DNA of 64,000 nt from Ectobacillus sp. JY-23 (GTDB lineage Bacteria > Bacillota > Bacilli > Bacillales > Bacillaceae_G): the NCBI RefSeq assembly GCF_023022965.1, contig NZ_CP095462.1:3390001-3454000 (forward strand), in the 5' to 3' direction. Positions 1 to 64,000 of this stretch are shown here, piece after piece. The notes beneath the pieces were generated by a model. That model made no database searches and was not told where the DNA came from. It worked only from the letters and a program-made list of their open reading frames with translations. Numbering within the stretch: the first letter of the stretch is position 1; each line of letters opens with the position of its first letter. The position numbers and the translations under genes are program-made.

Positions 1-1
1 T

Positions 2-484
2 GGGCTACCGCTTATTTTGGTATCAAGTATTAGTCCAAGTGATGCCATGATTCAGATTGAAACAGAGGTGCAATCATATGAGCGTTCGGCGGTGCTTCGT
101 GTACCAGCTGTATACGGACCGTGGCAACCACATTTCATGGTGTATCAGCAGTTGATTGTGGCTGCTATTTCAAAACGCGAACCTATTATAACTGTTTCTG
201 AGAATAACACAGATGCGGTATACGTGGAAGATGTAGTAACGTGCTTGTATGAGCTTGGAAAAAACAATGCTATCGGTATGTACTATGTGGAAAGCGGCGA
301 GGCAAACACCTGGGATCGAGGGATAGAATTATTGAACGGAGATCGTAACATTATGACAATGAGTAAGCGTGCGGTCAAAAAAAAAGGTTCGTCATATCCA
401 CTTCGAGCAAAGAGGACGCTGCAAGAAGGGTTGGAACTGCAAAAACGGCATGTGAAAATATATGAGAGTTTGTATGATGTGTAA
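2..484 (+). CDS. NAD-dependent epimerase/dehydratase family protein (3' part only)
   Basis: The reading frame is open to the window edge, so the start and the N-terminal Rossmann nucleotide-binding part are missing. The visible 160 residues begin in a hydrophobic strand (LPLILVSS) that normally precedes the catalytic region. They contain LRVPAVYGPW, which resembles the R-x-x-x-V-Y-G-P segment of extended short-chain dehydrogenases, and then DAVYVEDVV, the usual strand before the C-terminal substrate-binding lobe. A sugar-nucleotide epimerase-like or other NAD(P)-dependent oxidoreductase role is likely. The substrate cannot be told. It lies 67 bases upstream of comZ on the same strand; an epimerase-like gene is found at this place in B. 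cereus-type genomes (recalled, not searched). Confidence 0.7.
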   Translation, partial: GLPLILVSSISPSDAMIQIETEVQSYERSAVLRVPAVYGPWQPHFMVYQQLIVAAISKREPIITVSENNTDAVYVEDVVTCLYELGKNNAIGMYYVESGEANTWDRGIELLNGDRNIMTMSKRAVKKKGSSYPLRAKRTLQEGLELQKRHVKIYESLYDV

Positions 485-551
485 GCCACTTCTCTTTTTA
501 TGCTCCTATTTGCTATAATGAATGTGCATTATAAGGAAAAGGAGCATACAT

Positions 552-734
552 ATGGATCAACAAAGAAGCATGCAGCTTATGCAAATCGCCTTTCAATATC
601 TGCCGGAAGCAAAAGCTTTATTGGAAAAAAGCGGAGTAGAGCTTGATATGTCTATGGCACAGCCTGTTATGGATCTGCTTATGAAAGTAATGAATGAAGC
701 GTACGAATTGGGAAAACAGGACGCACAAAATTAA
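552..734 (+). CDS. comZ: ComZ, competence regulator (small protein)
   Basis: A 60-residue protein matching B. subtilis ComZ in length and pattern: QIAFQYLPEAKALLEKSGVEL near the N-terminus and NEAYELGKQDA at the C-terminus. In B. subtilis ComZ is a small negative regulator of comG expression. I chose the ATG at 552 because AAGGAAAAGGAG precedes it at good spacing; the frame itself stays open to 522. A tight rho-independent hairpin follows the stop directly. The fabH promoter lies further downstream, so comZ is transcribed separately from fabHF. Confidence 0.85.
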   Translation: MDQQRSMQLMQIAFQYLPEAKALLEKSGVELDMSMAQPVMDLLMKVMNEAYELGKQDAQN

Positions 735-756
735 GTCGGCATATGCCGACTTTTTT
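734..756 (+). terminator. comZ rho-independent terminator
   Basis: AGTCGGCATATGCCGACT is a perfect palindrome followed by a run of T, starting at the comZ stop codon. Confidence 0.85.
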
Positions 757-779
757 GCAGTTAAAAAAGTATGAGCTTC

Positions 780-993
780 TTAGGTGCGGTTGACCTTTAG
801 TACATAAACGAGATGTTCCCGCTTTTTCTGGGTGTGCAGCTGTGCCTGAACGGTCGGCTTCGCTTTTCTATTGTCCAGCTGCGCCTCCCAGGCCCTGCCA
901 CCTAAGAACCTCACCCACAAAAAGGCAAAAAGCACCTTTTAGGGGTGAGAACCTTAGGTTCTGTGCCTGAACGGTCGGCTTCGCTTTTCTATT
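780..993 (+). repeat. Dispersed ~121-123 bp structured repeat, locus 1
   Basis: This fills most of the gap between comZ and fabH. A 32-base sequence (GTGCCTGAACGGTCGGCTTC and flanks) is present twice, at 841-872 and 962-993, which gives a 121-bp unit. A decayed unit lies upstream from about 780. The core hairpin at 901-958 has outer stem CCTAAG/CTTAGG, an AAC/AAC internal loop, inner stem CTCACCC/GGGTGAG, and a cap related to AAAGGC/GCCTTT. The same architecture recurs at the four other loci of this window. Confidence 0.85.
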
Positions 994-999
994 TACATA

Positions 1000-1028
1000 T
1001 AGACAAATTGTATAGCATACGCTAAAAT
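1000..1028 (+). promoter_or_regulatory. Predicted sigma-A promoter of fabHF
   Basis: TAGACA (1000-1005), a 17-base spacer, and TAAAAT (1023-1028). The -10 overlaps the first base of a FapR-like operator, as expected for a repressed fatty-acid promoter. Confidence 0.7.
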
Positions 1029-1044
1029 TAGTACCAAGTCATAA
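1028..1044 (+). promoter_or_regulatory. FapR-like operator upstream of fabH
   Basis: TTAGTACCAAGTCATAA closely matches the palindromic FapR site recalled from Bacillus (TTAGTACCTRGTACTAA). The left arm is perfect and the right arm is degenerate. Position over the -10/start region fits repression by FapR relieved by malonyl-CoA. A second FapR-like site, with the other arm intact, precedes fabI at 32603-32619. Confidence 0.75.
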
Positions 1045-1072
1045 TAATTGATATAAAACGGAGGGATCCCGG

Positions 1073-2005
1073 ATGAACGCAGGTATTTTAGGTGTAGGAA
1101 GGTATGTACCGGAACGAATTGTCACCAATGCAGATCTGGAAAAAATCGTTGATACCTCAGATGAGTGGGTGCGCACACGCACAGGCATTGAAGAACGTCG
1201 TATCGCAGATGATACAGTAAATACATCACATATGGCAGTAGAAGCAGCTCGTGAAGCAATACGTGATGCAGGAATTAGTCCAGAACAAATTGAATTAATT
1301 TTAGTGGCTACGGTAACGCCCGATTATTCATTTCCTACAGTAGCATGTATGATCCAAGAGGAGTTAGGTGCGAAACATGCAGCTGCGATGGATGTGAGCG
1401 CAGCATGTGCAGGCTTTATGTATGGTATGATTACTGCGCAGCAGTTTATTCAAACGGGCACATATAAATATGTATTGGTTGTAGGGAGCGATAAGCTTTC
1501 TAAAATAGTAGATTGGAAGGATCGCAATACCGCTGTGTTATTTGGAGATGGTGCCGGAGCTACGGTAATGGGCCCTGTCTCTGAAGGACGTGGTATTTTA
1601 TCATTCGAACTTGGTGCTGATGGCTCTGGCGGCATGCACCTGTATCAGGATGAATATGTTATGATGAATGGTAGAGAGGTATTTAAATTTGCCGTGCGTC
1701 AGATGGGTGATTCATCTGTACGCGTTCTTGAAAAGGCAGGGCTAACAAAAGAAGATGTTGATTTCCTTATTCCACATCAAGCTAATATTCGCATCATGGA
1801 GGCAGCGAGACAACGTTTAGACTTGCCTGATGAAAAAATGAGCAAAACAATTGCGAAATTTGGTAATACGTCAGCATCGTCTATTCCAATTGCGCTCGTG
1901 GAAGAGCTGAATAACGGTAAGATTAAAGACGGTGATTTGATTGTGCTCGTCGGTTTTGGCGGCGGCTTAACATGGGGAGCTGTGGCTCTTCGATGGGGTA
2001 AATAA
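1073..2005 (+). CDS. fabH: 3-oxoacyl-ACP synthase III (FabH)
   Basis: 310 residues, the usual FabH length. It catalyses the first condensation of type II fatty-acid synthesis, acyl-CoA plus malonyl-ACP. The thiolase-fold triad is visible: Cys112 in SAACAGF, His235 in LIPHQAN and Asn265 in GNTSASS. The C-terminal GFGGGLTWG is also typical. GGAGGGATCCCGG precedes the ATG. It heads a two-gene operon with fabF 18 bases downstream, behind a promoter with a FapR-like operator. Branched-chain acyl-CoA primer preference is expected from Bacillus FabH but is not readable here. Confidence 0.97.
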
Positions 2006-2023
2006 AGTAAAGGAGAGCTGAAC

Positions 2024-3265
2024 ATGGAAAAGAAGCGAGTTGTAGTAACGGGATTAGGTGCGCTTACACCAGTTGGTAAGGATGCGCAAACATCTTGGGA
2101 AAGTATTATACAAGGTAAGTCGGGGATTGGCCATTTAACAAGGCTGGACAAAGAAATGTATCCGGCTAAAGTCGCGGCTGAAATTCATGACTTTAATCCA
2201 GAAGAATACATTGATAAAAAAGAAGCGCGCCGTATGGATCGCTTTACACAATATGCGGTTGCAGCGGCGAAAATGGCAGTACAGGACGCAAAGCTGGAAA
2301 TCACAGAGGAAAATGCCCCTCAAATCGGAGTTTGGATCGGTTCCGGAATTGGGGGTATGGAAACATATGAAGAGCAGCATCGCATTTTGCTTGAAAAAGG
2401 ACCGCGTCGCGTTAGTCCGTTCTTTGTGCCCATGATGATTCCGGATATGGCGGCAGGACAAGTGTCCATCGCTTTAGGTGCAAAAGGAATCAACTCTTGC
2501 TCCGTTACTGCATGTGCATCTGGCGCAAACTCTATTGGAGATGCGTTTAAAGTAATCCAGCGCGGTGATGCAGTGGCAATGATAACTGGGGGAACAGAAG
2601 CGCCGCTTACACATATGGCATTTGCGGGCTTTAGCTCAGCGAAGGCGCTGACGTTTCATGATGATCCGAATACAGCATGTCGCCCATTTGATAAAAATCG
2701 CAGCGGTTTTGTTATGGGGGAAGGTGCAGGTATTTTAGTATTAGAAGAGCTTGAGCATGCACTTGCACGTGGCGCGCATATTTACGCGGAAATCGCAGGT
2801 TACGGAGCAACAGGAGATGCGTTCCATATTACACTTCCAGCACCGGGCGGAGAAGGCGGGGTTCGCGCGATGCGCCAAGCTCTGGCGGATGCAGGTTTGC
2901 AGCCGGAAGACGTGGATTATATCAATGCGCATGGTACAAGTACAGAAGCAAACGAAAAATACGAAACAATGGCTATTAAAGAAGTATTCGGTGAACATGC
3001 ATACAAGGTAGCTGTGAGTTCAACGAAGTCCATGACAGGTCACTTATTAGGTGCAGCAGGTGCTGTTGAGGCTATCTTCTCCGTTAAAGCCATTGAGGAT
3101 GGCATTGTACCACCTACTATCAACTATGAAACACCAGATCCGGAATGTGACTTGGACTATGTACCAAATGTAGCAAGAAGACAAGAGGTCCGAGCGGTTC
3201 TTAGCAACTCTTTAGGCTTTGGTGGCCATAATGCCGCACTAGTATTCAAAAAATACGAAGCATAA
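2024..3265 (+). CDS. fabF: 3-oxoacyl-ACP synthase II (FabF)
   Basis: 413 residues, full length for KAS II, the chain-elongating condensing enzyme of fatty-acid synthesis. The Cys-His-His active site is present: Cys164 in VTACASG, His303 in NAHGTST and His340 in [22 protein letters not shown] is the ribosome binding site. It is co-transcribed with fabH and ends at a strong terminator, so the pair forms a closed fabH-fabF unit under the FapR-like site. Confidence 0.97.
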
Positions 3266-3304
3266 AACAAATAAGGATGTCCTCGGGACATCCTTATTTG
3301 TTTT
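3266..3304 (+). terminator. fabHF operon terminator
   Basis: Perfect long stem of AACAAATAAGGATGTCC and its complement around a short loop, ending in TTTT. Confidence 0.9.
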
Positions 3305-3448
3305 ATCAGTAACAGAATATAAGCGCAAGAACTGCTCAGCTTTAAGAGCTGGCCGCAGCTGGATTAAACAATATTAATTTTCTGCTTGTACTTATATAGT
3401 AATCCCTCACACTCTCTCATATGTATAAAAGAGAAAGGAGGGGACTTT

Positions 3449-4237
3449 ATGGGAATTATAGATACGTATAGCTGGCTGGAAGAACATTATGAGAAGCCCG
3501 AGGAAATCTGTCGCCATTTCACAGAATATATGCCATTAAAACCAATGGACATTTATCGTTTTCTACAATCGCGAGGTATGTACCGGCCGGTCAGAGGCGG
3601 GAGAAATGAGCTTCATGAGCGTAAAGAAATATGGGGTATTCTTCAATCTGAATTTACATCGCTGCGCCGCTGGCTGAAAGGACCGGATGTGCCGATATAT
3701 ATTTTACCAGCGGACCGCTTTAACCGTTATATACAGAGGCAATATAATGGAAAATCAGGTTTAGCATTTCGAACTTGCATTTTTTTATTTGTTTCCGATA
3801 ATAACAGTGAAGATGAGCTTCGGGCAATGTTGACTCATGAATATCACCACGTATGCCGGTTGGCAGCATTCTATAAAGAAGAAGAAGAGTATACGCTGTT
3901 AGATACAATGGTGTTGGAAGGATTGGCAGAAGCGGCAGTAGCTGCGCGTCATACACCTGAAATGCATGCGGTATGGGTTTCATATTATACGAAGGAAGAA
4001 GCTATTCAATTATGGCATCGTTATGTGAAGAGACATATTGAAGTAAAAAAAGGTACAAAGTTACATGAAGAACTGGTCAACGGACTTGGACGTTATCCAA
4101 GATTGCTAGGGTATTGTGTAGGTTATCATATTGTACAGGATTGTCTTGCGCGTCATAAGCTGAGTACGGTGCGTTTACTTAGCATCGATTCGCGCAAAAT
4201 TTTACAATATGCGGAGGGGTTTTCTACCAAAGATTAA
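3449..4237 (+). CDS. YjaZ-like DUF2268 putative zinc protease
   Basis: 262 residues. The HEYHH sequence at 130-134 is an HExxH zinc-binding motif, followed by acidic residues (Glu157, Glu161) in LEGLAEAA that could supply the third ligand. This is the DUF2268/YjaZ pattern of predicted zinc-dependent proteases; the substrate is unknown. I start at 3449 because GAAAGGAGGGGACTTT directly precedes it, although the frame is open from 3386. It follows fabF as in B. subtilis. No signal peptide is visible, so a cytoplasmic location is likely. Confidence 0.85.
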   Translation: MGIIDTYSWLEEHYEKPEEICRHFTEYMPLKPMDIYRFLQSRGMYRPVRGGRNELHERKEIWGILQSEFTSLRRWLKGPDVPIYILPADRFNRYIQRQYNGKSGLAFRTCIFLFVSDNNSEDELRAMLTHEYHHVCRLAAFYKEEEEYTLLDTMVLEGLAEAAVAARHTPEMHAVWVSYYTKEEAIQLWHRYVKRHIEVKKGTKLHEELVNGLGRYPRLLGYCVGYHIVQDCLARHKLSTVRLLSIDSRKILQYAEGFSTKD

Positions 4238-4401
4238 ATTGCTGTCAGATTATTTGATACGAATATGAGGAATTTCAGAATGAAAATCAAAAGTAATGCA
4301 GAATCTATACAATATCAGAATATATTCCCATTCGTGGAATAAACTTACCGGCGCGTGACCATACTGATATCTACAAACAGTTGTGAAGTGAGGGGTAAGA
4401 C

Positions 4402-5148
4402 ATGTTGTATCTGCATGATGTATGGGTAAACTGGTTTGAAGGTGAAGAAAACGGTTATAATGTATGTCATTTCTACGAGTGGCGCAAAGATGACACCATT
4501 GAATTGCTGGATCAAGTGCCACTTTTGAAAGTCGACTCTGTTTTGTATCATTACATTGAGAATGAGCTTTCAGAACTTCCGCCGCGCTTGCTCGAGGACA
4601 TACACCAAAAGGCATATATCCGTAAAAATCATGAGCGAATTCAATTGGATTATTGCTTTGTTGTTTCTGATGGTAAAGGTATTCTGGCAGTCGATACAAT
4701 CGGTTATAATGTACCGATTCGCAAAAGTAGACTCATTCCACGCCAAGAACAAATGGTGTATGAAATGATGGAAAATGCGCAAACGCATAGCTATGAATTG
4801 CGAGCTACAGCAGACAAGAAGGAACATCATATTTTATCACCCTCTCCTTACATAATGAACGGACTAACAAGAAAAGAGAGACAGCTTAAACAGCTATTAT
4901 TCATGGCGCTGGATCAATTGAGAACAGCAAAGAACACATCGGAAATACGCTACTGGTATACAGAGTGGGAGCCAAGTGCTTACAGCGATGTACAAAACTT
5001 AGCCTTTGATGACATCTGGACGCGCTTGTACGAAGAAACGAAGTACGGCTGGACAGATAAGCATGAAAGTCTATGTGAACGCCTTGTTAAAGGACAGCCA
5101 TTTTTTGAGAAGTTGTGGGAAATTGAAAAAGAACAAAAAGTAAACTAA
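4402..5148 (+). CDS. yjbA: YjbA, UPF0736 family protein of unknown function
   Basis: 248 residues, matching YjbA (UPF0736) in length and in its position upstream of trpS. It is a soluble, Trp/Tyr-rich protein with no membrane segment. Segments such as [21 protein letters not shown] and [10 protein letters not shown] look like conserved blocks of the family. GTGAGGGGTAAGAC provides the ribosome binding site. No biochemical function is established. It is convergent with trpS; a terminator and two repeat units lie between them. Confidence 0.85.
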
Positions 5149-5182
5149 AAAGCTGTTCCGGCATTTCCGGAACAGCTTTTTA
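5149..5182 (+). terminator. yjbA terminator
   Basis: AAAGCTGTTCCG and its complement form a strong stem followed by a T run just after the stop codon. Confidence 0.85.
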
Positions 5183-5189
5183 TTCTGCT

Positions 5190-5467
5190 TCTGCACCTAA
5201 GGAGGGCGCTTCCGCTTTTCTTGTGTCTAGCTATGCTGGCTAGGCGCTGCCATCAGAGAACCTCCGCCCATAAAGGCAAAAAGCGCCTTTTCGATCGGAG
5301 AACCTCTGCTTTTGCGCCTAAACGAGCCAGCTCCGCTTTTCTTGTGTCTAGCTCCAGCGCCCAGGTGCTGCCAGCGGATAACCCTCCCCCTTGCAAGGCA
5401 AAAAGCGCCTTTACAGGAGAAGGAACCTCCGCTTCTGCCCCTAAGCAGGGCGCTTCCGCTTTTCTTG
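5190..5467 (+). repeat. Dispersed ~121-123 bp structured repeat, locus 2 (about two units)
   Basis: CGCTTTTCTTGTGTCTAGCT occurs near 5213 and 5334, a 121-bp period, and the end of a third unit abuts the trpS stop codon. Core hairpins: 5254-5308 with outer stem CAGAG/CTCTG, AAC/AAC loop and inner CTCCG/CGGAG; and 5373-5434 with outer AGCGGA/TCCGCT. Both carry the AAAGGC/GCCTTT-type cap. The small reading frames crossing this region on both strands are products of the repeat and were not called. Confidence 0.85.
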
Positions 5468-6718
<1,251 letters not shown>

Positions 6719-6724
6719 ACTTAC

Positions 6725-6754
6725 ATTATAACAAATTCACAGAAAGCAATGCAA
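6725..6754 (-). promoter_or_regulatory. Predicted sigma-A promoter of the trpS leader
   Basis: Minus strand: TTGCAT (6754-6749), an 18-base spacer, and a perfect TATAAT (6730-6725), just upstream of the T-box stem I. Confidence 0.75.
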
Positions 6755-6872
6755 CTGATAAAGAAGAGCGAGTCAAAGGGAGAGTCCGCAGGCGCATCGT
6801 GCAGGAAACGCCCTGACTGCATGCGGAAAGAGAATCACCGTAACGGAAATCAAAAACAAACTTTAACAGAGT

Positions 6873-7256
6873 CTACACGAAAAACAGGAAGCTAAGAATG
6901 GTGGATAGCAGTGCCAAGGCTACACCGGTTAACAGAATAGGATATGTCGGCTTGAATGAGTAAGTTCTGTATAAAATGTCTTTATTATCAAGAGGTCCTT
7001 CTTCGTCCTCAATAAAGACAGCTTCTTTTTTTGTAGATTTAAATACTTTTCGAAACGCATAGCGTGTGACGTTAAAAGCGCCTCGTTCAATAATAAACAT
7101 AAATCCGCCTACAATCAAAAAAGGAAGTGCAATAAGAAAAGAAAAATCGACAAATTTCAACAGGAGATTATGATTTCCTGCGAAAAAAGAAAGTATAAAT
7201 GCCACAAGTAGGCTGCTTCCCATTAGCCAGCCGAACAGAGAATAGGTGCGTTTCAA
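6873..7256 (-). CDS. DUF3899-like small membrane protein
   Basis: 127 residues with three likely membrane segments: LFGWLMGSSLLVAFILSFF, FSFLIALPFLIVGGFMFII, and a C-terminal PILLTGVALALLSTILSFLFF. A charged loop with KKEAVFIEDEEG lies between the second and third. I place the start at a TTG (7256), because a good GGAGGT lies 7-8 bases before it, inside the longer frame that opens at an ATG at 7292. A DUF3899-type protein sits beside oppA in B. cereus-type genomes (recalled). Function is unknown. It is transcribed away from oppA. Confidence 0.65.
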   Translation of the reverse strand: MKRTYSLFGWLMGSSLLVAFILSFFAGNHNLLLKFVDFSFLIALPFLIVGGFMFIIERGAFNVTRYAFRKVFKSTKKEAVFIEDEEGPLDNKDILYRTYSFKPTYPILLTGVALALLSTILSFLFFV

Positions 7257-7435
7257 AGTGCTTACCTCCGAAAAATATATGTTGTAGTTCATTATACTAT
7301 ATCATTTTATGGACGCAACAGCGAAACTTAAGGGCGAAAGTGTAAGGTTTATGTGAAAAGTCACACAAATATTTACAAAGAATCTAAAAAATACATTATA
7401 TCTTAAAAATTTTAATAAAAAATATAAAAAGCATA

Positions 7436-7463
7436 TTCACAATTGTCGGATTATATGTATAAT
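7436..7463 (+). promoter_or_regulatory. Predicted promoter of the opp operon
   Basis: TTCACA (7436-7441), a 16-base spacer and TATAAT (7458-7463). The transcribed leader of about 180 bases before oppA includes an imperfect inverted repeat (CGTAATCACTATT near 7541 with AACAGTGATTGCG near 7592), a possible regulatory hairpin. Confidence 0.55.
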
Positions 7464-7652
7464 TGAACATGTAGAGACCAGACGACAAATTTCGTCAGCC
7501 TTATGAAACAAATTAGTAATAAACATCTGTGCGCTGTTTTCGTAATCACTATTGCCGATAAGTTCGCGCTTTTTTTATTTATAGCGACGAGTAACAGTGA
7601 TTGCGAAGGCAGCGAGAGTGTTTCTGCAACAACGCGAGGAGGTTACAACAAG

Positions 7653-9287
7653 ATGAAAAAGAAACAAACAGCAGTTCTTGCGTCCACAATAGCAGCAAGT
7701 ATGTTGCTTGGTGCATGCGGCGGAGAAAAACAGTCAAAAACAACAGAAACAAAAAAAGGGACCGACAAGCAAGTATTGAACTTGGTTGAAACATCCGAAA
7801 TTCCTTCTATGGATACAGCAATGGCGACAGATGCAGTATCTTTTAACGTAATGAACAACACAATGGAAGGTCTTTATACACTTGGTAAGGATGACAAAGA
7901 AGTACCTGGTGTAGCCGAGTCTTATGAAAAGAAAGATGACGGCAAAAAATATGTATTCAAATTACGTAAGGATGCAAAATGGTCCAACGGTGATGCTGTA
8001 ACAGCGAAGGATTTCGTATTCGCTTGGAAGCGTGCGCTAGATCCGGCAACAAAAGCTGAATACGCTTACATTATGTTTGACATTAAGAATGCTGAGAAAG
8101 TAAACAAAGGTGAATTACCTGCAGATCAGCTGGGTGTAAAGGCTATTGATGATTACACGTTAGAAGTTGAATTAGAAACTGCAATTCCTTACTTCGTAAG
8201 CTTAACAGCGTTCCCAACGTTCTATCCGCAAAATGAGAAGTACGTAAAAGAGCAAGGCACAAAATTTGGTCTGGAAGCAAACACTACACTTTACAACGGT
8301 CCGTTTGTTTTAAGCGACTGGAAGCATGAGCAAAGCTTCCAAATGAAGAAGAATCCGACTTACTGGGATAACAAAACAGTTAAGCTTGAGGAAATCAACT
8401 TCAACATTGTAAAAGATACGGCAACAGAGGTTAACCTGTACGAGACAAATGCAGTTGATCGTGCTCGTTTGTCAGCTGAATTTGTGGATAAGTACAAGAG
8501 CAGTCCAGAATTTAAAACAACGCAAGATCCAACGTTATTCTTCATGCGCTTGAATCAAAAGAACAAAGCTCTTGCGAATAAAGATATTCGTAAAGCAATT
8601 TCAATGGCATACGACAAAGAAGGTATTGCAAACGTATTGCTAAATAATGGTTCTATTGGTGCGTATGGATTGGTACCAAAGGATTTTGTTTCTGGTCCTG
8701 ACAAGAAAGATTTCCGAGCAACAAGCGGTAAGTTTGCAAAAACTGATGTCAAAGAAGCGCAAAAACTGTGGGAAAATGGTAAAAAAGAAGTTGGTGTTGA
8801 CACAGTTCAACTAGAATTGCTAAACTTTGATAATGAGAATGCCAAAAAAATTGGCGAATACCTAAAAGAGCAGCTTGAGAAGAATTTACCTGGTTTAACA
8901 GTAACGATTAAGCAACAACCTTTTGCACAAAAGCTAAAGCTTGAATCTGAAGGTCAATACGATCTTTCCTTTGCTGGTTGGGGACCGGATTATCCAGATC
9001 CAATGACATTTATGGATATGTTCGTAACAAACGGTGCTCACAACCAAATGGGTTACTCTAATGCAGAATACGATGAGTTGATCAAGAAGGCTAAAACGGA
9101 TATGTCCGATTTGAAAGCACGCTGGGACAACTTAGTAAAAGCAGAGAAAATTTTATTTGAAGACGCGGCTATCGCACCTGTATACCAACGCGGTAAAGCG
9201 TTCGTTCAGAAAGAGTATGTAAAGAACGTTATTGATCATAAATTCGGCGGCGAGTTCAGCTTTAAGTGGGCTTACATCGAAAAATAA
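7653..9287 (+). CDS. oppA: Oligopeptide ABC transporter substrate-binding lipoprotein (OppA)
   Basis: 544 residues of the SBP_bac_5 family. It captures extracellular peptides and delivers them to OppBCDF, which feeds nutrition and, in bacilli, peptide signalling for competence and sporulation. The N-terminus is a lipoprotein signal, MKKKQTAVLASTIAAS, with lipobox LGAC; the cysteine at about residue 24 would be lipidated. The ATG at 7653 follows GAGGAGGTTACAACAAG; the frame is open further upstream but that part is the mRNA leader. A hairpin separates it from oppB, which usually lets the binding protein be made in excess. Confidence 0.95.
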   Translation: MKKKQTAVLASTIAASMLLGACGGEKQSKTTETKKGTDKQVLNLVETSEIPSMDTAMATDAVSFNVMNNTMEGLYTLGKDDKEVPGVAESYEKKDDGKKYVFKLRKDAKWSNGDAVTAKDFVFAWKRALDPATKAEYAYIMFDIKNAEKVNKGELPADQLGVKAIDDYTLEVELETAIPYFVSLTAFPTFYPQNEKYVKEQGTKFGLEANTTLYNGPFVLSDWKHEQSFQMKKNPTYWDNKTVKLEEINFNIVKDTATEVNLYETNAVDRARLSAEFVDKYKSSPEFKTTQDPTLFFMRLNQKNKALANKDIRKAISMAYDKEGIANVLLNNGSIGAYGLVPKDFVSGPDKKDFRATSGKFAKTDVKEAQKLWENGKKEVGVDTVQLELLNFDNENAKKIGEYLKEQLEKNLPGLTVTIKQQPFAQKLKLESEGQYDLSFAGWGPDYPDPMTFMDMFVTNGAHNQMGYSNAEYDELIKKAKTDMSDLKARWDNLVKAEKILFEDAAIAPVYQRGKAFVQKEYVKNVIDHKFGGEFSFKWAYIEK

Positions 9288-9311
9288 GAAAATACGGAAC
9301 GTATGTTCAAG

Positions 9312-9344
9312 AGAGTATATGCCAAGGGCATGTACTCTTCTTTT
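9312..9344 (+). terminator. Intercistronic hairpin between oppA and oppB
   Basis: AGAGTATATGCC-AAG-GGCATGTACTCT, one G-T pair, followed by TCTTTTCC. It is likely a partial terminator or an mRNA-stabilising hairpin that sets a high oppA to oppBCDF ratio. Confidence 0.75.
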
Positions 9345-9417
9345 CCTACATATAGGGAAGGGTATTTTCTAAAGGTAAATTATTTGAACATTTCGTAAAA
9401 TATGAGGGGGTGCTGGT

Positions 9418-10347
9418 GTGGGACGTTATACTTTACAACGTTTTATTTACATGATTATTACTTTGTTTTTGATTACAACATTCACATTCTTCTTAATGAA
9501 GCTGCTTCCGGGTTCTCCATTGCAAAACCAAGAAAAGCTGACACCGGAGCAAAAAACAATTATTTTGGAAAAATATGGACTAAATGACCCTGTACCTGTG
9601 CAATACGCACGTTATATGGCGAATTTGGTGCAAGGTGATTTAGGCATATCTTTTAAATACGACAATCGTCCTGTAACAGAAATGATTAGCACGCGTATCG
9701 GGCCTTCTGCACAGCTAGGTCTGCAGGCGTTGATTCTAGGTACATTCTTTGGACTATTACTTGGTATCATTGCTGCATTAAGAAACAACACATGGGCCGA
9801 CTATGGTGCGACAGTTGTATCGGTACTAGGTATTTCAGTTCCATCCTTCGTATTTGCTGCATTATTGCAGTACTATGTAGGGGTAAAACTTGGGTGGCTA
9901 CCAGTTGCATTCTGGAAAGGTTTTTCTTACACAATCCTGCCGACGATTGCACTATCTGTTGCGGTAACAGCGAATATTGCTCGCTTCGCGCGTACAGAGC
10001 TTCTTGAAGTTATGAACTCTGACTACATCTTAATGGCAAAAGCAAAGGGTGTAAGTCAAACAGGCATCGTAATTAAGCATGCATTGCGTAATGCTTTAAT
10101 TCCAGTTATCACAATCTTAGGACCAATGGCAGTTAACTTGATGACAGGAACGCTTGTTATTGAGCGTATCTTCTCGGTACCAGGTCTTGGAGAGCAGTTC
10201 GTTAACTCCATTACATTGAACGACTACTCAGTTATCATGGGAACGACCATCTTCTATAGTGCGTTGTTCATCATCGTTATTTTCATCGTGGACTTGCTGT
10301 ATGGAATTGTTGATCCACGCATTCGTTTAGCGGGAGGTAAGAAATAA
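9418..10347 (+). CDS. oppB: Oligopeptide ABC transporter permease OppB
   Basis: 309 residues, one of the two inner-membrane permeases of the Opp importer. About six membrane segments are visible, starting with a hydrophobic stretch at residues 8-30. The EAA-type ABC-coupling loop is around ELLEVMNSDYILMAKAKGVS, which contacts the ATPases. Translation starts at a GTG preceded by GAGGGGG. The stop codon overlaps the oppC start (TAATG), so translation is coupled. Confidence 0.95.
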   Translation: MGRYTLQRFIYMIITLFLITTFTFFLMKLLPGSPLQNQEKLTPEQKTIILEKYGLNDPVPVQYARYMANLVQGDLGISFKYDNRPVTEMISTRIGPSAQLGLQALILGTFFGLLLGIIAALRNNTWADYGATVVSVLGISVPSFVFAALLQYYVGVKLGWLPVAFWKGFSYTILPTIALSVAVTANIARFARTELLEVMNSDYILMAKAKGVSQTGIVIKHALRNALIPVITILGPMAVNLMTGTLVIERIFSVPGLGEQFVNSITLNDYSVIMGTTIFYSALFIIVIFIVDLLYGIVDPRIRLAGGKK

Positions 10348-11360
10348 TGAAAGATTTACAAAACCTGTCTCCGGATTTGTTTCAGCCCGCAAACAGAGAA
10401 GCGGGTGAGAATGAAAAGATTGTTCGCCCAAGCTTAACTTATTGGCAAGATGTGAGAAGACGTTTATTTAAAAATAAAGGTGCAACTGCCGGTTTGATCG
10501 TATTCATGATTGTTGTTTTCTTCGCGGCATTCGGTCCGATGATGAGCAAGTATTCATACAAAGATCAAGATTTGAACCGTGCTAAATTACCTCCTAAAGT
10601 ACCTGTTCTTGAGCATGTTGCGTTTCTTGGACTTGACGGTGTAGACCAATACGGTGTGGATCAATACGAAAAACGCGGCATTAAAGAATACTTCTGGTTT
10701 GGAACAGATGATCTTGGCCGTGATTTATGGACAAGAACCTGGGAAGGAACTCGTGTTTCTCTATATATTGGTTTGTTGGCTGCCGCCATTGATATGATTA
10801 TCGGTGTCACCTACGGTGGTATATCCGGGTTTTATGGCGGTCGGGTTGATAATATCATGCAGCGTTTTGCTGAAATTTTAAACGGTATTCCGTTCCTGAT
10901 TATAGTAATTTTGTTCGTTATCATTTTAGAGCCAGGTGTAATCTCTATTTCACTTGCTCTTGTTATTACTGGCTGGATTAGTATGTCCCGTATCGTACGT
11001 GGTCAAGTATTGAAGCTAAAAGGGCAAGAATACGTGTTGGCTTCCCGCACATTGGGTGCATCTAACGGTAAATTAATTGCAAAACACTTAATTCCAAACG
11101 TAATGGGGCCAATTATTGTTATGGCGATGTTCACGATTCCAGGCGCAATTTTTGCAGAAGCGTTCCTAAGCTTCATTGGTCTTGGTATTCGTCCGCCGTT
11201 CGCATCTCTTGGTTCTCTTGTAAATGATGGTTACAAATCCATTCAAACATATCCACACGTTATGTTCGTTCCGGCAATTGTAATCAGCTTATTGATCTTG
11301 AGCTTAAACTTGTTGGCAGACGGATTGCGCGATGCTCTAGATCCGAAAATGCGTAAGTAA
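10347..11360 (+). CDS. oppC: Oligopeptide ABC transporter permease OppC
   Basis: 337 residues, second permease of the importer. It has a cytosolic N-terminal region rich in charge, a first membrane segment near residue 45-65, a periplasmic-side insert (to about residue 115), and then five membrane segments typical of the DppC/OppC subfamily. GQVLKLKGQEYVLASRTLGA is the EAA loop. Translation is coupled to oppB through a one-base overlap. Confidence 0.95.
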   Translation: MKDLQNLSPDLFQPANREAGENEKIVRPSLTYWQDVRRRLFKNKGATAGLIVFMIVVFFAAFGPMMSKYSYKDQDLNRAKLPPKVPVLEHVAFLGLDGVDQYGVDQYEKRGIKEYFWFGTDDLGRDLWTRTWEGTRVSLYIGLLAAAIDMIIGVTYGGISGFYGGRVDNIMQRFAEILNGIPFLIIVILFVIILEPGVISISLALVITGWISMSRIVRGQVLKLKGQEYVLASRTLGASNGKLIAKHLIPNVMGPIIVMAMFTIPGAIFAEAFLSFIGLGIRPPFASLGSLVNDGYKSIQTYPHVMFVPAIVISLLILSLNLLADGLRDALDPKMRK

Positions 11361-11380
11361 AATAGAAAGGAGAGAGTGGA

Positions 11381-12424
11381 ATGGAAAAATTATTAGAAGT
11401 AAAAGATCTGCATGTCTCCTTTGATACGCATGCCGGCGAAGTATTCGCAGTACGCGGTGTCAGCTTTGACCTGAAAAAAGGAGAAACACTGGCAATTGTA
11501 GGAGAATCCGGTTCAGGTAAATCAGTAACATCTAAAGCGTTAATGGGGTTAATCCCTAACCCGCCGGGACGCATCAAGCAGGGTGAGATTTTGTTTGACG
11601 GTCGTGATTTGGCTAAGCTAAGTGAAAAAGAAATGCAACAAATTCGTGGTAAAGAAGTATCTATGATTTTCCAAGACCCAATGACATCCCTAAATCCAAC
11701 GATGACAATTGGCAACCAGATCATGGAAGGTTTAATCAAGCATCAAAACATGAGCAAAGCAGATGCTCGTAAGGTAGCACTTGAGCTTCTTGACTTGGTA
11801 GGTATTCCAAATCCTGAAGCCCGCTTGAAGCAATATCCGCACCAATTCTCTGGCGGTATGAGACAGCGTGTTGTAATTGCGATTGCACTTGCATGTAATC
11901 CAAAGCTGTTAATTGCCGATGAGCCAACTACTGCACTTGATGTAACAATCCAAGCGCAAATCCTGGAGCTCATGAAGGATATTCAGCAAAAAACAGAAGC
12001 TGCTATCATTTTCATCACGCATGACCTTGGTGTAGTAGCAAACGTTGCTGACCGTGTTGCCGTTATGTATGCAGGAAAAATTGTAGAAATCGGTACGGTC
12101 GATGAGATTTTCTACAATCCAAAGCATCCATATACATGGGGTCTATTAGCTTCTATGCCAAGTCTTGATGGTAAAGACGAAGAACTATATGCAATTCCTG
12201 GTTCACCGCCAGACTTGATTAAGCCGCCAAAAGGTGATGCATTTGCTGCACGTAACCCACAGGCACTAAAGATTGATTTCGAAATGGAGCCGCCAATGTT
12301 CAAAGTGAGCGATACGCATTATGCAGCAACTTGGTTGCTTCATGAAGATGCGCCGCATGTTGCGCCTCCTGAAATTGTACAAAGCCGTATTCGTCAAATG
12401 AAGGAGGGGGAGCGTAATGTCTAA
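11381..12424 (+). CDS. oppD: Oligopeptide ABC transporter ATPase OppD
   Basis: 347 residues with a full ABC ATPase core: Walker [10 protein letters not shown]-loop MIFQDPMTSLNPT, signature FSGGMRQR, Walker B LLIADEPTTALD and the H-loop ITHDLG. The C-terminal extension (MPSLDGKDEELYAIPGSPPD) is the oligopeptide/dipeptide transporter domain of OppD proteins. It pairs with OppF to power import and overlaps oppF by 8 bases. The preceding AAAGGAGAGAGTGGA is a strong ribosome binding site. Confidence 0.96.
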   Translation: MEKLLEVKDLHVSFDTHAGEVFAVRGVSFDLKKGETLAIVGESGSGKSVTSKALMGLIPNPPGRIKQGEILFDGRDLAKLSEKEMQQIRGKEVSMIFQDPMTSLNPTMTIGNQIMEGLIKHQNMSKADARKVALELLDLVGIPNPEARLKQYPHQFSGGMRQRVVIAIALACNPKLLIADEPTTALDVTIQAQILELMKDIQQKTEAAIIFITHDLGVVANVADRVAVMYAGKIVEIGTVDEIFYNPKHPYTWGLLASMPSLDGKDEELYAIPGSPPDLIKPPKGDAFAARNPQALKIDFEMEPPMFKVSDTHYAATWLLHEDAPHVAPPEIVQSRIRQMKEGERNV

Positions 12425-13352
12425 CAATCGCGAAAAATTGATTGAAGTTAAGAACGTGAAGCAATACTTTAAAGTAGGCGGCGGCGTTGTCAAAGCAATT
12501 GACGATGTTACGTTTGATATCTACAAAGGTGAAACGTTTGGTCTTGTAGGGGAATCCGGCTCCGGTAAATCTACAACAGGCCGTACAATCATTCGTTTGT
12601 ACGATGCAACAGCTGGTGAGGTATTATTTGATGGTGAAAATGTTCATGGCAAAAAATCTAAAGCAGCTTTGAAGAAGTTTAATCGTAAAATGCAAATGAT
12701 CTTCCAAGATCCATATGCATCTTTGAATCCACGTATGACAGTTGCTGATATTATTGCAGAAGGCATTGATATTCACGGTCTTGCGAAAAATAAAGAAGAT
12801 CGTATGCGCCGCGTTTACGAACTATTGGAAACAGTAGGTCTAAACCGTGAGCATGCGAGCCGTTATCCGCATGAGTTCTCCGGTGGTCAAAGACAGCGTA
12901 TCGGTATTGCGCGTGCGTTAGCTGTTGAACCTGAGTTCATCATCGCTGACGAGCCAATCTCCGCATTGGACGTTTCTATCCAAGCGCAGGTTGTTAACCT
13001 ATTGAAAAAATTGCAAAAAGAAAAGGGACTAACATATCTATTTATCGCCCACGATTTGTCTATGGTTAAATATATTAGTGATCGCATTGGTGTTATGTAT
13101 CACGGTAAGATCGTTGAGTTGGCGACAAGTGAAGAGTTGTATGAACACCCAATTCACCCGTATACAAAATCGCTTCTTTCTGCGATTCCACTTCCGGATC
13201 CAGATTATGAGCGCAATCGTAAACGTATTGTATACGATCCTTCTCAGCACAACTACGGCGGAGAAGAGCCGATGATGCGTGAAGTTCGTCCTGGGCATTT
13301 TGTATTGTGCTCTGAAGCAGAATATAAGAGATATAAAGAGTTGTATCAATAA
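12417..13352 (+). CDS. oppF: Oligopeptide ABC transporter ATPase OppF
   Basis: 311 residues. Walker [11 protein letters not shown]-loop [13 protein letters not shown], signature FSGGQRQR, Walker [13 protein letters not shown] and switch histidine in IAHDLS are all present. The C-terminal [14 protein letters not shown] segment is typical of OppF. It is the last gene of oppABCDF; its start lies inside oppD, with GGAGGGGG as ribosome binding site, and a clear terminator follows. Confidence 0.96.
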
Positions 13353-13355
13353 GAG

Positions 13356-13383
13356 AAAGCCACCAATTTTTGGTGGCTTTTTA
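13356..13383. terminator. opp operon terminator, probably bidirectional
   Basis: AAAGCCACCAATTTTTGGTGGCTTTTTAA. A-rich and T-rich flanks on both sides would serve oppF and the convergent small gene at 13381. Confidence 0.85.
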
Positions 13384-13581
13384 ATATGTTTTTTTCTTGT
13401 AAATGCCGTTTCCACCTACCATCTTCCAATTCGTTTGGACCGCTGTGCTTTTATTTACAAATTTCTTTTTATTCTTACTGCCAATTGCTTCGCCGATGCC
13501 GTTCGTTAAAATTCCAATCGTTGCTGTTAGTCCAATTACAAGAATTGCGACTACTATAAAGTCTATCATATAGGCAATCAT
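13381..13581 (-). CDS. Small single-pass membrane protein, unknown
   Basis: 66 residues. One N-terminal membrane segment (MIDFIVVAILVIGLTATIGIL) is followed by a basic cytoplasmic tail rich in Lys and Asn (GSKNKKKF ... YKKKTY). A very good ribosome binding site, CAGGAGGATAAAA, precedes the ATG, which is the main reason to believe it. I do not recognise a family. It is convergent with oppF and divergent from spx. Confidence 0.6.
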   Translation of the reverse strand: MIAYMIDFIVVAILVIGLTATIGILTNGIGEAIGSKNKKKFVNKSTAVQTNWKMVGGNGIYKKKTY

Positions 13582-13892
13582 TTTTATCCTCCTGTCTCAT
13601 ATACGTCTATTTATTATTGTAATTGAGTTAATTTGTAAATAGAAGGTTAATTTTTTTTAAAATATCGACATTTCACAACAATGTTTTTAAATATCTTACG
13701 TTTTGTACACATTTTGTATAAGTTTTTTCCTGTATTTTTAAAGAAATTAATATATATTTCTTGAATAACTTGTTGTATAATGGGTATTGAGTTACTTATT
13801 TAAAGTAATTGTAATTTGAAAATGAATTTCACTTAGGTGTTCATTACGTTAGAATGGCAATTCTATACTCGACAAAGGAGAGTGAGTGCATG

Positions 13893-14288
13893 ATGGTAAC
13901 GTTATATAGTTCGCCAAGTTGTACGTCTTGTAGGAAGGCAAAATCATGGTTGGAGGAAAACCATATTCCTTATACAGAGAGAAATATTTTTTCGGAGCCA
14001 TTAAAGGTTGATGAAATTAAAGAAATTCTTCGTATGACAGAAAGCGGAACTGATGAAATCATTTCAACTCGTTCTAAAATTTTTCAAGAGCTTGATGTGC
14101 AAGTGGAATCTATGCCGCTTCAAGATTTATATAAGCTAATTCAAGATCACCCTGGCATTTTACGCCGTCCAATCATTATTGATGAAAAGCGTCTGCAAGT
14201 GGGATATAACGAAGATGAAATTCGTCGTTTCTTACCTCGTACTGTTCGTACATTCCAATTACGTGAAGCACAAAAGCTAGTCAATTAA
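13893..14288 (+). CDS. spx: Transcriptional regulator Spx
   Basis: 131 residues, exactly the B. subtilis Spx length. Spx binds the RNA polymerase alpha C-terminal domain and redirects transcription during disulfide stress. The redox switch CTSC (residues 10-13 of [15 protein letters not shown]) and the [15 protein letters not shown] block are intact. The C-terminal LREAQKLVN is like the tail recognised for ClpXP degradation. AAAGGAGAGTGAGTGC lies upstream of two adjacent ATGs; I chose the second by family length. Its degradation adaptor SpxH is encoded at 23686-24531 in this window. Confidence 0.95.
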
Positions 14289-14296
14289 ATAGATAT

Positions 14297-14330
14297 AAAA
14301 AAATCGGACATCATCTTGTCCGATTTTTTA
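14297..14330 (+). terminator. spx terminator
   Basis: AAAATCGGACA with TGTCCGATTTTTTA. Its A-rich 5' side suggests that it also works for the convergent TerC-family gene. Confidence 0.85.
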
Positions 14331-14381
14331 TATGATATGAGTTCTCTTTAAAAGGAAAAAAACCTTTTTTTTCGAATATGT

Positions 14382-15056
14382 TTATTGATGGGCCTTTTTC
14401 ATTTTTATTTGATTCATTGTGTAACCTACTAATAGTACAAGAAGAACCATACCAATTGGTAATGCGTAGTCTATGATTGGATACTTTGCAAAAAAGCCTT
14501 CTAATCTTGGTTCATGTAGCATCATTGTGCCGGCAGTATATGCCAAAATGCCCGCACCGACATATACTAAAGCAGGAAATCTTTCCATAAGTGTCAAAAT
14601 AATTTTGCTGCCCCATACAATAATAGGTACAGAGACTAATAATCCAAGTACAACTAGTATAATGTGTCCATTAGCCGCGCCAGCAATCGCTAAAATATTA
14701 TCAAACCCCATGACAATGTCAGCGAAAACGATTGTACGGATGGCAGCACTAAGAGTCGCCCCTGCTTTAATATTAGATAAATCATCACCGTCATCTGTCA
14801 GCAAGTTATAGGCAATAAACAACAGCAATATACCTCCAACAAGCTGCAGGAATGGAATTTTTAGTAAGTATACAGCAACAATGGTAAGTAAAATACGAAT
14901 TAGAATTGCTAATCCTGTTCCAATAAAAATGGCTTTATTACGCTGTTGAGCTGGCAGGTTACGGCTAGCTAGAGCTATAACAATGGCATTATCCCCGCCC
15001 AAGACAATATCAATACCGATAATGACCAATACGGACATCAGAAAATCTAGTTCCAT
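14382..15056 (-). CDS. yjbE: TerC-family integral membrane protein (YjbE-like)
   Basis: 224 residues and about seven membrane segments. The TerC signatures are two acidic blocks inside membrane helices: IGIDIVLGGDNAIVIAL near the N-terminus and ADIVMGFDNILAIAGAA in the middle. Family members are linked to metal handling; Bacillus TerC proteins have been associated with manganese efflux (established for MeeF/MeeY-type members, inferred here). The location between spx and mecA matches yjbE of B. subtilis. No yybP-ykoY riboswitch was recognised in the leader. Confidence 0.88.
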   Translation of the reverse strand: MELDFLMSVLVIIGIDIVLGGDNAIVIALASRNLPAQQRNKAIFIGTGLAILIRILLTIVAVYLLKIPFLQLVGGILLLFIAYNLLTDDGDDLSNIKAGATLSAAIRTIVFADIVMGFDNILAIAGAANGHIILVVLGLLVSVPIIVWGSKIILTLMERFPALVYVGAGILAYTAGTMMLHEPRLEGFFAKYPIIDYALPIGMVLLVLLVGYTMNQIKMKKAHQ

Positions 15057-15142
15057 AGTAATTTCCCCCGTTTATTCCTCTATATGCGTACGGATGAAAG
15101 GCGTCCGTGTGCAAGCATTGTAAGATTACAATTACTTTACTC

Positions 15143-15171
15143 ACTATAAGATAATAGGTTGACCCTGTCAA
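15143..15171 (-). promoter_or_regulatory. Predicted sigma-A promoter of the TerC-family gene
   Basis: Minus strand: consensus TTGACA (15171-15166), a 17-base spacer and TATAGT (15148-15143). The roughly 80-base leader holds only a small hairpin (ACGGACGCCTTTCATCCGT). Confidence 0.75.
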
Positions 15172-15378
15172 GAATCGGAATCGTTCTAAGTTTGTCGAAT
15201 AGGCAAATAATTGTTTTTCATAAAAGCAGTTATTTTATTTCCATTCTGCGTCTTGTTATCATAAAATGAGAGTACAAGATTTTTAGGTGATTTTCCCTAA
15301 ACATGATATGATTTATGAGACACATTCTAGGAGGGGTCCCTTCATAGAACAACATAAGATAAGAAGGGAGAGACTGAA

Positions 15379-16047
15379 ATGGAAATCGAAAGAGTAAATG
15401 AAAATACAGTCAAATTTTATATAACATATGTAGATATTGAAGAGCGCGGTTTTAGCCGGGATGAGATATGGCAAGATCGAGAGCGCAGTGAGCAATTGTT
15501 TTGGGAAATGATGGATGAAGCGCGTGACCAGGATGACTTTTTTGCTGATGGTCCGTTGTGGATTCAAGTGCAGGCTCTCGAAAAAGGAATTGAGGTCGTT
15601 GTAACAAGAGCACAGCTTTCTAAAGACGGGCAAAAGCTTGAGTTGCCGCTTTTAGATAAAATTATTGATATTCCATTGGATGAAAATTTAGAGGCCCTGT
15701 TTGATCAGCAGCTTGAAGAAGAAGATTTTTCTTATGTAAGTAAAGAGGGTATTTTAGAGTTTCTTGTTAAATTTGCAAGCTTTGAAGACGTTATTGCCCT
15801 AAGTCATCGAATGGAACTAGTAGATGTGAAAAATGAGCTGTATGTATTTGACGAACGATACTATTTATATGTAGAATTTGATGAAATGTTACATGATGAA
15901 GAGGAAATGGATACGATTTTAAGTATGATTTTGGAGTACGGAGAAGAGTCTGCCATGACCGTTCATCGCGTACAAGAGTACGGTAAACAAATTGTTGCGG
16001 AACAAGCGCTAGATACGATTCGTCAGCACTTTCCGCCGCTAAGTTAA
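15379..16047 (+). CDS. mecA: Adaptor protein MecA
   Basis: 222 residues, typical MecA length. MecA targets ComK and other proteins to ClpCP and controls competence. The N-terminal substrate-binding domain starts MEIERVNENTVKFYITY. It is joined by an acidic linker (DQQLEEEDFSY) to the C-terminal ClpC-binding domain with LVKFASFEDVIALS and YYLYVEF. AGAAGGGAGAGACTGAA is the ribosome binding site. Spx, SpxH and MecA, three Clp-linked regulators, all lie within 11 kb. Confidence 0.95.
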   Translation: MEIERVNENTVKFYITYVDIEERGFSRDEIWQDRERSEQLFWEMMDEARDQDDFFADGPLWIQVQALEKGIEVVVTRAQLSKDGQKLELPLLDKIIDIPLDENLEALFDQQLEEEDFSYVSKEGILEFLVKFASFEDVIALSHRMELVDVKNELYVFDERYYLYVEFDEMLHDEEEMDTILSMILEYGEESAMTVHRVQEYGKQIVAEQALDTIRQHFPPLS

Positions 16048-16079
16048 ACCGATTTCTATTTCTGGAAATCGGTTTTTTT
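16047..16079 (+). terminator. mecA terminator
   Basis: AACCGATTTC with GAAATCGGTT around a short loop, followed by a run of T. Confidence 0.85.
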
Positions 16080-16176
16080 ATGTCAAAATACACGTGTTCT
16101 TTTTATAAAGCAACTTTTGTTTGTGATTTTCTTACTTATGTCATTTTGTGGCATAATAAAAACAGGGGGGAGTTTC

Positions 16177-17703
16177 GTGAAAAAAATTGTAAAGTTAATT
16201 TTTTTGTTTGTTATACTATTTGTCCTTTTTATTGTCGTTCAATATGGCGAAGCGCTGGATATATATATTGAAAATGTTTCTTTGTTTGGAATATTTAGCA
16301 CTTTGTTTACAATCTCGGGTGTATTAATCGGTTTTGTTATTTTTCTTGAGAATAGACAACCGTCAAAAACCTTGACTTGGTTGATTGTATTAGGGATTTT
16401 CCCGGTTATTGGCTTTTTTGCGTACTTATTGTTTGGGCAAAACTTTCGTAGAAAGCGGATTTTTGCACGTAAAGGGCTATTAGATGAACAGGCGTTTTCT
16501 CGTTATAAGGAAAGTATGCAAGAGAGAGAAGAGTATCTTGAGTTACATGAAGAGCAAAGTGTATTGTTGCAGTTGGCGGAACGTATCGGAACTTCGCATG
16601 TATCCTTTCGTACAGAGACAAAAGTATTAACAAATGGTGGAGAAACATTTGCGGCTATTTTAGAAACGCTGGAACAAGCAAAGCATCATATACATATGGA
16701 GTACTATATTGTACGCCATGATGGAATTGGTACGCAAATTAAGGAGCTATTAATCAAAAAAGCAAAACAAGGCGTGCATGTGCGATTTTTATATGATGCA
16801 GTAGGAAGTTTTCGGCTTTCTAAAAAATATATTAAGGATATGACAGATGCAGGTGTTGAGATTGTCCCCTTTTTTCCTGTCCGTGTTCCTATTTTAAACG
16901 ATAAGATTAATTACCGAAATCACCGGAAAATCATTGTTGTAGATGGAAATGAAGGTTTTATTGGTGGACTGAACATAGGTGATGAGTATCTAGGCAAGGA
17001 TGAGTATTTTGGCTTTTGGCGTGATACGCACCTGTATCTGAAGGGAGAAGCGGTGCAAAGCTTGCAGCTTATTTTTCTGCAGGACTGGTTTTATATGACC
17101 GGAGAAACATTAGTAAATCCAATTTATATGGCAGCAGAGCGTTTGCCAAGAAAGGATGGGGGTGTGCAGTTAATCGCGGGCGGGCCGGATAATAAGTGGG
17201 AAACAATTAAACACTTGTATTTTGCGATGATTACGTCAGCAAAAGAATCGATTTGGCTGGCCACTCCTTATTTCATTCCTGATGATGATATTTTATCAGC
17301 GCTTAAAATTGCAGCATTAGCAGGTCTAGATGTTAGGCTTTTAATGCCTGCAAAGCCGGATAAGCGAACTGTATTTTATGCTTCTCGTTCCTACTTTCCC
17401 GAGTTGCTTGAAGCAGGTGTACGCATATATGAATATGAACAAGGGTTTTTGCATAGCAAAATTGTGATTGTGGACAAAAGCATTGCTTCTATCGGCACGG
17501 CAAACATGGATATGCGCAGTTTTCACTTAAATTTTGAAGTAAATGCTTTCTTGTATGGTACAGATAGTGTTCAAAAACTTGTCACAGACTTTGAAACAGA
17601 TTTAACGGTTTCTCGGGATATTCATATCGCTCGTTTTCAAAATAGGCGATTTGTCATGCGCATTGTTGAATCGGCATACCGCTTGCTTTCTCCATTATTA
17701 TAG
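16177..17703 (+). CDS. cls: Cardiolipin synthase
   Basis: 508 residues. It joins two phosphatidylglycerol molecules into cardiolipin at the membrane. Two N-terminal membrane segments (IFLFVILFVLFIVV and the FTISGVLIGFVIF/WLIVLGIFPVIGFFAYLLFG region) are followed by two phospholipase D domains. The HKD motifs are NHRKIIVVDG (His-x-Lys) near residue 250 and LHSKIVIVDKSIASIGTAN near residue 430. The GTG at 16177 is chosen because GGGGGGAG precedes it by six bases; an in-frame ATG at 16117 lacks such a site. The gene starts soon after the mecA terminator. Confidence 0.93.
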   Translation: MKKIVKLIFLFVILFVLFIVVQYGEALDIYIENVSLFGIFSTLFTISGVLIGFVIFLENRQPSKTLTWLIVLGIFPVIGFFAYLLFGQNFRRKRIFARKGLLDEQAFSRYKESMQEREEYLELHEEQSVLLQLAERIGTSHVSFRTETKVLTNGGETFAAILETLEQAKHHIHMEYYIVRHDGIGTQIKELLIKKAKQGVHVRFLYDAVGSFRLSKKYIKDMTDAGVEIVPFFPVRVPILNDKINYRNHRKIIVVDGNEGFIGGLNIGDEYLGKDEYFGFWRDTHLYLKGEAVQSLQLIFLQDWFYMTGETLVNPIYMAAERLPRKDGGVQLIAGGPDNKWETIKHLYFAMITSAKESIWLATPYFIPDDDILSALKIAALAGLDVRLLMPAKPDKRTVFYASRSYFPELLEAGVRIYEYEQGFLHSKIVIVDKSIASIGTANMDMRSFHLNFEVNAFLYGTDSVQKLVTDFETDLTVSRDIHIARFQNRRFVMRIVESAYRLLSPLL

Positions 17704-17799
17704 GTGAACAGGCACTATCTTCTCCAAAGTGAGTATTTTGTTTATAGTTATAATCTGTTGGTTTGCATGTAACGATAAAATGCAGAGGGAGGCATAACA

Positions 17800-18138
17800 A
17801 TGGAACGACATAGAAATTGTTTCACTCCTCCGCCTTTTTTACCTGCACGTGCGGTAGCTGATTGTGTAGTTAAGGTAAAATCTCCAGCTCGCGCGGAAAC
17901 CATGGGTTATTACACCTACTCAGATGGGCAAAAAAGGGTATATACAGATTGTGATGGGGTAACAGAGCAACGTATTTATGATCCTAGAGAAGTATCGTAT
18001 CTGAATGTATTTATTAACGGGGTATTACAGCCCGCTTGTAATTATCGCGTTGAAAAAGGTAGATTACTATTGTGCACAGAGGATATTCCAGTTAGAGGTG
18101 TTCCAATTATTTTGCAGTTTGTGAAAATTTTAAAATAG
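17800..18138 (+). CDS. DUF4183-like protein, spore-surface candidate (1 of 4)
   Basis: 112 residues. The conserved core is [19 protein letters not shown] followed by a beta-rich end ([22 protein letters not shown]); this 'V-Y/F-V-N-G-x-L-Q' pattern recurs in the three neighbours and is what I know as DUF4183. It has three Cys residues and a Pro-rich N-terminus. GGGAGG lies seven bases before the ATG. It is probably co-transcribed with the next gene. No enzyme motif is visible; a structural role is likely, in my inference on the spore surface. Confidence 0.7.
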
Positions 18139-18148
18139 GGGGATTGAC

Positions 18149-18562
18149 ATGCCACCTAGATTGGTTAAGTTATTTGTGCAAGCGAACAGTACGTTTCAAG
18201 GAAATGCAACAGCAAACACAACCACTACTGTAACACCTGTTGCTGCAAGGTATGTTGCTATTGTAGATGCAGGAATGATTACAACGGGTGAAACAAATAT
18301 TCCGGTTGCAAGTTTTGAGGATGACGCAGGTAATCCAGCAACCGTATTGCCTGTTCCTGGGACAAATGTATTTGTTAACGTATATGTGAACGGTGTGTTA
18401 CAGCAAGGCAGCTTAACGGTACTTACAACGACGAATGTGCGTATTGGTGCTGAAGTTTTGGTTGGGGTTCCTGTTGTCATTGAAAGTGTCCAAACGACAG
18501 CAACTTCTACATCTACGATTAATACGGGCAGCTTAGTTATTGATACCACAGTGGAAACATAA
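18149..18562 (+). CDS. DUF4183-like protein, spore-surface candidate (2 of 4)
   Basis: 137 residues, very rich in Thr, Val and Ala and lacking Cys. The N-terminus (LFVQANSTFQGNATANTTTT) is followed by VAARYVAIVDAG and the core FVNVYVNGVLQQGSLTVLTTTNVRIGAE. The whole looks like a beta-strand protein with an N-terminal extension. It starts 10 bases after the preceding gene with GGGGGATTGAC upstream. Its stop codon touches that of the convergent gene at 18563, leaving no room for a terminator. Confidence 0.75.
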   Translation: MPPRLVKLFVQANSTFQGNATANTTTTVTPVAARYVAIVDAGMITTGETNIPVASFEDDAGNPATVLPVPGTNVFVNVYVNGVLQQGSLTVLTTTNVRIGAEVLVGVPVVIESVQTTATSTSTINTGSLVIDTTVET

Positions 18563-18961
18563 CTAGGATGTAATATCGGTTGTTACAGTGAAATTATTAG
18601 AGGCGGTTGAATTGGAAGCAACGTTAGAAAGATCAACAACCTCAATAGCAATGGAGGAAAGTGCTGATAATGTGCTTGCTATCGTTAGGCCTGTTGTTGC
18701 CAAAATGACGCTTCCTGCAGGCTGAAGGTTTCCGTTTATATATACATTATAGTATCCAGACACAGGGGGAGATGGCAGTGTTGAAATAGTATTGCCATTA
18801 TCGTTCCTGAAGTTGCTGGCACCGATTGTAAAAGAGCCTAACGATAGAGTAACAGAGGCAAAAAATCGTTGTACGCTGGGGATAATCGTTGTTGTTGTCG
18901 CTACTGTAATAGTCCCCTGAATTGTACTTGTTGCGATAGCATTCAATTTTTTAAGTCCCAT
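18563..18961 (-). CDS. DUF4183-like protein, spore-surface candidate (3 of 4)
   Basis: 132 residues. VQRFFASVTLSLGSFTIGASNF and the core GYYNVYINGNLQPAGSVILATTGLTI align by eye with its neighbours. It is Thr/Ser-rich, without Cys and without a signal peptide. The ribosome binding site AAGGAGTGAATAT precedes the ATG. It follows the next gene (18973-19383) by 11 bases on the minus strand, forming a second two-gene unit that converges on the first. Confidence 0.75.
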   Translation of the reverse strand: MGLKKLNAIATSTIQGTITVATTTTIIPSVQRFFASVTLSLGSFTIGASNFRNDNGNTISTLPSPPVSGYYNVYINGNLQPAGSVILATTGLTIASTLSALSSIAIEVVDLSNVASNSTASNNFTVTTDITS

Positions 18962-18972
18962 ATATTCACTCC

Positions 18973-19383
18973 TTACGTGTAAATATCTGTTTGTATGGAT
19001 AAAGAATTTTGTATGGAAGAAGACGACACGCCTGTAAATGTGTAAACAATAAGTGAAACCGGCACGGCAATTAACGATAAGGACGTACCTGTTATCGTCA
19101 GACGAATCGATGTTAATGATATACGACCAGCTGGCTGCAGTTCGCCACCTACAAACACGTTCATGTATCCATTCGCCGGAACGCTTGGTAAGCCTCCACT
19201 TGGGAGAGAGGTGCCACTATCTGTTTGAAAGCTAGGAGCATTAATATTCGTCGTGCCGATACTCAAAAGAACATTTGCGAAGAAGCGCTGTACTGTTATT
19301 GAAAGTACGGAGGAGGTTGTGGCGGGAAGTGTTCCTTCTACGTGGCTTGCTGCCTTGAGTCGAGGGGTTTGAAGCAACGTCAT
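18973..19383 (-). CDS. DUF4183-like protein, spore-surface candidate (4 of 4)
   Basis: 136 residues. VQRFFANVLLSIGTTNINAPSF and the core GYMNVFVGGELQPAGRISLTSIRLTI place it closest to the product of 18563-18961. N-terminal MTLLQTPRLKAASHVEGTLPATTSS would be the variable extension. AAGGAG lies only four bases before the ATG. It is divergent from coiA, with a 138-base intergenic region that should contain promoters for both. Confidence 0.75.
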   Translation of the reverse strand: MTLLQTPRLKAASHVEGTLPATTSSVLSITVQRFFANVLLSIGTTNINAPSFQTDSGTSLPSGGLPSVPANGYMNVFVGGELQPAGRISLTSIRLTITGTSLSLIAVPVSLIVYTFTGVSSSSIQNSLSIQTDIYT

Positions 19384-19521
19384 TCACTCCTTTCCATAAG
19401 CATGTACTAGTATATGCTCGTCATCTTCAACCTGTTAGTACGGACAGGCTGAATATTTTTTATTGTCAAGGAGGATAAATAAAGATTGTGTCGAAAGGAA
19501 AGCAAAAAGGAGTGTGATAAC

Positions 19522-20706
19522 GTGTTTGTCGCAATAGATGCGCAGAAACGAACCTACAACGTGCTGCACGCTACTAGTAAAGCGCAGCTCCGGATTTTAC
19601 GGAAGCAAACGACTTTTTTCTGTCCAGTATGCAATGAACCTGTACATCTAAAGATAGGTAGCCAAAATCAACCCCACTTTGCTCATATTCGTACAAGCAA
19701 TTGTCCAGAATTCGAGAGAGAGTCAGCTTATCATTTGAAAGGAAAAGAAAAGCTCTATCAATGGTTGCATAGGCAAAAATTTGATGTGGAAATAGAACGA
19801 TATATACCGAGTATTGCGCAGCGTCCGGACTTAATAGCTTCCAACCGAGATATTAGCATTGCAATTGAGTATCAATGTTCAAGGATATCTCGTGAGTTGC
19901 TGTTAAAGCGTACAATGTCGTATTGGCGGCAAGGCATTCGAGTCATATGGATTTGGGGCGGCAGTCAAATGAAACGCCGAGGCTCCCATTGGTTATATCT
20001 ATCAGATATGCAAGCTTTGTCTGTGCAACAAACTGGTCTTCTCTACTTCTGTCCAGAAGCAATGATCATACTGCAGTGCACCCCTCTTATCCCATTTTCA
20101 TCCGCTACAGCTTTCTCACATATCATTCCCCATTCATTACGAACTGCCCAATTCTCGCATATTATTTCACAGCAGTGCTTAAGTATAAAAACTTTGCAAC
20201 ACGAATGGAATCGTAAAAAGACAATATGGCGTCAGAATAGTCTTTACCTAAAGCATCCACAATCACCCTTTTTGAAATATCTCTACAATAAAGGAATTTC
20301 TCCTGGTTGTTTTCCTCCTGAGGCTTTAATCCCTTTACCTTCGCTTATTACATTTCATACAGCACCCATATTGTGGCAAACGCACATTTTATTAGAAGAG
20401 CTAGGATGTTTCTCAACAGGAGATACGTTTGCTGCACCCTATATATACAATCGTCTGATGAAAATGGTGAAGATAAGACGGTTGCCATATTTATCACCTG
20501 CTTTGCCGAAGAAGGCTTTGTTGGAGTATTTTCAATTTCTTTGTGGAACTGGTATGTTGGCGCAGCAAGATATTTATACGTACCAGAAGCTTAGAGAGCC
20601 GCTGCTCCCTTTTGGAGAAACGGAAGCATACGTGATGGATAAAGAAGTTATACAACATACCGCTGCTTTGTTTCCTACAACATCACTAGAAGAAAATAGG
20701 ATATAA
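19522..20706 (+). CDS. coiA: Competence protein CoiA
   Basis: 394 residues, slightly longer than B. subtilis CoiA. The N-terminal zinc-finger-like part has CPVCNEPVHLKIGSQNQPHFAH (Cys34, Cys37, His52, His55). A PD-(D/E)xK-type nuclease core follows, with RPDL (Asp103) and IAIEYQCS (Glu116, Gln118). CoiA assists processing of transformed DNA in competent Gram-positive bacteria. The GTG at 19522 is preceded by AAAAAGGAGTGTGATAAC. The C-terminal half is poorly conserved helical sequence. The same zinc-finger pattern recurs at the N-terminus of the helicase at 47979-50231. Confidence 0.9.
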   Translation: MFVAIDAQKRTYNVLHATSKAQLRILRKQTTFFCPVCNEPVHLKIGSQNQPHFAHIRTSNCPEFERESAYHLKGKEKLYQWLHRQKFDVEIERYIPSIAQRPDLIASNRDISIAIEYQCSRISRELLLKRTMSYWRQGIRVIWIWGGSQMKRRGSHWLYLSDMQALSVQQTGLLYFCPEAMIILQCTPLIPFSSATAFSHIIPHSLRTAQFSHIISQQCLSIKTLQHEWNRKKTIWRQNSLYLKHPQSPFLKYLYNKGISPGCFPPEALIPLPSLITFHTAPILWQTHILLEELGCFSTGDTFAAPYIYNRLMKMVKIRRLPYLSPALPKKALLEYFQFLCGTGMLAQQDIYTYQKLREPLLPFGETEAYVMDKEVIQHTAALFPTTSLEENRI

Positions 20707-20770
20707 TAGAAGCGTCTGGCAGGAATAAGACGAAGAAAATCGAATGGTAAGAAAAAAGGAGGGATTTATT

Positions 20771-22594
20771 ATGTCAGAGCAAAAAACAGTAAATAAATTG
20801 CCGCGTCGTGAGGAACTGGACAAGGCATACATGTGGAAGCTTGAAGATATTTTCGCATCTGATCAAGAATGGGAAAAAGAGTTTGAACAAGTAAAAGGAT
20901 TGCTGCCGAAGCTTGTTGATTTTAAAGGAAAGCTTGGCGAATCCTCTCAGCAATTGCTTGAAATGCTTCAGTATCAAGATGAGGTATCGCTTCGTCTCGG
21001 TAAGTTATATACATACGCACATATGCGATACGATCAAGACACAACGAATTCTTTTTACCAAGCTTTAAATGATCGGGCAACAAATTTGTATACGGAGCTT
21101 TCTAGCAGCACAGCATACATTGTGCCGGAGATTTTAGCTGTACCGGAGGAAAAGCTACAGGCATTTTTAACAGAGAATAAAGACTTAGCTCTGTATGCAC
21201 ATTCTTTAGAAGAAATTAACCGTCAGCGTCCACATGTATTGTCTGAGAATGAGGAAGCAATTTTAGCGCAAGCATCTGACGCGCTACGCACTGCGAGCAA
21301 TACGTTTGGAATGTTAAACAATGCGGACTTGAAGTTTCCGGAAATTACGGATGAAAACGGTGAAGAGGTAGAGGTGACGCATGGGCGCTATATTCGCTTT
21401 TTAGAAAGCGAAGACCAGCGTGTACGTCATGATGCGTTTAAAGCCGTATACGATACGTATGGTCAGTATAGAAATACATTGGCCAGCACACTGAGTGGCG
21501 CTGTGAAGCGTAATAACTTTTATGCGCGTGTCCGCAAGTATGATTCTGCTAGACAAGCAGCTCTTGCGAACAATAGTATTCCGGAAAGTGTGTACGACCA
21601 ATTAGTCGGCACAGTAAATGATAATTTGCACCTGTTGCATCGTTATATTGACATTCGTAAACGTGCGCTTGGTGTAGATGAGCTGCATATGTATGATTTG
21701 TACACGCCGCTTGTTAAGGAAGTCAAGATGGAAGTGTCATATGAAGAAGCACAAGAATTATTATTGAAGTCTCTTGCTGTGTTAGGAGACGAGTATGTGG
21801 AAATTTTGAAGCAAGCATACGCAGATGGCTGGGTAGATGTGTATGAAAACAAGGGCAAGCGCAGCGGTGCCTATTCCTCAGGTGCATATGGTACAAATCC
21901 GTACATTTTAATGAACTGGCATGACAATGTAAACAACCTGTTCACATTAGCGCATGAGTTCGGTCATTCTGTACACAGCTATTACACAAGAAAGCATCAA
22001 CCGTATGTGTATGGAGACTATTCTATTTTCGTCGCAGAAGTTGCATCTACATGCAATGAAGCGTTGTTAAACGATTACTTGCTTAAGACGACAGACGATA
22101 AGAAAAAACGTTTGTACTTGTTAAATCATTATTTAGAAGGATTCCGTGGTACAGTGTTCCGTCAAACAATGTTTGCTGAGTTTGAACACCTCATTCATAT
22201 GAAGGCGCAAGAAGGCGAGGCGTTAACACCTGACTTATTAACGGAACTATACTACGATCTTAATAAGAAGTACTTTGGAAACAACCTTGTCATTGATGAG
22301 GAAATCGGTCTGGAGTGGTCGCGTATTCCGCATTTCTACTACAATTACTATGTGTATCAATACGCAACGGGCTTCAGTGCGGCAACTGCGCTATCTAAGC
22401 AGATTTTAGAAGAGGGCGAGCCTGCGGTGAAACGCTACATTGATAACTTCTTAAAAGCGGGTAGCTCTGATTACCCAATCGAAGTGTTGAAAAAAGCCGG
22501 TGTAGATATGACATCTTCTAAGCCAATAGAAGAAGCACTTCAAGTGTTCGCTGAAAAATTAGATGAGCTAGAGCGATTGTTGTTTGAAGAATAA
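20771..22594 (+). CDS. pepF: Oligoendopeptidase F (PepF, M3B metallopeptidase)
   Basis: 607 residues, the usual length. It hydrolyses medium-size peptides in the cytoplasm, a natural companion to the Opp importer. The zinc site HEFGH is at 395-399 and the downstream ligand is Glu423 in VAEVASTCNEALL. FYYNYYVYQYATGFSAA near the C-terminus is a family block of the substrate pocket. AAAAAGGAGGGATTTATT precedes the ATG at 20771. It lies directly behind coiA, as in other bacilli. Confidence 0.95.
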   Translation: MSEQKTVNKLPRREELDKAYMWKLEDIFASDQEWEKEFEQVKGLLPKLVDFKGKLGESSQQLLEMLQYQDEVSLRLGKLYTYAHMRYDQDTTNSFYQALNDRATNLYTELSSSTAYIVPEILAVPEEKLQAFLTENKDLALYAHSLEEINRQRPHVLSENEEAILAQASDALRTASNTFGMLNNADLKFPEITDENGEEVEVTHGRYIRFLESEDQRVRHDAFKAVYDTYGQYRNTLASTLSGAVKRNNFYARVRKYDSARQAALANNSIPESVYDQLVGTVNDNLHLLHRYIDIRKRALGVDELHMYDLYTPLVKEVKMEVSYEEAQELLLKSLAVLGDEYVEILKQAYADGWVDVYENKGKRSGAYSSGAYGTNPYILMNWHDNVNNLFTLAHEFGHSVHSYYTRKHQPYVYGDYSIFVAEVASTCNEALLNDYLLKTTDDKKKRLYLLNHYLEGFRGTVFRQTMFAEFEHLIHMKAQEGEALTPDLLTELYYDLNKKYFGNNLVIDEEIGLEWSRIPHFYYNYYVYQYATGFSAATALSKQILEEGEPAVKRYIDNFLKAGSSDYPIEVLKKAGVDMTSSKPIEEALQVFAEKLDELERLLFEE

Positions 22595-22624
22595 AAACTT
22601 GCGCTGCGGCGCAAGTTTTTTTTG
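22593..22624 (+). terminator. pepF terminator
   Basis: AAACTTGCGC-TGCG-GCGCAAGTTT and a long T run immediately after the stop codon. Confidence 0.9.
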
Positions 22625-22628
22625 TACC

Positions 22629-23167
22629 GAGAACCTCAGCCCTATGGAGCTGAGCGAGCCGCATCCGCTTTTCTTGATGTCCAGCTCCAGCGGCAAGCTC
22701 CGCCGGTCTGAGAACCTCGCCCCATAAAGGCAAAAAGCGCCTTTTTGTGTCGAGAACCTTAGCCCTATGGAGCTGAGCGAGCCGCATCCGCTTTTCTTGA
22801 TGTCCAGCTCCAGCGGCAAGCTCCGCCGGTCTGAGAACCTCGCCCCATAAAGGCAAAAAGCGCCTTTTTGTGTCGAGAACCTTAGCCCTATGGAGCTAAG
22901 CGAGCCGCATCCGCTTTTCTTGATGTCCAGCTCCAGCGGCAAGCTCCGCCGGTCTGAGAACCTCGCCCCATAAAGGCAAAAAGCGCCTTTTTGTGTCGAG
23001 AACCTTAGCCCTATGGAGCTAAGCGAGCCGCATCCGCTTTTCTTGATGTCCAGCTCCAGCGGCAAGCTCCGCCGGTCTGAGAACCTCGCCCCATAAAGGC
23101 AAAAAGCGCCTTTTTGTGTCGAGAACCTCAGCCCTATGGAGCTGAGCGAGCCGCATCCGCTTTTCTT
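22629..23167 (+). repeat. Tandem array of 123-bp structured repeats, locus 3 (4 full units plus a partial)
   Basis: GAGAACCT(C/T)AGCCCTATGG starts at 22629, 22752, 22875, 22998 and 23121, an exact 123-bp period. Copies differ at few positions. Each holds a core hairpin (first at 22708-22762): outer CTGAG/CTTAG or CTCAG, AAC/AAC internal loop, inner CTCG/CGAG extended by partial pairing, and cap AAAGGC/GCCTTTTT. A second possible stem, CTCAGC/GCTGAG, changes to CTTAGC/GCTGAG and then CTTAGC/GCTAAG between copies. Because 123 is a multiple of three, long open frames cross the array; they are not genes. Confidence 0.95.
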
Positions 23168-23170
23168 ATT

Positions 23171-23344
23171 CTATCTAAATCCTTTAAATCGGTTGCGGTC
23201 AGTCCAAAAACTGACTACTGCTACAATAGCTATAAAAAGAAGCGGGACAGACAAAATTAGAGGCACAATTTCGAGTAGAGACAATATGTAAATGATAAAT
23301 ACGATGGTAATGATTGTTATACTAGTAAAGATTTTTATTTTCAT
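23171..23344 (-). CDS. Small two-segment membrane protein, unknown
   Basis: 57 residues with two hydrophobic segments (IFTSITIITIVFIIYILSLL and VPLILSVPLLFIAIVAVVSF) and a basic tail, WTDRNRFKGFR. I start at the ATG of MKIKIF (23344), which follows CAGGGAGTGAAAGCGCT; the frame is open to 23446. It belongs to no family I recognise. Its stop codon lies four bases from the 123-bp repeat array, which may act as its transcription terminator on this strand. Confidence 0.55.
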   Translation of the reverse strand: MKIKIFTSITIITIVFIIYILSLLEIVPLILSVPLLFIAIVAVVSFWTDRNRFKGFR

Positions 23345-23560
23345 AGCGCTTTCACTCCCTGTTCGTTTCTTAGAAATAGTGTATTCAAAAATGAAAGCGT
23401 TTAGAATGTGACATTTTTGTGAAATAGCAAAAATACAGGTTGTCATCTGACGTCGAATCTTGTAATATAATAAGCGTGAACGAATTCACAAACAAACATA
23501 TACCCCTTTGTTTGAACGTGAAAATTTCTCCCATCCCCTTTAAATTTTTATAAGCCGTAA

Positions 23561-23595
23561 GAAAAAGACCCGGTGCTTTGCACCGGGTCTTTTTC
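23561..23595. terminator. Bidirectional terminator downstream of spxH
   Basis: GAAAAAGACCCGGTGC-TTT-GCACCGGGTCTTTTTC is a near-perfect inverted repeat. It can end the minus-strand spxH transcript; no plus-strand gene points into it. The rest of 23345-23685 contains only AT-rich sequence and a weaker inverted repeat (CAAACAAA ... TTTGTTTG, 23490-23515). Confidence 0.8.
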
Positions 23596-23685
23596 TGTAT
23601 AAGCTGTATGTCCTGTCTTGCAACAATATTTAAATGATTCTCTCAGTCAGCAAAAAAATGGTTTTATAGAGAAAAAAGCATGTTA

Positions 23686-24531
23686 TTATACATGCTTCCA
23701 ATAAATACCTCTTTCTGTCGGAATCTGTCGTACGATTCTCTTTAAAATTAATTTTTTAAGTTCACATTCTGTTTGTGCTAAAGATAAGTCATAAATAATA
23801 GCCAACTCTTTTGTAGATAAAAATTCGTATTCTCCGATAAGATCTTCCATTGGGGGTAAAGCTTGCGGTACTAGTTGCTCGTTTATAATTTCTTGTAAAA
23901 CTTGTACATAAATATCATACGTGTACAGACCTGAGACTTTAATGCCATCTTCGTGAGCATTCGTATGGAGAAAAACAAGCGAAGGAACTTCTGTGATTTG
24001 CATTTCGTTTGCAAACTTTAAATCGCATTGAAAGGCCTTGCGAACACGGTCAGCATGGAGGTCTTCTGCAAATTCAGCTACATCAATTCCACTGTCCTCC
24101 GCGCATGCAAGCATGGTATTAAAATCAGGGGTACCTTCGCGTAAAAAGAGGCGTTCCTGCAGCTTGCGTAAAAATCGCAACCCGGCTTTTCGTCCTTGCA
24201 TTTCCGCAGCCTTAATAGCCAGCGAAGGCATGTAAGGTGAGGTGTCTCCGCGATGCATGTCAGTTTTTCCGTTGCAAGAAAACGCGTATAAGCTAGTTGT
24301 TTTTTCCCATACAAAGCGTGCATTTGTTAAACGATTTGCACTATGTGCTGTTCCGGCCGCTTTTCCTGTCAGTACACGACGAACTGTAAAATAATGACCG
24401 TATTCATGGATAAGTCTAATTAAAAAAGGGTCCATTATTCTACAATCGTGACAGAGTGGGTCTGTAAACAGATACACTTCCACCGGTTTATGAGAATGAA
24501 AGAAAATCGGCATCGCATCCGAATTAATCAT
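23686..24531 (-). CDS. spxH: ClpXP adaptor SpxH (YjbH), DsbA/thioredoxin-like
   Basis: 281 residues. SpxH binds Spx and hands it to ClpXP; loss or aggregation of SpxH stabilises Spx in stress. The thioredoxin-like N-terminus has VEVYLFTDPLCHDCRIMDPF with a CxxC pair at Cys27/Cys30. The His-rich start (FFHSH) and helical insert fit the family. I start at MINSDAM (24531) by comparison with the family N-terminus. It overlaps the upstream yjbI by 8 bases, so translation is coupled, as in the conserved yjbH-yjbI pair. The site PLCHDC differs from the CPEC I recall in B. subtilis. Confidence 0.88.
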   Translation of the reverse strand: MINSDAMPIFFHSHKPVEVYLFTDPLCHDCRIMDPFLIRLIHEYGHYFTVRRVLTGKAAGTAHSANRLTNARFVWEKTTSLYAFSCNGKTDMHRGDTSPYMPSLAIKAAEMQGRKAGLRFLRKLQERLFLREGTPDFNTMLACAEDSGIDVAEFAEDLHADRVRKAFQCDLKFANEMQITEVPSLVFLHTNAHEDGIKVSGLYTYDIYVQVLQEIINEQLVPQALPPMEDLIGEYEFLSTKELAIIYDLSLAQTECELKKLILKRIVRQIPTERGIYWKHV

Positions 24532-24928
24532 AGTCCTCACTCATTTCATCCGGAGAGTTTGTCATATGCTCTGCAGTGAGCCGTAAGCGATCCCATATAA
24601 AGTCTCTGAGTGGTCCTTCAATACCTCGATCATCCAAGGCACGGTGCATACAAGACAGCCATGCATCTCTTCGTTTCGGTGTAATTGTAAAAGGCAAGTG
24701 ACGCGCACGCAGCATCGGATGTCCATGTTCGCTTGTATATAGCGGAGGACCGCCAAAGTACTGTGTTAAAAACTGCTTTTGCTTTCGAGCGGTTTCTGTT
24801 AGATCGCTCGGGAAAATGGGGATGAGATCAGGATGCTGACTCACGTACGAATAAAATGTATCAACGAGCGCTTCTATCTCTTTTGCGCCGCCAAGAGCTT
24901 CATATGGTGATTGTGGATTTTGATTCAT
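24524..24928 (-). CDS. yjbI: Group II truncated haemoglobin (YjbI)
   Basis: 134 residues. The 2-over-2 globin fold of the TrHbO group is recognisable from YEALGGAKEIEALVDTFYSYV, the TQYFGGPPLYTSEHGHPMLRARHLPF block with the proximal haem histidine region, and W at WDRLRLTAEHM. Such proteins bind oxygen and are linked to protection against nitrosative or oxidative stress. AAAAGGAGCAGGCAAAGT precedes the chosen ATG. It is always next to spxH in bacilli; a shared role in thiol redox control is an inference. Confidence 0.92.
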   Translation of the reverse strand: MNQNPQSPYEALGGAKEIEALVDTFYSYVSQHPDLIPIFPSDLTETARKQKQFLTQYFGGPPLYTSEHGHPMLRARHLPFTITPKRRDAWLSCMHRALDDRGIEGPLRDFIWDRLRLTAEHMTNSPDEMSEDYD

Positions 24929-25017
24929 ACTTTGCCTGCTCCTTTTACCGTAAATATAAGTGTATTGTAGCAAGTGTGCTTTATATAGAGCAAATAAACC
25001 GTTTTGCTTCTGTTAGT

Positions 25018-25590
25018 TTAGTCAGCATTTTGTTGTTTGGCAAGAAAAAAGCGTTGCACTTTATTTTGTGTAGAACGCATCGGAATATTGTATGAACGAA
25101 GTAAGGAAAGAAAATCCTTCTTTTTTTCTTCGTCTGTAACTTCATATTCTAATTCATAATCATTGTGGTCAAAGTAGAAGCTATGGTCAAAGACAAGCAG
25201 ACCGTCTTGATAATGTATTTCGGCACGCTCTGTGGACAGGCATCCATAATATGTGAGGGTGCGTGGGATACCCAGATTTTCAAGCTGAATTGCAATGGGG
25301 CCGTCTGGAATCACACCCGTTTGAATAATTTGTTTTGCTTCTGCTTTTGTAAGGGATTGGTGTGTTTCTAGTAACCCAATTTGGGCGGGTTGCTTCAGCG
25401 TAAGCGTATAGGTATTGTTTTTCTCTCGAATACGAAGCGCAGAGCCTTCATTGCGTAAAGAAAAGTCAGGGGTTTCAAAATAATGATTGATTTGTGTGGT
25501 AAACGTTTTGATATGGAATGCATCGCATAATGTCTGAAATTCCTCTTTTGTAACCATATTTTTAAACTCGATTTCAATTTCTTGTCTCAT
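25018..25590 (-). CDS. yjbK: CYTH domain protein (YjbK)
   Basis: 190 residues. The N-terminal EIEIEFK is the ExExK signature of the CYTH/triphosphate tunnel metalloenzyme fold, followed by beta strands carrying alternating charged residues (LRIREKNNTYTLTLKQP). Such enzymes hydrolyse triphosphate-containing substrates with a divalent metal; the substrate for YjbK is unsettled. GAAGGAGGCTTATC precedes the ATG. It is the first gene of the yjbK-yjbI-spxH minus-strand run. The lytic transglycosylase gene yjbJ, between yjbI and yjbK in B. subtilis, is absent here. Confidence 0.9.
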   Translation of the reverse strand: MRQEIEIEFKNMVTKEEFQTLCDAFHIKTFTTQINHYFETPDFSLRNEGSALRIREKNNTYTLTLKQPAQIGLLETHQSLTKAEAKQIIQTGVIPDGPIAIQLENLGIPRTLTYYGCLSTERAEIHYQDGLLVFDHSFYFDHNDYELEYEVTDEEKKKDFLSLLRSYNIPMRSTQNKVQRFFLAKQQNAD

Positions 25591-25721
25591 GATAAGCCTC
25601 CTTCATTCATCTAGATGCTATTATCCCTTTTTCTAAAATTTGATTCAATGTTTTCTTGTTCTGCCATGTGTTGTGTTACAATAAGATTGATTATGAATGG
25701 CGTTATTGGAGGCGTTTGGAG

Positions 25722-26090
25722 ATGAGAAAGAAAATTATGATTGAGAGCGCAGAGCGAACGGAGCGTGCTCTTATTTTTTATGCAAAGCCTGTAGATATAC
25801 AGGTAGATGAGTTAAAAGCAAAACAGCATATGCTTGTTGATTCTGATGAATTGGCGTTTTTATATATTCTAGAAGGTGAAGACTATGTATATGTAAGCAT
25901 TCCGCATACAGTGTGGTCTTCTTGTAAAGATTTGAACGAACATATAAAAGTTGTTACCTTGGTCAACAATGTGGAAATCGAATTGGAAGGATTACATGAA
26001 GAGTTGGCGTATTTAATAGCAAACATAGAAGGAAATGCAAATTATGGAGAGGAACTTGTGAACAAGGTAGAACAGATTTTTTTGGCATGA
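25722..26090 (+). CDS. yjbL: YjbL, UPF0738 family protein
   Basis: 122 residues, the family length. It is a soluble alpha/beta protein with an acidic C-terminal half (VEIELEGLHEELAYLIANIEGNANYGEEL). No catalytic motif is visible and its function is unknown. The ATG follows TTGGAGGCGTTTGGAG. It opens the plus-strand operon yjbL-relQ-nadK-rluD-like and is divergent from yjbK. Confidence 0.85.
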   Translation: MRKKIMIESAERTERALIFYAKPVDIQVDELKAKQHMLVDSDELAFLYILEGEDYVYVSIPHTVWSSCKDLNEHIKVVTLVNNVEIELEGLHEELAYLIANIEGNANYGEELVNKVEQIFLA

Positions 26091-26105
26091 TGGGCGGTGA
26101 AGGAT

Positions 26106-26729
26106 ATGAATCGTAACTGGGAAGAATTTTTGGCTCCTTACCAACAGGCTGTATCCGAATTAAAGGTAAAACTAAAAGGAATGCGAGCGCAATTTGAGCG
26201 AGCGGCAGAGCATTCTCCAATTGAATTTGTTACAGGACGGGTTAAATCTGTGCCTAGTATCATTGATAAGGCTGCGAAACGAAATATTTCGCTACATAAA
26301 TTGGAAGAAGAGATGCAGGACATCGCAGGTTTACGGATGATGTGCCAATTTGTCGATGATATTCAAGCTGTCTTAGAATTGTTACGAAAGCGCAAGGATT
26401 TTGTGATTGTGGAAGAACGGGATTATATTATGCAAAATAAAGAAAGCGGCTATCGCTCGTATCACGTTGTGATTGCGTATCCTGTTCAAACGATTAACGG
26501 TGAAAAAAAGGTACTTGTTGAAATTCAAATTCGCACGTTAGCGATGAATTTTTGGGCGACAATTGAACATTCCTTAAACTATAAATACAGTGGTCGTTTT
26601 CCTAAAGAGATTCGAGAACGTCTGCAGCGCGCGGCAGAAGCGGCGTTTCGTTTAGATGAAGAAATGTCTTCTATTCGCTTTGAAATTCAAGAGGCTCAAA
26701 AAATTTTCTCGCGCAAGGAATCAGAATAA
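26106..26729 (+). CDS. relQ: Small alarmone synthetase RelQ/SasB (YjbM)
   Basis: 207 residues with the synthetase domain only, without hydrolase, TGS or ACT domains. It makes (p)ppGpp or pGpp from GTP/GDP and ATP. Family blocks visible: SPIEFVTGRVK, DIAGLRMMCQFVDDI, ESGYRSYHVVI, VEIQIRTLAMNFWATIEHSLNYKY. The ATG at 26106 agrees with the B. subtilis start; GGGCGGTG lies upstream. It sits between yjbL and nadK, with a 21-base gap to nadK. Confidence 0.95.
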   Translation: MNRNWEEFLAPYQQAVSELKVKLKGMRAQFERAAEHSPIEFVTGRVKSVPSIIDKAAKRNISLHKLEEEMQDIAGLRMMCQFVDDIQAVLELLRKRKDFVIVEERDYIMQNKESGYRSYHVVIAYPVQTINGEKKVLVEIQIRTLAMNFWATIEHSLNYKYSGRFPKEIRERLQRAAEAAFRLDEEMSSIRFEIQEAQKIFSRKESE

Positions 26730-26750
26730 CTACTAAAGGGTGCATAGTTT

Positions 26751-27548
26751 ATGAAGTTTGCAATCAGGTCAAAGGGAGATCAAGCATCAAATGCTCTTGC
26801 AGATACGATGCAAAAGTATTTGCTCGATTATAAGTTCATCAGCGATGAAGAAGAGCCGGATATTGTCATTTCAGTAGGCGGTGATGGAACGCTGCTGCAT
26901 GCGTTTCATCGCTATTACGATCGTCTCGATAAAACGGCATTTGTCGGTGTGCATACAGGGCATCTGGGCTTTTATGCCGATTGGTTGCCCGGCGAAGTGG
27001 AGAAGCTTGTGAATGCGATTGCCAAGACACCGTTTCAAGTAGTTGAATATCCATTGCTCGAAGTGATTATTCGCTATTCAGATGGAACAAGAGAAACGCA
27101 ACATTTGGCGATGAATGAAGCGACTGTCAAAAGCTTGGATGGAACGCTTGTTATTGATGTGGAAATTCGTGGTGAATACTTTGAAACGTTTCGCGGAGAT
27201 GGCCTTTGTATTTCAACTCCGTCCGGTAGCACAGCCTATAATAAAGCGCTTGGGGGGGCCATTATCCATCCGTCCATTGAAGCCATTCAAGTAGCGGAGA
27301 TGGCCTCAATTAATAATCGTGTTTTTCGGACAGTTGGTTCTCCACTTGTTTTGCCAAAGCACCATACATGTGTGCTGCGTCCGATTAAAGATAAACGTCT
27401 GCAGATTACCATTGACCATTTAACGGTCGTGAAAGAACATGTGAAGTCGATTCAATGCCGCGTTGCTAATCAAAAAGTGCGTTTTGTTCGTTTCCGTCCG
27501 TTTCCATTTTGGAAACGCGTGCGCGATTCGTTTGTAGCCGATCAATGA
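26751..27548 (+). CDS. nadK: NAD kinase
   Basis: 265 residues. It phosphorylates NAD to NADP. The ATP/NAD kinase motif [11 protein letters not shown] is present with Asp45, along with [14 protein letters not shown] (NE/D motif) and [31 protein letters not shown] precedes the ATG. The stop codon overlaps the start of the next gene (ATGA). The coupling of relQ, nadK and a pseudouridine synthase is conserved in bacilli. Confidence 0.95.
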
Positions 27549-28429
27549 GCGTATGTGTGTTAACTTGGCGTGCGGAAGAAGAAATGCTTGTCCGCGAGTT
27601 TTTACGTCAAAAAGGTATTTCGAAGGCGGCACTCACTGATATTAAATTTAGAGGCGGCGCTATTACTGTGAACGGAGAACATGTCACCGTGCGTCATAAG
27701 CTGTGTCAAGGAGATGAGATTGTTGTCTCCTTTCCGCCTGAGACGCGCAGTGAGGGAATGGAACCAGAAGACATTGCGTTGGATGTGAGATATGAAGATG
27801 AAGCAGTGCTTGTTATAAATAAAGCCCCTTACATGTCCACGATTCCTTCCCGCGAACATCCGACTGGAAGTGTAGCGAATGCCTTGCTATATCACTATGA
27901 CAAGCAAGGCTCTGGCAATACCGTTCATATTGTCACGCGTCTAGATCGTGATACATCAGGGCTTATGCTGATTGCAAAAAACCGCTTTGTGCACCATATA
28001 TTGTCAGAGCAACAAAAAGTGAAAGCGATTCGTCGCACGTATGAAGCGTTGGTGCATGGAAGATTGCAGGGAGAAGGAACTATTTGTGCACCTATTGCGC
28101 GCAAAGCGGATAGCATTATTGAACGGACTGTACATGAAGACGGACAGTATGCTGTGACGCATTATCGTGTATTAAAGGAATATGTGCACTGCAGTCGTGT
28201 GGAGCTCGAGCTTGAGACAGGACGTACACATCAAATTCGCGTTCATATGTCGTATATTGGCCATCCTTTACTTGGAGATGATTTGTACGGCGGCATGCGA
28301 ACGTTAATCAGCAGGCAAGCGCTGCATAGTAAACAGCTTACCTTCGTTCATCCAATTTCCGGGCAGGAGCTCACATTTACGGCGCCTTTTCCAGCTGATA
28401 TGATTCGTGTAATAAAAGAAGCCGAATAA
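27545..28429 (+). CDS. yjbO: RluD-family pseudouridine synthase (YjbO)
   Basis: 294 residues. The catalytic motif is [16 protein letters not shown], with the Asp that attacks uridine. An N-terminal S4-like part ([31 protein letters not shown]) binds [27 protein letters not shown] is the second RluA-family block. Target is probably 23S rRNA or tRNA; the exact position cannot be read. Its ATG overlaps the nadK TGA. It ends the yjbL-relQ-nadK operon at a strong terminator. Confidence 0.93.
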
Positions 28430-28432
28430 ATG

Positions 28433-28480
28433 AACTGCCCCCCAATTGTTAGTTGTGTCTAACAATTGGGGGCAGTTTTT
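28433..28480 (+). terminator. Terminator of the yjbL-relQ-nadK-yjbO operon
   Basis: AACTGCCCCCAATTGTTAG-type arm and its complement around GTTGTGT give a very long stem that ends in TTTTT. Confidence 0.92.
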
Positions 28481-28545
28481 CTATGACCAAATATTGATTG
28501 GAATTAAAATTACAAGTTGTTCTTGCGTATTTAGAGAGAGTAGAT

Positions 28546-28863
28546 GTGAGGTTAGGTGTCCCGCGAGAGAGTTTCGCGGAGCACGAGAGGGAGTAGATGT
28601 GAGGTTAGGTGTCCCGCAAGAGAGTTTCGCGGAGCACGAGAGGGAGTAGATGTGAGGTTAGGTGTCCCGCGAGAGAGTTTCGCGGAGCACGAGAGGGAGT
28701 AGATGTGAGGTTAGGTGTCCCGCGAGAGAGTTTCGCGGAGCACGAGAGGGAGTGGATGTGAGGTTAGGTGCCCCGCGAGAGAGTTTCGCGGAGCACGAGA
28801 GGGAGTGGATGTGAGGTTAGGTGTCCCGCGAGAGAGTTTCGCGGAGCACGAGAGAAAACCTGA
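28546..28863 (+). repeat. Tandem array of a 53-bp hairpin repeat (about 6 copies)
   Basis: GTGAGGTTAGGTG(T/C)CCCGC starts at 28546, 28599, 28652, 28705, 28758 and 28811, an exact 53-bp period. Each unit carries CCGCGA-GAGAGT-TCGCGG, extended outward by GTG/CAC across a two-base bulge. Differences are few (CGCGAG to CGCAAG in one copy; GTGTCC or GTGCCC; TAGATG or TGGATG). Two decayed half-units follow to about 28935. Units are contiguous without spacers, so this is not a CRISPR. 28481-28545 holds nothing recognisable. Confidence 0.93.
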
Positions 28864-29124
28864 TACCAGGTGCCCCGCAAGAACGACTCTGGAACCACGA
28901 GAGAGGGGAAATCTAAGATTAGGTGCCCCACAATATTGTTGGATAGGCCACACTGAGTTGGACAGTTTCATTAAACTGGACTTGTCCATATCTTCTCAGT
29001 CACTTGCTAAACAAACACCAAAACTAACTAGCATATCCGTTCACTCCCCCTTATAAACCAGCCTAAAGCCCTATACATAACAGGAACAAGTCCTCTTCGC
29101 CCTCCCAAAAAAGAAAGAGGAATT

Positions 29125-29342
29125 AGACAGAGTATGTCCCGTAGAGGGAATTGCTTAGACAATGCAGTCATGGAGAATTTTTAAACAGTGAGCTTTTATA
29201 CCTGAAGGAATTTGAGAGTATGGAGCATTTCAAATAGGAACTAGAGAACTATATTCACTATTACAATCACAAACGGATCAAGGCAAAATTAAAAGGCATG
29301 AGTCTGGTTCAATACCAGACTCATGCCCAAGAGACTGCCTGA
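29125..29342 (+). pseudogene. Remnant of an IS3-family transposase (C-terminal DDE region)
   Basis: Translation by hand gives RQSMSRRGNCLDNAVMENF, a stop, then after a one-base frame change SELLYLKEFESMEHFK, a stop, then ELENYIHYYNHKRIKAKLKG and VQYQTHAQ. This is the C-terminal end of an IS3/IS150-type OrfB, including the DDE glutamate in the AVMENF context and the N-H-K-R-I segment. In-frame stops and a deleted stretch show that it is dead. 28936-29124 (with GTTGGACAGTTTCATTAAAC) may be other IS debris; no intact ends or orfA were found. Confidence 0.85.
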
Positions 29343-29379
29343 CATCTATGTGGAGTCAGTTCAAAAATTGGCTTCTTTT

Positions 29380-30111
29380 TTAATCAAATGATCGAAATTT
29401 TTCTTCGACAAGCGGCATAGAAGAGGGAACAGAAACAATTTCCATTTCAGGATAGCGAAGTGCCGTCAGCATGCCCCCAAATACACAGCCTGTGTCAATG
29501 TTAACCGTATTGTTACAAAAGCGGGGTGCCCTTACAGGTGTGTGACCATAGACGATGTATGATTTACCTTGATAATACTTTGCCCAATCGCGCCTTACAG
29601 GGGAGCCATCTGGGTGTTTTTCACCTGTGATATCGCCGTATAGCACAAACGTTTCTACGCGTTTATCAAAGCGGCCGATATAATCTTCTCGAATGCCGGC
29701 ATGAGAAACAATAAGACGTTTGGTATCGAGCTGATGATAGAGAGGTGATTGCTCATATAGCTGTATAAACTTATCGCGAACGGTGACTTGCTGCGCAGAA
29801 GACAATGCCTCGTATTCAGCTACAGTCGTTTCTAAACCGTGGGCAATCTGGACCTTGCGACCGAGAAAAAAGCGATATAGTTTATTGCAGTGATTTCCAG
29901 GCGCATAATGCGCTCTTTTTTTATGGATGACTAGTTCCCACACGAATGCAATGGTTTGCAGAGATTGCGGACCGCGGTCCGTTAAGTCACCAACAAACGC
30001 AAGCTGTCGTCCTTTTGGGTGTAAGCCATCTGCGTTGTAACCAAGACGTTGTAACAGGCTTTGTAGCTCTGCAAAACAACCGTGAATATCTCCAATAATA
30101 TCGTATTCCAT
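29380..30111 (-). CDS. prpE: Bis(5'-nucleosyl)-tetraphosphatase PrpE
   Basis: 243 residues of the calcineurin-like metallophosphoesterase family. Metal-binding motifs in order: [20 protein letters not shown], then SHAGI and YGHTPV. PrpE of B. subtilis cleaves Ap4A asymmetrically and can dephosphorylate phosphotyrosine; it has been tied to spore germination. Length and motifs are normal. The transposase remnant lies just beyond its 3' end. Confidence 0.9.
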
Positions 30112-30160
30112 GATATCACCTCATTTTGCTTTTATTGTACCTAAAATAGAAAAGAAATAT

Positions 30161-30186
30161 AAAAGGCTTTGCATATGCAAAGCCTC
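30161..30186 (-). terminator. Terminator of the RodA/FtsW-like gene
   Basis: On the minus strand, AGGCTTTGCATATGCAAAGCCT is a perfect palindrome followed by TTTT, directly after the stop codon. Confidence 0.85.
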
Positions 30187-31354
30187 AATCAAACATAAAT
30201 TTCTTTGTTCTAGAGCGTACGTTGAGAATAAATCCAATTGCAATCATATAGGTTAACAAAGAACTACCACCGTAGCTCATAAAGGGTAATGTAATACCGG
30301 TGATGGGTAATAGGCCCAGAGTCATACCGATATTTTGAAACACCTGGAAGGTAAACATACCAATGGTTCCCGCACAAATGTAGCTACCGAACGGCTCATT
30401 GCTTTCTAATGCGATATGAATCATGCGATAAATGAGCAAAAAGAACAAGGAAATAACAATGCTGCCTCCTAAAAAGCCAAACTGCTCGGCAACATTTGTA
30501 AAAATAAAGTCAGTATGAGGCTCAGGGAAGTATACTTCTCCATTTCCGTATCCCTTGCCGTATAATTCACCAGATCCTGATGCCAAAATGGCTTGACGCA
30601 GCTGATAGCCCTGTGTTTCATACTCGTAAGGTGCAAGCCAGCCATAGAAGCGGTTTAACTGGTATTCCTTTAAAATATGTTCTTTAAAAAAAGCAGTGTG
30701 TGCAAAGTAAATGTACACAAGAATAGTGCCCACTGTTACACTGGCGCCGACGAGGCCAAGAATAAAGCGCCAGCGGATGCCTGACACCATAATAATAGAA
30801 GCAATAATAGATGTCATAACCATTGTATTTCCTAGATCGGGTTCTTTTGCAATCAAAAGAAGCGGCGGCAGACTGGCGGCAAATATTTTACCAAGCAAAA
30901 GCAAGTCTTCACGGGGTGAGCGGAACACATACGTTTCGTTATGGTTTACGACAATGCGGCTTAGTACTAAAATCATAAATAATTTCATAATTTCTGATGG
31001 TTGGAAATTTCCAATACCAGGTACCTGATACCAGGCAGTCGCACCTTTAATCGTGACAGCGCCAGGCGCACCAATTTCAAGCCCAAGCAGAAGCACCATT
31101 GCAAACGCATATAAATACCAAGAAATTTGTTTGTAGCGATCAAAATCAATAATGAGGACACCGATGATGGCAATGGTTCCAATTACGTACCATTTAATTT
31201 GCTGAGCTACAAAGTTTACAGTTTTTAAATGCCCGGGAAATGAAGGATGCGCCTGTGCTGCGGCAATCGAGAAGCAGCTTACAGCGGCAATCATAAACAA
31301 TATAAACAACAATGCATAATCTATTTGAAATTGTGATTCTCTTTCTTTATTCAT
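30185..31354 (-). CDS. SEDS-family RodA/FtsW/SpoVE protein
   Basis: 389 residues with about ten membrane segments. It is a peptidoglycan glycosyltransferase of the SEDS family, which polymerises lipid II with a partner class B PBP. Recognisable blocks: GNFQPSEIMKLFMIL, AKEPDLGNTMVM, EPHTDFIFTNVAEQFGFLGG and ITLPFMSYGGSSLLTYM. Overall pattern is closer to RodA than FtsW. Bacilli carry several paralogues, so cell elongation, division or cortex synthesis cannot be assigned. No PBP gene is adjacent. Confidence 0.88.
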   Translation of the reverse strand: MNKERESQFQIDYALLFILFMIAAVSCFSIAAAQAHPSFPGHLKTVNFVAQQIKWYVIGTIAIIGVLIIDFDRYKQISWYLYAFAMVLLLGLEIGAPGAVTIKGATAWYQVPGIGNFQPSEIMKLFMILVLSRIVVNHNETYVFRSPREDLLLLGKIFAASLPPLLLIAKEPDLGNTMVMTSIIASIIMVSGIRWRFILGLVGASVTVGTILVYIYFAHTAFFKEHILKEYQLNRFYGWLAPYEYETQGYQLRQAILASGSGELYGKGYGNGEVYFPEPHTDFIFTNVAEQFGFLGGSIVISLFFLLIYRMIHIALESNEPFGSYICAGTIGMFTFQVFQNIGMTLGLLPITGITLPFMSYGGSSLLTYMIAIGFILNVRSRTKKFMFD

Positions 31355-31519
31355 AGTTCAATCCTTTCGCGTACGGCACACAATAAGAAGTGTGATTTAT
31401 ATTCTACACAAAAAAAGCCATAGTACTATCTTAGCGAATTTTGACGAGATTGCAAATGATTATATAGACTTTTATTTTCTTCACGAGAAGTTCAACTATT
31501 TTCGATGGGGGAGATTATG

Positions 31520-32560
31520 ATGAAACGGATATTATTTGTATTGAATGATATTGGTGGGGGAACAGCACAGTATCAACGCTTACATGTTGAAAGTGAAGCT
31601 GTTGACGCTTATTATCTTCAGTTTAGAGGTAAAGATTTTGTTGTTACCAATTCATCAGGACATGTGCAAATCGTGCCAGCTAAGGAGACCAACTTTGCGG
31701 AGATGATGCAGAATCTTTCTATAGAAGAGATTTATGTGAACCATTTTATTAGATTTCCTTTGGGATTAACGATGAAGTGCATTCAGGAAAGTGGTATACC
31801 TTATGTGTATGTTGCCCATGATTTTTTTTGTGTGTGTCCTCGTGTGTATTTGCTCAATAGAAACAGTGTATATTGTCATGCGGAAAAGAGTGAGTCTGTA
31901 TGTCAAATTTGTTTGCATGGGATGGGACGTATCAGTATTGTGTATTGGCGAAGGCTGTTTGAGGATTTCCTTGCAGGTGCTGTACGTATCATAGCGCCTA
32001 GTGAAAGTACAAAACAGATTATCCAATCGTATTTTCCATCTCTAATAATCGAGGTAAAACCACATCAAGTCCCTTACGTGAAATACACTTATAAAGAAGA
32101 GTTCGCTACAGCGGGAAATTTAAAAATAGGTTTCATTGGAAATATTCAGCGACATAAAGGAAGCGATATCGTTTTTGCATTGCAGCGTGCGATTTTTGCT
32201 GAGAATCTTCCTATCTCATTATGTATCATTGGCTCAACAGATAAAAAAAATCGCGATATTGAGGCGACTGGACCATATAAAAAGGAAGATGTTTCATCTT
32301 TATTGCAGCAATACAGATGTGCGCTTGTGATCACAGCTTCTATTTGTCCAGAAACATTTTCCTATACAACCCACGAAGCGCTGGGATCTGGTTATCCTGT
32401 AATTGCTTTTAATCTAGGTGCACCGGCTGAAAGAATTTACGGACATGGCGGCGGATGGGTTGTCAATGATGTGAACAGTAATAGCTTATTACAGCTATTA
32501 AAGCATTTATTGACGAATCGGCAGGAGATTATTGATGTGGCAGCAGTGATTAAGCGTTGA
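31520..32560 (+). CDS. Glycosyltransferase family 4
   Basis: 346 residues. The N-terminus KRILFVLNDIGGGTAQ is a GT-B start, and the C-terminal half holds IGFIGNIQRHKGSD and the sugar-nucleotide site CPETFSYTTHEALGSGYPVIAF (E-x7-E type). A Cys-rich segment (FFCVCPRVYLL ... VYCHAEKSESVCQICLHG) is unusual and resembles the zinc-knuckle-like insert of some polysaccharide GTs. Two adjacent ATGs (31517, 31520) follow GGGGGAG; the second has better spacing. It is the first gene of the glycan island and likely acts on a surface or spore glycan. Confidence 0.8.
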   Translation: MKRILFVLNDIGGGTAQYQRLHVESEAVDAYYLQFRGKDFVVTNSSGHVQIVPAKETNFAEMMQNLSIEEIYVNHFIRFPLGLTMKCIQESGIPYVYVAHDFFCVCPRVYLLNRNSVYCHAEKSESVCQICLHGMGRISIVYWRRLFEDFLAGAVRIIAPSESTKQIIQSYFPSLIIEVKPHQVPYVKYTYKEEFATAGNLKIGFIGNIQRHKGSDIVFALQRAIFAENLPISLCIIGSTDKKNRDIEATGPYKKEDVSSLLQQYRCALVITASICPETFSYTTHEALGSGYPVIAFNLGAPAERIYGHGGGWVVNDVNSNSLLQLLKHLLTNRQEIIDVAAVIKR

Positions 32561-32602
32561 TCATATATTTTCTGTTGGCAAGAATACGAAATCATGTTAA
32601 AG

Positions 32603-32619
32603 TTATTATCAGGTACTAA
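32603..32619 (+). promoter_or_regulatory. FapR-like operator upstream of fabI
   Basis: TTATTATCAGGTACTAA matches the FapR consensus at about 14 of 17 positions, with the right arm AGGTACTAA perfect. A possible promoter, TTGGCA (32575-32580), 17 bases and TAAAGT (32598-32603), lies just before it. This would place fabI in the same regulon as fabHF at 1-3 kb. Confidence 0.7.
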
Positions 32620-32648
32620 TAACAAGTGTTATTTTAGGAGGCGAAACA

Positions 32649-33425
32649 ATGGATTTGTTACAGCTACAGGGGAAAAATATTGTCGTCATGGGTGTGGCGA
32701 ATCAGCGTAGTATTGCTTGGGGGATTGCAAGAGCGTTACATGCGGCAGGAGCAAATCTTATTTTTACTTACGCCGGTGAAAGATTGGAAAAGAACGTGCG
32801 TGATTTGGCAGAAACATTAGAAGGACAACAATCTCTTATCCTTCCATGTGATGTAACGAGTGATGAAGATGTTGCGCGTTGTTTTGCACGTATCGGTGAA
32901 GAAGTAGGTACGGTTCACGGGGTTGCACATTGCATTGCATTTGCAAATAAAGAAGATTTAAAAGGGGAATTTACAGATACATCACGTGATGGTTTTGCAC
33001 TTTCATTAGACATTAGTGCATACTCTTTAACTGCAGTTGCTAAAGAGGCGAAAAAACTAATGACAGAAGGTGGCAGTATTGTAACGCTAACGTATTTAGG
33101 CGGAGAGCGTGTTGTGAAAAATTACAATCTAATGGGAGTTGCGAAGGCAGCGTTAGAGGCTAGTGTAAAATACCTGGCGAATGATCTTGGGAAAGATGGA
33201 ATTCGTGTTAACGCAATATCTGCTGGACCAATTCGTACGTTATCAGCAAAAGGTGTTGGTGATTTTAACAGCATCTTAAAAGATATTGAAGAGAAGGCTC
33301 CTCTTCGTAAAAATGTAACACAAGAAGAAGTAGGAGAAGCCGCAGCATTTCTTTTCAGTAATATGGCGCGTGGTATTACAGGAGAAAATATTCATGTAGA
33401 TTCTGGCTATCATATTCTGGGATAA
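32649..33425 (+). CDS. fabI: Enoyl-ACP reductase FabI
   Basis: 258 residues of the short-chain dehydrogenase family. It performs the last reduction of each fatty-acid elongation cycle. N-terminal VMGVANQRSIAWGIA is the FabI dinucleotide-binding pattern. The catalytic pair is Tyr-x6-Lys type: LTYLGGERVVKNYNLMGVAKAALEAS. INAISAGPIRTLSAKGV is the substrate loop. AGGAGGCGAAACA precedes the ATG. It stands alone between glycosyltransferase genes, with its own FapR-like operator and a terminator. Confidence 0.96.
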   Translation: MDLLQLQGKNIVVMGVANQRSIAWGIARALHAAGANLIFTYAGERLEKNVRDLAETLEGQQSLILPCDVTSDEDVARCFARIGEEVGTVHGVAHCIAFANKEDLKGEFTDTSRDGFALSLDISAYSLTAVAKEAKKLMTEGGSIVTLTYLGGERVVKNYNLMGVAKAALEASVKYLANDLGKDGIRVNAISAGPIRTLSAKGVGDFNSILKDIEEKAPLRKNVTQEEVGEAAAFLFSNMARGITGENIHVDSGYHILG

Positions 33426-33456
33426 GCTATTTAACATCTAAGGGGTTTTATGATAT

Positions 33457-33501
33457 AAAAAAGCTAAAAGTCGATCTTATAGGATCGACTTTTAGCTTTT
33501 T
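33457..33501. terminator. Bidirectional terminator between fabI and the convergent glycosyltransferase
   Basis: AAAAAGCTAAAAGTCGATC with its complement across TTATAG, flanked by A and T runs. Its right arm contains the stop codon of the minus-strand gene. Confidence 0.9.
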
Positions 33502-34523
33502 GCATGTATACGTAAGCAAATTTCTTCAAATATTGCTACGCTTCTCTCAAGAGACCAAGATAAAGCTTCTTTTTGTCCGGCTTGAGCTAAATTAAAGCGC
33601 AGAGATGGATTGGTGATAAGACGTATAATATCAGAGGCTAAACGCTCTTCAAAGCGATAAGAGAGCAGACAATTTGTTTCATGACGACAATACTCTGTAT
33701 TGCCGCCGGCATATACAGCAGCGAGCGCAGCTCCGCATTTCATTGCTTCAAGACCAGGTAGTACAGCTGTTTCAAATATGGAGGAGGTAACAAATATGTC
33801 CGCTTCATTATAATGGTGACAAAGCTCTTCATCATTTGCCGGTGTATAGAAGTGGTAGCTGCCGCTGGCACGTAACTCCTGCAAAAATGGAGAGGAAGCA
33901 AGCTCATTTGGTGGACAGATTAGATTGTATTTTAGGGCAGGAAATGCTGAACGTACTTTTACAAGCTGTTCTAATAAATAGGTTTGATCTCTCTGCCAAG
34001 AAAATCCTCCTTCTGGTTTTCTGACAATGGCAGTGATACTCAATCTATTTGGGTTACGTATAGATAAATTTCGAAATGTATCCTCTACATAAACCGGCAT
34101 AATTTCTCCTTCAATACCGTGCACAAGTGAGATAAGTTGCTTTTGGTAATTGGAAATTACGACAAGATAGGGTGTCTGGTTATAAGATTGAAAGGAAACA
34201 TCTTGTTCAGGAAGAAACATAGGTTCATAACATAGACTGAAGCGAAGATGCTTACCTTTTCCTTTACTGCAGGCTTCAGCGACAACAGGTACCGTCGTAA
34301 AAAAGTTAGACACAATAATATCGCTTTTGGGAAGGTCACTTTCCATCAGTACAGGCCCCCTGCTACGTGAGATAGGCGGCTTCACATCATATTCAACATC
34401 ACCCCATGGCGGCATAACCATAACAACATCGTGTCCTCTATTAAATAAGCCATTGGCAATATCAACAAGGACACGCTGAGCGCCTCCTTTACACAATGTT
34501 AGTGCAACAAATGTAATCTTCAT
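33492..34523 (-). CDS. Glycosyltransferase family 4
   Basis: 343 residues. MKITFVALTLCKGGAQRVLVDIANGLFNRGHDVVMV is a classic GT4 N-terminus with the glycine-rich acceptor-side loop. The donor-binding region has FVTSSIFETAVLPGLEAMKCGAALAAV. The segment VYVEDTF followed by SITAIVRKPEGGFSWQRDQ is typical of a GT-B linker. AAGGGAGAGTAT precedes the ATG. It is the last gene of a three-gene minus-strand unit with two GT2 genes (4-base overlap with the upstream one). Acceptor and sugar are unknown. Confidence 0.82.
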   Translation of the reverse strand: MKITFVALTLCKGGAQRVLVDIANGLFNRGHDVVMVMPPWGDVEYDVKPPISRSRGPVLMESDLPKSDIIVSNFFTTVPVVAEACSKGKGKHLRFSLCYEPMFLPEQDVSFQSYNQTPYLVVISNYQKQLISLVHGIEGEIMPVYVEDTFRNLSIRNPNRLSITAIVRKPEGGFSWQRDQTYLLEQLVKVRSAFPALKYNLICPPNELASSPFLQELRASGSYHFYTPANDEELCHHYNEADIFVTSSIFETAVLPGLEAMKCGAALAAVYAGGNTEYCRHETNCLLSYRFEERLASDIIRLITNPSLRFNLAQAGQKEALSWSLERSVAIFEEICLRIHAKS

Positions 34524-35239
34524 ATACTCTCCCTTTCCCGGCGAATGAGTTCTATTAAGACTTGTTTGTAAACGTTCGTTACATGGGCAATTTCCGCAGT
34601 GATGTCCTCTTTAAAACGGTTAGATCCCATAGCTTCATGAACGCGATATTGAGTAAGACTTTCGTTTAAATAATGGAGTTCATAATGCTGTACAGCTCGT
34701 AGCCAAAAATCATAGTCTTGTGTGTATTTAAGATTCTCATTAAATAGTCCTAGTGTTTGAAATACTCCAGTTTTCATCATAATTGTGCAGCCGTTGATGT
34801 TATTGGCGTGCTGCAAATGCTTTAAAAAATCAAGTTTATGTGTAAAATACAAGGCGGCATCCTTTTGAAATACATGACCATTGCTATCAATCAAATCATA
34901 GTTTGTATAACTGAGATGAGCATGGTGGTCTTTCATAAAGGTAAGCTGTGTGTCAATTTTATGCTTCATAAAAATATCGTCAGAGCTTAGCCAGGTAAAA
35001 TAGGAACCGGTGGCTTGTTGAATACCGAAATTTAAAGCGCTAGCTGTACCGCCATTGGATTTTTCAAAATAGCGTATATATGGCAAATAAGGCGTAATTT
35101 TTTCTATATGAGAAGAGGCACCGTCATTGACAACGATTACTTCTATGTGTGAATACGTTTGTATCAGCGCACTTTCAATTGCAGCAGCAATGTAGGGACA
35201 ATTATAAAAAGGAATAATAATAGATATCTTTTCCATCAT
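34520..35239 (-). CDS. Glycosyltransferase family 2 (A)
   Basis: 239 residues. GT-A features: ISIIIPFYNCPYIAAAIESALIQTY, VIVVNDGASS, and the metal-binding WLSSDDIF in the DxD position. The C-terminal YDFWLRAVQHYELHYLNESLTQYRVH is typical of GT2 family transferases. It is similar along its whole length to the product of the next gene (35239-35988), so the two look like a tandem duplication. AGGAGGATA precedes the start. It overlaps both neighbours by one to four bases. Confidence 0.87.
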   Translation of the reverse strand: MMEKISIIIPFYNCPYIAAAIESALIQTYSHIEVIVVNDGASSHIEKITPYLPYIRYFEKSNGGTASALNFGIQQATGSYFTWLSSDDIFMKHKIDTQLTFMKDHHAHLSYTNYDLIDSNGHVFQKDAALYFTHKLDFLKHLQHANNINGCTIMMKTGVFQTLGLFNENLKYTQDYDFWLRAVQHYELHYLNESLTQYRVHEAMGSNRFKEDITAEIAHVTNVYKQVLIELIRRERESI

Positions 35240-35988
35240 TATCCTCCTTGTTTTGCTCTCATGGTGTTCATTCTCATCTGGCGTTGTTCAAACAGGATTG
35301 CTCTTGTTAGGGCAGGCCGATGTTGCCGCTGTAGCATGCGTGTTTCCTGCAAGATGATAGGAGCATGCTTTTTGGTACCCATGTTGTCGTGGATACGGTA
35401 ACGTACGAGAGGTTCATCGTAATAGTAGAATTCATATTGTAATGCAATACGTATCCATAAATCATAGTCATGTGTATAGGGCAGGTTCTCGTTAAATAAA
35501 CCAACGTTTGTTAGGATATCTTTTTTTACGAGCACAGAGCATCCATTAATAAAGCATCCAAGCATCAAGTGGCGAAGAAACAGTAAGCGGTTAGCAGGAA
35601 ACATACCAACGGATTCGCTAATAGGTAAGTCATCTCCATCAATAAAAATAACGGGTGAGTACACAATGCTACTATTTGTGTCTTGGAGATATTGCATTTG
35701 CTTACTTATTTTGTCCGGCTCATATATATCGTCGGAACTGAGCCAGGATATATATTCACCTGTCGCTAGACGAATACCAGCATTTAAAGCAGTAGCTGTA
35801 CCGCCATTTGTCTTTTCGACATACTTAATTTTCCCTTCAAATTTTGTTACTTCTTCAACAAAGGCTGTAGATCCATCACTGATAACAATCACTTCAATAT
35901 CAGGATATGTTTGCGCCAGTGCGCTTTCAATGGCCTTCTCTACATACGGACAATTATAAAATGGTATAATGATAGACACTTTTTTCAT
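35239..35988 (-). CDS. Glycosyltransferase family 2 (B)
   Basis: 249 residues. VSIIIPFYNCPYVEKAIESALAQTYPDIEVIVISDGS, YISWLSSDDIYEPDKI and YDLWIRIALQYEFYYYDEPLVRYRIHDNMGTKK repeat the pattern of its neighbour. It is the first gene of the three-gene unit. Only a weak ribosome binding site (AAAGGG at about 10 bases) precedes its ATG. Divergent from the LamG-glycosyltransferase gene, with 190 bases between them. Confidence 0.87.
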   Translation of the reverse strand: MKKVSIIIPFYNCPYVEKAIESALAQTYPDIEVIVISDGSTAFVEEVTKFEGKIKYVEKTNGGTATALNAGIRLATGEYISWLSSDDIYEPDKISKQMQYLQDTNSSIVYSPVIFIDGDDLPISESVGMFPANRLLFLRHLMLGCFINGCSVLVKKDILTNVGLFNENLPYTHDYDLWIRIALQYEFYYYDEPLVRYRIHDNMGTKKHAPIILQETRMLQRQHRPALTRAILFEQRQMRMNTMRAKQGG

Positions 35989-36178
35989 GTAAGTTTCAAC
36001 CCTTTTTTGTTAGTAATATATCGGTGAAATATATAATCGTTGCTATTAAGGTATGCAACAAGCTCTATATACGATATACATATAAAGGAATATTTTTGTC
36101 GCATTCATCTTTATAGATAAACGCTTAATTTTAAATATCGCATGATTACACATATCACCTGATATGGGGGAGTGAATA

Positions 36179-37933
36179 ATGCTTCGAAATGTGTATCTGG
36201 ATTTGCAGGGAAATACAAACATACAGATAGATCCATTATTACTAGCAGATATCCAGCAAACATTCACTATCGAATTTTGGGTAAGCCCTGCGGCTGTGCA
36301 TAAGCCGGAACGTGAGATGATAAGGGGGGTATCTCGAACGAGTAACAAACAATTTGTGCTGGCCCCTATGTATGGTGCATATGCAGATGGGATAGAAGAA
36401 AAGGCAGGGGTCGGTATTGCAGTTGGTACAAACTGCATTTCCGTCTATGAACATACCGCTAATCATATGCCGGCAACCTTGGTATACTTACAATCTATAG
36501 AGGGGTGGACACATATTGCCGTTGTATATCAAGATGGCACACCGCATTTATATGTGAATGGAAAGTACAGTAAAACAGGTGTGCGCACTGGTAAAGTTGT
36601 TTCACCTTCTGGCATAATTGGCGGAATAAGTCCTTATGGTTTTTTTACAGGTTCCTGTGCAGAGCTTCGGATTTGGTCATGTGCGCGTACGCAAGGTGAA
36701 ATTGAAGCGTACAGGAAGAGAGAACTGTTAGGACAAGAGGAGAATTTAGTGGGCTACTGGAAATGCAGCGAAGGAAAAGGTGATATTCTGTATGACAGTA
36801 GCCCGTATCAGCGGCATGGTACTATTCAGGGGAGTGGGTGGGGAGAACCGAGCCTAACAGAGAAGGTGCTTTTTACGTTTTATATTCCAAGCGGTGGTGT
36901 AGAAACGCTTAACCGGCAGCGCTTTTATGCGCTTACTGAGAGTGGATTGTGCTGTCACTTTTTATATTTACAGGCTGGTACAGGATTACAAAACAAACTG
37001 AACACACAAGTATTTGTCACAAATAACGATAGGGAAATTATAGATATCATTAGACGAGAGAAGTATAAAGCCATCATTGTCGGATCTGATGTATATTTAT
37101 TGCAGAAGCTAAAGAAAAGTGGCTATACAGGGCGTCTCATTTATGAAGTACAAGGTTTGGGCTTCAACAAAGAATATGCAGAGTACTTTATCAAGCAGGA
37201 AGCACTTCCTATTTTAAAAGATTGTTGTGATGCAATTCTATATCCTCGCACGCCACACTTGGCAGCGGCATTTGCGAAATACTTTCCTCATATACGTCAA
37301 TTTAGTTTCGATAATTGCTTCAACAGTAATGAGTTTCATTATGAAGTACATCCAAAGCATGCACGCCCTATTGTTGGTTGGGTTGGTCGTATTGAAGAAA
37401 ATAAGAATTGGCGGGATTTTTTGAGAATTGGCGCTGCACTTATTCAGTATAATCCAGATATTGAGCTGTGGATGTTTGAAGACAATACGATTGGTGAAAA
37501 AGCAGCTCGTCTTGCTTTTGGGGATTTGGTGCAGGAGTTGCAATTAAAGGATCATTTGCATGTATATGCTAATCAACCACATGCACGAATGGCCACTCAT
37601 TTTTCAATGATTGGTGATTCAGGCGGCTTTTTATGCTCTACCTCTAAGGTGGAGGGATTTGGTTATGCTGTACTGGAAGCGATGGTATGTCGCTGTCCTG
37701 TGTTGTCTACAGATTCAGATGGGGTCAAAAGTTTTATTATTCATAATGAGACAGGCAAGTTTTTTAGACTTGGTGATATTGAGCAAGCAGTAATGGAAGC
37801 AAGAGAACTTATGGAAAACACAACGTTGCGTGAAGCGCTTCGCAATAACGGTGCTGCTTATATTGCTGAAAACTTTTCTCCGCGTCAATATGCAACTAGC
37901 TTTGCAGAGATGCTAAAAGAACTCGGTATATAA
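36179..37933 (+). CDS. LamG-like lectin domain fused to a GT4 glycosyltransferase
   Basis: 584 residues. Residues 1-220 form a concanavalin A/LamG-type sandwich: FTIEFWVSPA, GWTHIAVVYQDGTPHLYVNGKYS, SCAELRIWSCARTQGEIEAY and LVGYWKCSEGKGDILYDSSPYQRHGTI. Residues about 230-584 are a GT-B transferase with PIVGWVGRIEENKNWRDFLR and the donor site SKVEGFGYAVLEAMVCRCPVLST. There is no signal peptide, so the lectin part probably acts inside the cell, for example by binding the glycan or a coat assembly. GGGGGAGTGAATA precedes the ATG. The fusion is uninterrupted by a stop or frame change. Confidence 0.87.
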   Translation: MLRNVYLDLQGNTNIQIDPLLLADIQQTFTIEFWVSPAAVHKPEREMIRGVSRTSNKQFVLAPMYGAYADGIEEKAGVGIAVGTNCISVYEHTANHMPATLVYLQSIEGWTHIAVVYQDGTPHLYVNGKYSKTGVRTGKVVSPSGIIGGISPYGFFTGSCAELRIWSCARTQGEIEAYRKRELLGQEENLVGYWKCSEGKGDILYDSSPYQRHGTIQGSGWGEPSLTEKVLFTFYIPSGGVETLNRQRFYALTESGLCCHFLYLQAGTGLQNKLNTQVFVTNNDREIIDIIRREKYKAIIVGSDVYLLQKLKKSGYTGRLIYEVQGLGFNKEYAEYFIKQEALPILKDCCDAILYPRTPHLAAAFAKYFPHIRQFSFDNCFNSNEFHYEVHPKHARPIVGWVGRIEENKNWRDFLRIGAALIQYNPDIELWMFEDNTIGEKAARLAFGDLVQELQLKDHLHVYANQPHARMATHFSMIGDSGGFLCSTSKVEGFGYAVLEAMVCRCPVLSTDSDGVKSFIIHNETGKFFRLGDIEQAVMEARELMENTTLREALRNNGAAYIAENFSPRQYATSFAEMLKELGI

Positions 37934-37938
37934 AGCTA

Positions 37939-39132
37939 TTATTCTTGTGAGAAAGTTACCAACTGAAGAAGTTCATTTGTACGGTACAATGTCTGAAAGC
38001 AAAAACATTCATTTATTTCTCTATGCAAGACAATACTTTGATTAGAAAATGAAGCTGCTACATCGTTTTGATGTGCTGGGTGCTCTAAAGCATCTATTAG
38101 TTGAAGCAGTTCAGTTATATTTGCTGGACTGCTTTTGTAAAGCAGTGTATAGGGTGTATCAGCTTCCAAAAGCCCTTTATAAACAGCTGTATTTCTGTTG
38201 ACATCTGGAAGGTGCAAGCATTTGACTCGAGGGTCGTAAATACGCTGTATGATTTCTGAAGCAGAGGCATCTGTACTTGTGTCTACAATAATAACTTTAT
38301 AGTTGCTGTAAAATTGCTCAAACAAAGCTTCTAGTGTAGTAAGTGTTTGTTCACTGGCTGTGGTTACCGGATAGATTACTGTAAGTTGAAACGGAATATT
38401 TCTTCGGATGCGCGCTTCGTGTTTTGCTGTTTGAAAAGCAAAGCGCCAGCGGCGATGCTGCTCGATAGAATTTTGAAGCTGTGCCGATATGCTCATTGGT
38501 GCATTTGTCCGGTATTCCATCAATATATCGGGTATATATACGATATCACAATGCTCGGTAATACGTAGCCAATAGTCATAATCTTCTACCGGCTCTAATC
38601 TGTACCCGTTAATTTTGGCGGCTGCTTCTGATGTGTACATAAATGATACACCGATAAAGCAGGCATCAAGAAGATTGTCTTTTGGTTGATCTTGATATTT
38701 ATAAAAATCCTGATATTGCTGTCCCTTTAAAGGAACTCCCTCGTTGTCTACATGAATAAAACTACTGAAAGAAAGGCCAACATGAGGGGGAGCCTGTATC
38801 AGTGCATCTCTAAGTTTTTTTATAAAATCTGGATAGTAGATATTGTCGCTAGACACCCATGTTAAGTATTTAACTCCGGGTTTCATAATGTGCTCAAACC
38901 CAATGTTTAGTGTACGAGCGACACCTTCATTTTGGCTCTTTAGCAGGATTTGTACGCGCGGATCGCCAGCAGTAACTCGTTCTATCACAGCAACTGTGTC
39001 AGAGGGTGCACCATCTGACACGATTAGGAAATAAAAGTTTGGATAGCTTTGCTCTAAGATAGATCGGAGTGCTAGCTCTAAGTAAACAGGATCTTGTTTA
39101 TATACAGGCATCACGATGCCCACGTCTCTCAT
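37939..39132 (-). CDS. Two-module GT2 glycosyltransferase
   Basis: 397 residues. Module 1 (about 1-240) is a full GT2 domain: VGIVMPVYKQDPVYLELALRS, FLIVSDGAPSD, TWVSSDNIYYPDF and YDYWLRITEHCDIVYIPDILMEYR. Module 2 (about 250-350) starts PFQLTVIYPVTTASEQTLTTL and keeps a GT2-like KVIIVDTSTD strand, but lacks a clear DxD and looks degenerate. GAGGTATTTAC precedes the ATG. It is the last gene of the nucleotide-sugar operon starting at 42919, nine bases behind the preceding gene. Confidence 0.8.
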   Translation of the reverse strand: MRDVGIVMPVYKQDPVYLELALRSILEQSYPNFYFLIVSDGAPSDTVAVIERVTAGDPRVQILLKSQNEGVARTLNIGFEHIMKPGVKYLTWVSSDNIYYPDFIKKLRDALIQAPPHVGLSFSSFIHVDNEGVPLKGQQYQDFYKYQDQPKDNLLDACFIGVSFMYTSEAAAKINGYRLEPVEDYDYWLRITEHCDIVYIPDILMEYRTNAPMSISAQLQNSIEQHRRWRFAFQTAKHEARIRRNIPFQLTVIYPVTTASEQTLTTLEALFEQFYSNYKVIIVDTSTDASASEIIQRIYDPRVKCLHLPDVNRNTAVYKGLLEADTPYTLLYKSSPANITELLQLIDALEHPAHQNDVAASFSNQSIVLHREINECFCFQTLYRTNELLQLVTFSQE

Positions 39133-39141
39133 GTAAATACC

Positions 39142-40035
39142 TCATTTTTTTAAGTTTTGATTTCGATGATAGGATAAAATGTCAGATAGGGAATCTTGTA
39201 AGGGGATGGTAGGTTCCCAGAGCAATTGGTTTAATTTTGTAGGGAGGATCTCTATGAAGCTCTCTTCTTGTTTATCGGTAACGACCTCAATATTTGTTTT
39301 TACCAATGTTTGAAAACAGTTGATGATTTCCTCAAGAGATTTACTGTGACCAGAGCGAACCTCATAACTTTCTCCATATACCCCTTTTTCTAGCAGTATA
39401 GCATATGCACGTACCGCATCTCGTATATCAAGAAAGTCACGGCGCACTAAGCTATTAGGTACATGTAAGGTAATTTGTTCACAATGTTCAGACGCAATAA
39501 TTTGTGCTGCTAACAGTGAGCAAACGCCAGTAGAGTGCCCGGGACCGATCAAATTGGACGGAGACGCAATGATAATAGGTAATTGATATAATTGTGCCCA
39601 AGCTTGCGCGAACAGCACCTGTGACGTTTTACTTAATGCGTATGGGTGTTTTAAACTTGTCATATCGTTAAGATCGAATTGCAAAGCGGAGCCTACAATA
39701 ATACTTTTGCAGCCAGGACAAAACTTTCGCAATGCTTCTAAAAGATAAAGGGTAGCAAATGCATTGTTTTCCATAGAAGTTAATGGTTCTTCCCAAGATT
39801 TTCCTACATGATTCTGACCTGCTAAATGCAGTAAGTATTGAGGCTGAACAGCTTGAATAAGAGTTGCTACTGCGGAAGCATCTGTTAAGTCGCACGGGTA
39901 TTCCTTTACATAAAAAGAATCTGGATGCTTTGACCGCGTTACCGCAATAACCTCAAATCCAGCTTGCCGGAAATACCGGCAAGCGTGCAGTCCTGTAAAG
40001 CCTCCTGCGCCTGTAATGAGGATGCTCTTACGCAT
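39142..40035 (-). CDS. NAD-dependent sugar-nucleotide epimerase/dehydratase (extended SDR)
   Basis: 297 residues. Rossmann motif ITGAGGFTGLHACRYF, strand YLLHLAGQNHVG, and the catalytic Tyr-x3-Lys in HPYALSKTSQ. The serine before it would be in IIVGSALQF. VRRDFLDIRDAVRAYAILLEKG is the usual conserved strand and helix before the substrate lobe. Closest in feel to GDP-mannose 4,6-dehydratase/RmD-type reductases. The substrate is not readable. It overlaps the preceding gene by 8 bases, so it belongs to the same pathway unit. Confidence 0.8.
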   Translation of the reverse strand: MRKSILITGAGGFTGLHACRYFRQAGFEVIAVTRSKHPDSFYVKEYPCDLTDASAVATLIQAVQPQYLLHLAGQNHVGKSWEEPLTSMENNAFATLYLLEALRKFCPGCKSIIVGSALQFDLNDMTSLKHPYALSKTSQVLFAQAWAQLYQLPIIIASPSNLIGPGHSTGVCSLLAAQIIASEHCEQITLHVPNSLVRRDFLDIRDAVRAYAILLEKGVYGESYEVRSGHSKSLEEIINCFQTLVKTNIEVVTDKQEESFIEILPTKLNQLLWEPTIPLQDSLSDILSYHRNQNLKK

Positions 40036-40852
40036 GATTTTCCATCCATTCTCGAAGCTCTGCTAACATGTCTTGATAGCCTGGCACTGTGTAAGAAAAA
40101 TCAGATCGCGTATTTACGATAGTCCGATCTAACGTAATTGTGTTGTCCGGTACAATGGAAACATCATGTTTATGAAATACAGATTGGAAGAGGTGCAATA
40201 AATCATGCTTTGTAATTTTATAAGGCGCACAAACGTGCAACAAGCCTGTTGTATGAGAAGTAATCACATGCTCAGTGACCTTAGCTAGTTCCAGCGTGGT
40301 AATGCCGTTCCAAAGCACCTTTTGATAGCCTTTAATTGTTCCTGTTTGCTTCATAAACCAGAGGAATAAACCAATGCCGTTTGCTTTTAGTTCCGGTCCG
40401 ATGATAGAGGTTCGAATTGTAACATGCGGCGCATTGACCAATTCTCCAAGCTGTTTAGACTGTGCATACACAGAAGTGCCATCAGGCAGATCTTGCTCTG
40501 TATAGTCTCCTTTTATACCAGAAAAAACGCAATCTGTGCTAATCTGAATCACACGTCCGCCATAACGCTCTGTAAGCTTTGCGAGCTGATGGGGGAGTAA
40601 GCTGTTTACTTGAAATGCAAGTGTGGGGTTAGTAGAGGCTGCTTCATTTAAAATGCCGATACAATTGATGACAATATCCGGTTTTAATTGATCAATTAAA
40701 CTCTCTAATGCCTTAAAATCAGTTGCATCTAGAAAAATACCATTATGGTCTCGGGATGTATAGAACACTTCATATTGTGGTTTTGCTTGGAAATAGGAAG
40801 TAATGACGTGGCCAGCCATCCCGTTGCCGCCAAGAATAAGGAGTCTCATCAA
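40028..40852 (-). CDS. RmlD-like sugar-nucleotide reductase (SDR)
   Basis: 274 residues. RLLILGGNGMAGHVI is the nucleotide-binding loop; PDIVINCIGILNEAAS, RVIQISTDCVFSG and SVYAQSKQLGE (Tyr-x3-Lys) match the dTDP-4-dehydrorhamnose reductase fold. Next to a CapE-like dehydratase and a 2-epimerase it most likely reduces the 4-keto sugar made by CapE. It lacks the C-terminal cupin of CapF/WbjC, which argues for a WbvR-like reductase and so UDP-L-RhaNAc or L-QuiNAc rather than L-FucNAc; this is inference. Overlaps its neighbours by 4 and 8 bases. Confidence 0.8.
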   Translation of the reverse strand: MMRLLILGGNGMAGHVITSYFQAKPQYEVFYTSRDHNGIFLDATDFKALESLIDQLKPDIVINCIGILNEAASTNPTLAFQVNSLLPHQLAKLTERYGGRVIQISTDCVFSGIKGDYTEQDLPDGTSVYAQSKQLGELVNAPHVTIRTSIIGPELKANGIGLFLWFMKQTGTIKGYQKVLWNGITTLELAKVTEHVITSHTTGLLHVCAPYKITKHDLLHLFQSVFHKHDVSIVPDNTITLDRTIVNTRSDFSYTVPGYQDMLAELREWMENHA

Positions 40853-41835
40853 ATAAAACCGCCTTTTTCTAGCATTTCCTTGATTTGCTGTTTGTTCATT
40901 AAGCCTTGACTAGAATTATAGCTTACAAGATTAACAAGTTTATAGTCCGCATAATGCTCTTTTAAACCAGGGATGTGGATAGAAGGTAAAATCACATAAT
41001 ATTCATCGTCATAGGAGATAGTGGTTGGGGATTCATATTCTGAAAATAACAGCTCATGAATTTTTTCCCCTGGACGTATTCCTAATTCTTCTACTGTAAC
41101 GTCAGTTCTACCAGAAGCTTCAATCAGTACTTCCGCTAAATCAATAATTTTACAGGTCGGCATTTTCATGACAAAAATCTCACCGCCAATACTTTCAAAT
41201 GCAGCTTTAAAAACCATCTTAATAGCATCTTCAAGCGTCAAGAAAAAGCGGGTCATATTTAAATCAGTAATTCCAATTTTGCCTTTTTCGCGAATTTGCT
41301 TTTTAAACACATGAATAACGCTACCATTTGTGCCGAGTACATTCCCGCCGCGAATGCAGACAAACTTGGTTTTTGTATTGAGGGTATTAGCGTGAATAAT
41401 GAGACGTTCGCCCATGTTTTTTGTTAAACCGTAGAAGTTGGAAGGGCTGGATGCTTTGTCTGTGGAAATGTATACCACTCGTTTTACTCCGCAATGAATG
41501 GCAGTATTAATAACGTTTTGTGTACCTGTTACATTTGATTTCAATGCTTCTAAGGGCTGATCTTCGCATACGGGAACATGCTTTAAAGCAGCTAAATGAA
41601 AGACATAATCTACACCTGTGCAGGCTTCTTGCAATGCATCAGATTCTTTAATATCTCCGATGATAAAGTGGAGCTTTGGATTATTATCAAATTCTTGTTT
41701 CATAATGAATTGATTAGATTCATTTCGTGAAAAAATACGAATCTCCTTTGGCTGATATGTTAAGAGCTGCCTAACTAATTCATATCCCCATGAACCTGTG
41801 CCGCCTGTGACTAAAATGGTTTGATTATAAAACAA
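40849..41835 (-). CDS. CapE/FnlA-like UDP-GlcNAc 4,6-dehydratase/5-epimerase
   Basis: 328 residues. ILVTGGTGSWGYELVRQLL is the Rossmann loop. VDYVFHLAALKHVPVCEDQPLEA is highly characteristic of the FlaA1/CapE group. The catalytic Tyr-x3-Lys is in NFYGLTKNMGE, and NVTGTQNVI and FEIFVMKMPTCKI-type blocks follow. These enzymes turn UDP-GlcNAc into a 4-keto-6-deoxy intermediate. It overlaps the WecB-like gene by 11 bases and the reductase gene by 4. Together the three can build a UDP-6-deoxy-L-HexNAc. Confidence 0.88.
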   Translation of the reverse strand: MFYNQTILVTGGTGSWGYELVRQLLTYQPKEIRIFSRNESNQFIMKQEFDNNPKLHFIIGDIKESDALQEACTGVDYVFHLAALKHVPVCEDQPLEALKSNVTGTQNVINTAIHCGVKRVVYISTDKASSPSNFYGLTKNMGERLIIHANTLNTKTKFVCIRGGNVLGTNGSVIHVFKKQIREKGKIGITDLNMTRFFLTLEDAIKMVFKAAFESIGGEIFVMKMPTCKIIDLAEVLIEASGRTDVTVEELGIRPGEKIHELLFSEYESPTTISYDDEYYVILPSIHIPGLKEHYADYKLVNLVSYNSSQGLMNKQQIKEMLEKGGFI

Positions 41836-42919
41836 TGTGTTGCCCTCCTAATAAAATTTTAATGATCTTATCTGATACATTGCGATCATCGTATCCCTCT
41901 GGAAAATTCCATGTTTTTGGCTCGTGCAGCATGATTCGTACGCATGCAGCAATCTGTTTGGCGTTCAGACCGGAAAGCATATTGCTACCACATTCAATGG
42001 TCTCAGGTCTTTCTGTCGTCTTGCGGATTGTGACAGTTGGTACCCGAAACAAACAGCACTCCTCTTGTACCGTTCCGCTGTCAGTCAACACACAGAGCGC
42101 ATGCTTTTCAAGCTTTACAAACTCAAAAAAGCCAAAAGGCTCATGAAGCTCTACGAGCGGATGAAGATGTATGTTTGCGCTGTTCGTAATTCGTGAGCGT
42201 GTACGTGGATGAATACTGCAAATGACACGTTTGCCATAGGTATGGGCGACTAGGTTTAAGCCTTCTATAATTTCCAGCAGTCGATCTTCGTGATCTACAT
42301 TTTCCGCACGATGTGCTGTTACTAAAAAATAGTCTTCGGCTTGTAGGGCCAACTGCTGTAAAATATCATTTTTATCAATTTCAACGTTGTAATGAGAAAG
42401 TACCTCGAAAATCGGATTTCCAGATACAATAATGCGATTTGACGGCATACCTTCAGCAATTAAATTTCGCCGGCTTTGCGGTGTGTAAGGGAGGTTAAAG
42501 CTTGCTACTGCATCAATAATGCGGCGATTTTTTTCTTCAGGCACCTCCAAGTCAAAGCAACGGTTTCCAGCTTCCATATGATAAACAGGTATCCCCATAC
42601 GTTCAGCTAAAATGGCGCTCAGTCCGCTGTTGGTATCTCCCAATACTAGTATTTTGTCTGGTTGTTCTTTTGAAAAAATATTCTCAAGCTGTGTATACAT
42701 GGCGGATAGTTGCCCGCCCAAGGACTGCTGGTGATTCAAAAGCATATAGTCAGGCTTGCGTATCTTTAGCTGTGTAAAGAAGATATCGCTAAGTGAAGCT
42801 GTGAAATTTTGGTTGGTGTGAACCAGTATATGTTGATCTGAATAAGTATCTAACTTCTCTATAATAAGGCTTAATCTGATGATTTCAGGTCTCGTTCCTA
42901 AAATGGTCATAATCTTCAT
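41825..42919 (-). CDS. WecB/CapG-like UDP-HexNAc 2-epimerase
   Basis: 364 residues, the normal length. MKIMTILGTRPEIIRLSLIIEKL is the hallmark N-terminus; VLGDTNSGLSAILAERMGIPVYHMEAGNRCFD and LVTAHRAENVD follow, then VLTDSGTVQEECCLFRVPTVTIRKTTERPE. It interconverts C2 epimers of UDP-HexNAc. As the first gene of the five-gene operon, it is preceded by AAGGGGTTGAGACT. In CapE-CapF-CapG type pathways it performs the last step. Confidence 0.9.
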   Translation of the reverse strand: MKIMTILGTRPEIIRLSLIIEKLDTYSDQHILVHTNQNFTASLSDIFFTQLKIRKPDYMLLNHQQSLGGQLSAMYTQLENIFSKEQPDKILVLGDTNSGLSAILAERMGIPVYHMEAGNRCFDLEVPEEKNRRIIDAVASFNLPYTPQSRRNLIAEGMPSNRIIVSGNPIFEVLSHYNVEIDKNDILQQLALQAEDYFLVTAHRAENVDHEDRLLEIIEGLNLVAHTYGKRVICSIHPRTRSRITNSANIHLHPLVELHEPFGFFEFVKLEKHALCVLTDSGTVQEECCLFRVPTVTIRKTTERPETIECGSNMLSGLNAKQIAACVRIMLHEPKTWNFPEGYDDRNVSDKIIKILLGGQHIVL

Positions 42920-43104
42920 AGTCTCAACCCCTTATCTTTCGATGTTCTCTCTATCTATACGTTACTAACATTTCATGCATATCCTCGAAATGCACGCTTC
43001 CTTTATTACTGTATGCTTGTATCCTATTCTTGCTATAGGCGAGTATATTAACTTTTGGATGTACAAGCTTAATGAAGGATACATAATATATAGGTGGTTG
43101 CAAC

Positions 43105-43128
43105 AAAAAAAGCTCGCTAAGGCGAGCC
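43105..43128 (-). terminator. Terminator of the beta-protein gene at 43140
   Basis: Minus strand: GGCTCGCCTTAGCGAGCTTTTTTT, a stem of GCTCGC/GCGAGC and a T run, just after the stop codon. The rest of 42920-43139 is AT-rich without recognisable sites. Confidence 0.8.
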
Positions 43129-43139
43129 TACGAGTGGAA

Positions 43140-43547
43140 TTAAACGGAGTAAGAAACAGCAGAGAAAGTTACAGGTCCAGTGACAGAGCTTCCGTTTAAT
43201 AAGCCGGGTGCCAACTGAGCTGTTAACACGTAGCGTTGATTGCCTGTTGCTGGTACGTTCACATCAATAGCCTGTACAGAAACAGTTCGATTCTCTCCTA
43301 CAGAGATTTGTAGCTCCTCCCGTGATGTGAAGATAACCTGTTGGTCTCGCGCTACTGTAATAATAATGGTAGGGTTCAATAATAGAGCAGATATCCCGAT
43401 TGTTGCATTTAATATGACGCGATTGCTACCATTTGGGATACCGATGCCGAATTCTGCTAGTAAGATGGGAGTAGTACTTAATGTTCGATTGATAGAATTA
43501 CTACCTGTTGCGGGTGTACTTGTACCAATACTAAAAATTGCTGTCAT
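43140..43547 (-). CDS. Beta-rich exosporium-like protein
   Basis: 135 residues, rich in Thr, Ser, Val, Ile and Asn, without Cys. Strand-turn patterns such as IPNGSNRVILNATIGISALL, TIIITVARDQQVIFTSREE and YVLTAQLAPGLLNGSSV suggest a jelly-roll or Ig-like fold. It resembles in style the B. cereus exosporium protein ExsC or BclA C-terminal domains, but I cannot confirm this by eye. AGGAGGTGTTTTT precedes the ATG at 43547; the frame is open further upstream. Neighbours are glycan and coat genes. Confidence 0.6.
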   Translation of the reverse strand: MTAIFSIGTSTPATGSNSINRTLSTTPILLAEFGIGIPNGSNRVILNATIGISALLLNPTIIITVARDQQVIFTSREELQISVGENRTVSVQAIDVNVPATGNQRYVLTAQLAPGLLNGSSVTGPVTFSAVSYSV

Positions 43548-43683
43548 AAAAACACCTCCTGTCCACAATAATGTATGTAAGAAAAAAGAAAATGACTGTA
43601 CCAATTGATTATTTTCATATACAAATATTTTTATTTGTGTTTTATAAGGTATTAGATACATATACTCACTTGAGGTGATATGT

Positions 43684-44637
43684 TTGAGAGTACTGTATAT
43701 CAAATCAGGATATCGAGGGATTTATAAGTACTTGGATGATAGTATTATGACGGCTTTACAAGAAAATGACTATGTATGGCAAGCCGTTCATCCAAAGGAA
43801 GCCATTGAAGGTGTTGAGCGCATTGTTTCGTCACTACAGCCGATATATATGTTAACGTTACTTGGCGATTATTTGTCTCCATCTATCTTGCAGTATCTAA
43901 AAACAAAAAGTATTAAAACAGTGTGTTGGTTAACAGAAGATCCTTTTTATATGGATAAAACAGTTAGGAAAATTGCGGCGTTTGATTATATATGTAGTGT
44001 AGATTTAGGTGCTTGTAAGTATTATCAATCCATGCATAAGCAGGTACATCATGTTCCTTTAGGAACAAATCCTGCTGTATTTCATCCTATTGATTCTAAT
44101 AAAAGTAATTCTTTATTATTACTGGGGTTTCCCTATCCATCACGTGTGCGTTTTACCGAATTTTTAATGGAGAAAAGCAATTTTCCTTTGACAATCGTAG
44201 GACGGGGATGGAATGATCATATGAAAGCCTGGCAGCATGATCCTCGACTCACAATAAAAAATCAATGGTTACCTCCGCAAGAAGTAATGAAGTGTTACAA
44301 TGAGGCGCAAATTGTTTTGAATCCTCATCGTCAATATAATTGTATTCATAATCAAAACCGTCTGGGTGTAATCAGTGAAAGTATTAATAATCGTACGTTT
44401 GATATTGCTGCCTGTCGTGCATTTACATTGACAGAAGCAAAGATGGATTTAGCTTCTTTTTTTACTGTGAACGAGATGGTAAGTTACTACAACGAACAGG
44501 ATTGTTTAGAAAAGATTGAAATGTTCATGCGTGAGCCAGCTAAGTGTGAAACAATGGCATTAGGGGCCTATAAGCGAACCATACAGGAACATACCTTCAG
44601 TCACCGTCTGGCTCAAATCCATAATATTGTAATGTGA
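43684..44637 (+). CDS. CgeB-like spore glycosyltransferase
   Basis: 317 residues. LRVLYIKSGYRGIYKYLDDSI, TVCWLTEDPFYMDKTV, YYQSMHKQVHHVPLGTNPAVFHP and the C-terminal GT1-like NNRTFDIAACRAFTLTEAK match the CgeB/DUF3880 plus Glyco_trans_1_2 layout. CgeB of B. subtilis is a sporulation protein of the outermost spore layer. The start is a TTG at 43684, six bases after TGAGGTG; an in-frame GTG (43675) lies inside that ribosome binding site. It is flanked by two putative exosporium structural genes on the other strand. Confidence 0.8.
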   Translation: MRVLYIKSGYRGIYKYLDDSIMTALQENDYVWQAVHPKEAIEGVERIVSSLQPIYMLTLLGDYLSPSILQYLKTKSIKTVCWLTEDPFYMDKTVRKIAAFDYICSVDLGACKYYQSMHKQVHHVPLGTNPAVFHPIDSNKSNSLLLLGFPYPSRVRFTEFLMEKSNFPLTIVGRGWNDHMKAWQHDPRLTIKNQWLPPQEVMKCYNEAQIVLNPHRQYNCIHNQNRLGVISESINNRTFDIAACRAFTLTEAKMDLASFFTVNEMVSYYNEQDCLEKIEMFMREPAKCETMALGAYKRTIQEHTFSHRLAQIHNIVM

Positions 44638-44664
44638 AAAGCAGACCCTACAAGGTCTGCTTTT
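44637..44664. terminator. Bidirectional terminator between convergent genes
   Basis: AAAAGCAGACC-CTACAA-GGTCTGCTTTT between the CgeB-like gene and the convergent gene at 44669. Confidence 0.88.
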
Positions 44665-44668
44665 GGTA

Positions 44669-45442
44669 TTATGCTTCCAATCTTAACATAGCATAGGCAA
44701 CGGCAATCATGTCTGTGCTTACAAGATCTGATGTAGGAGACAAAACAAGACGTAGTTCGATGATGTCACCAGCGAATAGACGTTTACTTACAACCGCTGT
44801 CCCGCGCACCATTGGGATAGGTGCGAATAAGCCAGGAACACTGGATGTGTCAAGCAGAGTGGAAAGCGGCACAAGACCGAATACCTCAGGAAGTCCTGTA
44901 CTTGTGACAGGGTTACCGCCTGGAAATCTGAGCAGTTGAACATTGAAATCGCCTGCATCAAATGAAGTATCTCCAGTTCCAGGTGTAGGCAGGTCACCAA
45001 AGAAGCCGCTTACTCCTAATAGGGAAATACCTGCAGTGATATTGTATGTTTTAGATCTATTGATGCGAAGTCCTGTAAATGAACCTGCCGGTACACCTAA
45101 CATAGAATTTGGAGCGGTAATGATGGTAGGAGCTGCAGCTGGTATTTCAAACATGCCTGTGCCTAAAGCCGCAGCCGGTGTTGTATCTGAAGTTGTTGCC
45201 GGTGCTGCACCGAATTCAAAAGCTGGCGCTGCGCCTGCTCCAGAAGACAATAAGCGAGTGAAAAGAACTGGCGAAGAAGTTGCGCCGCCTGCTAAATCCA
45301 ACCCTGATAATAATTGTGGAAATGAGCCATCCTGTAATGCTGTAACAGGTGTAATCTCACTTCCTCCTTCTGGAAACGTAGGTAAGTTACAAGCTACTGC
45401 TTTAACGGGAAGATTGCCGTTTCCTCCGAAACAATTACACAT
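44669..45442 (-). CDS. BxpB/ExsF-like exosporium protein candidate
   Basis: 257 residues. It starts MCNCFGGNGNLPVKAVACNLP with three Cys, then a low-complexity Ala/Pro/Thr stretch (GAGAAPAFEFGAAPATTSDT), then a beta-rich C-terminal half. The last part, VVSKRLFAGDIIELRLVLSPTSDLVSTDMIAVAYAMLRLE, has the '-x-GD-x-I-x-L' strand and closing strand order of BxpB/BclA-type TNF-like domains. GAGGTGAAATTCAT precedes the ATG at 45442. Location near cotO and cotZ supports a spore-surface role. 45443-45762 is a divergent promoter region without other genes. Confidence 0.6.
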   Translation of the reverse strand: MCNCFGGNGNLPVKAVACNLPTFPEGGSEITPVTALQDGSFPQLLSGLDLAGGATSSPVLFTRLLSSGAGAAPAFEFGAAPATTSDTTPAAALGTGMFEIPAAAPTIITAPNSMLGVPAGSFTGLRINRSKTYNITAGISLLGVSGFFGDLPTPGTGDTSFDAGDFNVQLLRFPGGNPVTSTGLPEVFGLVPLSTLLDTSSVPGLFAPIPMVRGTAVVSKRLFAGDIIELRLVLSPTSDLVSTDMIAVAYAMLRLEA

Positions 45443-45762
45443 ATGAATTTCACCTCTTTTATTAGAATACATTAATATGTAATGCGATATATGGGAGTTT
45501 GGCTATAGACAAGGTCCTATTTTCAAAAAATTGGTTGAAATGCCTGTATAATATACTACTAAAACTTGAGAAGTGTTTTTAAGCTGTCGTTTCTTCGTGT
45601 TCATCTGTCAAAACAGCTATAGAAACTCAAGCATTATTTAAAAACAGTAAGGTGAATAAGAAAGGCAACGTAGGCACTATAAAAAACTGCAGGAAAAAAT
45701 AGTAGGTGCGCCGCATATATTTTTATATGACTGATGCTGTTGAGTAAGGGGAGGAGAATAAC

Positions 45763-46347
45763 TTGACAAATAAACGCGATCAAGATGAGAAGCCGCTTAT
45801 GTATATTACACAACCAGGATTTGAAAAGAGCGCACCTAATATGCAAAATGTATTTATTATTAAAAGTAAGGTACTAAAGGATGCACAACAGGAGCAGAGT
45901 CTATCTCATGAAGAAATCGTAAAGGTTGAATTAGAACAAGAAGTGATACAAGAAGAGGTTATAGAGTCTGCAGTAGAGGATTTTGAAACAGTTATAGGGG
46001 ATGTGAGTGAAGTTGAAGCCGTAGAGTTAGAAGATAAATCCACAGAGGTTGCTGCAGCAACGGAAACTGTTGTTGAAGAAATAACAGAGGAGACGACTGC
46101 GCCACCGGGATCTTGGAAAAGTAAGCCGTTTAAGGAAATGAGCAACGAAGAAAAGCTGCATTTCGTTATTCATCGTCCACATTATATTCCTAAAATTAAA
46201 TGTCAAATTCGAACAAACCAAACTGTTTTAACGGGTTATGTTGTATCGCATGAGCATGATGAAGTGGCTATTAAGATTATAGGGAAGGCCAGACCTATTG
46301 TTATTTCATTTGATGAAATTATTGCGATCCAGATGGTGGGCTTATAA
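45763..46347 (+). CDS. cotO: Spore coat protein CotO
   Basis: 194 residues. The N-terminus (KPLMYITQPGFEKSAPNMQNVFIIK) and C-terminal half (PFKEMSNEEKLHFVIHRPHYIPKIKCQIRTNQ ... GKARPIVISFDEIIAIQMV) fit CotO, a coat/exosporium attachment protein. The middle (about 30-120) is an acidic, Glu/Val-rich low-complexity segment. It starts at TTG, preceded by AAGGGGAGGAGAATAAC. CotO is needed for proper outer coat and exosporium assembly in B. cereus-type spores (family knowledge). It is convergent with cotZ. Confidence 0.85.
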   Translation: MTNKRDQDEKPLMYITQPGFEKSAPNMQNVFIIKSKVLKDAQQEQSLSHEEIVKVELEQEVIQEEVIESAVEDFETVIGDVSEVEAVELEDKSTEVAAATETVVEEITEETTAPPGSWKSKPFKEMSNEEKLHFVIHRPHYIPKIKCQIRTNQTVLTGYVVSHEHDEVAIKIIGKARPIVISFDEIIAIQMVGL

Positions 46348-46395
46348 GTAAAGGTGGCAGATACTCTGCCACCTCAATAGTTTTTTGTTGTACAA

Positions 46396-46986
46396 TTACA
46401 CGCCTCTTACGAACGTGTCGCGCAAGCATTGGATTGCGCAGAAGCAGTTTAAGTCCACTGTAATGCAGAAATTTGTTGGTGCTAGTGAGAAGAATGTGTT
46501 CATAGGGCCGCCGGCAGTAGGGATGGAAATACCGTCGGAATATAGACAGATTAATAGGCGTGCAATTAAATCAAATGCATCAAAGTTGAAGTTGATGTTT
46601 ACATCAGCACCGCCACCTAATCCTAATTGTTCTGTAAGTGCAGAACGGATTTCATCATCTAAGCCCTCTAGTGTTGGTACAAGTACACGAAGAACTGCAC
46701 AGCACTCGTCTACGCTTTCAACACGTAAAAACGGCGATGGAAGTGGAAGAGAGATACCAGCGATACGGAAGCAGCTTGCTGGGATGAACAATTCCCCTTT
46801 TTTGTTATAAAGTACAAACGGCCGCGTGTTGGCAAGTGGAGACGTGCCGCCGCAGTTTGCGCCCAAAATTGGGTTGTCGCAGCCTGTTGGGCAAGTGTCT
46901 TGTGCAACATCTTGCAGCTCGTTAATGAAATTTACAACGTCGCATACGCAATTTGTATCGTAGTGGTGTTTATCGTTGCAACTCAT
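46396..46986 (-). CDS. cotZ: CotZ/ExsY/CotY-type spore crust protein with a long insert
   Basis: 196 residues versus roughly 150-160 for ExsY/CotY. It keeps the Cys-rich hallmarks: MSCNDKHHYDTNCVCDVV, NELQDVAQDTCPTGC, NTRPFVLYNKKG, LRVESVDECCAVLRVL, and the end FCITVDLNCFCAIQCLRD. A stretch of about 45 residues between CAVLRVLVP and NTFFSLAP (including EQLGLGGGADVNINFNFDAF) looks inserted. CotZ/ExsY self-assembles into disulfide-linked two-dimensional lattices that form the crust or exosporium basal layer. AAGGAGTGAAATCA precedes the ATG. 46987-47365 upstream holds no gene I can support. Confidence 0.9.
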   Translation of the reverse strand: MSCNDKHHYDTNCVCDVVNFINELQDVAQDTCPTGCDNPILGANCGGTSPLANTRPFVLYNKKGELFIPASCFRIAGISLPLPSPFLRVESVDECCAVLRVLVPTLEGLDDEIRSALTEQLGLGGGADVNINFNFDAFDLIARLLICLYSDGISIPTAGGPMNTFFSLAPTNFCITVDLNCFCAIQCLRDTFVRGV

Positions 46987-47365
46987 TGATTTCACTCCTT
47001 ATCATTAAGTTTGGTTTTACATTAATAAGATATTGAATTGGGACACAATCGGTTACTGTACTTTTACTGATTTTAAAGAAATGGGCAGAGGCCAGAAGGT
47101 GATGTTTTATTAAATGAGACAGATATAAATAGAAATAAAGAACGAAATTCTTTTTTGATAGGAGAAAAGAATGGGAAATGTGTAGTTGCCGTCAGTGCCC
47201 AAGAAGTGTCCGTGCTGAATAAGACCATATACATCCGGCGAAGTGGTTTGATGCTTTTGTTTTCTTTGCTGTTATATATTGAAAAAATAAAGTAGGTTTA
47301 TATAGATCAAAATTTATCTAAATGCATATTAACCAGAATATGTTTTGCATAAAAGGAGGCAGGAG

Positions 47366-47722
47366 ATGTTTCCGAACAATTGGTTTATGCTCGTGATTTT
47401 TGCTTTTGCCGCGTTTCGTTTAACCAGATTGCTTGTGTTTGATAAAATTACGCGTTTTATTCGTGCTCCTTTTATTGACGAAATTGAGGTCCAAGAAGAT
47501 GGAGCGTTTGTTACCTATACGAAAATAAAAGGACAGGGTATGCAGCGATGGTTTGGTGAATTGTTAAGCTGTTACTGGTGTACTGGTGTATGGGTCACTG
47601 CCTTGTTGCTTTTAGGCTATTATTGGTTACCAAGAGTGACAGAGCCGTTGCTGTTTTTATTGGCAATTGCCGGATTGGCGGCAGTTATTGAAACGATAAT
47701 AGGAAAAGTTTCAGATGAATAA
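47366..47722 (+). CDS. yjcA: YjcA-like DUF1360 sporulation protein
   Basis: 118 residues. Membrane segments FMLVIFAFAAFRLTRLL and a C-terminal pair around VWVTALLLLGYYWL and LLFLLAIAGLAAVI flank a Cys-containing LLSCYWCTGVW block. This FRLTRLL...DxI...C-x-W-C-x-G arrangement is typical of DUF1360. B. subtilis YjcA is made during sporulation and lies near the same coat genes. AAAAGGAGGCAGGAG precedes the ATG. Confidence 0.82.
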   Translation: MFPNNWFMLVIFAFAAFRLTRLLVFDKITRFIRAPFIDEIEVQEDGAFVTYTKIKGQGMQRWFGELLSCYWCTGVWVTALLLLGYYWLPRVTEPLLFLLAIAGLAAVIETIIGKVSDE

Positions 47723-47794
47723 AATAGGTGAACGAAAGGTCAGTCAAAATCATATAGTGAATAGAATAATAGTACAACAAGGGAGAGGTACCTC

Positions 47795-47950
47795 ATGAGA
47801 AATCGTCCTTTGCCGTTAAATCAGTGGCAGTACTATCAGCAACAGCAACAAGCGATGGAACAAAAGGGCTACACGAAGAAAAAGGGCTGTAATTGTGCAA
47901 AGAAAAAAAAGCTGTCTGAACAAAGTCAGCAGCAAGAAGAACAACAATAA
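47795..47950 (+). CDS. Gln-rich 51-residue protein, unknown
   Basis: MRNRPLPLNQWQYYQQQQQA starts the protein; a Lys-rich middle has KKKGCNCAKKKK, and the end is QSQQQEEQQ. A good ribosome binding site (AAGGGAGAGGTACCTC) precedes it and a terminator follows directly, which makes it a credible gene. It has two Cys (CNC) and extreme Gln/Lys bias. It sits between yjcA and the YjcD-like helicase, in a run of sporulation genes, so a minor coat or spore protein is possible. I do not recognise a family. Confidence 0.6.
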   Translation: MRNRPLPLNQWQYYQQQQQAMEQKGYTKKKGCNCAKKKKLSEQSQQQEEQQ

Positions 47951-47981
47951 AAAGCAGAGCATAAAAAAGCTCTGCTTTTTA
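47947..47981. terminator. Bidirectional terminator at 47.96 kb
   Basis: AAAAAGCAGAGC-ATAAAAAA-GCTCTGCTTTTT, shared by the Gln-rich gene and the convergent helicase gene. Confidence 0.87.
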
Positions 47982-50231
47982 CTGTAATAGGTGTTTGATG
48001 AAGCGCGAAGGGGATGCAGTTCGCCCTCTGCGCATGTTCGGAACGGATACATATAGTGTTTCTTGTGCGCGTGTAATGGCGACGTACGCCAGACGGCGCT
48101 CTTCTTCAAGCGGTGTGCTGTCACCCTCTCGGAACGCATCGAGCGCAAAATCGTGCGGCAAGGATCCGTCAACGGCACCAAGAAGATACACGTGCTTATA
48201 TTCTAATCCCTTAGAACGATGGATGGTAAGAAGCTGTATGGCGTCTTGATAGGTTTTGCTAAGCTGTTTCATTTCGTTGTTCATCGCAATCATATGATCG
48301 ACATGTGCTAAGAAATCACGTATGCTTGTAAACTTACGCGCAACGACTTTTAAGTCACGTACATCATCAGATCCTTTTTCCATTGCGTTGCCTTCATTGC
48401 CGCGTTTTTTAATATAGTCAGAGAAACCCATTTCACGCTCAATCATTTCAATGGCGGCAAGCGGTTCTAGATGTTGTAATGTACGGAACAATGGTGCAAT
48501 TTTCTGGAGCTTTTTTTGCTGAAACGACTGTATGTTTGTAAGCTTTCCGAGCGCGCGCACAAGTGTGCAATCCTGAAGGATACTGATGGCCTTTACATCT
48601 TGCAGGGTGGATTGCTTAAGGAACAGCGCTCCCATTAAGTCGCGTAACGCACTGGCATCATCTTCGTTCATAGCCAATCGTAAATAGGCCAGCAGGCTTT
48701 TTGTAACGCGCCGCTGGTAAAAGGAATCAGCATCGTGCTCCATGATAAAAGGTAAAGCTGATTGCGATAAACGTTCAAAAATAGCTCGTGACGCAACATG
48801 GGTTCGGTACAAAATGGCAAAGTCAGATGGATTGGCACCTTTTTGTATCTTTTCTTTTATATCCGTTACAATCATGGTTGCTTCTTCTTCTTCATCGTAA
48901 GGAAAAAAGAAGGATGGAACAAAAGGCGATTGAAACTGTGCTTGCATTTTTTTTTGACGTCTATTCTTATTGAAGCGAATGACTTTGTTGGCAACGGTGA
49001 CGATGCTATGTGAAGAGCGATAGTTTTGACTTAGTGTCACCACTTTTGCGTCCGGATAATCTTTATCAAAATGTAGAATAAATGATGGATCGCTACCTCG
49101 GAACGCATAAATGGATTGATCATCATCACCGACCGCGCAAATATTGTTCGTATGCTCAGAAAGCAATTGCATGATTTTATACTGAACCTTATTAACATCC
49201 TGAAATTCATCAATGAGAAAGTAACGAAAACGATTGTGATAACGAGAGAGAAGGTCTTCGTTAGTTCGCAGCAATTCGTAACATCCATATAGCATATCAT
49301 CAAAATCAAACAGAGAACGCTCCTGCTTGATTTGCTCGTAGCGTTTATATAAGTATTGTGCCTTATCTTCCCAAGGAGTGGCAGGCTGTACAGTGTCATA
49401 ATGCGTCAATGTGTTTTTCCAGTAACTGATTTGCTGCATAGCTTGATCATACGGAAATTCTTTTTCATCAATCCCAATTTCTGCGCCAGCTTCCTTCAAT
49501 ATACGATCTATTTGCCAATCGTATTTCAGTAAGTACTCTGAGGACCAGCGCGTCGGCTCATGATGCATCAGGATGCGATAAAAAATACTATGGAAGGTTC
49601 CTACCAATAAGGAGTGTAATACTGCTTGCGGCAGCTGAAAGCGTTGTAATCGCTCTTTCATTTCCCGTGCCGCTTTTGCTGTAAAGGTGACGAGCATAAT
49701 GGATTTTGGATCAATTCCTTTTTCCTGCACCATATAGGCAGTTCGTGCCGTCAACACCCTTGTTTTTCCGCTGCCTGCCCCCGCTAGGATGAGAAGTGGC
49801 CCTTCCGTTGTTGTTACAGCTTCATATTGGGCAGCATCTAATTGCAAGGAGCTTTCTTCAACTGCATAAGACGTTGATTCTTCCGGTTTGATAAATGTAG
49901 TTATTCCTTTTGCAGTTTGTACCTCTTTCCAGGCTGAAACTGCCTGCGGCGCGATGCTTCGACCTTTTGGCAGCCGAAAACCGTCCTGCTCAGCAATCGT
50001 CGCAGCTACTTGTAAACGACTATGCACTTCTGCTTCACAAGAAAAATTGGTTTGTACAGGATGGTAGAAATGAGGTTGTTTTTGCATGCCTAAATACAAT
50101 TTAACAGGTTTTTGACAGGACACGCATGTTACTTCGTCTCGAAGACTCGCTTCATACAGCATTTGAAAACTTTGCCGCGGGTAATATGTTAAATTGATAT
50201 CTTTATTTTGATAGGAGGCGATTTTCATCAT
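47979..50231 (-). CDS. yjcD: UvrD/PcrA-type helicase YjcD with CoiA-like N-terminal zinc domain
   Basis: 750 residues, an SF1A 3'-5' DNA helicase by its motifs: Walker A LILAGAGSGKTRVL (GAGSGKT at 151-157), motif II LIDEFQDVNKVQ, GDDDQSIYAFRGSD, TLSQNYRSSHSI, LLTIHRSKGLEYKHVYL and EERRLAYVAITRAQETLYV. The first 70 residues are separate: CVSCQKPVKLYLGMQKQPHFYHP (Cys36, Cys39, His54, His57), very like the finger of CoiA. The start at 50231 follows AAAGGAGACAAGC. Likely a DNA repair or recombination helicase; the exact role is unknown. Confidence 0.9.
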   Translation of the reverse strand: MMKIASYQNKDINLTYYPRQSFQMLYEASLRDEVTCVSCQKPVKLYLGMQKQPHFYHPVQTNFSCEAEVHSRLQVAATIAEQDGFRLPKGRSIAPQAVSAWKEVQTAKGITTFIKPEESTSYAVEESSLQLDAAQYEAVTTTEGPLLILAGAGSGKTRVLTARTAYMVQEKGIDPKSIMLVTFTAKAAREMKERLQRFQLPQAVLHSLLVGTFHSIFYRILMHHEPTRWSSEYLLKYDWQIDRILKEAGAEIGIDEKEFPYDQAMQQISYWKNTLTHYDTVQPATPWEDKAQYLYKRYEQIKQERSLFDFDDMLYGCYELLRTNEDLLSRYHNRFRYFLIDEFQDVNKVQYKIMQLLSEHTNNICAVGDDDQSIYAFRGSDPSFILHFDKDYPDAKVVTLSQNYRSSHSIVTVANKVIRFNKNRRQKKMQAQFQSPFVPSFFFPYDEEEEATMIVTDIKEKIQKGANPSDFAILYRTHVASRAIFERLSQSALPFIMEHDADSFYQRRVTKSLLAYLRLAMNEDDASALRDLMGALFLKQSTLQDVKAISILQDCTLVRALGKLTNIQSFQQKKLQKIAPLFRTLQHLEPLAAIEMIEREMGFSDYIKKRGNEGNAMEKGSDDVRDLKVVARKFTSIRDFLAHVDHMIAMNNEMKQLSKTYQDAIQLLTIHRSKGLEYKHVYLLGAVDGSLPHDFALDAFREGDSTPLEEERRLAYVAITRAQETLYVSVPNMRRGRTASPSRFIKHLLQ

Positions 50232-50297
50232 GCTTGTCTCCTTTGTTTTTTTCAATACCTTTCATCTTATCATACATTGGATAAAATGAAAAAAGAG

Positions 50298-51596
50298 TTA
50301 TTGATATATGGAGACTTGATTACGCCCGGAACGCTTCGCTTCGTACAAGGCTTTATCTGCTTGATCTAAAAAGGACTCTGGGGAGCTGGACAGCGTTGGA
50401 GTCATGAGGGCCACGCCGAGGCTAATTGTCAAATAAGGGCTAGTGGCGGATGTTTTATGAGGGATTTTCAGAGACTCAACAGTATCTCGGAGTTGTGCTG
50501 CGATGATAAGGGCACGTGTTTCATTTGTATCATATAAAATAACGAGAAATTCTTCCCCGCCATAGCGAGCAATAAAGTCATTTTGGTTTTTTATGGTGTT
50601 CTGTAAGGCCGAGGCGACTTTTTGCAGACAAGCATCACCTTTCACATGACCGTATGTGTCATTATAAAGCTTGAAACAATCAATATCGATTAAAATAATT
50701 CCGAGTTTGGTAGACAAAGAAAGTGCCTGGTGCCAAGCTTGTGCAAAGGTTTCATCACAAATACGTCGATTGGGGATTTGCGTGAGACTATCTATGGAAG
50801 ACAATTCATTCGCTTTTTTGAGCTGCATTTCAGCTTCAATTTTTTCTGAAATGTCATGGGAGGCAACTAAAATCTCTAACATTGTACCTTCTTCTGTATA
50901 AATAGGTCGGCTTGCTGATTGAACCCAGATATAGGTACCGTCTTGTTTTTTCATGCGGTATCGTAAGTTGCTAATACCGTTATGAATCGTAAGGTGCTTG
51001 TGCATGTTTTTCAGCGCTGTTATATCTTCAGTATGAACAAATGAATACATCGAGCAGCCTCTCATCTCTTCTGCTTCATAACCTAGTAATTTTTTACATA
51101 CAGGTGAAACATATGTGTACAGGCCACTGGGTGTATGTTTAGAAATAAAATCTGTAGAGTGCTCAGCTAAAAGGCGCAGCCATTCTTCATTTTCCTTCAT
51201 TTTTCGCTCACTATTTTTTTGTTCGGTAATATCAACAATTTGTGAGATGAAATGGAGAGGAGTTCCATTTTTATCATATACGAGAGAAACACTTAATAAC
51301 ACCCAAATTAACATGCCATTTTTATGAATATATCTTTTCTCCATTCGATATGTGTCTAGTTCTCCGCGAATCATTTTTTGAACGTATTGAAGATCTAAGT
51401 CCAAATCGTCAGGATGCGTGATATCTTGAAAAGAACCTGCTAATAATTCGGTTTCACTGTAGCCTAACAACTTACAAAGTGCAGGATTCACTTTTAGCCA
51501 TTTGCCGTCTAATCCGACCAATGCTTTTCCAATAGGTGCATAGTGAAAAGCATTTACAAATAAATCGTAATCAACAGGCGTATTTCGTTTTTCCAT
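50298..51596 (-). CDS. PAS-PAS-GGDEF diguanylate cyclase
   Basis: 432 residues, soluble. Two PAS domains with PAC tails: residues about 15-130 (FHYAPIGKALVGLDGKWLKVNPALCKLLGY ... ISQIVDITEQK) and 145-265 (TDFISKHTPSGLYTYVSPVCKKLLGY ... VASHDISEKIEAE). The GGDEF domain (about 275-430) has LTQIPNRR, LIDIDCFKLYNDTYGH and the active-site loop RYGGEEFLV, so c-di-GMP synthesis is expected. GAGGTGAATGAA precedes the ATG at 51596. It is divergent from an EAL gene. Confidence 0.92.
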   Translation of the reverse strand: MEKRNTPVDYDLFVNAFHYAPIGKALVGLDGKWLKVNPALCKLLGYSETELLAGSFQDITHPDDLDLDLQYVQKMIRGELDTYRMEKRYIHKNGMLIWVLLSVSLVYDKNGTPLHFISQIVDITEQKNSERKMKENEEWLRLLAEHSTDFISKHTPSGLYTYVSPVCKKLLGYEAEEMRGCSMYSFVHTEDITALKNMHKHLTIHNGISNLRYRMKKQDGTYIWVQSASRPIYTEEGTMLEILVASHDISEKIEAEMQLKKANELSSIDSLTQIPNRRICDETFAQAWHQALSLSTKLGIILIDIDCFKLYNDTYGHVKGDACLQKVASALQNTIKNQNDFIARYGGEEFLVILYDTNETRALIIAAQLRDTVESLKIPHKTSATSPYLTISLGVALMTPTLSSSPESFLDQADKALYEAKRSGRNQVSIYQ

Positions 51597-51988
51597 TTCA
51601 TTCACCTCTTCGTGTATGGAGTGAAGCAAAGCAATATAATTTGTATGAATCCTTTTATTATATTCAGATTAATAGATTACTGTGATGGGATAGAGCGGAG
51701 AGTGTGAATGAATCCTAATCCTTCTTTGCTTCGATATACAGACAGTAACTGCTCAAGACTTGATGCTACGTACTAGAAAGTGGGCGCTTTCATTTTTTAT
51801 TTTTGTCTGCCAAGCTATAGTGTGTAATGATTGATAAGGCATGTTCACTATAAAATCTTATTTTTTAGTAGTATGCATAAGCAGATTAAGTCTATTTGCA
51901 TATGATAGTAAGAGAATGAGACTGTATCTATATGCATGAAGTTTTTATATATGTGTACAGGTAAATTATGGAGAAAGGATTAATCCAT

Positions 51989-53257
51989 ATGAAGCAAAAT
52001 GGAAAACGGCTTTTATATGATGAATTAACAGGTGTATATAGTCGATATGGCATGAAGCGGAAGATGGAGGAAGTATGCGGGTATACAAGAAGCGTGTTGC
52101 TCCTTTTGATAAATATAAAGCGTTTCGCATGGATCAATAAAACAATGGGACATCATGTGGGAGATGAAGTATTACGTTCTGTGGCAGAGCGCTTAAGAAA
52201 AAGTACACCAAATGGTATCGTTTCTCGTCAGTGGGGAGACGAATTTGCTGTTTTGTTCTCCGATATGAAGGGTGAGAAGCAAATTCGAGATTTGGTGGAA
52301 TCATTAATGCGAACACTGCAGCATCCATTCTTTGTCCGCAATTATAAGATTGCTTTGCAGTGTTATATTGGCGGGGTGATCGGAAAGAGTTCAGAAGTGC
52401 AGGATATGTTAAAGGATGGGGAAACAGCTTTATTGTGTGCGAAAGAGAAGGGCAAGAATATCTGTTTTTTTTGTCCTCATATGAGAGAGGAACTTCACTC
52501 AAAAATAGAAATAGCATTTGAATTGCAGCAAGCGTTGCCAAATCATGAGCTTGCTCTTTACTATCAACCACAAGTGAATATCGCAACAGGAGAAGTGGGG
52601 GGAGTGGAGGCATTGGTGCGCTGGCATCATCCGCACAAAGGTCTTATATTGCCAGGAGAGTTTATTCCTATTGCTGAAGAAACTGGTTTAATTATACCGA
52701 TTGGTAAGTGGATCATCTATGAAGCTTGTCGGCAAAATCAAGAGTGGAGAGAACAGGGCTCGTACAATGGGAAGATATCAATCAATATATCTCCCAAACA
52801 GTTCATGCAAGATGATTTCGTCATGTATGTGAAAGAAGTACTAACACGTACCAAGCTTAATCCGAGCGATATAGAACTGGAAATCACGGAATCTCTTTAC
52901 TTAGAGGAAGAAGTATACAGCAAGCTAGAGCAGCTTAGAGAATTAGGGATGCAGCTTTCCATTGATGATTTTGGTACAGGCTATGCTAGCTTTCAATATT
53001 TAAAACGATGTCCCGTGCATGCGGTGAAAATTGCTCCGCAGTTTGTCATGAATATGGACAAGGAAGAACCTAATAAATCTATCATCTCCTTAATTACAGC
53101 GCTTGCTGAAGAACTTCAGCTTCAAACGATTGCAGAAGGCGTGGAAACAAAAGAACAGCTTTCTTTTTTGGAATCTCTTAATTGTGCATATGTACAAGGC
53201 TACTTTTTCAGTCCTCCGCTTCCTCCAGAAGAATTAATTAATTTCCTAAAATCTTAA
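51989..53257 (+). CDS. GGDEF(degenerate)-EAL protein, probable c-di-GMP phosphodiesterase
   Basis: 422 residues. The GGDEF domain carries WGDEF (residues 82-86) instead of GGDEF, so it is probably not a cyclase. The EAL domain is complete by eye: YYQPQVN, EALVRW (207-209), FIPIAEETGLI, SINISPKQF, ELEITES, DDFGTGYASF, AEGVET and QGYFFSPPL. It likely degrades c-di-GMP, with the GGDEF domain sensing GTP or acting structurally. AAAGGA lies nine bases before the ATG. Upstream 51597-51988 has no confident feature apart from a 22-codon frame with a hairpin (see findings). Confidence 0.9.
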   Translation: MKQNGKRLLYDELTGVYSRYGMKRKMEEVCGYTRSVLLLLINIKRFAWINKTMGHHVGDEVLRSVAERLRKSTPNGIVSRQWGDEFAVLFSDMKGEKQIRDLVESLMRTLQHPFFVRNYKIALQCYIGGVIGKSSEVQDMLKDGETALLCAKEKGKNICFFCPHMREELHSKIEIAFELQQALPNHELALYYQPQVNIATGEVGGVEALVRWHHPHKGLILPGEFIPIAEETGLIIPIGKWIIYEACRQNQEWREQGSYNGKISINISPKQFMQDDFVMYVKEVLTRTKLNPSDIELEITESLYLEEEVYSKLEQLRELGMQLSIDDFGTGYASFQYLKRCPVHAVKIAPQFVMNMDKEEPNKSIISLITALAEELQLQTIAEGVETKEQLSFLESLNCAYVQGYFFSPPLPPEELINFLKS

Positions 53258-53330
53258 TATTAAGTAATTATGTATTTGTACAAGCCTTTCTGACTCTGTC
53301 GCATATATTGAAGGGAAAGGAGGTGTTGGT

Positions 53331-53966
53331 ATGAAAGAGCATAAGGGGAAAATAGGAGGATTTTTTTTATTAAATACCGTTGCATTAACGGAATGGATTA
53401 CTCTTCAGGAATTGTTATCTAAGCTTGATAATCAGGCCTTGTATATTGGTACGGGTTTATATCTTATACAAATTTTGGCCGGTGTATATGCCGGACACAA
53501 ATACGATAAGAAAAAAAAGCGAAATACGTCACAGGAATGGAAGAGCAACGAGTTTGCGCTGGTATTTTTTGATAAATTAAAGGCTCTTTCACAGCGCAAT
53601 GGCGGACAAATCACGCTTTATGTATTTGCAATTGAAAACTGGCGTGAGCTACAGGAGCAAGCCTCTGAGGAACAAGTACAGACAGTATTACAAAGCGTTG
53701 AAAAAGGGATTTTAGGTGCTATTCGAAAGAGTGATGTAGTCACGCTGTGGGAGGAGAATCAATATGTAGTCATCGCCTCTGATAAGGGGCATGAAGAGTC
53801 TCGACTTGCAGAGCGTGTGGTCGCACAAGTACGCCAGGAGTGTGAAGAGCTGTTGTTTAAGGTCGATTTACAGTTCGGAGCAGCCACATATCCAACAGAG
53901 GGCTATCATTTTGATGTTTTGCTTGCTTTGGCACAGAAGCGTCTATATGAGCTTCAGCATGAATAA
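53331..53966 (+). CDS. Membrane protein with degenerate GGDEF-like domain
   Basis: 211 residues. One or two N-terminal membrane segments (GGFFLLNTVALTEWI, YIGTGLYLIQILAGVYAG) are followed by a basic stretch (KYDKKKKRN). The soluble part has the order of GGDEF folds: LYVFAIENWRELQEQ in place of the D-x-F-K strand, AIRKSDVVTLWEENQYVVIA where RYGGDEF would be, and QFGAATYPTEGYHFDVLLALAQKRLYE as the C-terminal block. All catalytic residues are lost, so a sensor or scaffold role is likely. GGGAAAGGAGGTGTTGGT precedes the ATG. It follows the EAL gene by 73 bases. Confidence 0.65.
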   Translation: MKEHKGKIGGFFLLNTVALTEWITLQELLSKLDNQALYIGTGLYLIQILAGVYAGHKYDKKKKRNTSQEWKSNEFALVFFDKLKALSQRNGGQITLYVFAIENWRELQEQASEEQVQTVLQSVEKGILGAIRKSDVVTLWEENQYVVIASDKGHEESRLAERVVAQVRQECEELLFKVDLQFGAATYPTEGYHFDVLLALAQKRLYELQHE

Positions 53967-53993
53967 AAGGACGGTTTTGAAGCCGTCCTTTTT
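53965..53993. terminator. Bidirectional terminator between 53966 and yjcF
   Basis: AAAAGGACGG-TTTTGAAG-CCGTCCTTTTT. Confidence 0.87.
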
Positions 53994-53998
53994 GTTAC

Positions 53999-54421
53999 TT
54001 ATATGCTTTTTACCATTACAACGTGTGGAATATCTGCTTCCATAAATACATCCGAAATGGTTTGATAGCCAAGCCGTTGATAAAATGCTTCCGCCTGTGT
54101 CTGTGCATGCAGTTTTACTTTGTGAAGCTGCTGTGCTGCTGCCAGTTCTTCAAGAGCGTCCATAATAAGGCGACCAGCCCCTTTGCCGCGGTATGAAGAA
54201 AGCACGCAAATGCGCTCTAATTTCCCTACATCTTCGACTTCTCTCATGCGGCCAGCACCAATAGGTGTGTTTTCATCATAAAGCACGACATGCTTAGCTA
54301 TTTCATCATACACATCGTATTCTTCTTCGGCGGAAACACCTTGCTCCTCAACGAAGACGAGTTTACGAACAGTGAAAGCGTCTTGTAATTGTTGTTCTGT
54401 TGTAACAAATTGTACGTTCAA
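53999..54421 (-). CDS. yjcF: GNAT acetyltransferase YjcF
   Basis: 140 residues with a single GNAT domain. RKLVFVEEQGVSAEEEYD is the substrate-side N-terminus; GKLERICVLSSYRGKGAGRLIM is the acetyl-CoA binding motif A (R-x-x-G-x-G/A), and KLHAQTQAEAFYQRLGY is motif B. It probably acetylates a small molecule or protein; the substrate is unknown. It follows yjcG on the same strand by 6 bases, matching the yjcF-yjcG pair of B. subtilis. Confidence 0.9.
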   Translation of the reverse strand: MNVQFVTTEQQLQDAFTVRKLVFVEEQGVSAEEEYDVYDEIAKHVVLYDENTPIGAGRMREVEDVGKLERICVLSSYRGKGAGRLIMDALEELAAAQQLHKVKLHAQTQAEAFYQRLGYQTISDVFMEADIPHVVMVKSI

Positions 54422-54427
54422 AATTGT

Positions 54428-54940
54428 TTATTCCTTTCCAAGATGAAATGTTTCGTAGACAGTCCAAGGGCCGTCTTCTAATTGATATAAAAGATGGAAG
54501 CGATCGATAGTTTGTTCATATTGGAAATCAATCATTTTCAATCGACCCAATACATCAGCAAGCTCATCGTCTGACAGCTGTTGGCCAATTGTAATATGAG
54601 GCACGAACGCATACTCACGCTCTTGCTCAAAATAGCCGCTGTGCAATAAGTTGTTCAGTGCTTCGAGTTCCGGTGTTTTTTCGATTTTTAAATAAATCAC
54701 GTTGTTAACCGGTGCAAACGAACCGACTTTTGTTGTTTTCAATGTGAATGGCTGTACCTGAAACGCCACATTGTGCAGATTTTCTACAATACCTTTAATA
54801 TCTTCTTCAGGTGCTTCAAAAGCTGCTTTCAGCGTAACGTGGGGCGGGATCATCGCATAATGCGTATCATATCGCTTGCGCAGGTTGTTCGCTCTGTCTT
54901 GCAGGTGTTTTGATGGAAAAATGACAATACCAAATTTCAT
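54428..54940 (-). CDS. yjcG: YjcG, 2'-5' RNA ligase/2H phosphoesterase family
   Basis: 170 residues. Two HxTx motifs, PHVTLKAAF and PHITIGQQL, about 80 residues apart define the 2H phosphoesterase superfamily. Members hydrolyse or form 2',3'-cyclic or 2'-5' phosphodiester bonds; the substrate of YjcG is unknown. AAAAGGAGGCAACTACG precedes the ATG. It is the first gene of the yjcG-yjcF unit, and the 123-bp repeat array starts about 40 bases upstream of it. Confidence 0.92.
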
Positions 54941-54978
54941 CGTAGTTGCCTCCTTTTAAGATATTGTGGTTGCGGAAC

Positions 54979-55490
54979 AAGCGGCTTCGCTTTTCGAGTG
55001 TCCAGCTGCATCGGCTAGCTCCTCCGGTCTGAGAACCCCAGCTCATAAAGGCAAAAAAGCGCCTTTTTGAGCCGGGAACCTCAGCCCTATGGAGCTGAAC
55101 GAGCCGATTCCGCTTTTCGAGTGTCCAGCTGCATCGGCTAGCTCCTCTGGTCTGAGAACCCCAGCTCATAAAGGCAAAAAAGCGCCTTTTTGAGCCGGGA
55201 ACCTCAGCCCTATGGAGCTGAACGAGCCGATTCCGCTTTTCGAGTGTCCAGCTGCATCGGCTAGCTCCTCCGGTCTGAGAACCCCAGCTCATAAAGGCAA
55301 AAAAGCGCCTTTTTGAGCCGGGAACCTCAGCCCTATGGAGCTGAACGAGCCGATTCCGCTTTTCGAGTGTCCAGCTACGCTTCCCAGGCACTACCATCTA
55401 AGAACCTCGGCCACAAAAAGGCAAAAAGCGCCTTTTCGAGCCGAGAACTTTAGATTCTGTGCCTAAGCGGTCGGCTTCGCTTTTCTACAT
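54979..55490 (+). repeat. Tandem array of 123-bp structured repeats, locus 4
   Basis: TTTTCGAGTGTCCAGCT starts at 54991, 55114, 55237 and 55360, an exact 123-bp period. The last unit diverges (TACGCTTCCCAGGCACTACC) and resembles locus 1. Core hairpins: 55029-55084 and the next two copies with outer CTGAG/CTCAG, AAC/AAC loop, inner CCCAGCTCA/TGAGCCGGG; the last with outer ATCTAAG/TTTAGAT and inner CTCGGC/GCCGAG. All have the AAAGGC/GCCTTT cap. It lies between yjcH and yjcG. Long open frames through it are repeat products. Confidence 0.95.
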
Positions 55491-55521
55491 TATATCAAAC
55501 AATTCCGAAAATATGGAGTTG

Positions 55522-56244
55522 TTATTTTTGAGCGAGGGTGTGGTTGAAGGCGTGCGGCAGGTTTTTTTGCCAGTGCTTCCAAGTGTGATCGCCCTGAAAT
55601 TCCTCATAATAGTAAGCTGTTCCGAGTGGCTTGAGAACGCTATGCAGCTCACGGTTTGGTGCAAGAAAGTCGCGAATTTGCCCATCGGTTGTTTTGACAG
55701 CTGTTTCTTCAGTGCCAATGATATGATACACTTCAATGCCACTCGCAAGTGCTTGCTGCGCCTGCTTTATAACGGCTTCATCAACAAATGGAGATTGCAT
55801 GATTACTTTCCCGAATGTATGCGGATACATAAGTGCTGTCATGAATGAAACTGTACCGCCAAGTGAGTCTCCAGCAAGTACACGTCCGTTGCCCACTTGA
55901 TATGTTGGATATTCCCTGTCTAAGAACGGAACGAGCTCATGTGCTAAAAAACGGATGTAAGCCGCATTTTGTGCCCCGCTTGGGTGATATTTTTCTTTAC
56001 GGTCATGTACATCTTTATATGGAATGCCAACAAAGATGGTACGGTCAATCTCGCCTTCTTCCAGTAGTGCTTCCAGAACGCGAGGGGCACGTCCAAATTT
56101 TATATAGTCACTACCGTCCTGCGCAATTACAACGGTGTGCTTGAGCAGGGGGGTATAGCCGGAAGGTAAATAAATTAGCAAGGTCATGTCTTCTTGTAAT
56201 GCTTCACTGAAAAATGTGATTTCCTGTAATGTTCCTTTTGTCAT
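55522..56244 (-). CDS. yjcH: YjcH-like esterase family protein
   Basis: 240 residues with the alpha/beta-hydrolase esterase D/enterochelin esterase pattern. LLIYLPSGYTP starts the fold, the nucleophile elbow is LAGDSLGGTVSF (Ser in GDSLGG), and the catalytic His is likely in FQGDHTWKHWQ. It is cytoplasmic, with no signal peptide. Substrate unknown. GGGAGAGATAACG precedes the ATG at 56244. Gene order yjcF-yjcG-yjcH matches B. subtilis, here separated by the repeat array. Confidence 0.88.
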   Translation of the reverse strand: MTKGTLQEITFFSEALQEDMTLLIYLPSGYTPLLKHTVVIAQDGSDYIKFGRAPRVLEALLEEGEIDRTIFVGIPYKDVHDRKEKYHPSGAQNAAYIRFLAHELVPFLDREYPTYQVGNGRVLAGDSLGGTVSFMTALMYPHTFGKVIMQSPFVDEAVIKQAQQALASGIEVYHIIGTEETAVKTTDGQIRDFLAPNRELHSVLKPLGTAYYYEEFQGDHTWKHWQKNLPHAFNHTLAQK

Positions 56245-56423
56245 CGTTATCTCTCCCATCAAACATGCTACTCCCGTATTTTATCATATTGTGAGCCAGT
56301 AGCGTCAATTTTGCTAGATTGCGAGGAAGGATGCACATATAATGAGATGAGGTGCAAATGCTTCTAGGTGTTACATACAAAGGTGAGATAAGGAATAAAA
56401 AGTATAAAGAGGAGAGAAAAATC

Positions 56424-57308
56424 GTGAGAGAAGAGAAATCCATTGCGCTACCGCTGGCAATATCCATTATTGCCATTTCATTTTCAGCTATTTTTGTCAA
56501 GCTATCCAATGCGCCTTCGTCTGTGCTGAGCATGTACCGACTTTGGTTGGCAAGTCTGCTGCTTGTTCCTGTTGTATGGAGCAAGCGAGAGGAATTTAGT
56601 CGTATTTCACGTGGAGATTGGTTGTTTTTAGCAGCTTCCGGCTTCTTTTTGGCACTGCATTTTTTGCTTTGGTTTCAATCATTAAAGTTGACGACGGTTG
56701 CTAGTTCTACGATCATTTTGGCGCTGCAGCCGCTTGTATCACTGGCTGGTGGCTTTTTGCTGTTTAAAGAACGTACTACAATATCCGCTCTTATGACAAT
56801 GGTTATCGCGATATTTGGTGTAGCAATGATTGGGTGGGGAGATTTTGGATTAAGTCAGGAAGCTATTTTGGGTGATATTTTATCTTTTTTAAGTGTAATT
56901 GCGGTAGTGGGCTACCTATTGATTGGGCAAAGTGTTGTTAAAAAGCTGTCTCATTGGATTTATAGTTTTTGTGTGTTTGTATTTGCAGCATTCTTTTTGA
57001 CTATCTATAATGTGGCGACAGCAACGCCGCTTGGTGGATACTCAGTGATAGACTGGACAATGTTTTTCTTATTGGCAACAGTTCCTACGGTATCTCACCT
57101 TATTAATAACTGGCTACTGGCATATGTAAATGCCACAACAATTTCCATGAGTATTCTCGGCGAGCCCGTAGGAGCCACCATTTTGGCGGTGCTGCTTCTT
57201 GGTGAGCGTTTAACAGGCATTCAAATAACTGGTGGCATCCTTGTATTGGCCGGTGTCTTTTTCTTTTTATCACAGCAAAAGGTGCATAAGGAAGTTGTAG
57301 AGGTGTAG
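56424..57308 (+). CDS. EamA/DMT-family transporter
   Basis: 294 residues and about ten membrane segments in two EamA repeats: SIALPLAISIIAISFSAIFVKLSNAPSS opens the first and ILGDILSFLSVIAVVGYLLIG the second. ILALQPLVSLAGGFLLFKERTT and LGEPVGATILAVLLLGERLT are the repeat-internal signatures. Such carriers usually export amino acids or metabolites; the substrate is unknown. It starts at GTG (56424) with AAAGAGGAGAGAAAAATC upstream. Its stop codon abuts that of the convergent BIG2-like gene. Confidence 0.88.
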   Translation: MREEKSIALPLAISIIAISFSAIFVKLSNAPSSVLSMYRLWLASLLLVPVVWSKREEFSRISRGDWLFLAASGFFLALHFLLWFQSLKLTTVASSTIILALQPLVSLAGGFLLFKERTTISALMTMVIAIFGVAMIGWGDFGLSQEAILGDILSFLSVIAVVGYLLIGQSVVKKLSHWIYSFCVFVFAAFFLTIYNVATATPLGGYSVIDWTMFFLLATVPTVSHLINNWLLAYVNATTISMSILGEPVGATILAVLLLGERLTGIQITGGILVLAGVFFFLSQQKVHKEVVEV

Positions 57309-57683
57309 CTATTTATTCGTAATTAAATAATCGTGAACCATGACCACGCATAAATCACGAAACGCGCCGGCAGTAGCGATGACAACGGTTCTTCCGGGGC
57401 GTTTTCCTTTTATCCAAGCTGCATCGTCTTGGATGATAATGTCTGCAATAGTTGGGTCAATGATATGCCATGTCACTGTTTTATCTGTTGCATTATGAGG
57501 TAGCAATGAAGCTTGTAACTTTTCTGTTTGTCCGGTTTTGAGCTTTAATTTATCTTTGTTTAAATGAACACTCATGATGTTAATTGGGGCCAAAGAAAGA
57601 TATGGCTGTTCTTCTTTTTTTTCAAACATGGCGACCACCGGTGCCGGACCGCCTTCATTTAATTCTTTATGTCTTCTAATCAA
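57309..57683 (-). CDS. BIG2-like Ig-domain protein
   Basis: 124 residues. Residues about 38-115 fit a bacterial Ig-like (BIG2) domain: LNKDKLKLKTGQTEKLQASLLPHNATDKTVTWHIIDPTIADII ... KGKRPGRTVVIATAG. There is no signal peptide or anchor, which is odd for this mostly extracellular fold. The apparent start is a TTG (57683) after GGGGGCGGATTTAC. It is convergent with the EamA gene without a gap. Function is unknown. Confidence 0.65.
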   Translation of the reverse strand: MIRRHKELNEGGPAPVVAMFEKKEEQPYLSLAPINIMSVHLNKDKLKLKTGQTEKLQASLLPHNATDKTVTWHIIDPTIADIIIQDDAAWIKGKRPGRTVVIATAGAFRDLCVVMVHDYLITNK

Positions 57684-57915
57684 GTAAATCCGCCCCCTTT
57701 TTCTTTTATACCCATCATACAGAAGAAGTGTAAGGATTTAATTAAAGAAAAATAAAGAAAATATTAAGATTAATAGAGAAATATGGCGAAAAAACACGTT
57801 TTTTGTAGGGGTGTGAAAATACGACCCCGAAACATAAGGTGAAAAGCTAACTTGAGTTTTTAGCAGATGAGTGTATGTAGTTGAAAATGTTGTGATGTGT
57901 ATACAGTTGGACATG

Positions 57916-57944
57916 AAAAAGCGCGGGATTGCTCCCGCGCTTTT
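57916..57944 (-). terminator. putP terminator
   Basis: AAAAAGCGCGGG-ATTGCT-CCCGCGCTTTT, a GC-rich stem just after the putP stop. The remaining part of 57684-57915 is AT-rich without recognised sites. Confidence 0.9.
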
Positions 57945-57946
57945 GG

Positions 57947-59410
57947 TTAGGCTGTTTTTTCAAATGTCTCAAATGTTTCTTGTGCAGTTTTAGAAGGTTT
58001 TGTTAACAAGCTGACAAGTACAATCATAAGTAAGCTTGCTGCAAAGCCTGGAATCATTTCATACAAGCCAGTTTCCTTGAATACTTTAACGTTTGTCCAT
58101 GTGATAACCGTTGTTGCGCCGGCAATCATACCCGCTAAAGCACCCCATTTCGTCATGCGCTTCCAGTATAAGCTCAGTAGAATGACAGGACCGAAGGAAG
58201 AACCGAATCCTGCCCAAGCGTAGCCGACAAGAGAAAGAATGGTACCATTCTTTTGGTAAGCCAGTCCGATGCCAATTAGCGCAACGAGAAGCACAGCCAT
58301 TCTACCCACGAATACAAGCTCACGATCGGTTGCGGAGCGACGGAAGTACGTACGGTACAAGTCTTCTGTCAACGCGCTTGACGTTACAAGAAGCTGAGAA
58401 GAAATTGTGCTCATCACAGCCGCTAAGATGGCTGCTAATAAAAAGCCGGTAATCAACGGGTGAAACAAAATGGTGCCAAGCTCGATAAAGACTGTTTCCG
58501 GGTCGGTAAGCTGTGCTCCTGTTTTAGAAAAATAAGCAATACCAACCAAGCCCGTGAACATCGCACCTGCGACTGAGAAAATCATCCAGCTCATTCCGAT
58601 GCGGCGTGCGCTTTTAATTTCTTTTGTAGATGTGATAGCCATAAAACGAACGATGATGTGCGGTTGACCAAAATAACCAAGTCCCCAGGCAAATAAAGAA
58701 ATAATGCCAATAAAAGAAGTGCCTTTAAAAATATCCAAGTAAGCTGGGTTTACAGACTTGATTTCTGAAAATGTTGGCCCGATACCGCCCACATGAAGAA
58801 TTGTCACAAGTGGTACAAGAATTAAGGCAAGGACCATAATAACACCTTGTACAAAGTCCGTTAAGCTAACGGCAAGAAAACCGCCGAATAATGTGTAAGC
58901 AATAACAACAGAGGCTACAATCCAAATCCCGAGGTGATAGTCAAGTTTGAAGGTGTTTTCAAACAAAACAGCACCTGAAACGAAGCCGGAAGCAACGTAA
59001 AATGTAAAAAAGATAAGAATAACTAGACCAGATGTTAAACGCAAGAGATTAGAAGTGTCGTTAAAACGATTGCCTAGAAATTGCGGTATTGTAATCGAGT
59101 TGTTTGCAATCTCAGAGTATGTGCGCAAGCGAGGTGCTACATATAACCAGTTTGCATAAGCGCCGAGTGTGAGACCGATGACGATCCAACCGCTGCTTAA
59201 TCCCGATGCATACATGGCACCAGGTAAGCCGAGCATCAACCAGCCGCTCATATCCGCAGCCCCGGCACTCAGTGCAGTAACTGCAGGTCCTACATTACGA
59301 CCGCCTAGCATATAATCAGATAAGTCTGTGGTACGCTTGTACGCATAATAACCAATGCAAAGCATACCTAGCATATAAATGCTGATAGAAATTAAGATTT
59401 GTGTATTCAT
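57947..59410 (-). CDS. putP: Sodium/proline symporter PutP (SSS family)
   Basis: 487 residues and about 13 membrane segments. YYAYKRTTDLSDYMLGGRNVGPAVTALSAGAADMSGWLMLGLPGA is the family N-terminus with the sodium-binding region; GFGSSFGPVILLSLYW and RFMAITSTKEIK are further PutP blocks. It imports proline with sodium, either for nutrition or osmoprotection (OpuE-like). The closely related OpuE cannot be excluded from sequence alone. It is divergent from the trp operon, with 1,056 bases of leader and intergenic DNA between. Confidence 0.9.
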   Translation of the reverse strand: MNTQILISISIYMLGMLCIGYYAYKRTTDLSDYMLGGRNVGPAVTALSAGAADMSGWLMLGLPGAMYASGLSSGWIVIGLTLGAYANWLYVAPRLRTYSEIANNSITIPQFLGNRFNDTSNLLRLTSGLVILIFFTFYVASGFVSGAVLFENTFKLDYHLGIWIVASVVIAYTLFGGFLAVSLTDFVQGVIMVLALILVPLVTILHVGGIGPTFSEIKSVNPAYLDIFKGTSFIGIISLFAWGLGYFGQPHIIVRFMAITSTKEIKSARRIGMSWMIFSVAGAMFTGLVGIAYFSKTGAQLTDPETVFIELGTILFHPLITGFLLAAILAAVMSTISSQLLVTSSALTEDLYRTYFRRSATDRELVFVGRMAVLLVALIGIGLAYQKNGTILSLVGYAWAGFGSSFGPVILLSLYWKRMTKWGALAGMIAGATTVITWTNVKVFKETGLYEMIPGFAASLLMIVLVSLLTKPSKTAQETFETFEKTA

Positions 59411-59692
59411 GCTGTGACTCCCCCTTTAAAGTATTTCTCTCTTGCTATACTGTAGCACTTTTTGTATAAAAAATAAACAAACAAATAAGAATTTTCTAAT
59501 ATGTAAGCGATTTAAATGGGTTTTTTATTATTTTATAATAATTATATTGATAATAGAATCGTTATATAGATTGCATTTATATGCGATAAATAGTTATGTT
59601 GCGAAATTCAATATCATTTTTTCTAGTATAATAATATGATTATAAATATTCATTTAGGGTGTATGATTTGAAAAAAATTTTGCGAAAAGTGC

Positions 59693-59722
59693 TTGACGGA
59701 TAAAATGAACATATACTACAAT
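59693..59722 (+). promoter_or_regulatory. Predicted sigma-A promoter of the trp operon leader
   Basis: TTGACG (59693-59698), an 18-base spacer and TACAAT (59717-59722), about 40 bases before the first T-box stem I. The sequence 59411-59690 upstream is very AT-rich and shows no gene. Confidence 0.75.
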
Positions 59723-59734
59723 AGGTTCAAATTT

Positions 59735-59998
59735 ACTGAACGAAAAGCGTTGATGAAGAAGAGTACGTATTACAAACATGTCAGAGAGCTGATGGTTGGT
59801 GCGAATCAGTATGGGCGTAATAGGGAATGGGCTTCGGAGCTTCCAAACCGAACTAACAGTAGGCTTTGGCGAACAGTCTCATCGTTACAAGAGACGCGCA
59901 TTGAACTTGATGCGTTAAAGCGGGTTGCATTTGCAGCCAATGAAGGTGGCACCACGGGTCCTCTCGTCCTTTACTATAGGATGAGTGGGCCCTTTTTG
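59735..59998 (+). ncRNA. Trp-specific T-box riboswitch 1 of the trp operon
   Basis: Stem I: CAGAGAGCTGATGGTTGGTG with the GNUG element, and specifier TGG at 59828-59830 in GGGAATGGGC. The T-box sequence AGGTGGCACCACGG is at 59944-59957. A terminator, CTCGTCC-TTTACTATA-GGATGAG, ends in CCCTTTTT at about 59998. Uncharged tRNA-Trp should allow read-through. Confidence 0.9.
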
Positions 59999-60140
59999 TA
60001 TAGAAAAGCGGAATCGGCTCGTTCAGCTCCATAGGGCTGAGGTTCCGGGCTCAAAAAGGCGCGTTTTACCTTTATGGGACGGGGTTCTCAGACTGGAGGA
60101 GCTAGCCGATGTAGCTGGACAGAAGAAAAGTGGAGCCGAC
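59999..60140 (-). repeat. Inverted copy of the ~123-bp structured repeat between two T-boxes, locus 5
   Basis: GAAAAGCGGAATCGGCTCGT, CAGCTCCATAGGGCTGAGG and GGAGCTAGCCGATGTAGCTGGAC are the reverse complement of the locus 4 unit. Outer stem CTGAG/CTCAG and the AAC loop are intact; the inner stem and cap are partly decayed. The copy begins right after the terminator T run of T-box 1. Confidence 0.88.
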
Positions 60141-60179
60141 CTGTATGACCAAAATGGATGTAACACCTAATTAAATAAA

Positions 60180-60442
60180 GTATAAATCGCTGAGTAAGAA
60201 GAGTACGTATACGAGAAGCGTTCCAGAGAGCCGGGGCAGGTGAGAGCCGGTACGATATTGTATACCGAATGGGCTTACGAGAGGTCTTTTGAAATATGGA
60301 GTAGGAAGACACGGATTCCTCCGTTACAAGGATAGGGTATCATGTGTACCCGAAAAAGAGGGGTTCTTTGCGGAACCCGAACTGAGGTGGCACCGCGGTA
60401 ACTATATCGTCCTCTGCATGTATATGCAGGGGATTTTTTTGT
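60180..60442 (+). ncRNA. Trp-specific T-box riboswitch 2 of the trp operon
   Basis: Stem I: CCAGAGAGCCGGGGCAGGTG; specifier TGG at 60270-60272 in CCGAATGGGC; a stable GGGTTC-TTTGC-GGAACCC hairpin at 60360-60378; T-box AGGTGGCACCGCGG at 60385-60398; terminator CCTCTGCAT-GTAT-ATGCAGGGG followed by ATTTTTTT. It ends 25 bases before trpE. Together with T-box 1 it forms a tandem two-input control. Confidence 0.93.
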
Positions 60443-60466
60443 ACCCAAAAAAGGAGGAAATACACA

Positions 60467-61885
60467 ATGATGATAAAAGAAACGTTCGACATGATGCGGA
60501 AACAGAAGCAATTGTTTTTCATAACAGATGAAATGGAAGGAGACGAGGTAACGCCGATTGTTTTATACCAGCGGCTTGCGGGAAATAAAACGTTTTTGCT
60601 AGAAAGCTCGCTCACCCATGAAGACAAAGGACGCTACTCCTTCATTGGTAGCAATCCGTACATGGAAATCACCAGCTATGGCACGGAAATAAACATAATC
60701 TCCGGAACCGATGTGAAGCAGCGGCAAGGAAAAGTGCTTGATGTAATTAGGGAGCTGCTTGCTTTTCAAAAAGCGGACAGTCCGTTTCCATTCGCGGGAG
60801 GTGCGGTTGGCTACGTCGGCTATGATGTAATCAGGCAGTATGAGGAGATCGGTGCGGAAAATAACGATGAGCTGGAAATGCCAGAAACACACCTTCTGTT
60901 TTACCAAACCTTTACGGTGTACGATCACAAATTGCAAAAGGTATCTTTCGTGTACGTATACCGCCCAGAGGAAGAGACTTCTTATGAACAAGTGCAAGAG
61001 ATTTTAACGAATATGAAAACAAAAGCGCAGCGTCAAAGCGCACCGGCAACACCGGTAGCAAAGCTGAAGGCAAAGTTTCATTCGAATATTAAGGAAGATG
61101 AGTTTTATGAAATGGTGAATCGAGCCAAGGAGTATATCAAGGCAGGTGATATTTTCCAAGTAGTACTTTCACAGCGCTTGCGTACGACATTCGATGGCGA
61201 TCCGTTCGGGTTGTATCGCCGCTTGCGTATCACAAATCCTTCACCGTACATGTTTTATGTGGACTTCGGTTCGTATACGGTACTTGGCTCCTCCCCGGAG
61301 AGCTTGCTGTCGGTGAAGGGGGATAAGGTTATCACAAATCCGATTGCCGGCACAAGACCACGCGGTAGAGATAAAGAAGAGGATGAAAAAATCGCGAAGG
61401 AGCTTCGCGGCAATGAAAAGGAAAAAGCAGAGCACCTCATGCTGGTGGATCTAGGAAGAAATGATTTGGGATTCGTTAGTGAAATTGGTACAGTAAAGCC
61501 TGAAAAATTTATGGAGATTGAACGCTATTCGCATGTGATGCATCTTGTTTCCGAAGTGTCCGGGCAATTGCGGGAGGATGTGACGTGCTTAGATGCCTTG
61601 CAATATTGCTTGCCGGCCGGTACTGTGTCCGGTGCACCGAAAATTCGGGCGATGACGATCATCGATGAGCTGGAAAACAAAAAACGCGGTGTGTATGCGG
61701 GTACGGTCGGTTATATCTCGTTCAACGGCGATATGGATATGGCGCTCGCGATCCGGACGATGGTGGTTAAGGATAACAAAGCTTACATTCAGGCAGGAGC
61801 AGGGATTGTGTACGATTCCGAGCCCGAGGCGGAATATATGGAAACGATTAATAAAGCGAAAGCGCTGCTGGAGGTATTATCATGA
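60467..61885 (+). CDS. trpE: Anthranilate synthase component I
   Basis: 472 residues. It converts chorismate to anthranilate with ammonia from TrpG. Chorismate-binding blocks are visible: DIFQVVLSQRLRTTF, NPSPYMFYVDF, SSPESLLSV, NPIAGTRPRG, MLVDLGRNDLG and LPAGTVSGAPKIRAM. The N-terminal LLESSLTHEDKGRYSFIG lies in the tryptophan feedback site. AAGGAGGAAATACACA precedes the ATG. First gene of the operon, behind tandem T-boxes; overlaps trpG by four bases. Confidence 0.97.
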   Translation: MMIKETFDMMRKQKQLFFITDEMEGDEVTPIVLYQRLAGNKTFLLESSLTHEDKGRYSFIGSNPYMEITSYGTEINIISGTDVKQRQGKVLDVIRELLAFQKADSPFPFAGGAVGYVGYDVIRQYEEIGAENNDELEMPETHLLFYQTFTVYDHKLQKVSFVYVYRPEEETSYEQVQEILTNMKTKAQRQSAPATPVAKLKAKFHSNIKEDEFYEMVNRAKEYIKAGDIFQVVLSQRLRTTFDGDPFGLYRRLRITNPSPYMFYVDFGSYTVLGSSPESLLSVKGDKVITNPIAGTRPRGRDKEEDEKIAKELRGNEKEKAEHLMLVDLGRNDLGFVSEIGTVKPEKFMEIERYSHVMHLVSEVSGQLREDVTCLDALQYCLPAGTVSGAPKIRAMTIIDELENKKRGVYAGTVGYISFNGDMDMALAIRTMVVKDNKAYIQAGAGIVYDSEPEAEYMETINKAKALLEVLS

Positions 61886-62472
61886 TTTTACTAATTGATA
61901 ACTACGATTCCTTTACCTATAACCTGTATCAACTATTAAGCTTATATGAAAAGGTGGAGGTTGTGCGGAACGATAAGTTGACGTTGCAGGAAATTGAAGA
62001 GCTGAAACCTACGGCAATCGTCCTGTCGCCAGGACCGGGAAGGCCGGAAGATGCCGGTATGTGTACGGCGGTCATCAAACGATTTTATAAGCAAATCCCG
62101 ATCCTTGGTATTTGTCTCGGCCATCAGGCAATCGTCCACGCGTTTGGCGGTGATGTCATTCGTGCGAATCTGGTGAAGCACGGTAAAACATCGATGCTGC
62201 GTCATAGCGGTACAGGTATTTTTCAATACGTAAAGCAGCCGTTTCAAGCGATGCGCTATCACTCGCTTGTGGCGGATAAGCATACACTGCCATCAATGTT
62301 TGAAGTATTGGCAACATCGATGGACGACGGTGAAGTCATGGCGATTAAGCATCATTACCATTCTTTGTATGGCATGCAGTTTCATCCGGAAAGTATTGCG
62401 ACGGAAGAAGGAAGTAAATTAATTCAACAATTCATAATGGAGGCGAAGGCGTATGAATCAGTATCTGCGTAA
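61882..62472 (+). CDS. trpG: Anthranilate synthase glutamine amidotransferase subunit
   Basis: 196 residues of the class I glutamine amidotransferase family. [19 protein letters not shown] starts it; the nucleophile Cys is in GICLGHQA, and the catalytic His-x-Glu in MQFHPESI. It gives ammonia to TrpE. The presence of trpG inside the trp operon differs from B. subtilis, where PabA from the folate operon serves both enzymes. The start overlaps the trpE stop (ATGA) and its end overlaps trpD by 20 bases. Confidence 0.95.
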
Positions 62473-63472
62473 GTTGATCGAACGAAAGAATTTAAGTGAG
62501 GCAGAGGTATATGAGGCAGGAATCGGTATGCTGGACGGGACGGTCACGGAAAGCGAAATCGCTGCGTTTTTGGTCGGACTGAAAACAAAGGGCGAAACGC
62601 CTGATGAGATATACGGCTTGGTGCGTGCCTTACGAGAGAAGGCGCTGCGCTTTCGGGATGTAAAGGGTGCGATGGATAACTGTGGAACGGGTGGAGATGG
62701 TGCGCAAACGTTCAATATCAGTACGACAACAGCGTTCGTTTTGGCCGGAGCGGGTGTGAAGGTCGCGAAGCATGGCAACCGCGCTGTTTCCAGCAAAACC
62801 GGCAGCGCGGATGTGCTGGAATTGCTGGGTGTGAACATCGCTTGCCCGCCGCATGAAATTGAGAGGCTGCTTGAAGCAGTCGGTATCGCGTTTTTATTTG
62901 CGCCATCCGTGCATCCAAACTTGCAAAAAATCATGAAGGTGCGAAAAGAGCTGAATGTACCGACAATTTTCAATTTAATTGGCCCTCTTACGAATCCGGT
63001 TGAACTGGAGACGCAGCTGGTCGGTATTTATAAACGGGAAATGCTTGTACCAATTGCGCAGGTACTGCAAAAAATTGGTCGCAAGCGCGCGGTTGTCGTG
63101 AACGGAAACGGCTTTTTGGACGAAGCCTCTTTGCAAGGGGAAAATCATATTGCTGTTTTACAGGATGGTATGATTACAGAAATGAAGGTGCATCCGGAAG
63201 AGTTTGGTTTACAGGTGGCATCAAACGAAGCGATTCGGGGTGGTGAACCAAAGGAAAACGCAGAAATTACGAGAAGTGTATTGCGAGGAGAACACGGTGT
63301 GTATCGTGACACGGTATTGCTCAATGCAGCTTTGGCGTTGTTCGCGAACGGCAAAGCCGAGACAATCGCTGAAGGTGTTGAGCTGGCAAAGCAGAGCATT
63401 GATTCAGGCAGCGCGCTTGCAAAGCTTGCGCTTCTTGTACAGGAAAGTCAAATTGTCGAAGAGGTGAGATGA
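62453..63472 (+). CDS. trpD: Anthranilate phosphoribosyltransferase
   Basis: 339 residues. It attaches phosphoribose from PRPP to anthranilate. [17 protein letters not shown] is the PRPP-binding motif, followed by [23 protein letters not shown] and [11 protein letters not shown]. The ATG at 62453 follows AATGGAGGCGAAGGCGT inside the end of trpG, so translation is coupled. The stop TGA is directly followed by the trpC start. Confidence 0.97.
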
Positions 63473-64000
63473 ATGGGAACGATTTTAGATAAGATTATTG
63501 CGCAGAAGAAATTAGAAGTGGCAGACTTGCAGCGAAGTGGGTTTCGGTATGAGGAAGTAAGACCGCATGTATCTCTAGTCGAGAATTTGAAGAAACCAGG
63601 TGTGACAGTGATTGCTGAAATCAAGCGTGCTTCTCCTTCTAAAGGAGCGCTGAATTTAGAGGTTGATGTGCAGGAACAAGCAAAGCAATATGAATTATCT
63701 GGTGCAGGCGCGATTTCCGTTTTGACGGATACGAACTTTTTTAAAGGCTCGTTTCAAGATTTAAAAGATGCACGCAGTGTTGTGTCAGTGCCGCTTTTGT
63801 GTAAGGACTTTATAATAGATGAAGTGCAAATTCAAAAGGCAAACGAGGCGGGAGCAGATATTATTTTATTGATTGTGGCGGCGTTACCTGGCGAGCGTTT
63901 GCAAGAACTGTATCGCTATGCAACAGAACTTGGCCTTGAAGTTATCGTAGAGGTGCATGATGAAGAAGAATTGGAAGCGGCTTTGGCAATTGGGCCGGCG
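63473..64000 (+). CDS. trpC: Indole-3-glycerol phosphate synthase (5' part; cut by window end)
   Basis: Hand translation gives 176 codons to the window edge without a stop. MGTILDKIIAQKKLEV is a typical start; VIAEIKRASPSKGAL holds the catalytic lysine region, LLCKDFIIDEVQI the second conserved Lys, and AGADIILLIVAAL and GLEVIVEVHDEEEL further TIM-barrel strands. GAGGTGAGATGA precedes the ATG, which directly follows the trpD stop. trpF, trpB and trpA are expected downstream. Confidence 0.95.
   Translation, partial: MGTILDKIIAQKKLEVADLQRSGFRYEEVRPHVSLVENLKKPGVTVIAEIKRASPSKGALNLEVDVQEQAKQYELSGAGAISVLTDTNFFKGSFQDLKDARSVVSVPLLCKDFIIDEVQIQKANEAGADIILLIVAALPGERLQELYRYATELGLEVIVEVHDEEELEAALAIGPA

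Follow-up and report, generated by a model that had tools for sequence, protein, structure and literature searches.

REPs are among the closest described systems to the repeat studied here. In the account of the GTAG and CGTC families and their RAYT given in PMC3733652, convergent copies lie less than 20 bp from 3' ends and their termini often supply a TAG stop, and work cited there reports frequent GT pairing in REP stems. For Bacillus, PMC3446304 describes bcr1-bcr18 of the Bacillus cereus group, of which bcr1-3 are called MITE-like and are often found in UTRs. PMC2267715 describes intergenic Firmicutes repeats with predicted stem-loops, among them Bhal-1, Bant-1 and Efa-1. Bacillaceae-1 RNA, Rfam family RF01690, is tabulated in PMC2864571.

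We analysed a repeat in a 64,000-nucleotide stretch of the genome of Ectobacillus sp. JY-23 (the window; positions 3390001-3454000 of a single 3.89-Mb contig, genome G000). Like the REPs described in PMC3733652, it is palindromic, intergenic and multi-copy, lies beside the 3' ends of ORFs, and occurs in single and clustered units. Unlike those REPs, which measure 20-40 bp and carry a GTAG or CGTC tag, it is mostly 118-128 bp long, forms head-to-tail tandem arrays, and has TGTCYAGCTNC as its left and TNCGCTTTTC as its right end. It differs further from REPs as portrayed there in that G.T and A.C mismatches are equally common in its stems and in that the window's genome has no match to Y1_Tnp. 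It shares with bcr1-bcr18 the character of dispersed intergenic repeats of Bacillus, but is order-wide with a shared end module, a distinction drawn from the description in PMC3446304. The repeats of PMC2267715 are likewise intergenic with predicted stem-loops but defined per species; they too are set apart by their descriptions, and an overlap with Bhal-1 (74 bp) is possible. Bacillaceae-1 RNA corresponds to a 67-position insert in only some repeat units, and units without the insert are complete. In the open full-text literature, searched also with literal motif strings, we recognised no description of the repeat family. The repeat is real, strongly structured and widespread, and is best read as a REP/MITE-like DNA hairpin of a sequence class for which we found no description in that literature, spread by a mechanism that we infer. 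As expected of a MITE, it is non-coding, dispersed and short. A resemblance to integron attC sites was considered and dropped.

Copies, unit plan and distribution

The array at 22.6 kb spans 22619-23167 and consists of four complete 123-bp head-to-tail units and one partial unit (tandem repeat of period 123, 4.5 copies, 98% matches). The first-pass annotation had placed it at 22629-23167, of which the end stands and the start moves to 22619. The further copies that it had listed at 0.8, 5.2, 55.0 and 60.0 kb were all recovered, that at 60.0 kb in minus-strand orientation. The window has 8 matches to GAGAAC-N-AAAGGC-N-GCCTTT, against 0.00 expected from shuffles. Using BLAST of the unit against the 3.89-Mb genome, we obtained 49 unit matches in 22 loci, and addition of the 0.8-kb copy gives about 23 loci genome-wide. 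Arrays often start with a right arm only (R0); that of the 22.6-kb array directly follows a terminator-like inverted repeat behind an M3-peptidase gene (20744-22594, plus strand).

Table 1. Repeat units and right-arm remnants in the window (R0, right arm alone, at the start of an array)
Feature	Positions	Strand	Remark
0.8-kb copy, R0	840..868	+	right-arm remnant
0.8-kb copy, single unit	872..989	+	
5.2-kb array, R0	5187..5220	+	after terminator-like hairpin
5.2-kb array, first unit	5224..5341	+	
5.2-kb array, second unit	5345..5464	+	
22.6-kb array, R0 (partial unit, right arm only)	22619..22673	+	right arm matches that of the following units
22.6-kb array, unit 1	22678..22796	+	TGTCC...CGCTTTTC
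22.6-kb array, unit 2	22801..22919	+	
22.6-kb array, unit 3	22924..23042	+	
22.6-kb array, unit 4	23047..23165	+	
55-kb array, R0	54979..54995	+	short
55-kb array, three units	54999-55118, 55122-55241, 55245-55364	+	near-identical
55-kb array, fourth unit	55368..55485	+	different subtype of arm sequence
Single unit at 60.0 kb	60003..60121	-	between two T-box leaders (59741-59974, 60181-60417)

Three other features of the window were recorded alongside the repeat. An anthranilate-synthase-type gene (60467-61885) is preceded by tandem T-box leaders (59741-60417), with the minus-strand unit between them, and a match to the sRNA RsaE/RoxS (91.4 bits) lies at 23476-23594, about 310 nt downstream of the 22.6-kb array. 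At 28533-28854 there is a 53-bp tandem repeat of 6.1 copies; parts of it (28576-28721) and of similar repeats of 40-60 bp match one locus of the sister genome G001, and this locus also matches many other places in the genome (for example 576247-576659, 3039001-3039368, 3567418-3567687 and 3657222-3658117). From these matches, the 53-bp repeat looks like a second dispersed family.

Each unit folds end to end. Its ends form the pairs AGC/GCT, a TNC/TNC internal loop, and a stem 1 that is variable but paired; in a terminal inverted repeat test, AGC/GCT and stem 1 pair and the outermost bases, TGTCY and TTTTC, are unpaired. Among the matches listed across the order, the unit period is 118-128 in 133/182 units, and the 3x3 TNC/TNC loop is present in 169/182, although the search motif fixes or restricts the left TNC and the final base of the right one. 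Since the loci were picked by the end motif, the order-wide conservation of AGC/GCT and the left TNC is by construction, while stem-1 pairing and unit length lie outside this selection. An AAC/AAC internal loop, which the first-pass annotation had described as conserved, is kept in 38/41 units of the window's genus (the exceptions being AAT/AAC, CCC/AAT and GTT/AAC); it is limited to that genus and, by eye, some relatives, and the order-wide loop is instead the different TNC/TNC, nearer the base. The cap hairpin with its T run, and the hairpin with CTTTTCTT, are terminator-like by eye only. Chimeric units with arms of two subtypes exist. On the minus strand of locus L073 there is a 35-bp miniature element with its end stems nearly back to back, TGTCCAGCTCCAGCGCC-TA-GGCGCTTCCACTTTTC.

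We searched 397 genomes of the order with the motif CGCTTTTCT-N(1-6)-GTCYAGCTNC and found it in 190 of them, in 77/135 genera, with one match for the reversed-pattern control columns. The matches listed include Rossellomorea, Lysinibacillus, Sporosarcina, Peribacillus, Planococcus, Halobacillus, Anoxybacillus and Metabacillus, and our label "Bacillales" rests on these named genera. The loci named here come from at least 117 stretches, picked by the end motif and not a random sample. By eye, their interiors form several subfamilies with little common sequence and the same plan, all of which pair; some subfamilies (with GTCATAAG...CTTATGC) are common to several genera. The window's unit had no match in plasmid or phage collections at E 0.01, and the end motif is present in six viral contigs. 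Records under the names Cyanobium sp. (a bin that may be contaminated) and Pilibacter termitis (L134, L064 and L100) contain it as well.

Within the window, Rfam models at gathering score detect only three T-boxes and RsaE, so an Rfam family was rejected as the identity of the repeat; below-threshold matches to the array region belong to families named for enterobacteria and other proteobacteria. The RF01690 covariance model has no match in the window at gathering score. In 34 loci scanned elsewhere, RF01690 gives 19 matches in 12 loci, in or beside the repeat and all on the opposite strand, a fraction that is not a rate because 18 of the scanned loci were picked partly for long units. A recognised right end follows 16/19 of these matches, 15 of them within 15-47 nt; at L071 the match is nearer the left arm, and at L174 it starts 12 nt behind a left motif. 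At L112, one unit of an array has the RF01690 insert and the next is without it. Judged from these positions, RF01690 looks like an optional nested module of the repeat element.

Covariation of the stems and the level of pairing

The first-pass annotation had proposed one hairpin plan with stems that differ in sequence yet stay paired, and had suggested a covariation analysis. We aligned 41 distinct units from the window's genome, G001 and G003 (44 candidates, less two false motif matches and one unit with a 106-nt deletion) and then folded the alignment. Standard pairs fill 95.1% of the cells at its 27 predicted pairs, compared with 83.1% (sd 0.7) after shuffling of mates and 33-54% when partners are slid by 1-3 columns, bearing out the proposed plan. 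Double changes affect 17 pairs (11.2 shuffled), and 146 cells are changed on both sides (51.7 shuffled). The covariation score is 0.355 against 0.142 (sd 0.009), a value reached by 0/500 shuffles; these same-genus figures are inflated and are not probabilities, because the units are kin and their own alignment supplied the structure. Across the order, 182 units from 103 loci among the matches listed have 5.36 of 6 stem-1 pairs, against 3.57 (sd 0.07) with shuffled mates; at least 5/6 pairs form in 150/182 units, and the 66 distinct left stem-1 sequences are mostly paired. Covariation with kept internal loops in the genus, and covariation of stem 1 across the order, are therefore strongly supported.

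In an RNA folded from one strand, G.U is a common, tolerated mismatch and A.C is rare. The repeat shows no such asymmetry: G.T accounts for 17 and A.C for 21 of 1107 cells in the genus alignment, and for 112 and 114, respectively, of the isolated mismatches order-wide (142 of the 182 units among the matches listed, with a period up to 135). As a control, 23 tRNAs in the same loci have G.T in 29 and A.C in 1 of 391 cells. Order-wide, some types of mismatch outnumber others (GA 104, TC 8, AG 84, CT 30), so that part of these mismatches reflects conserved sites. As the pairing shows no strand bias, it is not kept as a one-strand RNA, and on balance we take it to be a property of the DNA and not of RNA. 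Of the two kinds of selected structure considered in the first-pass annotation, RNA is thus disfavoured, and what remains as the source of the pairing is a hairpin at the DNA level (single-stranded DNA or cruciform) or arm-to-arm copying.

These counts bear on the first alternative to a mobile DNA hairpin, a structured RNA or mRNA 3'-UTR element, in which transcripts of the opposite strand would carry the hairpin behind the stop codon, protecting the mRNA or slowing termination, and the RNA fold would be selected. We consider this unlikely. In its favour, both strands fold strongly, with a mean folding z of -4.7 as read and -5.4 for the opposite strand, and as RNA it is the opposite strand that is the more stable, by a mean of 5.8 kcal/mol (60 of the 142 units); a strand-neutral element predicts no such bias, which points mildly towards an RNA on the opposite strand. 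The entry of the nested Bacillaceae-1 module in Rfam as an sRNA gene on that same strand also supports it. Against it stand the equal G.T and A.C counts, which differ from those of tRNA, and the persistence of units with mismatched arms, such as the chimeras L024, L195 and L062 (by eye).

Also unlikely is a mutation bias, by which one arm is copied from the other through template switching in the hairpin with no selected function, the copies being relics that only slip and recombine. The strand symmetry of the mismatches agrees with it, as do the many double changes (the 146 cells above) beside few intermediates (17 G.T and 21 A.C). In unit L063:540-655, moreover, the left AAC reads GTT, turning the loop into a perfect helix. 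But copying should erase internal loops, and AAC/AAC is kept in all but three of the same-genus units; the shared ends, the dispersal over about 23 loci and the placement at stop codons would also go unexplained. Arm-to-arm copying may contribute to the pairing, and it is not the whole story since the internal loops persist.

Placement beside stop codons and turnover of units

Placement was examined using mechanical ORFs as the genes near arrays. Among the matches listed, 100 unique arrays comprise 55 whose right gene is on the opposite strand and has at least 90 aa, 34 whose right gene is co-oriented, with no stop codon there, and 11 with neither. The right end of the array lies within -3..+5 nt of the opposite-strand stop codon in 34 of the 55. 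For the 53 of these that have a usable left gene, the count is 33, whereas 6.3 would be expected if arrays fell evenly in the gap, and the maximum in 200,000 simulations was 18. The mirror control, the left end, gives 0/41 within range against 4.4 expected (among the matches listed). In three further genomes, 8/11 opposite-strand right ORFs end within the same range (17 arrays in 30 loci; 2 of the 8 ORFs have fewer than 90 aa, and one of the 11 ends is misplaced inside an array), and in the window's own genome the count is 4/8 (19 arrays listed). Within the window, the second unit of the 5.2-kb array ends 3 nt from the stop of a gene on the minus strand for a class I (W/Y) tRNA synthetase (5468-6502), and unit 4 of the 22.6-kb array ends 5 nt from the stop (23171-23173) of a 91-codon minus-strand ORF (23171-23446). 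Since the flanking letters vary, the rule concerns position and not a fixed target word.

This placement directly behind stop codons is what a 3'-UTR RNA would show, and the 34/100 arrays beside a co-oriented right gene speak against one. The mRNA 3'-end element named in the first-pass annotation accordingly holds as to location among the matches listed, and a function there is putative. The placement is probably explained by bidirectional terminators, which would leave a T-tract (on the strand of the repeat) immediately next to the stop codon; a T-tract lies beside a stop codon in this way at the lone right arm of 3282.96 kb. Among the matches listed, a terminator lies upstream of 12/35 arrays that begin with a left end and of 36/152 units preceded by a right arm, fractions that make the T-tract target partly inferential. 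Terminator adjacency as a universal left boundary was therefore rejected, being true for several arrays here and not general. In 7 of these 12 left-end arrays the T-run ends 31-40 nt before TGTCYAGC (among the matches listed). Left flanks of this kind occur at L168, L127, L073, L056, L057, L156, L093 and L113, and several share, by eye, the loose consensus ATAAG..TATAAR-TTT..TTCGRG-NAT, which is perhaps a promoter or a longer left end.

In the window's genome, 22/23 loci are co-directional with the replication fork (p 5.7e-6), the unit at 60.0 kb being the only one oriented against it. The origin was taken from parS and GC skew and the terminus as opposite the origin, with genome sizes other than that of G000 mostly rounded. 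Elsewhere the co-directional counts are 24/27 in G118, 2/11 in G339, 0/3 in G087 and 19/49 in G255, and the total over 11 genomes is 111/179. G339, G087 and G255 speak against targeting of a replication strand as the mechanism, and we do not rely on replication orientation because other genomes differ in it.

We compared G001 with the window's genome, using long flank matches that are 88-96% identical, and found several loci with different numbers of units. In the alignment of the 3275-kb site, G000 has just a right arm of 25 bp and G001 the arm plus one unit; the coordinates of the matches point to the same difference, of 122 bp, at 3282 kb and at 2997 kb. No element could be recognised in G003 at the 0.8-kb site, where the region is diverged. 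Because a right arm is present at all three polymorphic sites, slippage between direct repeats, with loss of a unit, accounts for them just as well, and the involvement of direct repeats at these sites is also in line with a mutation bias. A duplicated target at a clean, unoccupied site was seen at none of the three. In some arrays the match of R0 to R1 is limited to 7-15 nt, and such R0 are, by eye, right arms of other subfamilies; on this reading, units apparently stand behind right ends that were there before them. Units have clearly been lost or gained, and presumably they have also been gained at new places.

The letters beside the units are consistent with such gain. The likeness between the spacer before a unit and the flank after the array is 1.37 against 0.58 (sd 0.08; 0/3000), and 1.21 against 0.60 (sd 0.09) in single-unit arrays, kinship being ignored in both; this is what insertion with a short duplication would leave. 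The test dropped 15/117 arrays with spacer and flank differing in the first letter, and without that drop it gives 2.07 against 1.30 (sd 0.07). Duplication of a target around the whole array was rejected as not significant (0.68 against 0.53, sd 0.09, at the best offset). For the 27 arrays with a true left end the signal is weak, with p = 0.009 in the best of the six tests and p = 0.06 overall.

Probable mobilisation and meaning of the repeat

Taken with the covariation and the placement, we think that the repeat is probably a mobile DNA hairpin of REP/MITE-like, non-autonomous type, inserting at the 3' ends of genes and at ends of its own; among the options put forward in the first-pass annotation, the REP-like mobile unit agrees best with the data. 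The folded single-stranded ends would be recognised by an enzyme supplied in trans, which would insert units beside T-tracts next to a hairpin. Its targets would be the bidirectional terminators that directly follow stop codons, and the hairpin of the element itself with its CTTTTCTT end. Insertion at a hairpin plus T-tract would explain the placement at gene 3' ends and the tandem arrays together, and deletion provoked by the hairpin would leave lone right arms. Spread in the manner of a retro-element, in which an RNA ending in CTTTTC is reverse transcribed at the target to give a precise right and a variable left end, is very improbable: right ends are indeed precise, R0 lengths vary and a TATAAR-like leader follows a terminator at some left-end copies, but other arrays start precisely at TGTCYAGC with T at -1 in 36/38 (among the matches listed), and deletion explains the lone right arms equally.

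The REP-associated transposase that had been suggested as a sign of such a unit was absent from the searches of the window's genome. Y1_Tnp (PF01797) has 0 matches in G000 (7/7 candidates scored), so that the RAYT/IS200 type was not detected there, and it has none in the element-rich genomes G098 (5/5 candidates scored) and G084 (10/11 scored). The domain is present in 293/397 genomes, with 7 matches in the sister genome G001. Of the 25 Y1 matches in G027, G053, G087, G118 and G279, the 9 with listed positions all lie more than 20 kb from any listed element. A RAYT-type mechanism is not supported, given the lack of a Y1 match in the window's genome, and a lost enzyme or another one is possible instead. 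Four long-range pairs of ends were seen, the longest 3981 bp with ORFs, none of them shown to enclose a transposase, and no autonomous version with its own transposase gene was established in the loci examined.

More tentatively, the mobile hairpin may extend to a Bacillales-wide class of elements that can move without Y1/RAYT by way of the end module with its TNC/TNC loop, target a hairpin plus T-tract behind stop codons, and carry exchangeable inner modules, one of which is entered in Rfam as an RNA of its own (RF01690); we regard this broader reading as possible, though doubtful.

If the mobile hairpin is correct, a family of such elements is present in about half of the genomes sampled from the order, and no Rfam model except RF01690 picked it up in the window and the 34 loci scanned. 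The finding would raise the question of how REP-like DNA is mobilised where a genome has no detectable Y1 transposase, and would recast RF01690 as part of a mobile repeat. Compensatory change, which is usually read as proof of RNA structure, would here come from a DNA element, and the comparison of G.T with A.C would offer a simple test separating RNA from DNA-level pairing.
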